Source: a virus. Taken from it: a stretch of 32,807 nt of DNA. A program made the translations under genes and the position numbers. Within the stretch, counting starts at the first letter, position 1. Every line of letters begins with the position of its first letter. The stretch is from IMG/VR virus record IMGVR_UViG_3300005549_000192, positions 1 through 32,807 of that record, one strand, 5' to 3'. This document shows, in pieces, positions 1 through 32,807 of the stretch. The notes under the pieces are model-generated. The model did not search any database and was not told the origin of the DNA. It worked only from the letters and a program-made list of their open reading frames with translations.

Positions 1-753
1 ACTCGTGCCGTTGTCGGAATAGAGGAAGACGGCAGTACTGGGGCCGACGAGATCCAGGAGTTGCCCGAAGGCCGTATCGGCGCTGCGCAGCATCGCCCTG
101 AACTTCACCCGATTAGAAGCCCCGAGACTGGGCTGAGGCCAGCCGGCGAGCAGGGAGGTCGGAGGAGCGTGGAACGGTGCGTGTGGGGCGTTGAGCGCGA
201 CATGCAGGAAACGCTTGGAAGAACTCTCGTGTTCCTCCCACCAGCCTCCCGCAGCTTGGACTTGAGCAATGGTCGGATACTGTGTCTCGTTCTCCGTGAC
301 AGTGAACGACGCTCCGACCGTGTCCACGCGCTGCCAGTCGTCGTAGTCGACGCTGGGTGAACTGTTGAGGTTCAGCCGCGTACCGGCCAGCCATGAGCCA
401 TAGCCGCGCTGGAAGGGGGCCAGCGCCCAGTCGCTACTGTCCGGGCACGGACCGCAGTGCCATTTGCCGACGAGCGCTGTCTCGTACCCGGCAGCCTGGA
501 GGACGCCAGGAAGTGTCGGCAGGGAGAGTGGTGGAGTGATCGCCGTTGGCAGCATGGTTCCGATGTCCTCCCATGTCCCGATCTTCTTGGCATAGGAGCC
601 GAAGAGGATGGCCTGCCGGCTTTGCCCGCAGACAGGATGAGAGAACCCGCAGGACTCGAAGGCTTCTCCTCGGAAGGCCGCTAGACGCGGGCACACATCA
701 GCGCTCGCATCGGTTGCGCTGACGTCATCCCAGCCGACGAGCAGGATATTCAC
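1..753 (-). CDS. Sulfatase-family hydrolase, 3' end cut by window edge
   Basis: Alkaline-phosphatase-fold sulfatase, of which 251 N-terminal residues are visible. The frame opens with GTG at 753, 16 bases after the upstream endonuclease stop, and stays open to base 1. Family landmarks appear in order: NILLVGWDD at residues 2-10 (the paired metal-binding Asp), CGQSR at 42-46 (the formylglycine Cys and Arg positions), GKWHCG at 96-101, NAPHAP at 188-193 and YSDNG at 245-249 (metal-binding Asp/Asn). The oddity is Gln where nearly all sulfatases have Pro or Ala in the C-x-P-S-R motif, so formylglycine conversion is uncertain. Family members hydrolyse sulfate esters and some act on phosphonate or phosphate esters. 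In a phage late operon, a role on sulfated surface glycans is plausible but inferred. No signal peptide is seen at the chosen start. Confidence 0.85.
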   Translation of the reverse strand, partial: MNILLVGWDDVSATDASADVCPRLAAFRGEAFESCGFSHPVCGQSRQAILFGSYAKKIGTWEDIGTMLPTAITPPLSLPTLPGVLQAAGYETALVGKWHCGPCPDSSDWALAPFQRGYGSWLAGTRLNLNSSPSVDYDDWQRVDTVGASFTVTENETQYPTIAQVQAAGGWWEEHESSSKRFLHVALNAPHAPFHAPPTSLLAGWPQPSLGASNRVKFRAMLRSADTAFGQLLDLVGPSTAVFLYSDNGTS

Positions 754-769
754 CACGCTGATCCGGAGG

Positions 770-1486
770 CTAGGGGTCTTGTGACTCGCGGGCGACGCGG
801 ATCCAGTAGTAGACGATGGTCGGGGATACGCCGAGAGCCTTCGAAATCGAGAAGCCGTTCTCTCCTTGGGCGTGCCGCGTCAAGGCTTCGGCACGCTTGA
901 CCGAGTTCTTGGTCGTCTTCTGCTTGCCGCGCATGGCGAGCCCGCGCAAGCGATAGACGTCGCACTTCTTGCGAACAGCTCCGGCGCGGGCGACCCAACT
1001 CGCGACCCGCTTCGGCTTGAGTCCCAGCCGTTCCGCAATGACAGCCGAGCTCATCCCCTCGCGGTATAGCTTGATCGCCTCTAGGAACAAGTCGTGCTTT
1101 TCTGGCGAAGTCGACCACTCGCCGGGCATCAGGCGTTTCCAAGCTACCGCCTTCGTTGCCCGTTCCTTTTTCCCGGGGTCGCGCAGGTAGGGAAGGATTC
1201 GTTCGCACACTAGCCGCCCAGCTTTCGATCCAAGACGAAGGCAGTAGTAGATGGAATCGCTGTCCGGGAGCTGTCGGTTGAAGATCACAGAGCCGACGCC
1301 GAGATCCCGAACGATCGAATCCAGGATCTCGCGCCCCTTCTGCCCGATCTGGACATCGCAGCGCGGCTGCCCACCGTTGGGCGATTGAGCGAAGCCGATG
1401 GATCCATCGCCGTCGATGAAGCCGGCCAGCCAGGCCCAGAAGGTTTCGGGGAGGTCGTGATTGAACAGGTGGGTTGTGTCGCTCAT
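770..1486 (-). CDS. LAGLIDADG homing endonuclease with helix-turn-helix tail
   Basis: The 238-residue protein has one LAGLIDADG motif, LAGFIDGDG at residues 20-28, followed by a typical alpha-beta region ending in ERILPYL. One motif per chain implies that it works as a homodimer. The C-terminal half has two helix-turn-helix-like stretches, near residues 140-170 (IAERLGLKPKRVASWV) and 205-235 (ISKALGVSPTIVYYWI), which would add DNA-binding specificity. ATG at 1486 is preferred to the in-frame GTG at 1492. There is no clear Shine-Dalgarno sequence. The gene is free-standing between an unknown structural-type gene and the sulfatase, in a locally AT-richer stretch (1487-1536), consistent with a mobile gene inserted at the late-operon end. 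The family makes double-strand breaks that promote its own spread. Confidence 0.88.
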   Translation of the reverse strand: MSDTTHLFNHDLPETFWAWLAGFIDGDGSIGFAQSPNGGQPRCDVQIGQKGREILDSIVRDLGVGSVIFNRQLPDSDSIYYCLRLGSKAGRLVCERILPYLRDPGKKERATKAVAWKRLMPGEWSTSPEKHDLFLEAIKLYREGMSSAVIAERLGLKPKRVASWVARAGAVRKKCDVYRLRGLAMRGKQKTTKNSVKRAEALTRHAQGENGFSISKALGVSPTIVYYWIRVARESQDP

Positions 1487-1536
1487 GGACACAACTATAT
1501 CCTGCCGAGAACAGATATGCTAGTTCTAGAACCAAT

Positions 1537-2076
1537 CTAGACTCCTAAAAATACGTGCGTGACATAGACCGTCAAAGTCAAACTGCTCGTCTTCACGACC
1601 TTCTCCGCCGCGGAAAGTGTCTTCGCAGAAAGGAGTTGACCGCTGGAACTCGTGGCCCCGGCGGCGCGGGAGATCGCGACCGCTCCAATCGTGTAGTTGG
1701 CCGTCGTCGTCCCGTAGATCGCCTTGTACGTGATGCCGTCGATTGTGCGGGCCGTGTTGTTTATGTCGGTGTCGGCCGTCTTCGGATAGCCAGACTGGAA
1801 GGCCGTCTTCGTCGTGCGGGTGATCAGCTTCCCGAAGGTCGCGGACTTCTTGTTGGCTCCAGTCACCGTCATGGATTTCGCCACGACAACGCGCCCGGCG
1901 CTGAAGGTGTTGGTCGGCGTCTCGCCAGCACCTTTCTGGGCGTAATACTGATCGCCCTTGTCGGTGACGATGTTCGGCCCAGCCTCGATGATCCGGACGA
2001 TCTTGCCCGTCGCGGCTTCGTGGTAGACGAGGACGACGCCTTCGCTATACTTCGATTTTTCGGTTACAGGTCCCAT
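1537..2076 (-). CDS. Unknown Thr/Ser/Ala-rich protein, probably structural
   Basis: This 179-residue protein is rich in Thr, Ser, Ala and Val and appears to be mostly beta strand. It has no signal peptide, membrane segment or catalytic motif that I can recognise. The N-terminus reads as a compact beta domain (VVLVYHEAATGKIVRI), and the C-terminus ends in alternating hydrophobic residues (LTLTVYVTHVFLGV). ATG at 2076 overlaps the upstream gene by 13 bases and has GGAACG just upstream. Its place in the late operon and its composition suggest a virion or tail-tip component, but that is inference from context only. Confidence 0.7.
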   Translation of the reverse strand: MGPVTEKSKYSEGVVLVYHEAATGKIVRIIEAGPNIVTDKGDQYYAQKGAGETPTNTFSAGRVVVAKSMTVTGANKKSATFGKLITRTTKTAFQSGYPKTADTDINNTARTIDGITYKAIYGTTTANYTIGAVAISRAAGATSSSGQLLSAKTLSAAEKVVKTSSLTLTVYVTHVFLGV

Positions 2077-2762
2077 CGTTCCAGCCTTGCTCCGCGTTTG
2101 CGGAATTCCTTGGTGGAGAGCGCCAACATCTTGCGCTCGATCTCCCAGCGCACCTTGAAGGTTTCGTCTTCTTCTGGAGCCCAGCTTTCTGCCAGCGGAC
2201 TACCAGAGCCCCGCATGTCGCACCCGAGCAGGCGCACGTGGCGCACTCCCACTTGGAGGCACCACGCGAGCGCGTGGAACAGGGTCGGCATCATCGGCGC
2301 TGCGCCGTCCTCGGAGAACTCCTTGAGCTCCTCCATGTACGTCGGCGTCCGGGTGTAGAGCCGGCCAGCCCCGTCCTCGCCGAGGATCATTCGCCAGCGC
2401 CAGATGTTCGGGAAGTCGTTCCCGGAGAAGAGCTTGGCATCCGGATGAACGTGCTCGTGCCATTCCTCCCAGAGGGCCGTGGGATCATCCAACGTCGCCC
2501 AGACATCGATCGGAATCCGATCCCCGAGAGCGATGGCGCGATTGACGGCAATGATGGGGCCTGTGAGGCAAGCGACGGCGAGTTCGCGTGGCGAGGCGAA
2601 GCACGCTCCAGGACCCTCACAGACGATCGTCGCTTCTCGGTACTTGGTCTCCGGGAAGTCGTGGCAGGACGGGGCCAGAGGCCCCAGGATGGCGGTCTCG
2701 GGCGACGCCGAGCGCAGCTCGGCTAGCCCTAAGAGGGCCTGCTCGGTGGACCTCGCGGGCAT
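2064..2762 (-). CDS. MAF/DUF115- or GT42-like glycosyltransferase-type protein, copy A
   Basis: This 232-residue protein shares an organisation with the gene at 20994-21827. Both have an N-terminal strand and glycine loop (TIVCEGPG, like the NGPS loop of sialyltransferase-like enzymes), then IIAVNRAIALGD, then a strand-Asp segment (VDVWATLDDP-like), and near the C-terminus VRLLGCDMRGSG followed by a charged helix and a W. This order is known from MAF/DUF115/MptE-like proteins and GT42 sialyltransferases, some of which transfer pseudaminic or sialic acids. ATG at 2762 is preferred to TTG at 2765. The 14-base promoter-like motif lies 33 bases upstream. The call rests on motif order alone; a non-catalytic nucleotide-binding role is possible. 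Confidence 0.5.
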   Translation of the reverse strand: MPARSTEQALLGLAELRSASPETAILGPLAPSCHDFPETKYREATIVCEGPGACFASPRELAVACLTGPIIAVNRAIALGDRIPIDVWATLDDPTALWEEWHEHVHPDAKLFSGNDFPNIWRWRMILGEDGAGRLYTRTPTYMEELKEFSEDGAAPMMPTLFHALAWCLQVGVRHVRLLGCDMRGSGSPLAESWAPEEDETFKVRWEIERKMLALSTKEFRKRGARLERWDL

Positions 2763-2795
2763 CAAGAGAGCGACCTTGCAGGGCTTGGCGAGGAG

Positions 2796-2809
2796 CGTCT
2801 ACGATGTCC
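2796..2809 (-). promoter_or_regulatory. Promoter-like 14-base motif, copy 1
   Basis: The plus strand reads CGTCTACGATGTCC (minus strand GGACATCGTAGACG). The identical 14 bases recur at 18511-18524 and 20979-20992. All three copies lie between genes, 30-33 bases upstream of a leftward start codon. This copy precedes the gene starting at 2762. It also lies just ahead of the divergent plus-strand gene at 2815. The role as a phage-specific promoter core is inferred from repetition and constant spacing. Confidence 0.6.
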
Positions 2810-2818
2810 CCGACATGA
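2804..2818 (+). CDS. Possible 4-codon leader ORF coupled to the SANT/Myb-like gene
   Basis: AGGAG at 2791-2795 is placed ideally (8 bases) for ATG at 2804, not for the gene start at 2815. Translation from 2804 gives Met-Ser-Pro-Thr and stops at TGA 2816-2818, which overlaps the ATG at 2815 as ATGA. This could be a translation-coupling leader peptide, or simply a coincidence within the promoter-like motif it overlaps. Confidence 0.3.
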   Translation: MSPT

Positions 2819-3063
2819 CCCGCTCTGCATGGACGCCCAAAGAGCGCGCGGGCCTCGCCGCGTTCTATCCCGCCATCGCCGCCAAACGGATGCAGGAGCT
2901 TCTGCCTGGGAGAACCGAGAAGGCGATCCGCCAGGCGGCCTTCGATCTAGGGATCAAGAAGTGCGAGGCGAGGCGCAGGGAACAGGGGACAGAGAACGTC
3001 AACCGGCGCTGGCATCCCGAGGGTCCGCGGGTCTTCAAGGAACCCAGATCCCCGACGCAGTAG
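2815..3063 (+). CDS. Small SANT/Myb-like DNA-binding protein
   Basis: The 82-residue protein has an N-terminal domain of the phage SANT/Myb-like type: W at residue 6 in a WTPKE start, an acidic/hydrophobic first helix, a Tyr-Pro turn, then LLPGRTEKAIRQAA and LGIKK, which form the turn and recognition helix. The C-terminal 30 residues are basic and probably unstructured. It lies on the plus strand, opposite to every other gene in this part of the genome, and diverges from the gene at 2762 across the promoter-like motif. A regulatory role is reasonable but unproven. ATG at 2815 lacks its own well-spaced Shine-Dalgarno sequence and may depend on the short ORF at 2804. Confidence 0.7.
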   Translation: MTRSAWTPKERAGLAAFYPAIAAKRMQELLPGRTEKAIRQAAFDLGIKKCEARRREQGTENVNRRWHPEGPRVFKEPRSPTQ

Positions 3064-3066
3064 AGG

Positions 3067-3159
3067 GCGGACCGGGTGGCTTGTCAGGGCCGCCAAGGCG
3101 TCTTCACCCCGGAGGGAAAGTCCAAGGAACCCTCCAGGTCATCCTTGAGCCCGGTCCGC
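3067..3159 (+). ncRNA. Candidate structured RNA with closing stem, two hairpins and pseudoknot
   Basis: The stretch lies in the 173-base gap between two plus-strand genes. GCGGACCGGG (3067-3076) and CCCGGTCCGC (3150-3159) form a perfect 10-base-pair outer stem. Inside, GGTGGC (3075-3080) pairs with GCCGCC (3089-3094), and GGAGGG (3111-3116) pairs with CCCTCC (3130-3135), extendable by two C-G pairs past a bulged A. The 13-base loop of the second hairpin contains CAAGGA (3123-3128), complementary to TCCTTG (3142-3147) in the strand leading back to the outer stem, so a pseudoknot can form. This resembles a riboswitch aptamer or other cis-acting RNA in architecture. I recognise no known family. 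No covariation evidence is available here. Confidence 0.45.
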
Positions 3160-3161
3160 GC

Positions 3162-3230
3162 ATCCCAGCCTACTCCTCCAATCGATTCTCCAAGAGACCC
3201 CTTCCTGGGATTCCTTCTGACCTGTAGGCT
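3162..3230 (+). promoter_or_regulatory. Candidate RNA switch controlling the ribosome site of the gene at 3237
   Basis: Two perfect 7-base pairings compete. ATCCCAG (3162-3168) pairs with CTGGGAT (3205-3211), and AGCCTAC (3167-3173) pairs with GTAGGCT (3224-3230). They share bases 3167-3168, so both cannot form fully. The second pairing covers the only Shine-Dalgarno-like bases (TAGG, 3225-3228), 8 bases before ATG 3237. This is the layout of a sequester/anti-sequester platform. Single 7-base repeats can arise by chance in a gap of this size, so the call depends on the adjacent structured element. Confidence 0.3.
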
Positions 3231-3236
3231 TCTCGT

Positions 3237-3776
3237 ATGGCAACCGAGACCGATCAACGCATCTTCGTCTGCGGCGTGACCCAGTACGCCATGTCCTCGG
3301 GCAAGTTCGAGGCCGACGACATCGTGCGCCTCGCTGAGCGCGCCAGAGACGCCTTCGTGGCGCTCTGGGGTCAACCCACGCCCGACGCTACCTACGCGCC
3401 GCGCCCGTCTCCAGGAGGCTTCCAGAGGCCTCGGACGGCCAGCGCTCCACAGGCCACGATCCAGCCCGAGACGAAGCCCTTCTCGGTGTGGGGTGGCGAC
3501 CGTGCCTACTTCGGGAAGACCGGCCAGGAAGCCTACGGAATGCCGATTCGGGAGGTCGACTGGGCTCTCTGGGTCGATCAGGCTGCCAAGGGCGATTCAC
3601 GGGCTAAGCAAGCCCTCGAGATCATGGCTAAGGGCACCATCGGAGATGAGCCCAAGTGGCACCGAGCGAACACGATGAAGATCGCTCGCGCCAAGGCCTG
3701 CCTCGCCATGCTCCAGAACGGCCAGTTCCAGCCGGCCGTGGACGAAGGTCCGCCTCCCGAGATCACACCCTTCTAG
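3237..3776 (+). CDS. Unknown protein with a Phe-ended acidic tail
   Basis: The 179-residue soluble protein is not one I recognise. Residues 1-45 form a helical domain (IFVCGVTQYAMSSG, then charged helices). A Pro/Ser/Ala-rich linker follows to about residue 80. A second domain starts with FSVWGGDRAYFGKTG and a MPIREVDWALWV segment, faintly like the fold associated with exonuclease-type ssDNA proteins. The last residues, DEGPPPEITPF, recall the acidic tip ending in Pro-Phe of single-strand DNA-binding proteins; this is suggestive only. Its stop shares the CTAG at 3773-3776 with the convergent spanin-like gene. It is preceded by the candidate regulatory RNA. Confidence 0.65.
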   Translation: MATETDQRIFVCGVTQYAMSSGKFEADDIVRLAERARDAFVALWGQPTPDATYAPRPSPGGFQRPRTASAPQATIQPETKPFSVWGGDRAYFGKTGQEAYGMPIREVDWALWVDQAAKGDSRAKQALEIMAKGTIGDEPKWHRANTMKIARAKACLAMLQNGQFQPAVDEGPPPEITPF

Positions 3777-4123
3777 CTGACCGGCTCGCCGCGCTTCCTG
3801 CGCTTCCTGTCCCGATGCACGTTGACCGCCCCGGCTGAGCCGGCCGAGACCAAGAGGGTCGCGAGCAGGGTAGCGGGATCCGTCAGACGTCCGACGAAGT
3901 CCGCACCTCGAGCCTGAGCGGTTCTCGCCACCTCCTCGATGCGCTCCTTCGTGTTCTCGATGGCCTTGTCGACGTCCTGGCGCGTGGCGCTCCTGTCGGC
4001 GACCGTCGTCTGGAGGTCTTCCAGAGAGTCAGCCACCTCGCGGAGGTCTCCAGGCATCACACAGGAGGTTCCCAGGATTTCAACCAGAAGCACGAATAGA
4101 AGAGTTTTCATGCAGGGCATCAT
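3773..4123 (-). CDS. Candidate unimolecular spanin (lysis lipoprotein)
   Basis: The 116-residue protein starts with a short hydrophobic signal (MKTLLFVLLVEILGTSC) ending in a lipobox-like Cys at residue 21. A helical, charged region follows (residues 25-75, coiled-coil-like). A weakly hydrophobic segment comes next (DPATLLATLLVSAGSAGAV, about 82-100), then a basic RDRKRRKR tail. An N-terminal lipoprotein signal plus a C-terminal membrane segment is the plan of u-spanins such as T1 gp11, which fuse inner and outer membranes at lysis. ATG 4123 is chosen because AAGGAA lies 7-8 bases upstream. It follows the holin-like gene by 14 bases. The LGTSC lipobox is imperfect, so an Rz1-like or other lipoprotein remains possible. 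Confidence 0.5.
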   Translation of the reverse strand: MMPCMKTLLFVLLVEILGTSCVMPGDLREVADSLEDLQTTVADRSATRQDVDKAIENTKERIEEVARTAQARGADFVGRLTDPATLLATLLVSAGSAGAVNVHRDRKRRKRGEPVS

Positions 4124-4137
4124 GTCGATTCCTTCCC

Positions 4138-4383
4138 TTACGGTCCACGCTCCTCGAGTCCTTCGCGCCGCCCTGCCGCGTGTGCAGCGGCGCGCGTTGC
4201 TTCCACCAGGCGGTCAGCGAGACTGTTCGTGGCCTTGTGGACTTCTTCTACGCGGATCGTGAGCGAGTTCACGTGCCGGCCGTTTCGGAGCGAGATCACG
4301 AGCGCGGCACAGGCCGCGAGCGTGGGCGGCACGCTGGAGATGATCGCGACAGCTACGGGCTCACTGAGAACGTAGAGGGTCAT
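4138..4383 (-). CDS. Holin-like small membrane protein
   Basis: The 81-residue protein has one N-terminal hydrophobic segment (residues 9-32, VAVAIISSVPPTLAACAALVISL) followed by a charged, helical cytoplasmic tail. That is the size and plan of a single-span phage holin such as T7 17.5. The ATG at 4383 overlaps the upstream stop as ATGA and has a strong GGAGG 6 bases before it. Its position right after an internal virion protein and before the spanin candidate matches the T7 order of internal protein, holin and Rz. No endolysin gene lies beside it. Holin identity is inferred from topology and context. Confidence 0.5.
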   Translation of the reverse strand: MTLYVLSEPVAVAIISSVPPTLAACAALVISLRNGRHVNSLTIRVEEVHKATNSLADRLVEATRAAAHAAGRREGLEERGP

Positions 4384-7300
4384 GCGCCCCTCCGGACGTG
4401 CCCGAGCTTACGGACGCCAAGGCCCGAAATCCTGCCGAAGTCGATCTTCTTGCTGAGCGTGAAGGGCAGGATTTGGTCGCGGAGCCACTGCCACTTGTTC
4501 TGTCGACCGTTCTTGCCGTCCATGGGTTTCCCGTACTCGTCGCGCGCTTCCCAGAAGTGGACGAACGTCTTGGTGATGAGGGAGGGCTCTCCGAATGGAT
4601 AGAAGTTCTCCCGGACCATCTCCTTGATGACCTTCTCGGGATCCTCCCCAGCCACCGTGCGCATGATAGGGTCCGTGAGATAGGAACCGTCATCGAGGTC
4701 GGAGACGTCGACGTAGGTGTCGTTGGGCGTCCAGATCAGATTGCGCTGCTCATCGAACTCCGATGCGCGCTTCCTGTTCCGGTCGTCTTGTTCCTGGTCG
4801 ACGCCATTGACCATGTTGAAGACCTTCGAAGCCAGCGGGTACATGGCAGCACCAGCGAGCGCGTGGGCTGCGCGCTTGAGCCCCTGCTTCCTCACGACCG
4901 GATTCGGGTCTTTGACTTCCTCGCTGATGAGCCTCAGGAGCGAGAATGTGTTCCGTCCCTGCTCGGCCTTGAATGCCATGAAAGTGCCGAAGACCGGCTG
5001 ACGTCTCCAGAAGTCAGGGCCTTTCGCGATCCTGGAGTAGGTTGGCAGGAGATCGCGGATCCGATCCGCCGCTTTCTCCTCGGCGGCAGCCTCCGAGAGG
5101 CCCTGTTCCATCAGATTCTTCTTCTCGACCTCCCAGCCAGCGATCTTCGTGAAGTTGTCGGGGTGGGAGAAAAGAGCTGCGGCCTTCTCGCTCGCCTTGG
5201 CGATCGTCTTCCAGGGCTGATTGAGCTGCCGCGCAGCCGAGATGTCCCGGATGTCCTTGATCTCTGCGGCCGTGATGGAGGTATCGATCACCCGTAGGCG
5301 AATCAGCTTCTCGCGCTCCGCGACCATCTCGGGGCTCTTCCCGAACATGATTTGGCCGATGCGCTTCGCGTTCGTGAAGGCGTGGACGGCGTAGCCGTTC
5401 CGCACCAGCGGTGCGATCTGCTGCCAGGCCTGGCGTAGCGTGCCCTTGGGCTGGTCGTAGATCGTCTTGGTGCCCTTCAAGCCTGAGTTGAGGACCGTCA
5501 ACCACTTCATGATCGGGTGGTTGAGGATCGTGTCCGCGTCGAAGAGGGCCTTCTTGATCTCGGCCGTCGTGTAGAGGTCCTTGCCCTGCACGAGCGGGGC
5601 AAGCCGCGGGTTGTCGCCAGCCGATACCCTGGTCGTGTAGTTGGTCCCGCCCTTTGTCGTCGGCTCCTCGAAGAGCCACTTGCCAAGACCCTCCGCGCGC
5701 ATCGCCACGAACTTCCTATGGCTGGCAATGTGCGCTGCCTGCTTGATGATCGTGTTGGTGTAGGCGACGAGCGGGTTCTTCTCCTCGCCCAGGAATGCCT
5801 TCATCTCGTCGGGAATGCCCTTGCGCGGCTTGAAGACGGAGAGGTCCTTTCGCTTCAGGTTGGACTTTGCCATCGCCGCATAGGGGTTCTCGGCAAGGAG
5901 TCGTGCGTCGTCGAGCATGGCCTCCATGCCGGCCCGGACCTGCTCCACGGTCTTCCCCTGAAGATCCTTCCTGGCCTTGAGCTCGAAGAGGGCTTGACGA
6001 CGAAGTTCACCGTTCAGCTTCTTGTTCTTGGCTGCGGCCTCCAGTGACTTGATCGTGGCTTGGTCAGGAGGTTGGCTCCAGGAGACGAGCAGGCTTTCTA
6101 GCTTGTTCCTGACCTCCGGCTCAATCTTGTCCGCCCACTTGGGATCGATGTGGGCTTTGTAGGTGGAGCGCATGTACTCGCCCAAGCGCCCCTTGTAGAC
6201 CTCCGTCATCGTCTGATTGGTCATCCCCTCGTCGATCATGATGCGCGACATCTTGTCCATGTGCGCTCGCATCCGTTCCGTGGGTTCACGCACACCAGGT
6301 GGTAGTGCAGCGGTCTTCGCGCCGGTCTGGTCCTTCAAGGCCTCTGTGATGTGCTCGAGCTCGATCGGGCTCGCGGGGTTCGCCTTGTTGTGCGCCTTGA
6401 CGGCCTGATCGACTGCGCGAGATGCACTGGTCGCGCGCGAGGATTCGACCTCGAGCTCACCCTTCGCGAGTTCCTCTAGGCGCGCAGCGCGCTTCGGCTT
6501 GGCGCCGTGTGAGAGAAGGAGGTTCTGGACGAACTTCCTGCCGACCTTCCTGAGCCCCGCCTTCGTCTTCTCGGCCGAGAACTCCGTCGCCTTGCCGCGA
6601 AAGGGCGGAAGGCCGGCGAACATCTCGATGATCTTCGTACCGGGCTTCGCCTCGGACTTCGTCGTCGTCTCCAGAGCAGCCTTGGGCTCGGAGACCGGAG
6701 CGGGTTCGGGCGGAATCGGCTGTCCGATTTCTTGATCGGCCTTGGCGCGGAGTTCTTCCGGTGCCGCCTTCGGAGGTTCCTCGATGGCTGGAAGAGGCTC
6801 ACCACCACGGAGCTTCCTTGCCTGCTCGGCGAACTCTGTGTCCAGCATCTCGTCTGGGACGAGCTTCAAGAGTCGATGCGACGACGCGATCTCTTCCTCG
6901 CTGGCGCCTGCCGCCTTCCCCATCTGCTCCACGGCCTTCATAGCCCTGGCGCGCCGCTCCTCCCGGGCCGCGCCTGATTCCGACATGGTCGGAGCGGCTC
7001 CAGCCACCACAGGCTCAGGCCGCCCGATGATCTTCCTCGCCTGGGCCTTCTCGGCCTCCGTGACCGCCTCTGGCTGTGTGGCCTCAGGAGCCTTCTCCGG
7101 CTGGGTCTGGACGGGCTTCGCCTCACCCTTGACCTCCGGAGCCTCCTTGGCCGCCCGTGGTCGCTGGAGCGATCCCAGGAAGCCAAGGAAGCCCCCCACG
7201 GCAGCGCCCTCAGGGCTCGTCAGAGAAGCCCCCATTTCCTTCAGGACTTGGCGGTCCTGGCCGGTCAGGACTTCATCCAGCTTGGCCGAGAGGCCAGCCT

Positions 7301-8057
7301 GAGCCGCCAAAGCCAGGTTGCCCTTCCCCGCACCCTTGGCCATGTCCCAGAGCAGCGTGGCGGAGCTCAGGGCCTTCTGGCCGGCCTCCGAGCCGAACTT
7401 CCCGAGGATCCGCTTCAGGGGAGCCCCGAAGCCGAGCTCGTTCAACTGGGCGATGGCGGCATTCCCGAGATAGCTCTCGACCGCCTTCGTCGTGTCGCCG
7501 GTCTCCTTGAGCGTCTGGAAGTAGGCAGGAGCCCCGAACTGCGCTCCGAAGGTGGCTGCGCCCAGGCCCGGGTTGACCATCCCGGCCGCAAGCCCTGGAG
7601 CGAGTCCGCCCGCCATCGCCGGCAGGCTCTCGCCCAGAAACGAGCCCGTGCCACGCGACTCGGGCGGGTAGATCGTCTGACCGGCCTGTTCGAGCGCTCC
7701 TCCGGCAGCCTCCAAGAGGCCAGAGCCGGGCATCGTCTGGACGGGAGGAGCCATGCCGCCCGGCAGAGGCCCACGACCACCGTAGGAGCTCGGCGGCTCC
7801 ATCTGGGCCATGTAGTCACCCATCGCTCCGACGCCGCGCAAGGCCGTTCCGGTCTGCTCGGTCGCAGAGCCTAGGAACGATCCGATCGGACCAGGAGTCG
7901 CAGGCTTGCGCGGGATGATCCCTTCGATGAAGGCATCGGCTTCGTCGGGCGAGAGCTCACGCGCCGGTTGCTTCTTCTTGGCGATCAGCGAATCGAGGAA
8001 CTGATCCGCCGAAGCTGGATCGAGCTCGGTCTCCCCTTCCTGAAGACTAGCGGCCAC
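4380..8057 (-). CDS. Large internal virion / ejection protein (1225 residues)
   Basis: This is a very long protein at the end of the tail module. Residues 1-300 are Gly/Ala/Pro-rich with hydrophobic helices (TFGAQFGAPAYF, LAGAAM-type stretches). Residues 300-480 are a Glu/Lys/Pro-rich linker. The rest is helical, with a C-terminal part typical of large polyvalent phage proteins of the LPD38 type (PTYSRIAKGPDFWRR, FGTFMAFKAE, FYPFGEPSLITKTF). I see no transglycosylase catalytic motif. In T7-like phages such proteins sit in the capsid and are ejected to form the trans-envelope channel. GTG 8057 overlaps the upstream gene by 11 bases. Function is inferred from length, composition and position. 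Confidence 0.7.
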   Translation of the reverse strand: MAASLQEGETELDPASADQFLDSLIAKKKQPARELSPDEADAFIEGIIPRKPATPGPIGSFLGSATEQTGTALRGVGAMGDYMAQMEPPSSYGGRGPLPGGMAPPVQTMPGSGLLEAAGGALEQAGQTIYPPESRGTGSFLGESLPAMAGGLAPGLAAGMVNPGLGAATFGAQFGAPAYFQTLKETGDTTKAVESYLGNAAIAQLNELGFGAPLKRILGKFGSEAGQKALSSATLLWDMAKGAGKGNLALAAQAGLSAKLDEVLTGQDRQVLKEMGASLTSPEGAAVGGFLGFLGSLQRPRAAKEAPEVKGEAKPVQTQPEKAPEATQPEAVTEAEKAQARKIIGRPEPVVAGAAPTMSESGAAREERRARAMKAVEQMGKAAGASEEEIASSHRLLKLVPDEMLDTEFAEQARKLRGGEPLPAIEEPPKAAPEELRAKADQEIGQPIPPEPAPVSEPKAALETTTKSEAKPGTKIIEMFAGLPPFRGKATEFSAEKTKAGLRKVGRKFVQNLLLSHGAKPKRAARLEELAKGELEVESSRATSASRAVDQAVKAHNKANPASPIELEHITEALKDQTGAKTAALPPGVREPTERMRAHMDKMSRIMIDEGMTNQTMTEVYKGRLGEYMRSTYKAHIDPKWADKIEPEVRNKLESLLVSWSQPPDQATIKSLEAAAKNKKLNGELRRQALFELKARKDLQGKTVEQVRAGMEAMLDDARLLAENPYAAMAKSNLKRKDLSVFKPRKGIPDEMKAFLGEEKNPLVAYTNTIIKQAAHIASHRKFVAMRAEGLGKWLFEEPTTKGGTNYTTRVSAGDNPRLAPLVQGKDLYTTAEIKKALFDADTILNHPIMKWLTVLNSGLKGTKTIYDQPKGTLRQAWQQIAPLVRNGYAVHAFTNAKRIGQIMFGKSPEMVAEREKLIRLRVIDTSITAAEIKDIRDISAARQLNQPWKTIAKASEKAAALFSHPDNFTKIAGWEVEKKNLMEQGLSEAAAEEKAADRIRDLLPTYSRIAKGPDFWRRQPVFGTFMAFKAEQGRNTFSLLRLISEEVKDPNPVVRKQGLKRAAHALAGAAMYPLASKVFNMVNGVDQEQDDRNRKRASEFDEQRNLIWTPNDTYVDVSDLDDGSYLTDPIMRTVAGEDPEKVIKEMVRENFYPFGEPSLITKTFVHFWEARDEYGKPMDGKNGRQNKWQWLRDQILPFTLSKKIDFGRISGLGVRKLGHVRRGA

Positions 8058-9285
8058 GAGCCCACTGCTCCGTGTAGGCCGACAGGTTCGCGTGCGTCAG
8101 GGGGATGCCGTTGGCCTGCAACACCTCTCGGATCTGCTTCCCGCTGGTCGCCTTGCTCAGGGCCGCATCCAAATTACCCTTGGCTTGTTGCGTGCTCTGC
8201 CGCTTGGTCGAGCCTGGATAGCGCGTTTCCTTCCGTGCCTTCTGCACAGCGACGTGGCGCTGCATGCTCTGTGTCTTCGGCGCTTGAGCGGCGGCTTTGT
8301 TCGCTCCGCCGCCTGAAGTGAGCATGCGTTTGCCGCCCGTGAACGGCACTTGCATGGAGCCTGGCTCTCTCGGAGGTTCAGTAGGCCCGTACGCTCCACC
8401 GGTTCGAAGATCCGGACCAAAGCCGAGCTGCTGACGAAGAAACTCGACGTCGTCTGGCCGCTTCTCCGCTTCTGCCTTGTGGAGTTCGGCGACGAGAGCT
8501 GTGCGTTTGAACTTGTCGCGTTCGTAGTCCTTGGCGCGCTGGATGTGCCCTCCGATCAGATCCTCTTGGATCAAACGTGCCTGCTCCGCTCCATATCCTT
8601 TGGTCGTGTGCTTGGAGGGAGACATCTCAACTTCCTTTGCACGCGCACGGGCCTTGTCGCGATCCGGCCCAGCCGGAGCCGCTTCGATCTGCGCGAGCAC
8701 AGGCTGCATCGCAAGCTGATTCTCCTCCGAGATCGCCGCATCTTCGGCGTGCTTCTTCTTGAGCCTCTGGAGCTCTCCAGCGATCACGGCAGGCTGAACG
8801 CCACTCGCCAGGCGTTGCTGGTAGTCGAGCTGGCCGGTTTCATCCAACACCCCAGCTTGCAGGAGGTCTCCAATGGACTGCTGTACCGACTCCATGTGCT
8901 CGGAGTTCTGCTGAGCGCCAATCAGCTCCTTCATCAAGGGATACATCTGCGCGCGGACCTTGGGATCCTGCGTCGCGTTGAAGATGACCTGGCCCGCTTC
9001 CGCCATCGACTGAGAGGGTTTCTTCTTCGCCTCCAGAGCGAGCGCTTGGAGCGCTGCGACGTTGCCCTCTCCAGCCTTCTTCTGAAGAAGCGCTTCGCGC
9101 TGAAGCTGAAACTTCTTCATCTGAAGATGGAGGTTCTGGAGCTGGAGCGCTTTGCCCATCTGCTGTTGCTCGAGCGCGGCGCGCTGGGCCTGCGCTTGGC
9201 GGTACATCTGCCCCATCTGCATGCCTTGCAACAGTGCAGCGTTCGGATCCTCTTGCTGGGACTGACCTGAGACGATCCGAACCAT
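8047..9285 (-). CDS. Coiled-coil internal virion protein
   Basis: The 412-residue protein is dominated by Gln, Ala, Lys and Leu. The first 70 residues are an unbroken helix rich in Gln (MQMGQMYRQAQAQRAALEQQQ), a likely coiled coil. Residues 80-270 are charged helices, followed by a Gly/Pro/Ser linker and a basic C-terminus. There are no catalytic or membrane signatures. ATG 9285 has GGGAGG 8 bases upstream. It lies between the Gly-rich protein (9288-10073) and the 1225-residue protein, the arrangement seen for T7-like internal core proteins (gp14, gp15, gp16). The assignment is by order and composition, not by direct similarity. Confidence 0.65.
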   Translation of the reverse strand: MVRIVSGQSQQEDPNAALLQGMQMGQMYRQAQAQRAALEQQQMGKALQLQNLHLQMKKFQLQREALLQKKAGEGNVAALQALALEAKKKPSQSMAEAGQVIFNATQDPKVRAQMYPLMKELIGAQQNSEHMESVQQSIGDLLQAGVLDETGQLDYQQRLASGVQPAVIAGELQRLKKKHAEDAAISEENQLAMQPVLAQIEAAPAGPDRDKARARAKEVEMSPSKHTTKGYGAEQARLIQEDLIGGHIQRAKDYERDKFKRTALVAELHKAEAEKRPDDVEFLRQQLGFGPDLRTGGAYGPTEPPREPGSMQVPFTGGKRMLTSGGGANKAAAQAPKTQSMQRHVAVQKARKETRYPGSTKRQSTQQAKGNLDAALSKATSGKQIREVLQANGIPLTHANLSAYTEQWARGR

Positions 9286-9287
9286 CC

Positions 9288-10073
9288 CTAGCCTCCCGTG
9301 GAGAACTGCCCGTTCGGCATGTACGGCCCTTGGAGCACTCGGTGGCCCATCGCGTTCGGGCCACGCCCGCGCATCCCGGGGTTCCCCTGCAAGCTGAAAA
9401 GGTACTGGAGCATCTCGGGATCGATCCCCTGCATCCCCTGAGCGCCACCCATCCCGCCGCCCATGCCTCCGCCCATCCCCATGAAGGTGCCCATCCCGGT
9501 CTGGGCGCCCGTCAGGAGACTCTGCGCGAGGTTGTGCTCCCCACCCGGCATCATCCCCATCAGGCGTTGCTGGGCGAGCCCGGCCATGAGGTCGCCCCGC
9601 TGCCCTGCGAGCTCGCCAAGCCGCTCCGAGCCCTGTGCCTCGACGCCAGAGCGCCCAAGCGCGAGGTTTCCGTAGATCCCCGCCAAGCCCTCATCGATCC
9701 CGGACATCGTCCGGTTGGTGTCGGACGCGATTCCGCGCTGGAGGTTGGTCCCCACCGTGGTCGAGCCCAGGCCGCTCTGGGTGAGCCCCTGGGACGCGCT
9801 GCCGAACAATTGGGTCTCCCGGTCAAGCGCCGCGCGCTTCGCTCCACGCCCAAGCCGAGAGGCTTCCCGACGAGCCGTGTCGTAGCCACCGAGCTGTTGC
9901 TGGGTGGCTTGCCGCGAAAGAGCCTCCTGCTGAGAGAGGCTCCGCCCCTGGATCGCCTCTGTCGCCCCCAGGGAGCGCTTGAGGTTCCGGTTGTACTTCT
10001 TCCTGAGCTTCTTCTGCTTGCGGCTGGCGAGGTAGTCCTGACCGAAGCTCATGCCGCCAGCCAGAAGTGCCAT
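9288..10073 (-). CDS. Gly/Met-rich internal virion protein, T7 gp14-like position
   Basis: The 261-residue protein starts with a hydrophobic, Gly-rich patch (MALLAGGMSFGQDYLA), then a strongly basic run (RKQKKLRKKYNRNLKR). Ala/Gln/Arg-rich helices and repeated Leu-Gly segments follow, then a low-complexity Met-Gly stretch near residues 195-215. This is the usual look of the small internal or ejection proteins that precede the long core proteins in podoviruses. They associate with the inner membrane during DNA entry. It directly precedes the coiled-coil gene with a 2-base gap. No enzymatic motif is seen. Confidence 0.65.
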   Translation of the reverse strand: MALLAGGMSFGQDYLASRKQKKLRKKYNRNLKRSLGATEAIQGRSLSQQEALSRQATQQQLGGYDTARREASRLGRGAKRAALDRETQLFGSASQGLTQSGLGSTTVGTNLQRGIASDTNRTMSGIDEGLAGIYGNLALGRSGVEAQGSERLGELAGQRGDLMAGLAQQRLMGMMPGGEHNLAQSLLTGAQTGMGTFMGMGGGMGGGMGGAQGMQGIDPEMLQYLFSLQGNPGMRGRGPNAMGHRVLQGPYMPNGQFSTGG

Positions 10074-10097
10074 GGTTACGGGATCGATACGACTACC

Positions 10098-10211
10098 TCA
10101 CTCCTTCACACGCACCCGGTGTGTGGGGTCCTTCGGGCACAGCCAACGCTCCCTCCAGCTCAGCGTGGTCTTGGCACCACACACCGTGCAGGTCAGCCAG
10201 AAGAGCTTCAT
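10098..10211 (-). CDS. 37-residue zinc-finger-like protein
   Basis: A very short gene starts at ATG 10211, overlapping the previous stop as ATGA, and ends at TGA 10098-10100. The protein has C8-x2-C11-x13-C25-x5-H31, a plausible CCCH zinc site, with a WLCPKDPTH core. The C-terminal half of the 145-residue protein at 27821-28258 has almost the same pattern (C-x2-C-x14-C-x5-H, WVCGKDPSH), which supports this as a real coding region. The role is unknown; structural stabilisation or nucleic-acid contact are possible. Confidence 0.65.
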   Translation of the reverse strand: MKLFWLTCTVCGAKTTLSWRERWLCPKDPTHRVRVKE

Positions 10212-10579
10212 CCGCGCATCCTGCCGGTTCGGCGGAGCTCCGCCAAGAGTGCGTTGTGCGCCACCCGGATCTGGGCCGCCGTCGCACCCGATACCAGGTC
10301 CGCTTGGCGGGCGATCGGATCATGGTTCTTGTCCCCCGCGGCCACCTTGTCCACCACGAGGCCGCGCTTCGTCTGGGTGAGTCCTCCGCCGGGCGCAGCC
10401 CGCACCTCGAGCCGCCCGATCTTGGAGACCTCCAGGCTCTCTCCGTTACGTTGTGAGCTCTCGATGTGCCCATCCAGGGCTCGGCGTACCTGGCCCGGCA
10501 AGCGGCTCCCAGCGCGCGGCGTGAAGCGTTGCGGACTATCACCCTTCCGCACGGTTCTCCCTGGGGTCATCCCGCTCAT
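10208..10579 (-). CDS. Unknown tail-module protein (123 residues)
   Basis: The start at ATG 10579 is fixed by AAGGAG 7 bases upstream and by ATGA overlap with the preceding gene; a longer reading frame upstream is not needed. The protein has a basic N-terminus (TPGRTVRKGDSPQRFTPRAG), a middle with KIGRLEVR and TKRGLVVDK strands, and a helical C-terminus (AAQIRVAHNALLAELRRTGR). I do not recognise the family. It sits among tail and internal-virion genes, so a minor structural or assembly role is likely but unproven. Confidence 0.65.
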   Translation of the reverse strand: MSGMTPGRTVRKGDSPQRFTPRAGSRLPGQVRRALDGHIESSQRNGESLEVSKIGRLEVRAAPGGGLTQTKRGLVVDKVAAGDKNHDPIARQADLVSGATAAQIRVAHNALLAELRRTGRMRG

Positions 10580-10791
10580 CGTTTCTCCTTGTCCGCAGGT
10601 ACGTCTCGGTGGGAGACGAGCAACGTCGCCCCGCCCTCTGGCCAGATCAAGCGCGGCTCGCACCAGCATCCGATGTCCACGAAGTGGCGCTTGGCCATCT
10701 TCTTCGGCAGGAGGTGCAGGAAACCGTCGAACTTGGAGCTCCTGTCGCGCCCGAGCTGGCGCGTGTCGACCTGAAGCCACTTCTTAGGCAT
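10576..10791 (-). CDS. Small conserved podovirus-type protein with Cys-x-Cys-x-Pro motif
   Basis: The 71-residue protein starts at ATG 10791, overlapping the big tail gene stop by one base (TGATG), and ends in ATGA overlap with the next gene. The pattern 'H/L-x-x-P-K ... H ... GCWCEP ... S-H-R-D' matches a small phage protein commonly found beside podovirus tail genes (HVLP-type start, CWC-x-P centre, final His-x-Asp). Its function is unknown in the family. Two Cys, a His and acidic residues could bind metal. Confidence 0.6.
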   Translation of the reverse strand: MPKKWLQVDTRQLGRDRSSKFDGFLHLLPKKMAKRHFVDIGCWCEPRLIWPEGGATLLVSHRDVPADKEKR

Positions 10792-13700
10792 CAGCCCCTC
10801 GCTCTCGGCCGAACCAATCCGGCCTGCGCTGCGTAGACGTATGCCCTCTGGAAGCTGAACCGTTCCTCGGCTGCGGCGTTCCTGAGCCTGAGCCCACAGT
10901 ACGCCCCGACGACTCGGTCCCACCTAGGAGCGTTCCTGCCGGGCCCCAGGATCCCCATCTTGAGCGCCACGCCGAAGCTGTCCGGTTCGTCAGAGGCGAA
11001 GAGCTCGTAGCGACAACCATCGTCGCGATCACCGAGTACCACCGTCAGCCCTTGGAACTGCGTCTCGAAGCCTGTGACTTGCTCGCCGGCTTGGATCGGG
11101 AAGATCGTGACGAACGAGTCGATCGGGATCTTCGTCGTCCCGTCCGTTTCTGTGTCGTCGGATTTCGATGCGCTGTCCCATTTGCGGATGTACCCATCCT
11201 CACAACCGAAGATGAGGACCCGGTCGTCGAAGGCATCTCCGTCGAGAACGTGAATGTCGGTGGGCTGGACGTTCGTGACCGACGACGTCCCGAAGAGGTC
11301 TTTCGCGAAGCCGTCGTTCCTGGCCTCCCAGAACCAGTGAGCCACCTGAGTTCCTCCGGCGCCAAACGGCAACTGCACGATGTGTACTCCGTCATCCTGG
11401 TAGTTCCACGCCAGCTTGACGTGGTAGCTCTCGAAGTCGATCTCCTGGAGCTGGCGCTCGATCTTCCCGAGAGACATGCGCTCAGGCTTCGCTCCGGGCA
11501 CCCAGCGGAAGAGTCCTCCCCGGGATCCCACGAAGTAGAGGACGCCGTTCGGGTCCTTGCACCACGGACGACCAAACGCCATCCCCGTGATGTCCGTGAC
11601 AAGTTCCAGACGACCGCCTGCGGCAGGATCCCCGATGAGCGCCCAGATGGAATGGTCACCACCGAACACGAGCCAGTCCTCCGAGTAGGGGACGACCGCG
11701 TTGATGATGTCCGGGCAGAGCCCTGCGTTCGAGTTGTTGCCCGCGACCGCATCGACTTCGCTCGGGACCGGCGGGAAGTAGTCCCAGTTCGTCGGGTCGT
11801 CCTTCTTCGAAAGGAACCAGTTGTGCGGCTCATCGGCGCTCCTTGCCAGAACGATCCTACCCCGCCAGGCTTCGATCAAAGCGCAGCGCGACGGGATGGC
11901 TCCGGAGGAGAGCGACTTGTATTCCGCCACGGTGTTCGAGATCGGCTCGAAGAACTTGAGTTGCCGTCCATCCGTCCAGTACGCCTTCTTGTAGAGCGCC
12001 ACACCTTGGATGTACTTCGCAGTCGAGTCGAGCGCGCCGCTACCACCCGTCGGGGTCGTCACGCCTGCGGTCGTGAAACGCACGATGTCTCCACCTGAAA
12101 CGCCCATCGAATAGAGCGTGCGCACCGCGCCGGACGCCTGCGCAGAGGAGACGAGCCTGATCTTGAAGAGGTTGTCGTCACCGCTCGTCACGACCGACGT
12201 CGCGACGAGAACGTGCTCGACGCGCTTGGTCGTCAGATCTGAACGGTAGTCGGGGATCCTCCGATCGACCGCCAGCGCGTAGGCAACCGTACCGGAGACC
12301 CCTGCGTGGCTGTGAAGCAACGTGCCCGTCTTCGTGTAGACGCGGAACCCGCCCGCCGTCGAGCCGTAGGGCACGTAGACGTTGTCGAACTCGTCGACGT
12401 CGATCCGCGGGTGATTGTTTGTCGGCATCGCAGAAGCGAAGCCCACCGCCCAAGCGCCATCGGCTACCTGGATCGAGAAGTCGGTGCCCTGATCGATGAT
12501 GAGCCGCAGGTTGGCGGAGTCGGTCGTGCCGGTCCCGCTCGGGATCGGCCCCAACGAGAGGATGTTTCCATCCGAGTTGATCGCGACCGCGTAGCCGTAG
12601 CCGCCCGAGCGGTTGCCGCCGATCAGCTCCATTTCGTTCGCACACCACACAATCTTGCCCTTGGCGTCGTACTTCGTGACGCAGCCCCAGGCCTTGTTGG
12701 CAAGCCCCTGCGCTATCGATGCCGCCGTACCAGCCTGATTCGGCGGAGCGGCCACACGGTCCTGCCCGCTGCCCGTGACCCCGAAGGGATGCGGGTAGTT
12801 GTTTGTGGCTGCCGTCCCGAAGGGCAAGTTGACCTGTGCTCCGAACCTGTGCGCCAGCATGCCCTCGATCAACGTCACCTCGTTGATCGTCTGGCTCTGC
12901 GCCAGCGTGTTGTACTGGATCGCATCGAACGTGAGCACGTTCTGCGTCGCGTCCGCACGAGACTTCCGATCGAGCACCACCACCTCGAGGATGTCGCCGA
13001 GGTAGTTCTTGACCGTGGCCGAAGGGCTCGGGCTCGAGGCTGCCGGGTCATCCCGGAAGAGACCGAAGTACGAAGCCCTGAGCGTCGCCTGGACACGAGA
13101 CTGGAAGCTGTCGATCGGTGAACCGTTGATCCGGAAAACCGAGCCTGCCGTCATGCCCGAGACAGCTCCGTCGCACACCATCGTCAGGATGACGATCTGG
13201 CCCTTGTTGGTCGTCGTCGAGTCAGGGTTCGAGCCGCCGTCCTGTCGCGCATCGAAGCGTCCATCCCGGATCTGTCCGGCCGTGCCATCTCCGCCAGAGA
13301 GCGCCGTCTCACCCGTGTACCAAAAGAGCCGCCCGGCGAGCGCAGTCGGGGGCAACGTGTTGCCGTTCGCGCTGGTGGCGTTGACGAAGAGACAATGGAA
13401 GTCAGAGCCCGAGGTGGCGTTGTCGCGGTCCTGCCCGAAGAGCCAGCGCGCGACGTCGCTCGCGTCCGGTGAAGACTGCGAGGGCCGACACACGATGAAC
13501 ATCGCCCAGGCGGAATCCGTGTAGCCAGGAACGATCGTCCGTTGCTGATCGGCGAACTCCTTCGCGAGCGAGGCATTCTGAAGCGAGCGGAGCGCCTGAA
13601 AGGGCTCGTTCTCGTTCCCGAGGTTGAAGCGCACGCCCTGGTGCTCAAGCCACGCATCCAGCGCCAGCACCGGAGCCTTGTCAGGGGTCGACTGCCCATC

Positions 13701-14729
13701 ACCGAAGGTCGCGTAGACGTGCCGCAGACCATCGGAGGAGTCGCGCCAACGCGCGATCTCGACCCCTTCCTCGATGTCGCTCGTGACGTCCGACTGATCG
13801 ATCGTGTCGCCCGAGTAGTGCGTCCAGAGCCTCTGCTGGATCTTCGTCAGATTGTCGAGCGTCCAGTCCTCCGAGTCTGGCGAGGACTCCGGGTACTTCG
13901 GATCACGATCACGCCAGTAGAGGGTCGTGTCCTCGGTAGACGGTTCGGAGGCCACGATCACCGAGCCGTCCGTCTTCACCGCGATCGAGTTCGCCGGGTG
14001 CGGAACACGCCAAGCCTGCACTTCCTCCGGATCGGTCTCGTCGATGAAGTCGTAGATTCTGACGTAGGACTTCTTGCGATCGGTCCGGTTCTGCACCGTG
14101 TAGAGCCGGTCCCCGAAGAGCTTCATCTCCTCGGTGTAGGCTTTCGGCATGATCTCGAAGAGCTGTTCGGTCTTGTTGTCCGGGATCTGCTCGTAGCACC
14201 AGATCGCAGCCGTCTGCTGGTCTCCACCAGAGGAGACCGCGGCGTAGATCCGGTCGAACTCGTCGATCGCGAGCGTACGCACGACGTGGTTGGTGTCCTT
14301 GGCCGGGAGCGTGAGCCGCCAGAGCTTCTCGCCGTCCGCCGAGAACTTGACGACGCCGGAGTTCCCATCCAGCGCGTAGACGTTCCCCTGCCGATCGGTC
14401 TTGACGTTCTTCGAATCCGTGCCGGCCGGCGTGGATTTGTTCCACGTCGTAGTCTCGAGGCCGCTCGCGATCGCGCTGTAGCTGATCTGGCGGTTGTCGA
14501 CGAAGAAACTCTGAAGGCCAACCGCCTTCGTACCGACCGTCTTCAGCGCACTCGTCAGGTACTTGGAGAGCCCCGCCCTCGAGGCTCCACCAAGACGGCC
14601 AGTCAGGCAGTCTTGGTAGCGCATGTTATTGAGTTCACGCGCCGACAGTTCCGGTTGATCGCTGAAGGAAAAGCCCTCTAGGAGTCCCAGACGGGGCCAT
14701 TCGATCGGGATGACTTGCTCGCGAGACAT
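10791..14729 (-). CDS. Giant tail protein with beta-propeller-like repeats and LamG-like insert
   Basis: The 1312-residue protein starts at ATG 14729 (TGATG overlap with the preceding stop). The first 60 residues (LNNMRYQDCLTGRLGGASRAG) resemble the start of podovirus tail-tube B proteins such as T7 gp12. Residues 100-330 hold strand repeats like NVYALDGNSGVVKFSADGEK and ASDEFDRIYAAV, as in beta-propellers. Residues 360-620 look like a concanavalin/LamG fold, ending in GDILEVVVLDR and EGMLAHRFG. A second propeller-type set follows to about residue 1100 (WCKDPNGVLYFVG, KPERMSLG). It probably forms the tail nozzle and may bind receptor sugars through the insert. The domain calls are by pattern, not search. 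Confidence 0.7.
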   Translation of the reverse strand: MSREQVIPIEWPRLGLLEGFSFSDQPELSARELNNMRYQDCLTGRLGGASRAGLSKYLTSALKTVGTKAVGLQSFFVDNRQISYSAIASGLETTTWNKSTPAGTDSKNVKTDRQGNVYALDGNSGVVKFSADGEKLWRLTLPAKDTNHVVRTLAIDEFDRIYAAVSSGGDQQTAAIWCYEQIPDNKTEQLFEIMPKAYTEEMKLFGDRLYTVQNRTDRKKSYVRIYDFIDETDPEEVQAWRVPHPANSIAVKTDGSVIVASEPSTEDTTLYWRDRDPKYPESSPDSEDWTLDNLTKIQQRLWTHYSGDTIDQSDVTSDIEEGVEIARWRDSSDGLRHVYATFGDGQSTPDKAPVLALDAWLEHQGVRFNLGNENEPFQALRSLQNASLAKEFADQQRTIVPGYTDSAWAMFIVCRPSQSSPDASDVARWLFGQDRDNATSGSDFHCLFVNATSANGNTLPPTALAGRLFWYTGETALSGGDGTAGQIRDGRFDARQDGGSNPDSTTTNKGQIVILTMVCDGAVSGMTAGSVFRINGSPIDSFQSRVQATLRASYFGLFRDDPAASSPSPSATVKNYLGDILEVVVLDRKSRADATQNVLTFDAIQYNTLAQSQTINEVTLIEGMLAHRFGAQVNLPFGTAATNNYPHPFGVTGSGQDRVAAPPNQAGTAASIAQGLANKAWGCVTKYDAKGKIVWCANEMELIGGNRSGGYGYAVAINSDGNILSLGPIPSGTGTTDSANLRLIIDQGTDFSIQVADGAWAVGFASAMPTNNHPRIDVDEFDNVYVPYGSTAGGFRVYTKTGTLLHSHAGVSGTVAYALAVDRRIPDYRSDLTTKRVEHVLVATSVVTSGDDNLFKIRLVSSAQASGAVRTLYSMGVSGGDIVRFTTAGVTTPTGGSGALDSTAKYIQGVALYKKAYWTDGRQLKFFEPISNTVAEYKSLSSGAIPSRCALIEAWRGRIVLARSADEPHNWFLSKKDDPTNWDYFPPVPSEVDAVAGNNSNAGLCPDIINAVVPYSEDWLVFGGDHSIWALIGDPAAGGRLELVTDITGMAFGRPWCKDPNGVLYFVGSRGGLFRWVPGAKPERMSLGKIERQLQEIDFESYHVKLAWNYQDDGVHIVQLPFGAGGTQVAHWFWEARNDGFAKDLFGTSSVTNVQPTDIHVLDGDAFDDRVLIFGCEDGYIRKWDSASKSDDTETDGTTKIPIDSFVTIFPIQAGEQVTGFETQFQGLTVVLGDRDDGCRYELFASDEPDSFGVALKMGILGPGRNAPRWDRVVGAYCGLRLRNAAAEERFSFQRAYVYAAQAGLVRPRARG

Positions 14730-15673
14730 CAGGAGGGTCCGCTGATCCTTGAGGTGGTCTCGTACCACTCGCCGACTTCACTACCACGCCGCCAGTTCTC
14801 GATCCCGCCCCGCGTCTGGGAGTAGGGCTGGATCGCGCCATCCGACTTCCTGGCCGCCTGGAACACAGGTCCGGCGTGGATCATCGCCAGGCGCTCATCC
14901 AGCGTGGAGTTGTCCTCCCGGACGTAGCCGCGCGCGAAGGCACGCACGATCTGCACAAGCAGGCCCTCGATGTACTCCGGCACCGCGATCAGCGTGGAGT
15001 CACTGGAGAGCCGCGCCCAGCGCTGGCGGTAGAAGAGCCTGAGCGCTCCGGCCTGATTGGAGCCTGCCCCGGGGGCGATCTCGAGGATGGGCACCGGAGG
15101 AGTCCCGGCGTAGGAGATCGCCGCGTAGAAGTGGGCGTCGTTCGGCCCGGCGTCCTCACGGGCTTGCAGCACCTCCGCTAGGCTCGTCAGGGTGACGTGG
15201 GCGCGGTTCCCGGTGCCGGAGCCTTGGATCGCGATGATGTCCCTGGTGTCGTCTGGGAGGTCGATGGAGAAGGGCTGGAGCGTGAAGCCGATCCCGGTCT
15301 GGTTCGTCGAGGCGATCGAATCCACGAGCACGATCGCGTTGGCCGATGTGCGGCTCTCGACCTCGTAGGTGCCGAGCGTTGCGCCTGTGCCCTCGTCGGT
15401 GATCTCGAGCTCGTCGCCTTCGACGAAGGTGTAGTTCGTGAACGCCGCCGTCAGGCCCAGCGTCCGCGTCGAGGCCGTCCACGTGGCGGCCGTGCCCGAG
15501 ATCGTGCCCCTCAGGCTGAGCAGGGTCGAGCGCCCCTGGGCGAACTTCCATGCGTGCATCGAGTAGAGGTGCTCGCCTGCCTGGTTCAGGATCGAGATCG
15601 GGTCCAGATCCGGAGGCCACGAGCCAAGCGTGTGCTTGGCGAAGTCGAGGAGCGCCTTGGTGGTGAGGGTCAT
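14729..15673 (-). CDS. Tail adaptor / tail-tube A-like protein
   Basis: The 314-residue protein starts at ATG 15673 (MTLTTKALLDFAKHTLG). It has an N-terminal helix bundle, a Thr-rich beta insert (residues 50-145, TISGTAATWTAST and EGDELEITDEGTG), then LPDDTRDIIAIQG, and a C-terminal helical part with the REDNSTLDERLA pattern. Proteins of this plan directly precede the gp12-like nozzle protein in podoviruses and join portal to tail (T7 gp11 type). The gene follows the hairpin terminator at 15683-15717. There is no good Shine-Dalgarno sequence; a TTG at 15703 is less likely. Confidence 0.65.
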   Translation of the reverse strand: MTLTTKALLDFAKHTLGSWPPDLDPISILNQAGEHLYSMHAWKFAQGRSTLLSLRGTISGTAATWTASTRTLGLTAAFTNYTFVEGDELEITDEGTGATLGTYEVESRTSANAIVLVDSIASTNQTGIGFTLQPFSIDLPDDTRDIIAIQGSGTGNRAHVTLTSLAEVLQAREDAGPNDAHFYAAISYAGTPPVPILEIAPGAGSNQAGALRLFYRQRWARLSSDSTLIAVPEYIEGLLVQIVRAFARGYVREDNSTLDERLAMIHAGPVFQAARKSDGAIQPYSQTRGGIENWRRGSEVGEWYETTSRISGPS

Positions 15674-15682
15674 CGGATGAAA

Positions 15683-15717
15683 GAGGCCGGCCCCCTGGAG
15701 CAAGAGGAGCCGGCCTC
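15683..15717 (-). terminator. Strong hairpin between capsid and tail genes
   Basis: GAGGCCGGC (15683-15691) and GCCGGCCTC (15709-15717) form a perfect 9-base-pair GC-rich stem with a 17-base loop. On the minus strand the stem is followed by TTTC, a short U-tract. It lies in the 72-base gap between the gene ending at 15746 and the one starting at 15673. It would give partial termination, favouring capsid over tail transcripts, or may act as an RNA-stabilising hairpin. Confidence 0.6.
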
Positions 15718-15745
15718 GGGGGGAACCGAAAGCTGTGAAGGAGTG

Positions 15746-16318
15746 CTACGTGCCCGTGTATGCCTGGCCTCCAGCGGGGCCGAAGAGCCCTTGGTGCAGG
15801 AAGACCTTGCGCAGACGCTTGGTCGAGATCGCCGCGTTCGAGAAGCCCATCAGCATCGCCACGGCCCTCTCGTTGCTCGCGATCGTGGGATTGAACGTGA
15901 AGCCGGCCGTCGCGCCGTTCGAGATGGCCAACGCCAGCGGGCATCCAGGGTTGGCGTTGCCAGACGCTTTGCGGACAAAGGCGTCAACAAGACCGAACAT
16001 GCAGACGCGCCCGGCCTTGTTGTCGGAGATCACGTCATCCATCACGACACCGACAATCGATCCGCCACGGACGGCGTTCGTCGTTGCGTAGATGAACGTG
16101 TTCCACACGGTGTCGTTCGAGGCACCCGGGATGTAGCTGTTCGCGTCGTTCGTCGCAATTTCGGTCGCGACGCCCTGCCGTGTTGCCAACACAACAGCGA
16201 AGCCCTTCGACACCGCTGAACCGGAGCGGTTCCACAACCGCGCACTGTCTCGGATCGGCCAGATGCCTCCGCCCGTCACATCGGGTCCTTTGGAGGGTTT
16301 TTCGAAGAAGATACCCAT
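15746..16318 (-). CDS. Probable capsid accessory (decoration-type) protein
   Basis: The 190-residue protein is rich in Gly, Ala, Asn and Val with alternating beta pattern (GFAVVLATRQGVATEIAT, GSIVGVVMDDVISDNKAG, GATAGFTFNPTIASNER). It is encoded 48 bases after the major capsid protein and is followed by the hairpin terminator, so it is probably co-expressed at high level with the capsid. This position is typical of decoration or head-stabilising proteins. ATG 16318 has AGAGGA about 12 bases upstream. I do not recognise a specific family. Confidence 0.55.
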   Translation of the reverse strand: MGIFFEKPSKGPDVTGGGIWPIRDSARLWNRSGSAVSKGFAVVLATRQGVATEIATNDANSYIPGASNDTVWNTFIYATTNAVRGGSIVGVVMDDVISDNKAGRVCMFGLVDAFVRKASGNANPGCPLALAISNGATAGFTFNPTIASNERAVAMLMGFSNAAISTKRLRKVFLHQGLFGPAGGQAYTGT

Positions 16319-16366
16319 AGCTGTCTTGTCCTCTTCTTGGGAGAGTTCGGAGTGGAGGTGGGGAGC

Positions 16367-17623
16367 TCAGGCGTAGAGCGCCGAATAGAGCGTGACCGAG
16401 TTGGTACGCGCCGGGCGGATCAGGCAGTGGACGTCCCTGCGGGTACACATCAGGTTGCCCCACAGGAAAACCGGCTGGACGAAGGTGTCCGGGTCGTTAT
16501 AGTGGTTCCGCACTTCGCCCCGCTCGAAGAACATGTCGGGGTCGTAGAACGGGAAGATGTGGTCCGAGTTCACGAAGTAGTAGCGCGGACCACCACCGTT
16601 GATCGGCTTGGTGCCGTGCTCGGAGACGTTGTTCGTGATCGCGCTCGCCGTGCCGGAAGGATAGAGCGCCGCCTCCGTCAGGGCGTCCGCTCGGAACATC
16701 GGGATCCCGTTGTAGGTCGGCGTGTTGTAGGCCGAGTCCTGCGGCCCGGCCACGAAGTGATCCTGCGATGCACGCAACGCGATCGAGTAGGCGATCTGGC
16801 CCTGCGGCGAGCAGTAGATCGTCTGGTTGTTGATCGTGATGTCGTCGAAATACTCGCCGTTCTTCGGCGGCTTCGACCAGTCGACCTGCATCCAGGCGCG
16901 CTCCATCGCCGCGAGGATCGTGGAGAAGCCGACGATCGAGGCGACGCCGCCCGTCACGTTGGTGATGGCGTTCGAGTAGACGACCGTCGGGTGGACGAAG
17001 CGGTTCTGACCGCGTGTCGTCGAGGTCGGATCGAAGCCCTCGAGCTGCGTCCACTGGGTGCCGGCAGAACCGGAGTTGTTGTAGAGGTTGTTCGTGTACT
17101 CGTTCAGGAACGCGGCCATCGAGTAGAACTTGCCCTCGACCGCGTTCCCCGACTCCATCTCGGTGTAGTCGGGCTCGCTCCACAGGTGGTTTTCGTCGAA
17201 GTTCCAGTAGTCGGTCTCCATCATCTGCTCGAGGTGGCGACGATGGTTGACGTACTGATCGAAGTTCCCGTTGCGCATCCCTTCGTTGTCCATGATGACC
17301 TGACGGGTCCAGGCCATGTGCGTCTCGCGGTAACGCTTCCTGAGCGTTCCGTGTAGGAGCTTCTGGGGTTGCGACCACTGGCGCGTCTCGCCAGGTTGCA
17401 CGTGCTTCGTGACCTGACCCGTCTCGAAGAAGGTCGAGAAACGGATCTCGGAACCTCCCACGCCGACGTTCGCACGCTTGTTCTTGCTGCCGCCCATCAA
17501 ACGGCCCGTCGACCAGCGCCGGAAGAGCTGCGCGTTGTTGTAGACGTCGTTCGGGCCGTTCTCGTAGAGCGGCCCCTGCGACTCCATGTAGTTGTTCCAG
17601 AGCGTGATAAGGGTTCCGGACAT
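16367..17623 (-). CDS. Major capsid protein
   Basis: The 418-residue protein follows the scaffold by 11 bases, in the standard portal-scaffold-capsid order. It lacks a membrane or catalytic signature. It is rich in Asn, Gly and aromatic residues, with long loops and a helix resembling the HK97-fold spine (EYTNNLYNNSGS... IVGFSTILAAMERAWMQV near residues 180-250). The C-terminus carries the strand set WGNLMCTRRDVHCLIRPART typical of podovirus capsid proteins. ATG 17623 has AGGAG 9 bases upstream. The fold is inferred from order and pattern; there is no direct homology search behind it. Confidence 0.75.
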   Translation of the reverse strand: MSGTLITLWNNYMESQGPLYENGPNDVYNNAQLFRRWSTGRLMGGSKNKRANVGVGGSEIRFSTFFETGQVTKHVQPGETRQWSQPQKLLHGTLRKRYRETHMAWTRQVIMDNEGMRNGNFDQYVNHRRHLEQMMETDYWNFDENHLWSEPDYTEMESGNAVEGKFYSMAAFLNEYTNNLYNNSGSAGTQWTQLEGFDPTSTTRGQNRFVHPTVVYSNAITNVTGGVASIVGFSTILAAMERAWMQVDWSKPPKNGEYFDDITINNQTIYCSPQGQIAYSIALRASQDHFVAGPQDSAYNTPTYNGIPMFRADALTEAALYPSGTASAITNNVSEHGTKPINGGGPRYYFVNSDHIFPFYDPDMFFERGEVRNHYNDPDTFVQPVFLWGNLMCTRRDVHCLIRPARTNSVTLYSALYA

Positions 17624-17634
17624 GGGTCAGTCTC

Positions 17635-18477
17635 CTAGCGCAGGCCGAGTTCCTTGGCGAGGCGCTTGGCGCCCGCCAGGTCTTCCGGGTTTTTCTTCAG
17701 GTAGTCGAAGTGCTCCTTCGCGCGCTCTTCCTTGGAGCGATTCTCGCGACGCGGAACCTTCGTGGGCACAGTCATCTGCGAGGCCGCGATACGGCTCGCC
17801 GTGCGCTCGACCTCTTCGGGGGGATCTTCGTCGTCGCCCTCGCCCTCGTCGGGCTCACCGTAGAGTGCCTGGACGACGGCATCGTAGGCGTCCTCGATCG
17901 AGTCGTACTTCTTCGGATCCTTCTGGTATGCCGCGAGCGCGCGGTCGTGAACCATCTCCCAGGCCTCGCCATTCTTGAGCTGAGGGTGCGCCGCGACCAG
18001 ACGTTTCTGGTTCGACTTCGAAAGGTTCTGCCGACCGGCCTTGGTGGCCTCTTCCAGGATCCGGCGCATCTCGGCCAGTTCCTTCTTGTCGTCACCGCGC
18101 AGATCCTCGAAGGTCTCAAGCATCGCGTCGGCCTCCTCCTCGCCGAAACGCTCTGCGAGACGCGCACGCGCGCGCTCCTGGCGTTCGTCGACCTCGGGCT
18201 CGGCCTTCGCCTTGGAGAGCTCGGTCAACTGACTCCGTAAGGCAGCAACCTCCTGTTCGAGCGCAGAGGGTTCCTGCTTGGACTTCTTGGCCTTCTTCTC
18301 GGGCTTGGCGGGCTTCGCCTCGGGCTTCTCCGGATCCGACTCCGGAATGTGAACCTCTGGCGGAGTGTCGCCGTCCGCCTTGGTCTTCGCGACCGCTGCT
18401 TCGAAGGCCGCCTTCTGGGCCTCGAACTCGGTAGCCTTGGGATCAGCCTTGGGCTCTGCGGCAAGTTTGGTAGCCAT
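17635..18477 (-). CDS. Capsid scaffolding protein
   Basis: The 280-residue protein is extremely Lys/Glu/Ala/Pro-rich and helical, with a disordered N-terminal half (KPEKKAKKSKQEPSALEQEV), a long coiled coil (residues 70-150), and a helical C-terminus (HFDYLKKNPEDLAGAKRLAK), which in scaffolds usually binds the capsid. It lies between portal-side genes and the capsid gene, where scaffolds normally are. The promoter-like motif at 18511-18524 is 33 bases upstream of its ATG. No Shine-Dalgarno sequence is evident next to the start. Confidence 0.75.
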   Translation of the reverse strand: MATKLAAEPKADPKATEFEAQKAAFEAAVAKTKADGDTPPEVHIPESDPEKPEAKPAKPEKKAKKSKQEPSALEQEVAALRSQLTELSKAKAEPEVDERQERARARLAERFGEEEADAMLETFEDLRGDDKKELAEMRRILEEATKAGRQNLSKSNQKRLVAAHPQLKNGEAWEMVHDRALAAYQKDPKKYDSIEDAYDAVVQALYGEPDEGEGDDEDPPEEVERTASRIAASQMTVPTKVPRRENRSKEERAKEHFDYLKKNPEDLAGAKRLAKELGLR

Positions 18478-18510
18478 CAGGGACCGGAAGTAGATCCCTT
18501 CAACAGATGG

Positions 18511-18524
18511 CGTCTACGATGTCC
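18511..18524 (-). promoter_or_regulatory. Promoter-like 14-base motif, copy 2
   Basis: CGTCTACGATGTCC on the plus strand is identical to the copies at 2796 and 20979, and the downstream GC at 18525-18526 is shared with copy 3. It sits 33 bases before the scaffold start and 6 bases after the stop of the gene ending at 18531. It is likely to drive scaffold and capsid expression. Confidence 0.6.
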
Positions 18525-18530
18525 GCAGAA

Positions 18531-18806
18531 TTAGGGGTCGTACTCCATCGGCGTGCGCTGGGCATCCGAGATGCGCCTGGCGATCTCCTTGGCCTCCCGA
18601 CGACTGTCCCAGCGCAGCCTGCCCTTGAACTGGCCGCTCTCCACGTACTTGAGTCCAGGCTTGCCGTCAGACCACCCTTTCGGGATCTGGAAGGAGATTC
18701 CACCACCCGGGTAGCCACCCGCGCGCGTCAGCGTGTCGACGTCGCGGTTCTTCCGGCGCTTGGCCTCCTCGCGCCAGCTCTGACAGATCGGCGGCAACCT
18801 ACCCAC
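18531..18806 (-). CDS. Small unknown protein between portal and scaffold
   Basis: The best start is GTG 18806, which overlaps the previous stop by 8 bases; TTG 18797 is an alternative. The 91-residue protein has a basic N-terminus (SWREEAKRRKNRDVD), a Gly-rich turn (AGGYPGGGISFQIPKGW), short strands (GQFKGRLRWDS) and a C-terminal helix (REAKEIARRISDAQ). I do not recognise the family. It may be a head-tail joining or packaging accessory by position only. Confidence 0.6.
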   Translation of the reverse strand: MGRLPPICQSWREEAKRRKNRDVDTLTRAGGYPGGGISFQIPKGWSDGKPGLKYVESGQFKGRLRWDSRREAKEIARRISDAQRTPMEYDP

Positions 18807-19062
18807 GTTGGCGCTTGAGGCGTCGAGCGAACGCCTCGGGGCTCTCGTTGGAGGGCGAATAGGTCTCCTTGAAGTCGGCCGCCTTCTGGCGCATCCCGGC
18901 GATCTCGGGACGATTCCGGAAGTTCGGGTCATGCCCTGCGGCCATGACGGAGTCCTTGAGCTTGGAGCCCACGAGTCGTCCTTCACGCTTCTCGAAGCGT
19001 GAACGGATCTGGGTTCCACCGAGGCCGGCGCCTTCACCACGTGCGAGTCGTCCGTTGGACAT
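18799..19062 (-). CDS. Small basic protein directly after portal
   Basis: The 87-residue protein starts at ATG 19062, overlapping the portal stop by one base (TGATG). It is basic, with a Gly-rich N-terminus (SNGRLARGEGAGLGGT) and a helical C-terminus (SPEAFARRLKRQRG). It is not recognised. Coupled translation with portal suggests a role in the head or portal complex. Confidence 0.6.
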   Translation of the reverse strand: MSNGRLARGEGAGLGGTQIRSRFEKREGRLVGSKLKDSVMAAGHDPNFRNRPEIAGMRQKAADFKETYSPSNESPEAFARRLKRQRG

Positions 19063-20948
19063 CACTTCATCTCCTGACTGGGCATTGCATGGGTTTCTCT
19101 GCTCGCGCCACCAGAACGCGGGCCTTTCATTGGCTGCGGGCGCGCGTTCCTCGAAAAGCCGGCCGGACTTTCGGAGGCCTTCAAGGCCTGACGCGGCTGG
19201 GTATCAACTCCGAGACGCGGCTGAGGCTGAGTCGGCCCAGGCGGAATCCCAGCCATGTTCATCTGCATCTGCATCGCGCCGACGATGTTCGCTTTGTTCA
19301 TGTTGATGATGCGCGCCCAGGAGGGATCGCCCCACTGTTCAGCCTTCCTGGCTGCGAGCAATCCCCACTCGATCCACGGCATCTGCGGGATCATGGGGCC
19401 GAAGGTCGCGATCCAGGCGTCCTGCTGCTGCGCACGCTCGGCTTCGAGCAGCTCGGATGAGTAGCGCATCGAGATCGGTTCGACTTCGATATCCATGTCC
19501 TCGAGCAGCTCGGCGTGCTTCTTCCCTCCGAGCATGACCGGATCCTCGATCGGCTCGCCGGTCATCGGATCGACGAAGACCTCGTTCGCCTCCTGCCCGA
19601 GCGGGATCCTCGAGAGCGGGTGCATCACCGCGTACCAGGCCTCCTTGGCCATGATCGGCTTCACCTGGCCGGTCACGAACTTCTCGGTCGCGTAGCCCAT
19701 CCGCACGCCCGACGACATCTGCGCGATCGATGCTTCCGTGGCCGTTCCCTGCCCTGAAACCTGCCCCATCGCGGCCTCGGTCAAGCCGGAGAGCTGTTCG
19801 AGGTTGAGTCCGAGCATCTGGAGCATCTGCACGTGTTGCTGGCTGAGTCCGTTCAGCTCGATCTCCTGCATGGTCTTCTTGATGTCGTCGAACGCCTCGA
19901 CGGTGAAGATCCCAAGATCCATGAACTCGGCAAGCTTCTCCTGGAGCTCGGCGGAGGAGCTGCCAGCAACCGCCACCCCGCGCTTGTACTTGCGGATGGC
20001 CTTGACGGCGGCCTCCCAGACCACGTTGTGGATCTCGGCCTGGGCGTAGGTTGAGGCCAGCATGGAGAGGGGCACAGAGCGGTCCGGGACGTAGAGGTAG
20101 CCCGAGAAGGTGTAGGGACCGTCCCGAGGCCCCCAGAAGGGCCTGGGAGCTCGCAGGAACTCGCCGGACTCCCGGGCCACCGTGTAGATCGTCCCGTGGA
20201 AGCCTTCCTCTGCGAGCGGCTTGAAGGCCCTGCCGAGCTCGTCCTTGGCCTTCTCCAGCGTGACCTCCGGCACCCACATCTCCCAGTACTCGATCTCGTC
20301 ACGGTCGAAGCTGTCCGCCAATTTCTCGCCGCGCTTCTGACGGTCCGGGACCTCGCCCGCCTCCTCGATCGCCTTCTTGTCCCAACCCCGCTGGGGCTCC
20401 TCCTTGGCCTCCCGGAGGACTGAGTCCTTGTCGCGGATGATCCGGTGGGCCTGGAAGCGGGCTTCCGAATGCTTGATCGCGACCGGATCCCAGACATAGT
20501 CGAGGAGCGAGAGCCGGACCGTGTTGGGCCGGTAGGGCGGGTCCTCGCGCTCGAGCATGCCGAGCGCCGGGCGCGGCTGGGTGAGACTGACACACCACTT
20601 GAAGAACCAGTCCGTCGCCAGCTCCTCGACGGTCTTCTTCAAGTTCTGGAGCTCGGCGTTCCGGTTGACCGCGAACTCGACCGCCTTGTTCAGGGCTGCC
20701 GCCGAGCCTTGGCGCGGCGTCTTCGTCCTGACCCTCGGATTCCCGGACGCCAGGAGCGGCAAAAAGCGCGAGAGGATCTTGTAGGCGTGGTTGTTGAAAT
20801 CGACCGCGCGCGCCTGGCCCCTCCTGTACCCAGGTCCCACGTAGCGCTCGATCGAATCGTAGTAGGGGGACCCGAGGTAGCGATCCCTGTGGTCGACCGA
20901 TTTCCGGACCTCGTCTGCGAGGCCTGAGGCAGTGAGGTCGAGTGCCAC
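19062..20948 (-). CDS. Portal protein
   Basis: The 628-residue protein lies between the terminase/glycan block and the scaffold. It shows portal features: a helical N-terminus with R-R-G and FNNHAYKILSRFLPLLASG, YVWDPVAIKHSEAR in the middle, a long stem helix region near residues 315-400 (AAVKAIRKYKRGV ... QMLQMLGLNLEQLSG), a Thr-Ala-Thr-Glu clip/wing segment (GQGTATEASIAQMSSG) and a disordered Pro/Gln-rich C-terminus. Portals form the 12-subunit DNA gate and the docking site for terminase and tail adaptor. GTG 20948 is the start, 30 bases after motif copy 3. There is no clear Shine-Dalgarno sequence. Confidence 0.8.
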   Translation of the reverse strand: MALDLTASGLADEVRKSVDHRDRYLGSPYYDSIERYVGPGYRRGQARAVDFNNHAYKILSRFLPLLASGNPRVRTKTPRQGSAAALNKAVEFAVNRNAELQNLKKTVEELATDWFFKWCVSLTQPRPALGMLEREDPPYRPNTVRLSLLDYVWDPVAIKHSEARFQAHRIIRDKDSVLREAKEEPQRGWDKKAIEEAGEVPDRQKRGEKLADSFDRDEIEYWEMWVPEVTLEKAKDELGRAFKPLAEEGFHGTIYTVARESGEFLRAPRPFWGPRDGPYTFSGYLYVPDRSVPLSMLASTYAQAEIHNVVWEAAVKAIRKYKRGVAVAGSSSAELQEKLAEFMDLGIFTVEAFDDIKKTMQEIELNGLSQQHVQMLQMLGLNLEQLSGLTEAAMGQVSGQGTATEASIAQMSSGVRMGYATEKFVTGQVKPIMAKEAWYAVMHPLSRIPLGQEANEVFVDPMTGEPIEDPVMLGGKKHAELLEDMDIEVEPISMRYSSELLEAERAQQQDAWIATFGPMIPQMPWIEWGLLAARKAEQWGDPSWARIINMNKANIVGAMQMQMNMAGIPPGPTQPQPRLGVDTQPRQALKASESPAGFSRNARPQPMKGPRSGGASRETHAMPSQEMK

Positions 20949-20978
20949 GAAGGGACAGCGTATGCCGCCCCGAAAGAC

Positions 20979-20992
20979 CGTCTACGATGTCC
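20979..20992 (-). promoter_or_regulatory. Promoter-like 14-base motif, copy 3
   Basis: This is the same 14 bases as at 2796 and 18511, 30 bases upstream of the portal start and 1-2 bases after the stop of the upstream glycosyltransferase-type gene. Any upstream promoter box would therefore lie inside the preceding gene. Confidence 0.6.
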
Positions 20993-20993
20993 G

Positions 20994-21827
20994 CTAGGCG
21001 AGGACGAGGCCCCGAGGAGAAACCCACTCGATGGCGCAACCGTTCTCTTCCATGCGCTTCTGGAAACCCTTGAGCTGGAAGCGCTCATGCGCCCAGCGCC
21101 GAAAGCCTTCCTTGGGGCCGAGCTTCTCGAGCTCCTGGAGGTCCATCCGCAACTGATCGCGCTGTCGGATGGCGGCCTGATCGCGCCCCCGCGTCGCGTT
21201 GACGTGCTTCTGAATGTTCCCGAGCTCCTTCCGGCACTGCTCGATATCGGATTGGCGCTGCTCGCACTCCTCTTCGCTTTTGCCCGCTTCCCAGGAGCCC
21301 ATCATGTCTGCACACAGGATCCGGATCCGGTCTGGCTTGAACATCGTGACGCGCAAAAGCGCTGCCAAGAGGCAGAAGAAGTAGCGCGAAGATTTCCCGT
21401 CTTCGCACATGACCGTGCCGAACGGAGTCGTCCGAATGCCGACCGACGCCGGAAGGAATGGCTCCCACATGGACACCATGTCGTGGTAGGCGGGCATGTT
21501 GTTGTGGGTATACATCGCTGGCCGTGGGCACCAGACCTGGATTGGGGGCTGGAGATAGCGCTCGAGCCCCATCAGCTTGAAGATGTGTTGAGGTGGATCT
21601 GCGAAACAGGCAAAGTCGACCGTGATCCCTTGGTCGATCACCTCGATGGCGCGGTTGACGGTCACGACCGGCGCACCCTCGAGCAGATCGGAGTGCGTCA
21701 AGTGCTGGCGACTAGGCCCGCCCGAGATGACGTTCCAGGAACGAGTACTTCGGGCACGGGGGTCATCGCGTACTTCCGGTACACATCCTTGAGGTTCTGT
21801 AGACGAAGGGCCAACTCCGTTCGCCAC
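20994..21827 (-). CDS. MAF/DUF115- or GT42-like glycosyltransferase-type protein, copy B
   Basis: Landmarks appear in the same order as in the gene at 2064-2762: WNVISGGPS (Gly-rich loop), PVVTVNRAIEV, VDFACFADPP, RIRILCADMMGSWEAG, then a long charged helix (about 60 residues longer than copy A) and a final CAIEWVSP. It is probably a glycosyltransferase-fold protein of the MAF/GT42 type. The start is uncertain: GTG 21827 is used, and ATG 21866 is possible. Either implies an overlap of 130-170 bases with the upstream gene in another frame, which is unusual. It is the last gene of the glycan block and is followed at once by the portal promoter motif. Confidence 0.55.
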   Translation of the reverse strand: MANGVGPSSTEPQGCVPEVRDDPRARSTRSWNVISGGPSRQHLTHSDLLEGAPVVTVNRAIEVIDQGITVDFACFADPPQHIFKLMGLERYLQPPIQVWCPRPAMYTHNNMPAYHDMVSMWEPFLPASVGIRTTPFGTVMCEDGKSSRYFFCLLAALLRVTMFKPDRIRILCADMMGSWEAGKSEEECEQRQSDIEQCRKELGNIQKHVNATRGRDQAAIRQRDQLRMDLQELEKLGPKEGFRRWAHERFQLKGFQKRMEENGCAIEWVSPRGLVLA

Positions 21828-23041
21828 CTCACCCGTTCCTCGTTCGACTGTGGTTGCCAGAGACATACATCCCAATCCTTGTCGGGATAAACCGACGCTG
21901 AAGCGATGTCGTCGTCCGTGAGCGCCCAACGATGCACGTCGGCGAACTCCGGATAGCCTGTGAGGTCATTGATGGCGCACGCGCGGCGCGACCAGTCCTT
22001 GAGCGAGAGCTTCGGCTTCTTCTTCACCGAGGCCGCCAGATCGAACAGCTTTCCGTACTGCACCCTGTACGAATAGGCGTCGTTGAGTTTTTGCCGGATG
22101 TCGTAGCGGTCCCAGTCGGGGCCGCTGGCGCGCTCGATCGCTGCTTCAAGTTCGCCTGGCCTCGTCTCCACGTACCAGGAAGCCGGGAAGAACTCCGAGA
22201 GCTTCGCTTCGGAGCCGTAGGCCGTCTCGTCGGCGTGGATCAGGATAGCCTGCTGCGCGATCACCTCAAGCGGCCGATAGGTCATCGCTGCGCCCCAGAA
22301 CCCAACGTTGATCGAAGCCTTGGACCGTGCGAGCAGATCGAAGTATTGATCCTGTTCGAGCTCCTGCGCGATGACGATCTTCCAGTCCTTGCGGCGCTCT
22401 GCGATCTCCTGGAGCTCCCGCATGATCTTCCAGCGCACGCTCTCCTCGCCTACGCCGCGCGTGCCGATCGTGCAGGAAACGGTCACGTCACGCTCGACGG
22501 ATCCAGGCGGCTCGCTATACATCCGGATCCGCTCCTCCATCGTGCCCCAAGAACCACCCCAGGGCAGATAGGCATCGCCCCAGCGCTCCATGAAGATCGA
22601 GGGCCGGATCAGGCAGTCGAAGAGCCCATCCATATGCAGAAGGGCATCCCCGAGATTAGCGTGATTGAAACTCACCACGGTCGGGATCTCGAGCTCGCCC
22701 AGCCCCACCGGGAAGTAGTGGCCCTGCTCGGCCTGAGCGTCCCAGAAGAAGTCGGGCTTCCAGCGGCTCGGCAGTCGCCGAAGAGCGGTCACAAGGCTCT
22801 CCTCTGGATGAACCCAGAGACGATCGGGCCGCAGAGCGTGCCCCACGTCGGATGTGATCCCGACGAGCGACGCGCCCATGTCGATCATGTGCATGGTGTG
22901 GAAGTTCGGAGTATCTCCGTGGTTGATGCCGCCCACGAGCACCTTGGGCGAACCATCGCCGGCAAGCACACGACTCTGATTGAGTCTCGTGCAGTCCAGA
23001 CTTAGCTGCTCAACCTCGGCAATCTTCTCGCGTGTCCTCAT
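21698..23041 (-). CDS. GT-B type glycosyltransferase (CgeB/group 1-like)
   Basis: The 447-residue protein overlaps the pseB-like stop as ATGA. The C-terminal half carries the pattern of GT4-type enzymes (Glyco_trans_1_2): DQYFDLLARSKASINVGFWG, then PLEVIAQQAILIHADETAYGSE, then WYVETRPGELEAAIERA. The first half is a Rossmann-like N-terminal domain (VLVGGINHGD, DGLFDCLIRPSIFMERWGDA). It probably transfers a sugar from an activated donor, perhaps the product of the upstream genes. The substrate cannot be read from the sequence. The last 25 residues are covered by the gene at 20994-21827. Confidence 0.75.
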   Translation of the reverse strand: MRTREKIAEVEQLSLDCTRLNQSRVLAGDGSPKVLVGGINHGDTPNFHTMHMIDMGASLVGITSDVGHALRPDRLWVHPEESLVTALRRLPSRWKPDFFWDAQAEQGHYFPVGLGELEIPTVVSFNHANLGDALLHMDGLFDCLIRPSIFMERWGDAYLPWGGSWGTMEERIRMYSEPPGSVERDVTVSCTIGTRGVGEESVRWKIMRELQEIAERRKDWKIVIAQELEQDQYFDLLARSKASINVGFWGAAMTYRPLEVIAQQAILIHADETAYGSEAKLSEFFPASWYVETRPGELEAAIERASGPDWDRYDIRQKLNDAYSYRVQYGKLFDLAASVKKKPKLSLKDWSRRACAINDLTGYPEFADVHRWALTDDDIASASVYPDKDWDVCLWQPQSNEERVRWRTELALRLQNLKDVYRKYAMTPVPEVLVPGTSSRAGLVAST

Positions 23042-23934
23042 GCCGTCACCATCACCGGATGCGAACTGTAGCGCCAGGGCTCGATCGTCTCGTCGCGCTG
23101 GCCGCGCGGATGGATCTCGAAGAAGTTCCCGCGTCGGACGACGTACTGGCTCTCGGCTTCCGAGATCAGCGTCTCATGAATCTTCTCTCCAGACGGCACG
23201 CCCACGATCTCGGGCTCGGCATCCGGAAGATACCGCCGCGCGAACTCCAAGGCCGTCGATGACGGTAACTTCGGGACGAAGATCTCTCCGCCTTGCATGT
23301 CCTGTAGCCGCCTCCATACGAACCAGGCAGCGTCTTCGGCATTCATCCAGAAGCGGGTGCTTTCGATGGAACGGAGCGGAAAGGTCTTCGCGCCCTTGGC
23401 CGCTAGATCCTTCAAGAGCTCCACGAAGGAACCACGCGAACCGATGACGTTCCCGTAGCGCACGCAAGAGAACTTCGTCACGCGCCCGAGGCCATTACTG
23501 GCGATCATCAACCGCTCCATCGCCATCTTCGTAGAGCCGTAGAGGTTGATCGGCTCGACGGCCTTGTCGGAAGAGATGGCAAGCACTTTCGCCACGCCGG
23601 CCGTGGCTGCCGCCATCGCCACGTTCTGGGAACCGAGGATGTTCGTCTTGACATGTTCGAAGGGATTTTTCTCGCCGCTGGGCACGTGTTTCAACGCAGC
23701 CGCGTGTACGACAGCGTCCACACCCTCGAGGGCGAATCGAAGGCGGTCGTAGTCGCGCACGTCACCGATGAGCCAGCGCAGACGCTTCTCGTTCGCGTAC
23801 TGGAGTTGGAGTTCGTGCTGCTTCGCCTCATCTCGGCTGTAGATCGCGAGTCTCTCGACGGACGGGCTTGCGAGCGCCACGGGGATGAAGGCACGACCGA
23901 AGGTCCCAGTTCCGCCTGAGAGCAAGAGATTCAT
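23038..23934 (-). CDS. pseB: UDP-GlcNAc 4,6-dehydratase (PseB-like, inverting)
   Basis: This is a 298-residue short-chain dehydrogenase/reductase. NAD(P)-binding GGTGTFG lies at residues 7-13, AAALKHVP at 78-85, NPFEHVKTNILGSQNV at 90-105, the catalytic SSDK at 121-124, and Y132-x3-K136 inside INLYGSTK. This combination is diagnostic of PseB/FlaA1-type enzymes, which convert UDP-GlcNAc to a 4-keto-6-deoxy sugar, the first step of pseudaminic acid synthesis. Length fits the family. Starts overlap as ATGA on both sides, so it is in one operon with the SLOG protein and the glycosyltransferase. Confidence in the enzyme class is high; the exact pathway is less certain because later steps are missing. 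Confidence 0.9.
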   Translation of the reverse strand: MNLLLSGGTGTFGRAFIPVALASPSVERLAIYSRDEAKQHELQLQYANEKRLRWLIGDVRDYDRLRFALEGVDAVVHAAALKHVPSGEKNPFEHVKTNILGSQNVAMAAATAGVAKVLAISSDKAVEPINLYGSTKMAMERLMIASNGLGRVTKFSCVRYGNVIGSRGSFVELLKDLAAKGAKTFPLRSIESTRFWMNAEDAAWFVWRRLQDMQGGEIFVPKLPSSTALEFARRYLPDAEPEIVGVPSGEKIHETLISEAESQYVVRRGNFFEIHPRGQRDETIEPWRYSSHPVMVTA

Positions 23935-24266
23935 GTGTGGAACTCGCAGACTTTCACTCCGGCTTTTCTTGCCTTGCGAACCATGTCTCTCGTGCCATTC
24001 CCTCCCGGAAAGGCCAGAACCATATCGGGCCGAAAATCCTCTAGCATGGCCTGATTCCTGAGTGGCCCAGCGGCGCGACCGTCGCTTTCCCAATCGGCCG
24101 TGTAAGTCCGGCATGGAATGCCGTGACGTCGGCACCAGGCTAGTGCGAGATAATCGGCACCGCTGGCGCCGCCCTGAGCCACCTCCGTTGGTGTGATTCC
24201 GTTGAGAGCAATCGCTACACGTTCGGCGTCGTCGAAATTCCTGCCGCCGCACACAAGAACTCTCAT
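23931..24266 (-). CDS. SLOG-domain protein (DUF2493/YspA type)
   Basis: The 111-residue protein starts at ATG 24266 (ATGA overlap). The motifs are MRVLVCGGRNFDD, EVAQGGASGADYLALAWCRR, AGPLRNQAML and VLAFPGGNGTRDMV, followed by AGVKV: the classic nucleotide-binding SLOG fold. Relatives bind nucleotides or ADP-ribose-like molecules; the DUF2493 branch has no established function. It is embedded between an aminotransferase and the dehydratase, so it may bind a sugar nucleotide or be a stray accessory gene. Confidence 0.88.
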   Translation of the reverse strand: MRVLVCGGRNFDDAERVAIALNGITPTEVAQGGASGADYLALAWCRRHGIPCRTYTADWESDGRAAGPLRNQAMLEDFRPDMVLAFPGGNGTRDMVRKARKAGVKVCEFHT

Positions 24267-24877
24267 GTCCATCGAACCTGGCTGAGGTCTGGATAGACGC
24301 CCGGAAGCGGTTCGTTGTCGTCCTTGAGTGCCGTCATCAGGAGAAGCCCTCGGGCCGCCTTCTCCGGTTCGAGGTAGCACTGAACTCCGAATTGGAACGC
24401 ATCCTGCTCCAGGATCGGCTTCGTCTGATCGCGTCCATCGTAGCGAGCGCGCCGGAACCATTCGGCGTCTTGGGCGTTGTCACAGAGGATCGCTCCACCA
24501 CGGCCGATCGGGAGATGCTTCGTTGCGTGGAAGCTGAGGCACGTCCATGTCTCCGGTTTGTACATCCCGCGACGCAGCCAACGTGCGGCATCCACTATCC
24601 ATCCTTTGTGGGTCGGAATCTTGTATTCGCCGACCCATGCATCCGTGCCCCAAATCCACTCTATCTCCAGGCCAGCCCTGAGCGCCGCCTGCACTACGCC
24701 TACATAAGTATATCTGGGCAAGCAAGCCGTCTTCATTTCGGCAACTAGCGCGCCCCGCTCGAAACAGAGATAGAGGGCGTTCGTACAAGAGTCCGTAGCC
24801 ACGCAATGCGTGGCGCCCGTGTACTCGCACAGGGCGCGCTCGAAATCCTCGACTACGCGCCAAGCTTCGCGGCCCAT
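24263..24877 (-). CDS. Very short DegT/PseC-like sugar aminotransferase
   Basis: The 204-residue protein is of the PLP-dependent DegT/DnrJ/EryC1/StrS type. The phosphate-loop segment ATDSCTNALYLC lies at residues 27-38, VDAARWLRRG at 95-104 (the conserved Asp-Ala-Ala of the PLP pocket), and SFHATKHLPIGRGGAIL at 115-131 with Lys120 as the probable PLP lysine. Normal family members have about 370-400 residues with the lysine near 180-190. Here every block is shortened and the C-terminal small domain is nearly absent. There is no frameshift or stop to suggest decay. GAGGAGG lies 10 bases before ATG 24877. PseC transfers an amino group to the PseB product, so the pairing is logical, but activity of so short an enzyme needs proof. 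Confidence 0.75.
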   Translation of the reverse strand: MGREAWRVVEDFERALCEYTGATHCVATDSCTNALYLCFERGALVAEMKTACLPRYTYVGVVQAALRAGLEIEWIWGTDAWVGEYKIPTHKGWIVDAARWLRRGMYKPETWTCLSFHATKHLPIGRGGAILCDNAQDAEWFRRARYDGRDQTKPILEQDAFQFGVQCYLEPEKAARGLLLMTALKDDNEPLPGVYPDLSQVRWT

Positions 24878-25434
24878 CGCTTGCGCGCCTCCTCTAGCTC
24901 TTCTTGGGTGTTCACGGTCATGTAGCCCTCGGGGATGAGATCGATCGTCCTGGCGTTGAGCTGAAACCAGTCGTGGCCAGCGTGCTCACGATCAGTGTGC
25001 CAGTTCGGGGTGTCCTCCCAGCACTGGATCCAGTCATCGTACGTGCCGGCGTGGAGCGCTCCGGGCACGAAAACCGGCTCCTGCTGTTTCTCGATGTGCT
25101 CGATCGCCCGGAAGATCCAGGCTTTGCGCAGGAAGGGCGCGTCGGCGCACACGCGCACGAGGATCGGGGGCTTCTCGCGCTTCAGGAACTCCACGTAGCG
25201 GGCAAGCACGTCATGGAGCGGACCGGCCTTGCAGAGCATTCCGTGGTCGTGCGCGTAGTTGGCGAGTACGTCGTCGCTCGGCTGGGTGGAAGTCAGGATC
25301 ACGCGAGTCCAGGCCGGAGCTTCGATCGCCTCCCATACACGTCGGATCATCGGCTCACCGCAGAGGTCCATGAGCACCTTGCCGGGGAGCCGCTTTGAGC
25401 TCATGCGGCATTGAATCGCGACGATTGGCTTCAC
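24853..25434 (-). CDS. SpsF/PseF-like cytidylyltransferase
   Basis: The 193-residue protein starts at GTG 25434, which overlaps the terminase stop as GTGA. The nucleotidyltransferase signature IQCRMSSKRLPGK is at residues 7-19, then LCGEPMIRRVWE, ILTSTQPSDDVLANYA, and a DVLARYVEF segment, as in SpsF/PseF enzymes that activate nonulosonic acids with CTP. ADAPFL near residue 115 resembles the metal-binding DxP region. It is the first gene after the terminase in the glycan block. The activated sugar could be a pseudaminic- or legionaminic-like acid, but no synthase gene is in the window. Confidence 0.82.
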   Translation of the reverse strand: MKPIVAIQCRMSSKRLPGKVLMDLCGEPMIRRVWEAIEAPAWTRVILTSTQPSDDVLANYAHDHGMLCKAGPLHDVLARYVEFLKREKPPILVRVCADAPFLRKAWIFRAIEHIEKQQEPVFVPGALHAGTYDDWIQCWEDTPNWHTDREHAGHDWFQLNARTIDLIPEGYMTVNTQEELEEARKRWAAKLGA

Positions 25435-26981
25435 TTCTCCCAACTGAAACCGTCTCCTCTCTCCTCGCGCTTCTTTCGAAGGATCTGCCTCCACTCGGCG
25501 TCATTCACTTCGTTCGGTGCGTTGTCCTTGATCGGGATGCCGAATCCGCGGGCGAAGTTGAGCGTCTGATCGTAACGGTCGCATGCGACCGCATGCTCGT
25601 CACATTTGCCGTCAGGCTTCATCGACGGCGAGCCGTCCGCGTTGAGCGCGTAGACCCAGCTTTCGATTTCTTGCTCTTCCGTCGCCGGACGGCCCGTGCG
25701 CCGGAGTTCTTCGTCGATGCCTTGCGACCAGTTCTGGAGAAAGTAGGTACGTACGTGACCGTCCTTAGGATTCCTGAGCCCTTCCCTAAGAAGGTCAATT
25801 TGTGGCTCAAGAATGGGTGAGCGACGATGGCCTCCGCCAATCGGAGGGCACTTGACCACGACACGGGGGAGAGAACGTCCGCCCGCCTTGCCAAGGCGGA
25901 GCTGGAACGCGGAGATGTTTTCCGGGTCATGGGGATCGCAGGAGAAGTGTCTGACGGCGTACTTGTTGTACCAGTCGGCTGCGACCTCGGCCCATTCCTC
26001 CTGCTGCCAGCGCAGGCGGATGATCTCATCGCAGCGATACCTGCGGATGTGGGGGTGCCATTTCGGAGAGTCGTAGGCCCAGAGCTGCATTGCACCTGGG
26101 TCAGGATGCCAGCCGAAGTCGACCCCGGCCGTGAAATAGGCGACCCGGATGGGCTGCTCTTGACCCTGGAGGTGGATCATCCACCCAAACTGCCCAGCGT
26201 TCTCGAGCTCGCCGAAGAGGTTGTGAACGCGCGGGTCGTAGTTGTCGAGGATGACGCCTTCGGCCGCGACCCAGCGGTTCTTCAGGAAGCGTTCACGGCG
26301 GACCCCAGTGAGTGTCGACTCCAGGATCTCCACGTACTCCTTGCCCTCCTTGGTCCACGCGCCGGAGGGGTACTCCCCGTCGTAGAAGAGGGGGTTGTCG
26401 TAATGGCGGAAGGAGAAGCGCTGGCGGTTATCGCCGCACTTCTCGGGCGCGAAACGCACGTTCAGCCAGTGCGAGGGCGCGGCTGGGTTGCAGTCGGCGA
26501 CGAGCTGGTGGTAGGGGGTCTTGAAGGAGGAGAGCCGCGTGGCGAGCACTTCCCAGTCGTTCTGGGAGGTCTCCTCTGCCTGGATGATGAGCACACGGTC
26601 CCACTTGGTACTGAGGATCGGGGAAGCCGTGTCCCGCATGGACTCGAGGCCAGCGAAGTACACAACCGACCCGTTGGGGTAGGTGTAGAGATCCTGGTGC
26701 TCCTTGGAGGCCGTGGGCGAGACGGCCGGGTGGCCCAGCCAGAGGATGTCGTCCCGCCAGTCCTTCAGGACCGACTCGTTCATGGACTTGCGGGTCTGCC
26801 GGCAGATGAGCTGCCGGGAGCCCGGGTAGGCCATGGCGGTCATGTCGACCTTGAGGAGAAGCGCCCAGGACTTGCCACAGCGCGTGCCGCCCTCACACAG
26901 GGCCTCTCTGCCCTGGAAGAGGACGAACTGGGCGGCCGGACCTCGGACGATTCGTCGTCGGTCTACGACCTCTTGGGTCAC
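25431..26981 (-). CDS. Terminase large subunit
   Basis: The 516-residue DNA-packaging ATPase-nuclease has Walker A GGTRCGKS at residues 31-38, Walker B RVLIIQAEE around 129-137, the ATPase coupling-like VADCNP at 162-167, and the first nuclease Asp in AGVDFGWHPDPGA at about 288, with later HFSCDPHDPE and AVACDRYD acidic positions. GTG 26981 is the start (GTGA overlap with the preceding stop); a longer upstream frame is not needed. It translocates DNA through the portal and cuts the concatemer. A terminase small subunit is not recognised next to it. Confidence 0.92.
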   Translation of the reverse strand: MTQEVVDRRRIVRGPAAQFVLFQGREALCEGGTRCGKSWALLLKVDMTAMAYPGSRQLICRQTRKSMNESVLKDWRDDILWLGHPAVSPTASKEHQDLYTYPNGSVVYFAGLESMRDTASPILSTKWDRVLIIQAEETSQNDWEVLATRLSSFKTPYHQLVADCNPAAPSHWLNVRFAPEKCGDNRQRFSFRHYDNPLFYDGEYPSGAWTKEGKEYVEILESTLTGVRRERFLKNRWVAAEGVILDNYDPRVHNLFGELENAGQFGWMIHLQGQEQPIRVAYFTAGVDFGWHPDPGAMQLWAYDSPKWHPHIRRYRCDEIIRLRWQQEEWAEVAADWYNKYAVRHFSCDPHDPENISAFQLRLGKAGGRSLPRVVVKCPPIGGGHRRSPILEPQIDLLREGLRNPKDGHVRTYFLQNWSQGIDEELRRTGRPATEEQEIESWVYALNADGSPSMKPDGKCDEHAVACDRYDQTLNFARGFGIPIKDNAPNEVNDAEWRQILRKKREERGDGFSWEK

Positions 26982-27370
26982 GTGAGCACCGGGCCGATCC
27001 AGTCGGTGAGCTCGCCCCACTGACCCCCAGGCTGCGCCGTTTGCGTTCTGAGCCACCAGCCCCTGGCCATGCGCTTGCCGCCCCGCTTGGCCTTGCGCCT
27101 GCGCCATTCGACCAGGCAGAGCGTCAGGTGGCCTACCAGACGCTCCCGGAGCGGGCTCTGGTCGATCAGGTCCCGGTGGGGCTTCAGGGAGCCGTAGGAG
27201 CAGTTCTGGGCAAGGATCGGGGCTGCTGCATCACTTCGGATGATGAGGGAGTCCCCGATCCCGAAGAGATCGTGTCGTCGTCGCCCGTAGTACTGCTGGA
27301 CGGTCGAGCAGAGCCAGCCTTGCTCCTCGGCCCAGCGCTTGGTGAGGGCATTGCTAGAAAACCTAGCCAC
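26978..27370 (-). CDS. PD-(D/E)XK nuclease-like protein before terminase
   Basis: The 130-residue protein starts at GTG 27370. RWAEEQGW then YGRRRHDLFGIGDSLII and ILAQNCS resembles the core of resolvase/VRR-NUC-like nucleases (acidic residue, then Gln-x-Asn), followed by a basic C-terminus (WRRRKAKRGGKRMARGWW). It overlaps the HNH gene by 8 bases and the terminase by 4. It could process packaging substrates or junctions. The nuclease identity is tentative because key residues are placed by eye. Confidence 0.5.
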   Translation of the reverse strand: MARFSSNALTKRWAEEQGWLCSTVQQYYGRRRHDLFGIGDSLIIRSDAAAPILAQNCSYGSLKPHRDLIDQSPLRERLVGHLTLCLVEWRRRKAKRGGKRMARGWWLRTQTAQPGGQWGELTDWIGPVLT

Positions 27371-27824
27371 GGGCCTTTGCTCCGATCTCCCCGCGCCATC
27401 GCATCCTTCGGCAAGTCACGCATCTTCGATATCGGCTACTGGTTCGCTCGATGTTCTCGGGCGTGAACTCGTGCCCTCTGAGACAGTGCGTCTGCCTGGC
27501 CTTTCGACCACCAGGACCTTCCCCGCGCCGCACGTTCTCCCTGGTCGTAACCGGCTCCATGTGCGCTGGATTGACGCAGCAACGGACCCGACACAGGTGG
27601 TCGAGCTCCAAACCCTGCGGAATTGGACCTCGCCAGGTGACGTAGGCGAACCTGTGAGCAGTCAGCACTCTGTCGCGGGCGACACGAAACTGCCCGTATC
27701 CGTCAGGAACTTTGGCCCCTACCCAGATCCAACAGTCACAGGCGCAGTCAACGACGACCTTGCTCCAAAACCGCTCGATCAGGGGTCGCCCATTCGGACC
27801 TCGCGCGTTCGTGGAAGTGCTCAT
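27363..27824 (-). CDS. HNH endonuclease with C-terminal zinc ribbon
   Basis: The 153-residue protein has the HNH_3 type core LDHLCRVRCCVNPAHMEPVTTREN (Asp-His, later Asn-x-x-His), preceded by the usual CWIWVGAKVPDGYGQF and AHRFAYVTW segments, and followed by a zinc-binding CLRGHEF ... CVTC element. ATG 27824 overlaps the upstream stop as ATGA. HNH nucleases beside terminases can be packaging cofactors or homing endonucleases. Placement within the operon, rather than in an intron, allows both. Confidence 0.85.
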   Translation of the reverse strand: MSTSTNARGPNGRPLIERFWSKVVVDCACDCWIWVGAKVPDGYGQFRVARDRVLTAHRFAYVTWRGPIPQGLELDHLCRVRCCVNPAHMEPVTTRENVRRGEGPGGRKARQTHCLRGHEFTPENIERTSSRYRRCVTCRRMRWRGEIGAKARG

Positions 27825-28258
27825 TCGGCCACGACCGGATGACTGGGATCCTTCCCACAAACCCAGGCTGAATATCGGCTCTGCTTCACGCCAGACCAGG
27901 AGCAGCGCAGGCACCTCACCTGCCAAGGCCCTTGCCTGACACTGTGCCGCGATCGTGCAGCCTCAGCCTTGGCCAGGCCGATTGCGGCCTTGGCTCGCTG
28001 ACGAGTGAGGCATGGCCCACACTTGACCGCTCCCCGATCGTGCAGCGTTCTCGGCGCAAGAATTTTCATCGAGCCGCCGCACGCCTCGCACTTCCTCTCA
28101 ATGATCGGTCGCTCAGCGAGCGGAAGCGGTCGGAAGGAGGGCGAGAGCGGAGCAGGTTCGTACGGCCGGATGTTCCTCTCTCTGCGAATCCGTTGTGCTT
28201 CCGAATAGCGCCAGTTCCCCTGACCTCTGATTCGGTACGGCGTCTTCTCGTTGCTCAT
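27821..28258 (-). CDS. Double zinc-ribbon protein, first leftward gene
   Basis: The 145-residue protein starts at ATG 28258. Two Cys clusters are visible: CEACGG ... CGPC (about residues 57-82) and CLRC ... WVCGKDPSH (about 114-141). The second matches the 37-residue gene at 10098-10211 in spacing. The N-terminus is basic (RIRGQGNWRYSEAQRIRRERNIR). It could bind nucleic acid and perhaps regulate the arm it opens. A TTG at 28297 is a poor alternative start. Confidence 0.65.
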   Translation of the reverse strand: MSNEKTPYRIRGQGNWRYSEAQRIRRERNIRPYEPAPLSPSFRPLPLAERPIIERKCEACGGSMKILAPRTLHDRGAVKCGPCLTRQRAKAAIGLAKAEAARSRHSVRQGPWQVRCLRCSWSGVKQSRYSAWVCGKDPSHPVVAE

Positions 28259-28272
28259 GTCGCGCCGGACGG

Positions 28273-28283
28273 TACGAAGTCCG
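28273..28283 (-). promoter_or_regulatory. Imperfect fourth copy of the late promoter-like motif
   Basis: The minus strand reads CGGACTTCGTA, matching 10 of 11 bases of the CGGACATCGTA core in copies 2 and 3. It is only 14-15 bases before ATG 28258, closer than the other copies, so either spacing is relaxed or this is coincidence. Confidence 0.3.
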
Positions 28284-28630
28284 AAGCGTGCGGGCAAGTC
28301 GAGGCAAAAGGGAGGATCCGCACCATCCCCACGTAGGACGATGCGGACCCTCTTGTGCGGAGCCCGGCAAACCGGTACACCGCGCGCACTTCTACATGCA
28401 GGCGCGAGTCTAAGTCGCTGCGGCGCCGATCATCAAGAGCCCCGGTACTCGGGTGTCCCCTGCGGGGGTGGCGCAAGAGCGACGAACAGCCCTCAACGTC
28501 CTGCGTTCCCATGGGGCCGAGCGCAGTCCAGCGAAAGCTGCCCGGAGACCACGCCTACCGGGAGGGTGAAGCAAAGGTGCAAGCGTGGCTCCCCCGGCTA
28601 GACGGTACTCGGACGTAGACGGAGTGCTGT

Positions 28631-28651
28631 GGGGTCTCCTGTGGAGGCCCC
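28631..28651. other. Perfect 9-base-pair hairpin with 3-base loop
   Basis: GGGGTCTCC (28631-28639), loop TGT, GGAGGCCCC (28643-28651) pair along their full length as RNA (one U-G). No U-tract follows on either strand, so a classical intrinsic terminator is unlikely. The role is unknown; it may be a structural or protein-binding element in the divergent region. Confidence 0.4.
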
Positions 28652-28739
28652 AACTCCCGGCCCCGGTCCGTATCGGAGTAGCTCTGGAGGCCGAACGAAG
28701 GCGAGGCCGTAGAAAGCGAGCTTACGGAACTTGTACTTG

Positions 28740-28768
28740 ACCGTACGGTAGAGCCTACTGTACTGTAG
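28740..28768 (+). promoter_or_regulatory. Tandem operator-like palindromes before the rightward arm
   Basis: ACCGTACGGT (28740-28749) is a perfect 10-base palindrome. CTACTGTACTGTAG (28755-28768) is a near-palindrome with the same GTAC centre, 17 bases downstream. They lie immediately before the first rightward gene. TTGACC (28737) and TACTGT (28761) could be a weak -35/-10 pair 18 bases apart, but this would give an almost leaderless message. A repressor or activator site is plausible. Confidence 0.35.
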
Positions 28769-28773
28769 GAAGT

Positions 28774-29271
28774 GTGGATGAGGGTATCAGAGACGGTAGT
28801 CATTCGGACGCGGTGGAACGCGCCTTCCGGATGATCCTCGCGGACGGCCGACGAGCTCTCAGCGAGGAGGAGGAGCGGAGCGGGAAGGCACTCTGGCGAC
28901 GGGTCTTCCAGAAGGTGCCCGGAGAGCGCCTGCTGAAGGCTGTGCAGACCTGGCTGGAGGAAAGCCCCAAGGGTCGCCCGAACGTCGGCGAGCTCTCCAA
29001 GCTGCTCAAGGAACTTCCGGAGTCAGACCAAGCACACACGCAAGTGTGTGTGAAACGAGACGAGACGGAGCTCAAGTGGGCCGTCTCCATTCTGGAAGCC
29101 TGGGAGAAGAACTCCGAGTGGCGTGAGCGCATGAGCCGGCCTGAGTACCAGCACACGATCGAGTCCGCCCACTTCGCGCTCAAGAAGCGCGGCTTCTCCT
29201 CCTGGCAGGATGCCAGGAGCTACCTCGAGCCTGGTTGGGCTCCTCCGACCATCACAGAAACGATCCTATGA
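28774..29271 (+). CDS. Helical protein opening the rightward arm, perhaps replication-associated
   Basis: The 165-residue protein starts at GTG 28774 with TAGGA just upstream. The N-terminal 80 residues are helical (FRMILADGRRALSEEEERSGKALWRRVFQKVPGERLLKAVQTWLEESP), ending in PNVGELSKLL. That plan (helix, 'PxVGE' loop, helix) recalls small phage replication-loader or replisome-organiser domains, but I cannot assign a family. The C-terminus has a long charged helix and a final SWQDARSYLEPGW. It is the first gene of an ATGA-coupled operon. Confidence 0.55.
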   Translation: MDEGIRDGSHSDAVERAFRMILADGRRALSEEEERSGKALWRRVFQKVPGERLLKAVQTWLEESPKGRPNVGELSKLLKELPESDQAHTQVCVKRDETELKWAVSILEAWEKNSEWRERMSRPEYQHTIESAHFALKKRGFSSWQDARSYLEPGWAPPTITETIL

Positions 29272-29507
29272 CCAAGACATCCAAGCGGAACCCGACATCG
29301 GCCGAAGAATTCGTGCGAATTTGGCAGGCGAGCAAGGGCCCAACCGACGTTGCCCAGCAGATCGGATGGACAGCCAGAAGTTGCGCAGAGCGAGCATCGA
29401 GACTCCGGGCACGGGGAGTTCTACTTCGGTCATTCAAGCCGGTAAAGACGGACTACTCCATGCTCGCGAAGCTGGCCAAGTCTCTCGACAAGAACGGAAG
29501 CAAATGA
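29268..29507 (+). CDS. Small helix-turn-helix protein
   Basis: The 79-residue protein starts at ATG 29268 (ATGA overlap). The pattern EEFVRIWQASKGPTDVAQQIGWTARSCAERASRLRARGVLL matches the small phage HTH group in which DVAxxIGW is the helix before the turn and AERASRLRARGV the recognition helix and wing. It probably binds DNA to control early genes; the target is unknown. Confidence 0.65.
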   Translation: MTKTSKRNPTSAEEFVRIWQASKGPTDVAQQIGWTARSCAERASRLRARGVLLRSFKPVKTDYSMLAKLAKSLDKNGSK

Positions 29508-29755
29508 CCGAAGAAGCAGCAGTTCCGGTCCCGAAGAAGCGCCGCACCGCGGCGGAACTCCGCGCCTACCACCTCGCAGAGGCCAAGAAGGCCGAAGAGC
29601 GCGAGAAGATGGAAGTTCTACGGCTCGTCTCTGATGCGCACGACACACTGACGGAGTCCATGAGCCTCGAAGCACACAAGCCCCACGCCCCGGCCTTCCA
29701 GCAGGCACAGAAGATCCTGAAGGATATCATCGGCGTCTACACACCCAAGAAGTGA
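29504..29755 (+). CDS. Small charged helical protein of unknown function
   Basis: The 83-residue protein starts at ATG 29504 (ATGA overlap). It is basic at the N-terminus (PKKRRTAAELRAYHLAEAKKAEEREKMEVLRLVSDAH) and otherwise helical, a likely coiled coil or DNA-associated protein. No enzymatic motif is present. Confidence 0.6.
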   Translation: MTEEAAVPVPKKRRTAAELRAYHLAEAKKAEEREKMEVLRLVSDAHDTLTESMSLEAHKPHAPAFQQAQKILKDIIGVYTPKK

Positions 29756-29759
29756 TCCC

Positions 29760-30887
29760 ATGGTCGCACCGAAGCTGTTCGAGTACCGGCTGCCCGCGCG
29801 GGACATCAAGGCCATCAACATCGGGTGGTTCCGGAACTCGGCCGAGATCCAACTCGACTGGCGCACGTGGATCGGCCAAGGCTACGACGGTATCCGCATC
29901 ATCGGAGCGGGTATCGACCGCTCGCTGATTCACGGCAACCTGTACGACGGCACCGCGGTTGCGATCGGCCGGCATCCTGGGATTACACAGCTCGAGAATC
30001 TCTCGATCTACGCGGGCTTCTCGATGGGGGTTCAGTGTGGCGAGCAGAACCTCACGCACGAGCTCGTGCCGAAGTTCATGCTGAAGTACCTCGGCGTCAA
30101 GGGCTTCGTCACGCAGATCCCGGGTTTCGGGCGCACCAAATGGTGGGACTTCGGCTACCAGCGCGACGTCACCTTCGAAGACGTCGAGATCGATGCCATC
30201 CAGGCTTCCGAACACGGAAGCTACAGCCACGGCTTTGCGAAGCTCGGGCTCCATGCGAAGCGCCTGAAGTTCCGAGGTTCTGGCGCGCAGAACTTGAAGG
30301 TGCGGAGCTCGGCCGACGAGACGGCCTACGCCGGGCCGCAGGCGAAGATCCACATTGAGGACTCGACATTCCAGCGCTGGTTCCAGGAGTGGAGCGACCG
30401 CGGCGGCGGCGGCATCGTGATCGAGGGCGGCGCGGCCATCGTGGAGATCCAGGACTCGATCTTCCGCGGCGGGGGCGACTCCTCGCAGCACGCGCGCTGC
30501 ATCATGCTCTCCTCCGAATCGAACTCGTACGACTGGGCCACGGGCAAGGTCGGCGTCGGTGCCGGCAACGGGCCGGTGACGCTGAAGCGTCTCGCAATTT
30601 CGGGCCGCGCGCCCGACTTCTGGGGGAACGAGCTCGTGCGTTGCGGCCGGAACGGGGGCACCCAACTCTCGGCCGCGTCCTTCCTCATGGAGGCCTGCGG
30701 AGGCTACGGGAAGAACATGATCGTGCAGCTCGGCCAGCTCCCGAAGGGGAAGGGCGTGATCCGAAGCTGCAACACGCCCGAGATCCGTGAGAAGTGTTCG
30801 CTCCTCGGCGGCATCGACGTGGACAGGGAAGCCGTGTGGCCTGGCCCGGCGCGGCTCGTGCCACTCAGTGAAGGAGTGGTCGTGTGA
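29760..30887 (+). CDS. Right-handed beta-helix protein (tailspike/depolymerase-like)
   Basis: The 375-residue protein shows repeating short strands with Gly/Asn turns: ENLSIYAGFSMGVQ, DVTFEDVEIDA, LHAKRLKFRGSGAQNLKV, AKIHIEDSTFQRW, AIVEIQDSIFRGGG, VTLKRLAISG. This is typical of parallel beta-helix proteins such as phage tailspikes and polysaccharide lyases. There is no signal peptide. It starts with ATG 29760, 4 bases after the previous stop. Unusually it is in the rightward arm, away from the tail genes. It could digest or bind a surface polysaccharide; catalytic residues are not identified. Confidence 0.65.
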   Translation: MVAPKLFEYRLPARDIKAINIGWFRNSAEIQLDWRTWIGQGYDGIRIIGAGIDRSLIHGNLYDGTAVAIGRHPGITQLENLSIYAGFSMGVQCGEQNLTHELVPKFMLKYLGVKGFVTQIPGFGRTKWWDFGYQRDVTFEDVEIDAIQASEHGSYSHGFAKLGLHAKRLKFRGSGAQNLKVRSSADETAYAGPQAKIHIEDSTFQRWFQEWSDRGGGGIVIEGGAAIVEIQDSIFRGGGDSSQHARCIMLSSESNSYDWATGKVGVGAGNGPVTLKRLAISGRAPDFWGNELVRCGRNGGTQLSAASFLMEACGGYGKNMIVQLGQLPKGKGVIRSCNTPEIREKCSLLGGIDVDREAVWPGPARLVPLSEGVVV

Positions 30888-31150
30888 GCCGGGCAAGCGA
30901 AGAAAAGGCAAACATCGAGGCTGCCCAAGAGGCGATGAAGATCCTCAAGAAGCCCGGGGTCTACATCAGGGAGACCAATCCCGCCCTTGCCTCAAAGTTC
31001 AGGTATCAGGCAATCCTGCCGGGCGACTGGACCAGCTTTGAGTGTCGCGGCCTGACGGAGAAGAACTTGGACCTCCTCCTGACTTGGCGTGACGTAGTTC
31101 CGGATCCTCCCAGGCATCGCTGGATTGCTCGTGCAGAAACGAAGCCATGA
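30884..31150 (+). CDS. Small unknown soluble protein
   Basis: The 88-residue protein starts at GTG 30884 (GTGA overlap). The N-terminus is helical and charged (EEKANIEAAQEAMKILKKPG). The middle is beta-like (KFRYQAILPGDWTSFECRGLTEKNL), with a Pro-rich end (VVPDPPRHRW). The family is not recognised. It is in the same operon as the beta-helix gene and a membrane-anchored protein. Confidence 0.55.
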   Translation: MSRASEEKANIEAAQEAMKILKKPGVYIRETNPALASKFRYQAILPGDWTSFECRGLTEKNLDLLLTWRDVVPDPPRHRWIARAETKP

Positions 31151-31890
31151 AGAACCTCGCGCCGATCCTGTGGACACTCATCGTTTGCATCCTGATTGGC
31201 CTTTACGTCATCAATCCTCATAACCCTAGAACATCCGATCTGGCCGTCGCTCACGACACAGGGAAGAGCCTGCCGCTTCACCTGAGCGCTGCCCGTGGTC
31301 CCTCTCCCTCCTCATCCAAGGGCAGCGTTGGCGACGGCCAGTCTTTCACCCCCGGATCCGTGGATCCGCCTGACGATCCTACTCCTCCTCTACTGGGGGG
31401 CTCGGACGGGTCCGGGGGTGTCTTTCCGATCGACACGCGCGAGGAGATCGAGCCCGGCATGCTCCCCACCGTTGACGGTCTGTACGAGCTCACCGTGGCG
31501 CGCTTCATGGATGAGGAGTTCCTCGCGCTGACGCCCGCACGAGCGCGTGAGCTCCTGCCGGTCGACGACGAGATCCCCGACTCATCGCTTCCAGGCTCGC
31601 TCGTGCAGGCGCTCGGGATCGGCCTACCGACCTACGAGGACTGCGTGCGCGGCTTCCAGCGCCTCAGCGTCAAGCGGCTCCTGACGCAAGTGCAGACGCT
31701 CTCGCTCGCAGCGACCTCGCTCGAGATGACGCCGATTGAGCGACGCACGAAGGAGTTCACGGCCCGGCTCGAGGAGCTCGAGCGCAACCGCGCCACGCTC
31801 ACGCTGGCGCTCATGCACGAGCTCGATTGCTCGACGGGATACAAGTCGTGGAGTTTGCTCTGGTCCGTCTATTCGGAATGGGTCAAGTGA
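31147..31890 (+). CDS. Membrane-anchored protein with Gly/Pro linker and coiled coil
   Basis: The 247-residue protein starts at ATG 31147 (ATGA overlap). Residues 4-22 (LAPILWTLIVCILIGLYVI) form one membrane span. A Ser/Gly/Pro/Asp-rich linker runs to about 95 (GGSDGSGGVFPIDT). A helical domain follows, including a coiled-coil-like segment at about 200-235 (FTARLEELERNRATLTLALMHELD). The plan suggests an inner-membrane protein with a periplasmic or cytoplasmic helical domain; superinfection exclusion or lysis roles are only guesses. Confidence 0.55.
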   Translation: MKNLAPILWTLIVCILIGLYVINPHNPRTSDLAVAHDTGKSLPLHLSAARGPSPSSSKGSVGDGQSFTPGSVDPPDDPTPPLLGGSDGSGGVFPIDTREEIEPGMLPTVDGLYELTVARFMDEEFLALTPARARELLPVDDEIPDSSLPGSLVQALGIGLPTYEDCVRGFQRLSVKRLLTQVQTLSLAATSLEMTPIERRTKEFTARLEELERNRATLTLALMHELDCSTGYKSWSLLWSVYSEWVK

Positions 31891-32321
31891 CAACTGAGTC
31901 CAAAGACCCGTTTTTGCGCGAGCAGCAACTCCTCCAGAAGGCGCGCGACGAGGCTTATGCGCGCGGCTTCAAGGAGGGTCTGGAGGTCAAACAAAAGAGC
32001 GTGACGTGCTTCGTACCTACGACCGACCTCCCCGACTCCAAGCTGGACGAGCTGGCCGTTGCGGCCAGGAAGGCGACGCCGGGACCGTGGCACTCTTCGC
32101 CTCATTGCGTTTGGGCCGGGGAGATCGAGCCCGGCCCGTTCGGCGGGCATGGGTTCATCTGCCAGACGTACAACGATGCCCCAATCGGCACGGCCGAGAT
32201 CGCCAACGCGAAGCACATCGCCGCCGCCGACCCCACCACGCTCCTCGCGCTCGTCGAGGAGCTGCGGAGGAGGCGGAACGAACACTCGGCCATTCCGGCT
32301 GAGCCAGTCAAGGAGAACTAG
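31887..32321 (+). CDS. Ead/Ea22-like phage protein
   Basis: The 144-residue protein starts at GTG 31887 (GTGA overlap); ATG 31878 is an alternative. LDELAVAARKATPGPWHS, then HGFICQTYNDAPIG, then NAKHIAAADPTTLLALVEELRR is the typical Ead/Ea22-like pattern (ATPGPW ... A-x-x-IAAA-x-P). The family is widespread in phages with no established function. A charged helical N-terminal extension precedes it. Confidence 0.8.
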   Translation: MTTESKDPFLREQQLLQKARDEAYARGFKEGLEVKQKSVTCFVPTTDLPDSKLDELAVAARKATPGPWHSSPHCVWAGEIEPGPFGGHGFICQTYNDAPIGTAEIANAKHIAAADPTTLLALVEELRRRRNEHSAIPAEPVKEN

Positions 32322-32600
32322 ATGCCCGCAAAGAAAGGCCGTCCCGTCATCGTTACAACCGCGCATCGCGGAGTCTTCTTCGGCTACGCCGTGAAGACCA
32401 GGGGCGACACGATCGCGCTTGCCAGCGCGCGCAACTGTCGCTACTGGTCCGCCGACATGGGCGGATTCATGGGGCTCGCCTCGATCGGTCCAAGCAAAGA
32501 CTGCAAGATCGGTCCGCGCGTCGACATCGAGCTGCGCAACATCACCGCCGTTCTCGAAGTCGAGGCCGAGGCTGTCAAGCGTTGGGAGTCGGCGTCGTGA
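32322..32600 (+). CDS. DUF6948-like small protein
   Basis: The 92-residue protein follows the Ea22-like stop directly. PVIVTTAHRGVFFGYAV, LASARNCRYWSADMGGFMGLA, IGPSKDCKIGPRVDIEL and a final EAVKRWE fit the DUF6948 pattern of small phage beta proteins. Function unknown. Confidence 0.75.
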   Translation: MPAKKGRPVIVTTAHRGVFFGYAVKTRGDTIALASARNCRYWSADMGGFMGLASIGPSKDCKIGPRVDIELRNITAVLEVEAEAVKRWESAS

Positions 32601-32807
32601 AGCTGACGGCAGAGATGCTTGACTTCGCCAAGCGGGCAGGGGCGTGTTCAGTGAAGTACAAGCCCGGCACGGAGATCCGCGATGTTCGATTCGAGGATCT
32701 CCTGTGGGTCGAAAGCGCCCTGCCGGAGACGGCTCGCGAACTCGCGCGCGAAGTGGACATGCCTCAACTCCTGCGCGGCGAGTTGCCGCTCTCATTCTTC
32801 TCCGGCG
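32597..32807 (+). CDS. Unknown protein, 3' end cut by window edge
   Basis: It starts at GTG 32597 (GTGA overlap with the preceding stop) and stays open to the window end; 70 residues are visible. The visible part has a helical start (KLTAEMLDFAKRAGACS) and acidic helices (EDLLWVESALPETARELAREVDM). No motif is recognised. Confidence 0.6.
   Translation, partial: MKLTAEMLDFAKRAGACSVKYKPGTEIRDVRFEDLLWVESALPETARELAREVDMPQLLRGELPLSFFSG

Follow-up and report, generated by a model that had tools for sequence, protein, structure and literature searches.

Genomic setting of the element

The window, by which we mean the whole stretch of DNA analysed, is a virus record of 32.8 kb (32,807 nt), and the element described here is numbered by window positions. 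It lies in a 173-nt gap between two plus-strand genes, a small HTH (D5-like) regulator gene (2815-3063, with its TAG stop codon at 3061-3063) and an SSB-like gene (3237-3776, 179 aa). At 3067-3159 we predict a small noncoding RNA that would be read from the minus strand, convergent with the HTH gene, with its 5' end at about 3159, a length of 93 nt to the end of the closing stem and its own two ends paired. The HTH gene product matches the phrog_323 'D5-like' regulator (E 7e-6) and its protein model is helical and HTH-like, with a mean pLDDT of 67; a -10-like TACGAT of leaderless type stands on the plus strand at 2800-2805, 9 nt before the ATG. The SSB-like protein, for which no Pfam or PHROG match was found, ends in ITPF. 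A -10-like TAGGCT (3225-3230, plus strand) precedes its ATG at 3237 by six bases, so that transcription of the gene does not have to cross the RNA region. An ITPF or ETPF C-terminus goes together with the N-terminal motif IFVTGVVGRAMGSGKF in the SSB-like protein, whose first ~45 residues are common to otherwise unrelated phage proteins (L010, L011, L024-L031). Beside the HTH gene lies a conserved minus-strand gene (about 2064-2765) with the motif CEGP...AVNRA, the window protein of which gave no Pfam or PHROG match.

The large terminase (558 aa) is of the phrog_2/979 type, an ordinary large-terminase family, and the portal protein of the window has no match among 50,697 named phage records. 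These observations concern the minus-strand positions 19065-20948 and 25434-27107; among IMG/VR records, no more than a handful have the portal or the terminase in common with the window. The portal without a named match and the few records that share these genes point to a poorly sampled phage group. Several genes of the group look leaderless: a TAGGMT or TACGAT box stands ahead of the start codon at a distance of 6-9 nt (window 2800-2815 and 3225-3237; L020 2794-2808, 5982-6001 and minus 2759; L021), which leaves no room for a Shine-Dalgarno leader. Such genes hint at a host that uses leaderless mRNAs. Far from the element, an open reading frame contains two adjacent inverted repeats of 11 and 10 bp (31240-31341 and 31347-31420), and a TAGGAT occurs on the minus strand at 31381.

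Pairings within the window

The first-pass annotation, made from the window alone, had proposed a structured RNA domain in this gap, built from an outer stem, two hairpins and a pseudoknot. The perfect 10-bp outer stem is exactly present, with 10/10 positions paired: on the minus strand its 5' arm GCGGACCGGG (3150-3159) pairs with the 3' arm CCCGGTCCGC (3067-3076). The second hairpin (3111-3116/3130-3135) is likewise there as described, 6/6 paired; on the minus strand the arms CCUGGAGGG (3130-3138) and CCCUCCGGG (3108-3116) form nine pairs, including one U-G pair available on that strand only. The first hairpin (3075-3080 GGTGGC with 3089-3094 GCCGCC) found no support, as it needs a G-U pair and reuses bases of the outer stem; with 3075-3076 claimed by both, the two cannot both form fully. 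For the pseudoknot, the 6-nt complement (3123-3128/3142-3147) is present, seven pairs are possible on the minus strand (UCAAGGA/UCCUUGG), and a weaker analogue can be drawn for one relative (L008), but the other (L007) has no counterpart, and we rejected it as a defining feature. Several inner hairpins are possible in the window, and L007 shows just a single strong one.

The outer repeat had also been put well below chance expectation for a gap of this size. It is indeed unusual in shuffles of the gap, but only mildly so when taken alone (P = 0.031). Pairings as short as the smaller ones of the element are common in DNA of this kind, and across the window there are 9 inverted repeats with a perfect stem of at least 10 against 6.35 expected. 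Owing to this stem probability, the nine repeats against about six expected and the conflict over the first hairpin, the case from the window sequence is modest, and it is the comparison with relatives that gives the element its significance.

The segment does not look coding, in agreement with its earlier description. Short minus-strand frames after the RNA start (12, 4 and 31 codons by reading) are unrelated among the three phages and were dismissed as genes. Readthrough of the HTH stop codon was dismissed as well: an in-frame continuation is possible, but the signal of GC content by codon position fades in the gap and is gone after about 3180. The search of Rfam proposed at the outset returned no known family in the window at gathering or permissive thresholds, and the elements of the three phages described below gave only chance-level hits, far below gathering scores. 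The ten-base direct repeat CAAGGAACCC occurs at 3036-3045, at the end of the HTH coding sequence, and again at 3123-3132, in the loop region of the RNA (P about 0.03); a loop pairing with the HTH coding region was discarded, this repeat being absent in L007 and L008.

Conservation in distant relatives

No direct DNA similarity to phages, viral contigs or related records was found, so that relatives had to be sought through proteins. The SSB-like protein led to L007 (G002, 48.6 kb) and L008 (G003, 46.6 kb), distant relatives whose neighbouring proteins are 35-66% identical to those of the window and which belong to the same phage group by their terminase (59-61% identical) and portal (66%). Both carry HTH orthologues (44% identical) and, in the same place beside the HTH gene as in the window, the minus-strand gene (42-43%); SSB-like homologues in L007, L008 and L009 are 33-35% identical.

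In both relatives an outer stem of different sequence follows directly after the HTH stop codon. The closing stem of L007 (2051-2139) has 12 bp and a span of 89, whereas that of L008 (2288-2408) has 8 Watson-Crick pairs, or 11 bp with one G-U, and a span of 121, which makes its RNA longer than the other two. The stem starts 3 nt (window), 6 nt (L007) and 17 nt (L008) past the HTH stop. In L007 and L008 no plus-strand gene follows for about 1.3-2 kb past the element, and the next genes are convergent ones on the minus strand. The genes downstream of the element thus differ among the phages, whereas its place next to the HTH gene is the same in all three. Between the HTH/RNA locus and the SSB-like gene, L007 and L008 carry minus-strand genes and a gene whose product looks, by eye, like sialic acid synthase (NeuB; L007 4058-4975, L008 3735-4595), an insert that the window does not have. 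A further record, G001, has the SSB-like gene behind a different upstream gene, with no gap, no such element and no HTH match found. Queries with the HTH, SSB-like, terminase and portal proteins against viral contigs, and with the SSB-like and portal proteins against genome contigs, yielded no additional HTH and RNA loci and no relatives closer than these, and the comparative evidence thus consists of three independent sequences.

Compensatory changes, which had been named at the outset as a check, are present in these three sequences: in every pairwise comparison, 7/10 closing-stem pairs differ on both sides while the pairing is kept. Pairs were counted by script, as the MAFFT alignment put gaps into the stem arms; when one arm is slid by 1-2 positions, only 0-6 of 11 positions remain paired. 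When the position of the -10 box is used to set the RNA start, closing-stem pairing of this length is rare in shuffled sequence, at P 0.001 for the window (biased, since the window was chosen for its stem), <1/3000 for L007 and 0.003-0.02 for L008, where the upper value applies to Watson-Crick pairs only. The window and L007 share a common plan, with a closing stem of 10/12 bp, a lead of 11/7 nt, a hairpin of 9/10 pairs and then 31/30 nt. The inner hairpin, in the same place, is unlikely by chance in L007 (10 pairs, P 0.027) and not better than chance in the window (P 0.175). The 9-mer GUGAAGACG, common to the window and L007, was left out as evidence (P 0.054).

Directly after the closing stem all three sequences run into a pyrimidine-rich stretch, CCUCUACU in the window (3059-3066), CCUUUCCU in L007 and GCUUCUCU in L008, which may mark the 3' end of the RNA; no canonical terminator was found after the stem. 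Sequence comparison thus supports the existence of the RNA, its strand, its start point, its closing stem and its position, and bears out the original proposal of a structured RNA in the gene gap.

Strand and probable promoter

The element had been placed on the plus strand, as a possible riboswitch aptamer. Neither part of this reading was supported: promoter position, G-U pairs and fold energies all favour the minus strand. In the window a -10-like TAGGCT (3167-3172, minus strand) stands 7 nt before the first RNA base, and in the window, L007 and L008 alike the stem is preceded, at a distance of 6-7 nt, by a minus-strand TAGG[AC]T. A descriptor combining TAGG[AC]T, a distance of 6-8 nt and a stem of at least 8 bp was run over 167.6 kb (the window, most of the L007 and L008 records, G001 and G009) and matched exactly these three sites, one per phage, while the window, L007 and L008 records together contain 41 TAGG[AC]T sites; a slightly narrower descriptor found any match in about 3% of window shuffles. 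A stem after a TATAAT in L028 (6351-6197) was set aside as a chance match inside a coding gene.

In L007 the 18-mer CCTGGTAGGATTGCTCAA occurs twice in 12.6 kb, with 0 occurrences expected by chance; one copy stops beside the RNA stem, on the minus strand, and the other a single base short of the SSB-like ATG. This sharing of an 18-mer with the start of the SSB-like gene makes the TAGG[AC]T box credible as a promoter. No canonical -35 element was found. In Mycobacterium tuberculosis, TANNNT centred 7-12 bp before the start dominates, leaderless mRNAs are common and the -35 motif is not conserved (PMC3898074); by its sequence, the TAGG[AC]T box is a credible promoter of this type.

Minus-strand folds are stronger than plus-strand folds in 3/3 records. 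Their z-scores are -3.06 (window), -3.57 (L007) and -2.21 (L008), compared with -2.37 (the exact window element; also -2.05), -1.77 and -0.91 on the plus strand. G-U pairs in the window hairpin, in the L007 hairpin and in the closing-stem extension of L008 form on the minus strand only; if the plus strand is read instead, those of the last two turn into A-C mismatches.

Proposed role and alternative explanations

It is very likely, judging from the comparison of the three loci, that the element is a real, structured small RNA of the minus strand. That this RNA in addition has an antisense role like that of lambda OOP is the proposal we put forward, tentatively and at somewhat less than even confidence. 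Transcription itself, the exact 3' end, the target and the effect of the RNA we infer as follows. An RNA of about 93-100 nt would be made from its own minus-strand promoter (-10 TAGGCT, 3172-3167), with its first base at 3159 or beside it and its last near 3060. The two ends of the RNA would pair in the closing stem, of 10 bp here and 11-12 bp in the relatives, and enclose a 5'-proximal hairpin and a 3' segment of roughly 30 nt. Running head-on toward the 3' end of the HTH gene, it would be the full complement of any 3' UTR of the HTH mRNA. As a cis-antisense RNA it could pair with the 3' end of that mRNA, lower its stability and so tune a phage regulator, as OOP does with cII; the RNA would owe both its protection and its end to the closing stem. 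A cis relation is favoured because the RNA keeps the HTH gene as its neighbour although other genes around it change.

The likeness to OOP extends to several features. Lambda OOP lies between cII and O and runs toward the cII 3' end (PMC5869508), overlapping cII by 52 bases and causing RNase III-dependent loss of the message (PMC5869508; PMC12197685). As in pO-oop-tO, we have here a predicted small phage RNA with its own promoter that lies in a gap between a regulator and a replication gene and would run head-on into the 3' end of the regulator gene, the window order being HTH gene, convergent RNA and SSB-like gene. By sequence, the counterpart of the OOP promoter is the minus-strand TAGGMT, which in each of the three phages stands 6-7 nt ahead of the RNA and faces the 3' end of the HTH gene. 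There are also differences. The RNA up to its closing stem stops 3-17 nt short of the HTH coding sequence, so that any overlap would not go beyond the stop codon and 3' UTR if the RNA does not continue further, whereas OOP overlaps 52 bases of its target; OOP ends at a clear terminator and no canonical one is seen here; and in the RNA described here a conserved closing stem joins the 5' end to the 3' end. An antisense RNA with perfect complementarity has no need of such a stem, and its conservation could allow another role.

It is accordingly conceivable, at lower confidence than the antisense proposal, that a real minus-strand RNA acts by structure, free-standing and bound to protein or host machinery, for instance as a 6S-like RNA that binds RNA polymerase, as a virion or packaging RNA, or as an sRNA acting in trans. 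Its structure is kept while its sequence is free to change, its ends are paired as in many RNA-protein particles, and the promoter shared with the SSB-like gene in L007 suggests that it may be a working phage product. On the other hand, it is next to the HTH gene in 3/3 phages whatever lies downstream, and Rfam yielded neither a 6S nor a pRNA match. A phi29-type packaging RNA resembles it in having about 100 nt, paired 5' and 3' ends and a structure that is kept while the sequence drifts. However, pRNAs occur with a phi29-like gp16 ATPase and gp10 connector (PMC12670572), and here there is no phi29-like gp16; the ordinary phrog_2 type of the terminase makes a packaging RNA of this kind unlikely, and the paired left and right loops of pRNA were not found in all three members. 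The more specific suggestion that we are dealing with a new family of small end-closed phage RNAs, each forming a structured particle that binds a phage or host protein (e.g., RNA polymerase) and is co-expressed with the SSB-like protein by way of a shared promoter sequence, in phages whose genes appear leaderless and which have no close relatives in culture, we regard as rather unlikely.

Noncoding RNAs that run in reverse direction to the neighbouring gene are also known from non-RepA prophage origins of mycobacteriophages (PMC7157519), and in this respect they resemble the RNA described here. Those origins, however, are linked to parABS, the deleted segments were about 400-500 bp and they are needed for prophage replication, whereas an unsystematic look noticed no parABS next to the element.

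Improbable, in our view, is that the element is a leader or antitermination site at the start of a longer minus-strand transcript that runs antisense through the HTH gene into the minus-strand gene at 2765-2064. This gene follows in the same place in 3/3 phages (42-43% identical) and the stem is not directly followed by a canonical terminator, but in L007 and L008 a separate -10 of leaderless type stands at the very start of the minus-strand gene, and the leader would exceed 300 nt.

We consider it very improbable that the element works on the plus strand, whether as a structure within the 3' UTR that ends the HTH mRNA or as a domain of riboswitch kind that serves the downstream gene. It does lie between two plus-strand genes in the window, where the plus strand folds somewhat better than shuffles (z -2.37), and a closing stem around a junction is also seen in riboswitch aptamers. 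Yet no plus-strand gene follows closely in L007 or L008; the convergent minus-strand genes there mean that the element is not the 5' UTR of a nearby plus-strand gene, and together with the -10 box that the SSB-like gene of the window has for itself, apparently of leaderless type and with no room for a leader, they make a riboswitch unlikely. With the weaker plus-strand folds, and G-U pairs and promoter on the minus strand, a riboswitch would be on the wrong strand, without a regulated gene downstream in 2/3 phages and without an Rfam match. Chance inverted repeats in GC-rich DNA, a reading that could appeal to the mild probability of the window stem alone (P 0.031 in the gap) and to the weak Watson-Crick stem of L008 (P 0.02), are hardly believable: three divergent phages agree in place, strand, promoter spacing and pairing, a combination that does not recur elsewhere in 167.6 kb.

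Implications

Sequence comparison suggests that a group of uncultivated bacteriophages carries a structured RNA of roughly 90 to 120 bases. A phage group without a portal match among the named phage records thereby gains an RNA that had not been described before, and the candidate could be assigned to the correct strand from the promoter position, the G-U pairs and the position in divergent relatives. If the structural reading is true, the RNA would represent a new kind of phage RNA particle. If the antisense reading is true, OOP-like control of an HTH regulator would have arisen or persisted far outside the lambdoid phages.

Follow-up and report, generated by a model that had tools for sequence, protein, structure and literature searches.

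Six genes, most of them apparently sugar-related and all on the minus strand, occupy the interval between the terminase and portal genes of the 32,807-nucleotide viral sequence analyzed here (hereafter the window), which is probably a fragment of a phage genome. The presumed pathway is that of a sialic-acid-like sugar; since related phages carry its missing key enzyme elsewhere in their genomes, such phages may be able to add a sugar coat to the virion or to the host cell. It is plausible, if still tentative, that the block serves as a late-expressed phage cassette for a nonulosonic-type sugar, which would most likely be attached to phage structural proteins; virion proteins are favored as the target over the host surface.

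Organization of the terminase-portal interval

The first-pass annotation had placed five named genes between terminase and portal, and all five are present there, in order and on the minus strand. The upstream flank is formed by the terminase large subunit gene (25431..27107; PF04466, E 7.6e-08; PHROG phrog_2, E 7.7e-17), followed by genes encoding an SpsF-like CTP_transf_3 protein of 193 aa (24853..25434), a half-size DegT sugar aminotransferase of 204 aa, here referred to as mini-DegT (24263..24877), a YspA-like SLOG protein of 113 aa (23931..24272; PF10686, E 1e-14), a PseB-type UDP-GlcNAc 4,6-dehydratase of 298 aa (23038..23934), a probable GT-B glycosyltransferase of 447 aa (21698..23041), and a MAF/GT42-like protein (20994..21827). 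The portal gene (19062..20948), also on the minus strand, forms the downstream flank; its PHROG match (phrog_156, E 3.6e-04) is weak alone, and its product is 66% identical to the portals of two related phages, G002 and G005. The SLOG gene is a sixth member of the block that had previously been overlooked, and a 62% identical copy of its product is encoded inside the G005 block. Terminase and portal had also been described as normally adjacent, which proved incorrect for this group, as they are non-adjacent in all five relatives in which both are visible (G001, G002, G003, G007, and G004/G005 taken as one), and the GT42-like gene always lies between them. The SpsF-like gene starts at GTG 25434, giving a 4-base overlap with the terminase stop, and the GT42-like gene, which may start at either GTG 21827 or ATG 21866, overlaps the GT-B gene either way. 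We infer late co-expression of the block: its overlapping genes, together with the lack of promoter or terminator signals above shuffles across it, are what would be expected if it is read through with terminase and portal.

Enzymes encoded by the block

The proposed PseB-like dehydratase was confirmed both by family and by active-site motifs. The protein matches PF02719 at E 1.5e-71, above cut-off, and its best NCBIfam model is TIGR03589 (E 1.2e-96; 323.5 bits vs. an NCBI cut-off of 407.75). In alignment with FlaA1 (2gn4, E 9.7e-80), SDK/TDK and YxxxK are retained, and the (S/T)DK and YxxxK motifs, which we take to be active-site residues, are likewise retained in G002 and G005. A closed phage-specific PseB lineage was considered and then rejected once eight bacterial sequences joined the tree. 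The first tree, which was almost without bacterial PseB, had joined L160, L161, and L188/L189 to the window clade (support 96/94), whereas in the extended tree support is confined to the grouping of the three phages (100/100), with bacterial PseB as the nearest outside rows.

The aminotransferase had been called DegT/PseC-like, of which the DegT part holds, while an ordinary PseC it is not. Its PF01041 match (E 2.2e-18) falls in two pieces, and the predicted model (pLDDT 94.4) contains the fold-type I core and matches PseC 2fnu with a Z of 18.6 over 199 residues and an rmsd of 2.8. K120 and D96, presumably the Schiff-base Lys and the PLP-binding Asp (roles assigned by alignment and recall), are invariant in 52/52 aligned sequences. 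At 204 aa, the protein is much shorter than the aligned 352-399 aa phage DegT enzymes, of which it lacks segments at the N-terminus, in the center, and at the C-terminus; because the full length with a C-terminal small domain is lacking, we have filed it as half-size DegT family rather than PseC. Judged from sequence, it is a member of an abundant viral half-size family, in which all 79 complete homologues measure 192-253 aa. This widespread family of about 200 residues would offer a test of the minimal fold-type I aminotransferase needed for catalysis. Single-protein viral scans with mini-DegT and with the GT-B protein recovered no relatives.

The cytidylyltransferase, earlier labeled SpsF/PseF-like, does have the PF02348 domain (E 1.8e-20) with its N-terminal nucleotide-binding motif. 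A profile search matched KdsB/cytidylyltransferase structures (best 8.4e-16), and the RLPxKVL motif and Asp98 are conserved in 3/3 clade members. It departs from that label in its C-terminal motif, as all three clade members carry Asn at the position where 5/5 other phage enzymes aligned, and also KdsB, have an Asp that is presumably metal-binding. Due to this replacement, the protein is named SpsF-like only.

The remaining two proteins are candidate transferases. The GT-B glycosyltransferase call finds a PF13524 match at E 0.0012, which falls below the curated cut-off; there was no match in the phage collection, viral contigs, or relatives' contigs, and among the relatives searched, the gene is present only in the window phage. 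For the GT42/MAF-like call, the motif and the predicted fold are suggestive, while sequence-family tests of the window protein lend no support; it has no Pfam, PHROG, or NCBIfam match. The gene's position adjoining portal is conserved in relatives. Its model (pLDDT 74.2) aligns with CstII/CstI at Z 9.4-10.0 over 155-167 residues and with thiamin pyrophosphokinase at Z 13.0 over 124 residues. That the predicted model resembles sialyltransferases and thiamin pyrophosphokinases alike counts against our best explanation. Foldseek with the model returned nothing at E < 0.001, and the GT42-like alignment, used as a profile against the PDB, yielded nothing meaningful. PF01973 (MptE-like) matched 1/10 aligned GT42-like members (E 0.0061). 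Across 10 records, the MptE family matched three, none over cut-off and none in the window clade, and CST-I (PF06002) matched 0/10, though no control rang either. Profile comparisons with the GPS-motif proteins encoded in the G016/G017 and L177/L178 sets gave no significant match (probability ~0.4 percent, E 0.14-0.15), so that homology to them is not shown, which likewise counts against our best explanation. A GT42-like paralogue that aligns with the GT42-like set is encoded in the tail region (2064..2762, minus strand), and G002 and G005 have 43-44% identical copies of it.

Conservation of the set in related phages

G002 and G005 are uncultivated related phages of 46.6 and 48.6 kb, both apparently complete, in which PseB, mini-DegT, SpsF, and the GT42-like gene all lie in the terminase-portal interval, although their orders differ. 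PseB, mini-DegT, and SpsF thus occur together in 3/3 set-bearing phages, and none of the three lies in this interval in the other four relatives (G001, G003, G006, and G007, with the G006 contig beginning inside the interval); less related members retain the GT42-like gene alone there. A DNA search of the block in the phage collection gave no match. Between the window and G002/G005, the set proteins are 42-66% identical, as compared to 59-66% for TerL, portal, and the capsid-like protein, so the set appears to have diverged about as much as the core genes. Because the genes are open and recognizable in two relatives at this level of identity, the set is inherited and more than a chance occurrence. 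It is accordingly highly improbable that the block consists of functionless passenger host genes, an idea for which the absence of PseG and PseH is the only argument, while three diverged phages share the genes as open, conserved reading frames with their putative catalytic residues kept, and the set has been retained despite its reshuffled order.

Other genes of these genomes were recorded as well. Sulfatase genes are present in the window, G002, G005, G006, and G007, and G005 has a weak sulfotransferase match. G005 also carries an adh_short_C2 SDR, of which G002 has a homologue. In G002/G005, this SDR is accompanied by IolB-like and ATP-grasp genes. An IolB-like gene of G005 was examined as a pathway clue and was of no help, since the plasmid matches listed were mostly annotated iolB.

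The synthase and the remaining pathway steps

The bacterial CMP-pseudaminic/legionaminic acid route consists of PseB-PseC-PseH-PseG-PseI-PseF, and the Bacillus sps genes belong to the same background. The window resembles this route in its PseB, DegT aminotransferase, and SpsF-type cytidylyltransferase, and its relatives in their NeuB/PseI-type synthase. The phage set differs in being without PseG and PseH, in having a 204 aa mini-DegT rather than an aminotransferase of ~370 aa, in the Asn for Asp in its cytidylyltransferase, and in its location among structural genes. As the first-pass annotation had reported, PseH, PseG, and PseI were not found in the window, which therefore lacks a complete CMP-nonulosonate pathway, and NeuB/PseI is absent even though the window spans the position where G002 and G005 have NeuB. 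Searching for the missing synthase genes beyond the window was partly successful: a NeuB/PseI-type synthase is encoded in both apparently complete set-bearing relatives (2/2; G002 and G005), outside the terminase-portal interval, and is absent from a 41.7 kb relative without the set, whereas PseG and PseH were each found in 0/5 records (the window and four relatives, two of them apparently complete). An Acetyltransf_3 match was also found in 0/5 of these records. The relatives' NeuB proteins are 288-296 aa, with no SAF match where scanned. With one query, NeuB was found in 3/50,697 records of the phage collection, one of these being a capsule contig of Moritella that had been classed with the phages.

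The presence of NeuB in both of these relatives, together with the NeuB sets of other lineages described below, puts the earlier proposal of a nonulosonic-type sugar on firmer ground than the window by itself did. The missing PseG and PseH and the Asn for Asp still weigh against it and, together with the lack of an Acetyltransf_3 match and of sequence-family support for the GT42/MAF assignment, against a complete pseudaminic route encoded by the phage. In the chemistry that we infer, PseB would convert UDP-GlcNAc to a 4-keto-6-deoxy sugar, the half-size DegT enzyme would aminate it at C4, a NeuB-type synthase would produce a nine-carbon nonulosonic-type acid, and the SpsF-like enzyme would activate this acid. 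The synthase may be encoded beyond the contig ends or supplied by the host, and in the relatives it would come from elsewhere in the genome. For the PseH and PseG steps, host enzymes would be the simplest answer.

The lack of PseG and PseH would also fit a product that is only a UDP-4-amino-4,6-dideoxy sugar, for which PseB and the aminotransferase suffice and which the putative GT-B enzyme of the window could use directly, leaving NeuB and SpsF for another sugar. Within the flanking sequence of each of 84 viral loci, mini-DegT is also mostly without NeuB: a PglD-like acetyltransferase was found in 12, SpsF in two, and NeuB in one, and in L003 and L005 mini-DegT lies directly before the PglD-like gene (labeled by eye and annotation). 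With NeuB near 1/84 loci, there is no support for a general tie between mini-DegT and nonulosonic acid, and the link holds for the window clade specifically. We nonetheless consider a UDP-sugar product unlikely, because G002 and G005 lack the GT-B gene, whereas SpsF is retained in 3/3 and NeuB in 2/2.

Possible target of the sugar and comparison with known systems

MAF proteins attach such a sugar to flagellin, and the MAF/GT42-like protein of the block would attach the nonulosonic-type sugar, most likely to phage structural proteins. Less probably, but still as a credible alternative, the same sugar could end up on the host envelope at a late stage of infection, where it would prevent progeny or superinfecting phages from re-adsorbing, or mask the cell. 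Acinetobacter prophages provide documented cases of phage enzymes altering the nonulosonic acids of the host: their EpaA/EpaB, belonging to the CTP_transf_3 and adh_short_C2 families, serve 8-epipseudaminic acid and alter a sugar already made by the host in lysogens (PMC12053666). For the virion reading, too, they are a precedent, as phage-encoded enzymes with nonulosonic acids as substrates, and the likeness extends to the phage CTP_transf_3 gene and the adh_short_C2 SDR shared by G005 and G002. The sulfatases and the weak G005 sulfotransferase also suggest surface-glycan handling. However, the documented cases are prophages, whereas a tyrosine integrase was found in 0/5 records (the window and four relatives), which leaves lysogenic conversion without support, and the synthesis genes here lie in the structural block. 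The terminase/portal neighborhood likewise suits particle assembly better, albeit a host target would be compatible with it.

For phage particles themselves, Freeman 2023 reportedly described virion glycosylation of mycobacteriophages. Mycobacteriophage glycosyltransferases have been proposed to sugar-coat capsids (PMC11256854), and only glycosyltransferases are described in the accessible text of that work, whereas here sugar-building enzymes are encoded as well, in the terminase-portal interval. A NeuB-family gene is likewise found in Stenotrophomonas phage DLP4 and four other phages, but as a lone gene in the lysis cassette, with no pathway described in the sections available (PMC6469090). 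Among the papers listed by our literature searches, we recognized none reporting that a phage carries a set for nonulosonic-acid synthesis in its structural block. If virion attachment is correct, some phages would produce a nine-carbon acidic sugar and attach it to the virion, going beyond the editing of host glycans, with consequences for adsorption, for receptor mimicry, and for how animal immunity clears phages; nonulosonic acid on phage particles would be a direct question for mass spectrometry.

A broader scenario, which we regard as speculative, is that several tailed-phage lineages separately took up modules for nonulosonic acids, which resemble sialic acid, and retain them in shrunken form in their head/tail block, that a MAF/GT42-like transferase sugar-coats capsid or tail proteins so that the particles would look sialylated, and that the half-size DegT protein is a minimal aminotransferase spread mainly by viruses. 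Sets of a PseB-type dehydratase, DegT, NeuB, and a cytidylyltransferase do occur in other phage lineages. A NeuB-containing set lies between the TerL nuclease and portal in G009, another follows a capsid gene in G016/G017, and L177/L178 carry dehydratase, DegT, NeuB, cytidylyltransferase, and MptE-like genes.

A proposed nonulosonic-type cassette between terminase and portal

The window, a 32,807-base virus record that is probably a fragment, holds six consecutive minus-strand genes with overlapping ends between its terminase (25431-27107) and portal (19062-20948) genes, which are themselves on the minus strand. Beginning at the terminase side, these encode an SpsF-like cytidylyltransferase (24853-25434; good match to PF02348, E = 1.8e-20), a half-size DegT aminotransferase, hereafter mini-DegT (24263-24877; good match to PF01041, E = 2.2e-18), a YspA-like SLOG protein (23931-24272; good match to PF10686, E = 1e-14), PseB (23038-23934), a GT-B-like protein (21698-23041; weak match to PF13524, E = 0.0012), and a GT42-like protein without a family match (20994 to about 21827). 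The PseB assignment is strong, with matches to PF02719 (E = 1.5e-71) and to TIGR03589 (E = 1.2e-96, below the cut-off of that family). Neither promoter-like sites (1 vs 1.2 in shuffles) nor terminator-like sites (4 vs 5.7) were enriched, and the block is therefore plausibly read together with the packaging genes. Judging from gene content, the best account of the block is a nonulosonic-type cassette, as suggested by its placement among structural genes, the all-or-none occurrence of the gene set, the presence of NeuB in relatives, and the apparently separate NeuB-bearing sets of other phages.

Related uncultivated phages were retrieved with terminase and GT42-like profiles. G002 (46,577 bp) has the order TerL, mini-DegT, PseB, an 89-aa ORF, GT42-like, SpsF, and portal, while G005 (48,571 bp) has TerL, mini-DegT, a 67-aa ORF, PseB, GT42-like, SLOG, SpsF, and portal. 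Between the window and these two phages, identities of the set proteins (SpsF 42-47%, mini-DegT 53-57%, PseB 66%, GT42-like 53%) are comparable to those of core proteins (TerL 59-60%, portal 66%, and 60-62% for what we take, from its position, to be a capsid-like protein). Thus, the set appears to have been inherited together with the core genes since the three phages diverged, its order being altered meanwhile. In G001, G003, G006, and G007, the GT42-like gene is the sole set member retained and adjoins the portal gene, with a sulfatase gene alongside in G007 and, by eye, a methyltransferase-like ORF in G006. The G003 terminase gene (L089:2-2218) also has an intein-like insertion by eye.

The first-pass annotation had listed PseI, PseG, and PseH as missing from the window, and this holds: the NeuB family was not found there, while PseG, PseH, and Acetyltransf_3 were each found in none of five records, with positive controls detected. 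Among the relatives, NeuB is present in two of eight records, G002 and G005 (288 and 296 aa), and was not found in G001, G003, G004, G006, G007, or G008. In the G005 protein, the NeuB domain alone was matched. Both genomes look complete, G002 because one sulfatase gene is split across its contig ends and G005 because its two ends adjoin each other in G004, a near-identical 13 kb contig (99.98% identity across 8,571 bases). NeuB in both lies between a beta-helix-like gene and a small-protein gene. The window has this neighborhood without NeuB, including an apparent homolog of the small protein by eye (3237-3776), and its beta-helix homolog has been relocated to 29760-30887. Accordingly, NeuB of the window phage is either encoded within the ~15 kb outside the record or supplied by the host. 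G002 and G005 also share a second cluster (L100:13430-16815 and L102:9148-12413) of KduI/IolB-like cupin, SDR, methyltransferase, and ATP-grasp genes, which had no match in the window or in the examined parts of G001, G003, G006, and G007. A long Ala-Ala-Thr-rich protein repeat was seen by eye in another G002 ORF (L100:11414-12883).

Similar sets in other phage lineages

With a PseB profile, 39 loci were identified in viral contigs. Together with two others, these gave 41 loci, six of which have NeuB near PseB by phmmer (L160, L161, L174, L177, L178, and L182), and a NeuB profile search likewise placed NeuB near PseB in eight of nine selected records. The phage G009 (L160, L196, L197), which has a Phage_portal-family portal, carries a 10.5 kb island between terminase and portal (L196:4624-15172; TerL nuclease, E = 1.2e-12; PF04860, E = 2.2e-95) with Gfo/Idh, CTP_transf_3, hexapeptide, SDR, Epimerase_2, full DegT, PF02719 dehydratase, and NeuB genes plus additional sugar genes. 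G016 and G017 have GPS-motif proteins (two, the second found in G017 only), GNAT, a GlmS-like enzyme, PF02719, NeuB, CTP_transf_3, Gfo/Idh, and full DegT, located in G017 downstream of a capsid gene (PF25209, E = 6e-07). L177 and L178 combine dehydratase, DegT, NeuB, CTP_transf_3, a formyltransferase assigned by family match in L177, and a protein with a weak MptE-like match. A grouping of PseB from these lineages in trees was lost after bacterial sequences were added, and bacterial PseB with up to 50% identity exist. As far as sequence comparison can tell, these lineages likely took up their sets separately. In the L188 and L189 phages, dehydratase, NeuB, and a cytidylyltransferase of only about 200-230 aa occur alongside a GlmS-like enzyme, past the capsid gene in L189. 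FPLJ01000048.1 (L198), filed within the phage collection, is a Moritella capsule locus contig.

Predicted target and component enzymes

We favor virion proteins as the predicted target of the sugar, since the cassette, including its candidate transferase, is embedded in the particle genes and none of five records yielded a tyrosine integrase. Modification of the host surface is nearly as plausible; phage-encoded enzymes altering the pseudaminic acid of the host are documented (PMC12053666).

The weakest links are the GT42-like protein and the cytidylyltransferase. The predicted model of the former (pLDDT 74.2, middling) matched thiamin pyrophosphokinases (Z 13.0, 124 residues aligned), an archaeal HPPK (Z 10.6), and the CstII/CstI sialyltransferases (Z about 10), the last across almost all of the model (155-167 residues). 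MAF proteins fall in this fold group, of which the GT42-like protein is a candidate member. In the C-terminal motif of the cytidylyltransferase, Asn replaces an Asp in all three clade members, the Asp being retained in five other phage enzymes; the nucleotide or sugar that this enzyme uses may therefore be a different one.

Three parts of full phage DegT enzymes are missing from the window mini-DegT: the N-terminal segment, a stretch in the middle, and the C-terminal domain. The gene is nevertheless not broken, judging from the lengths of its viral relatives: at least 586 were found, and among the 80 measured, 79 are complete at 192-253 aa (median 207), the remaining one being cut by a contig end. 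K120, the putative Schiff-base lysine, and D96 are invariant across 52 aligned sequences (46 of these 80 plus four from phage records and those of the window and G005). A confident predicted structure (pLDDT 94.4) aligned 199 residues to PseC (Z 18.6), a score tied with many other sugar aminotransferases, and the model thus gives no substrate. One scan of 84,980 species genomes found 47 relatives, many on short metagenome contigs. Outside the clade, NeuB was nearby in one of 84 loci and a PglD-like acetyltransferase in 12.

Sulfatase-family genes recur in the clade (window 1-756; L103:1386-2642; L099:1-807 with L101:6064-6570; L096:1691-2905; L106:7020-7757), within the terminase-portal interval in G007 and otherwise in the tail region. 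PF00884 is matched by the copies of the window and G005. The former, truncated at the contig end, by eye reads CGQSR vs CSPSR in the G005 and G007 copies. Between it and the next tail-region gene lies, by eye, a LAGLIDADG-like homing endonuclease ORF (770-1486). The G005 tail region also contains a weak sulfotransferase match (L103:13555-14130; PF17784, E = 0.0066).
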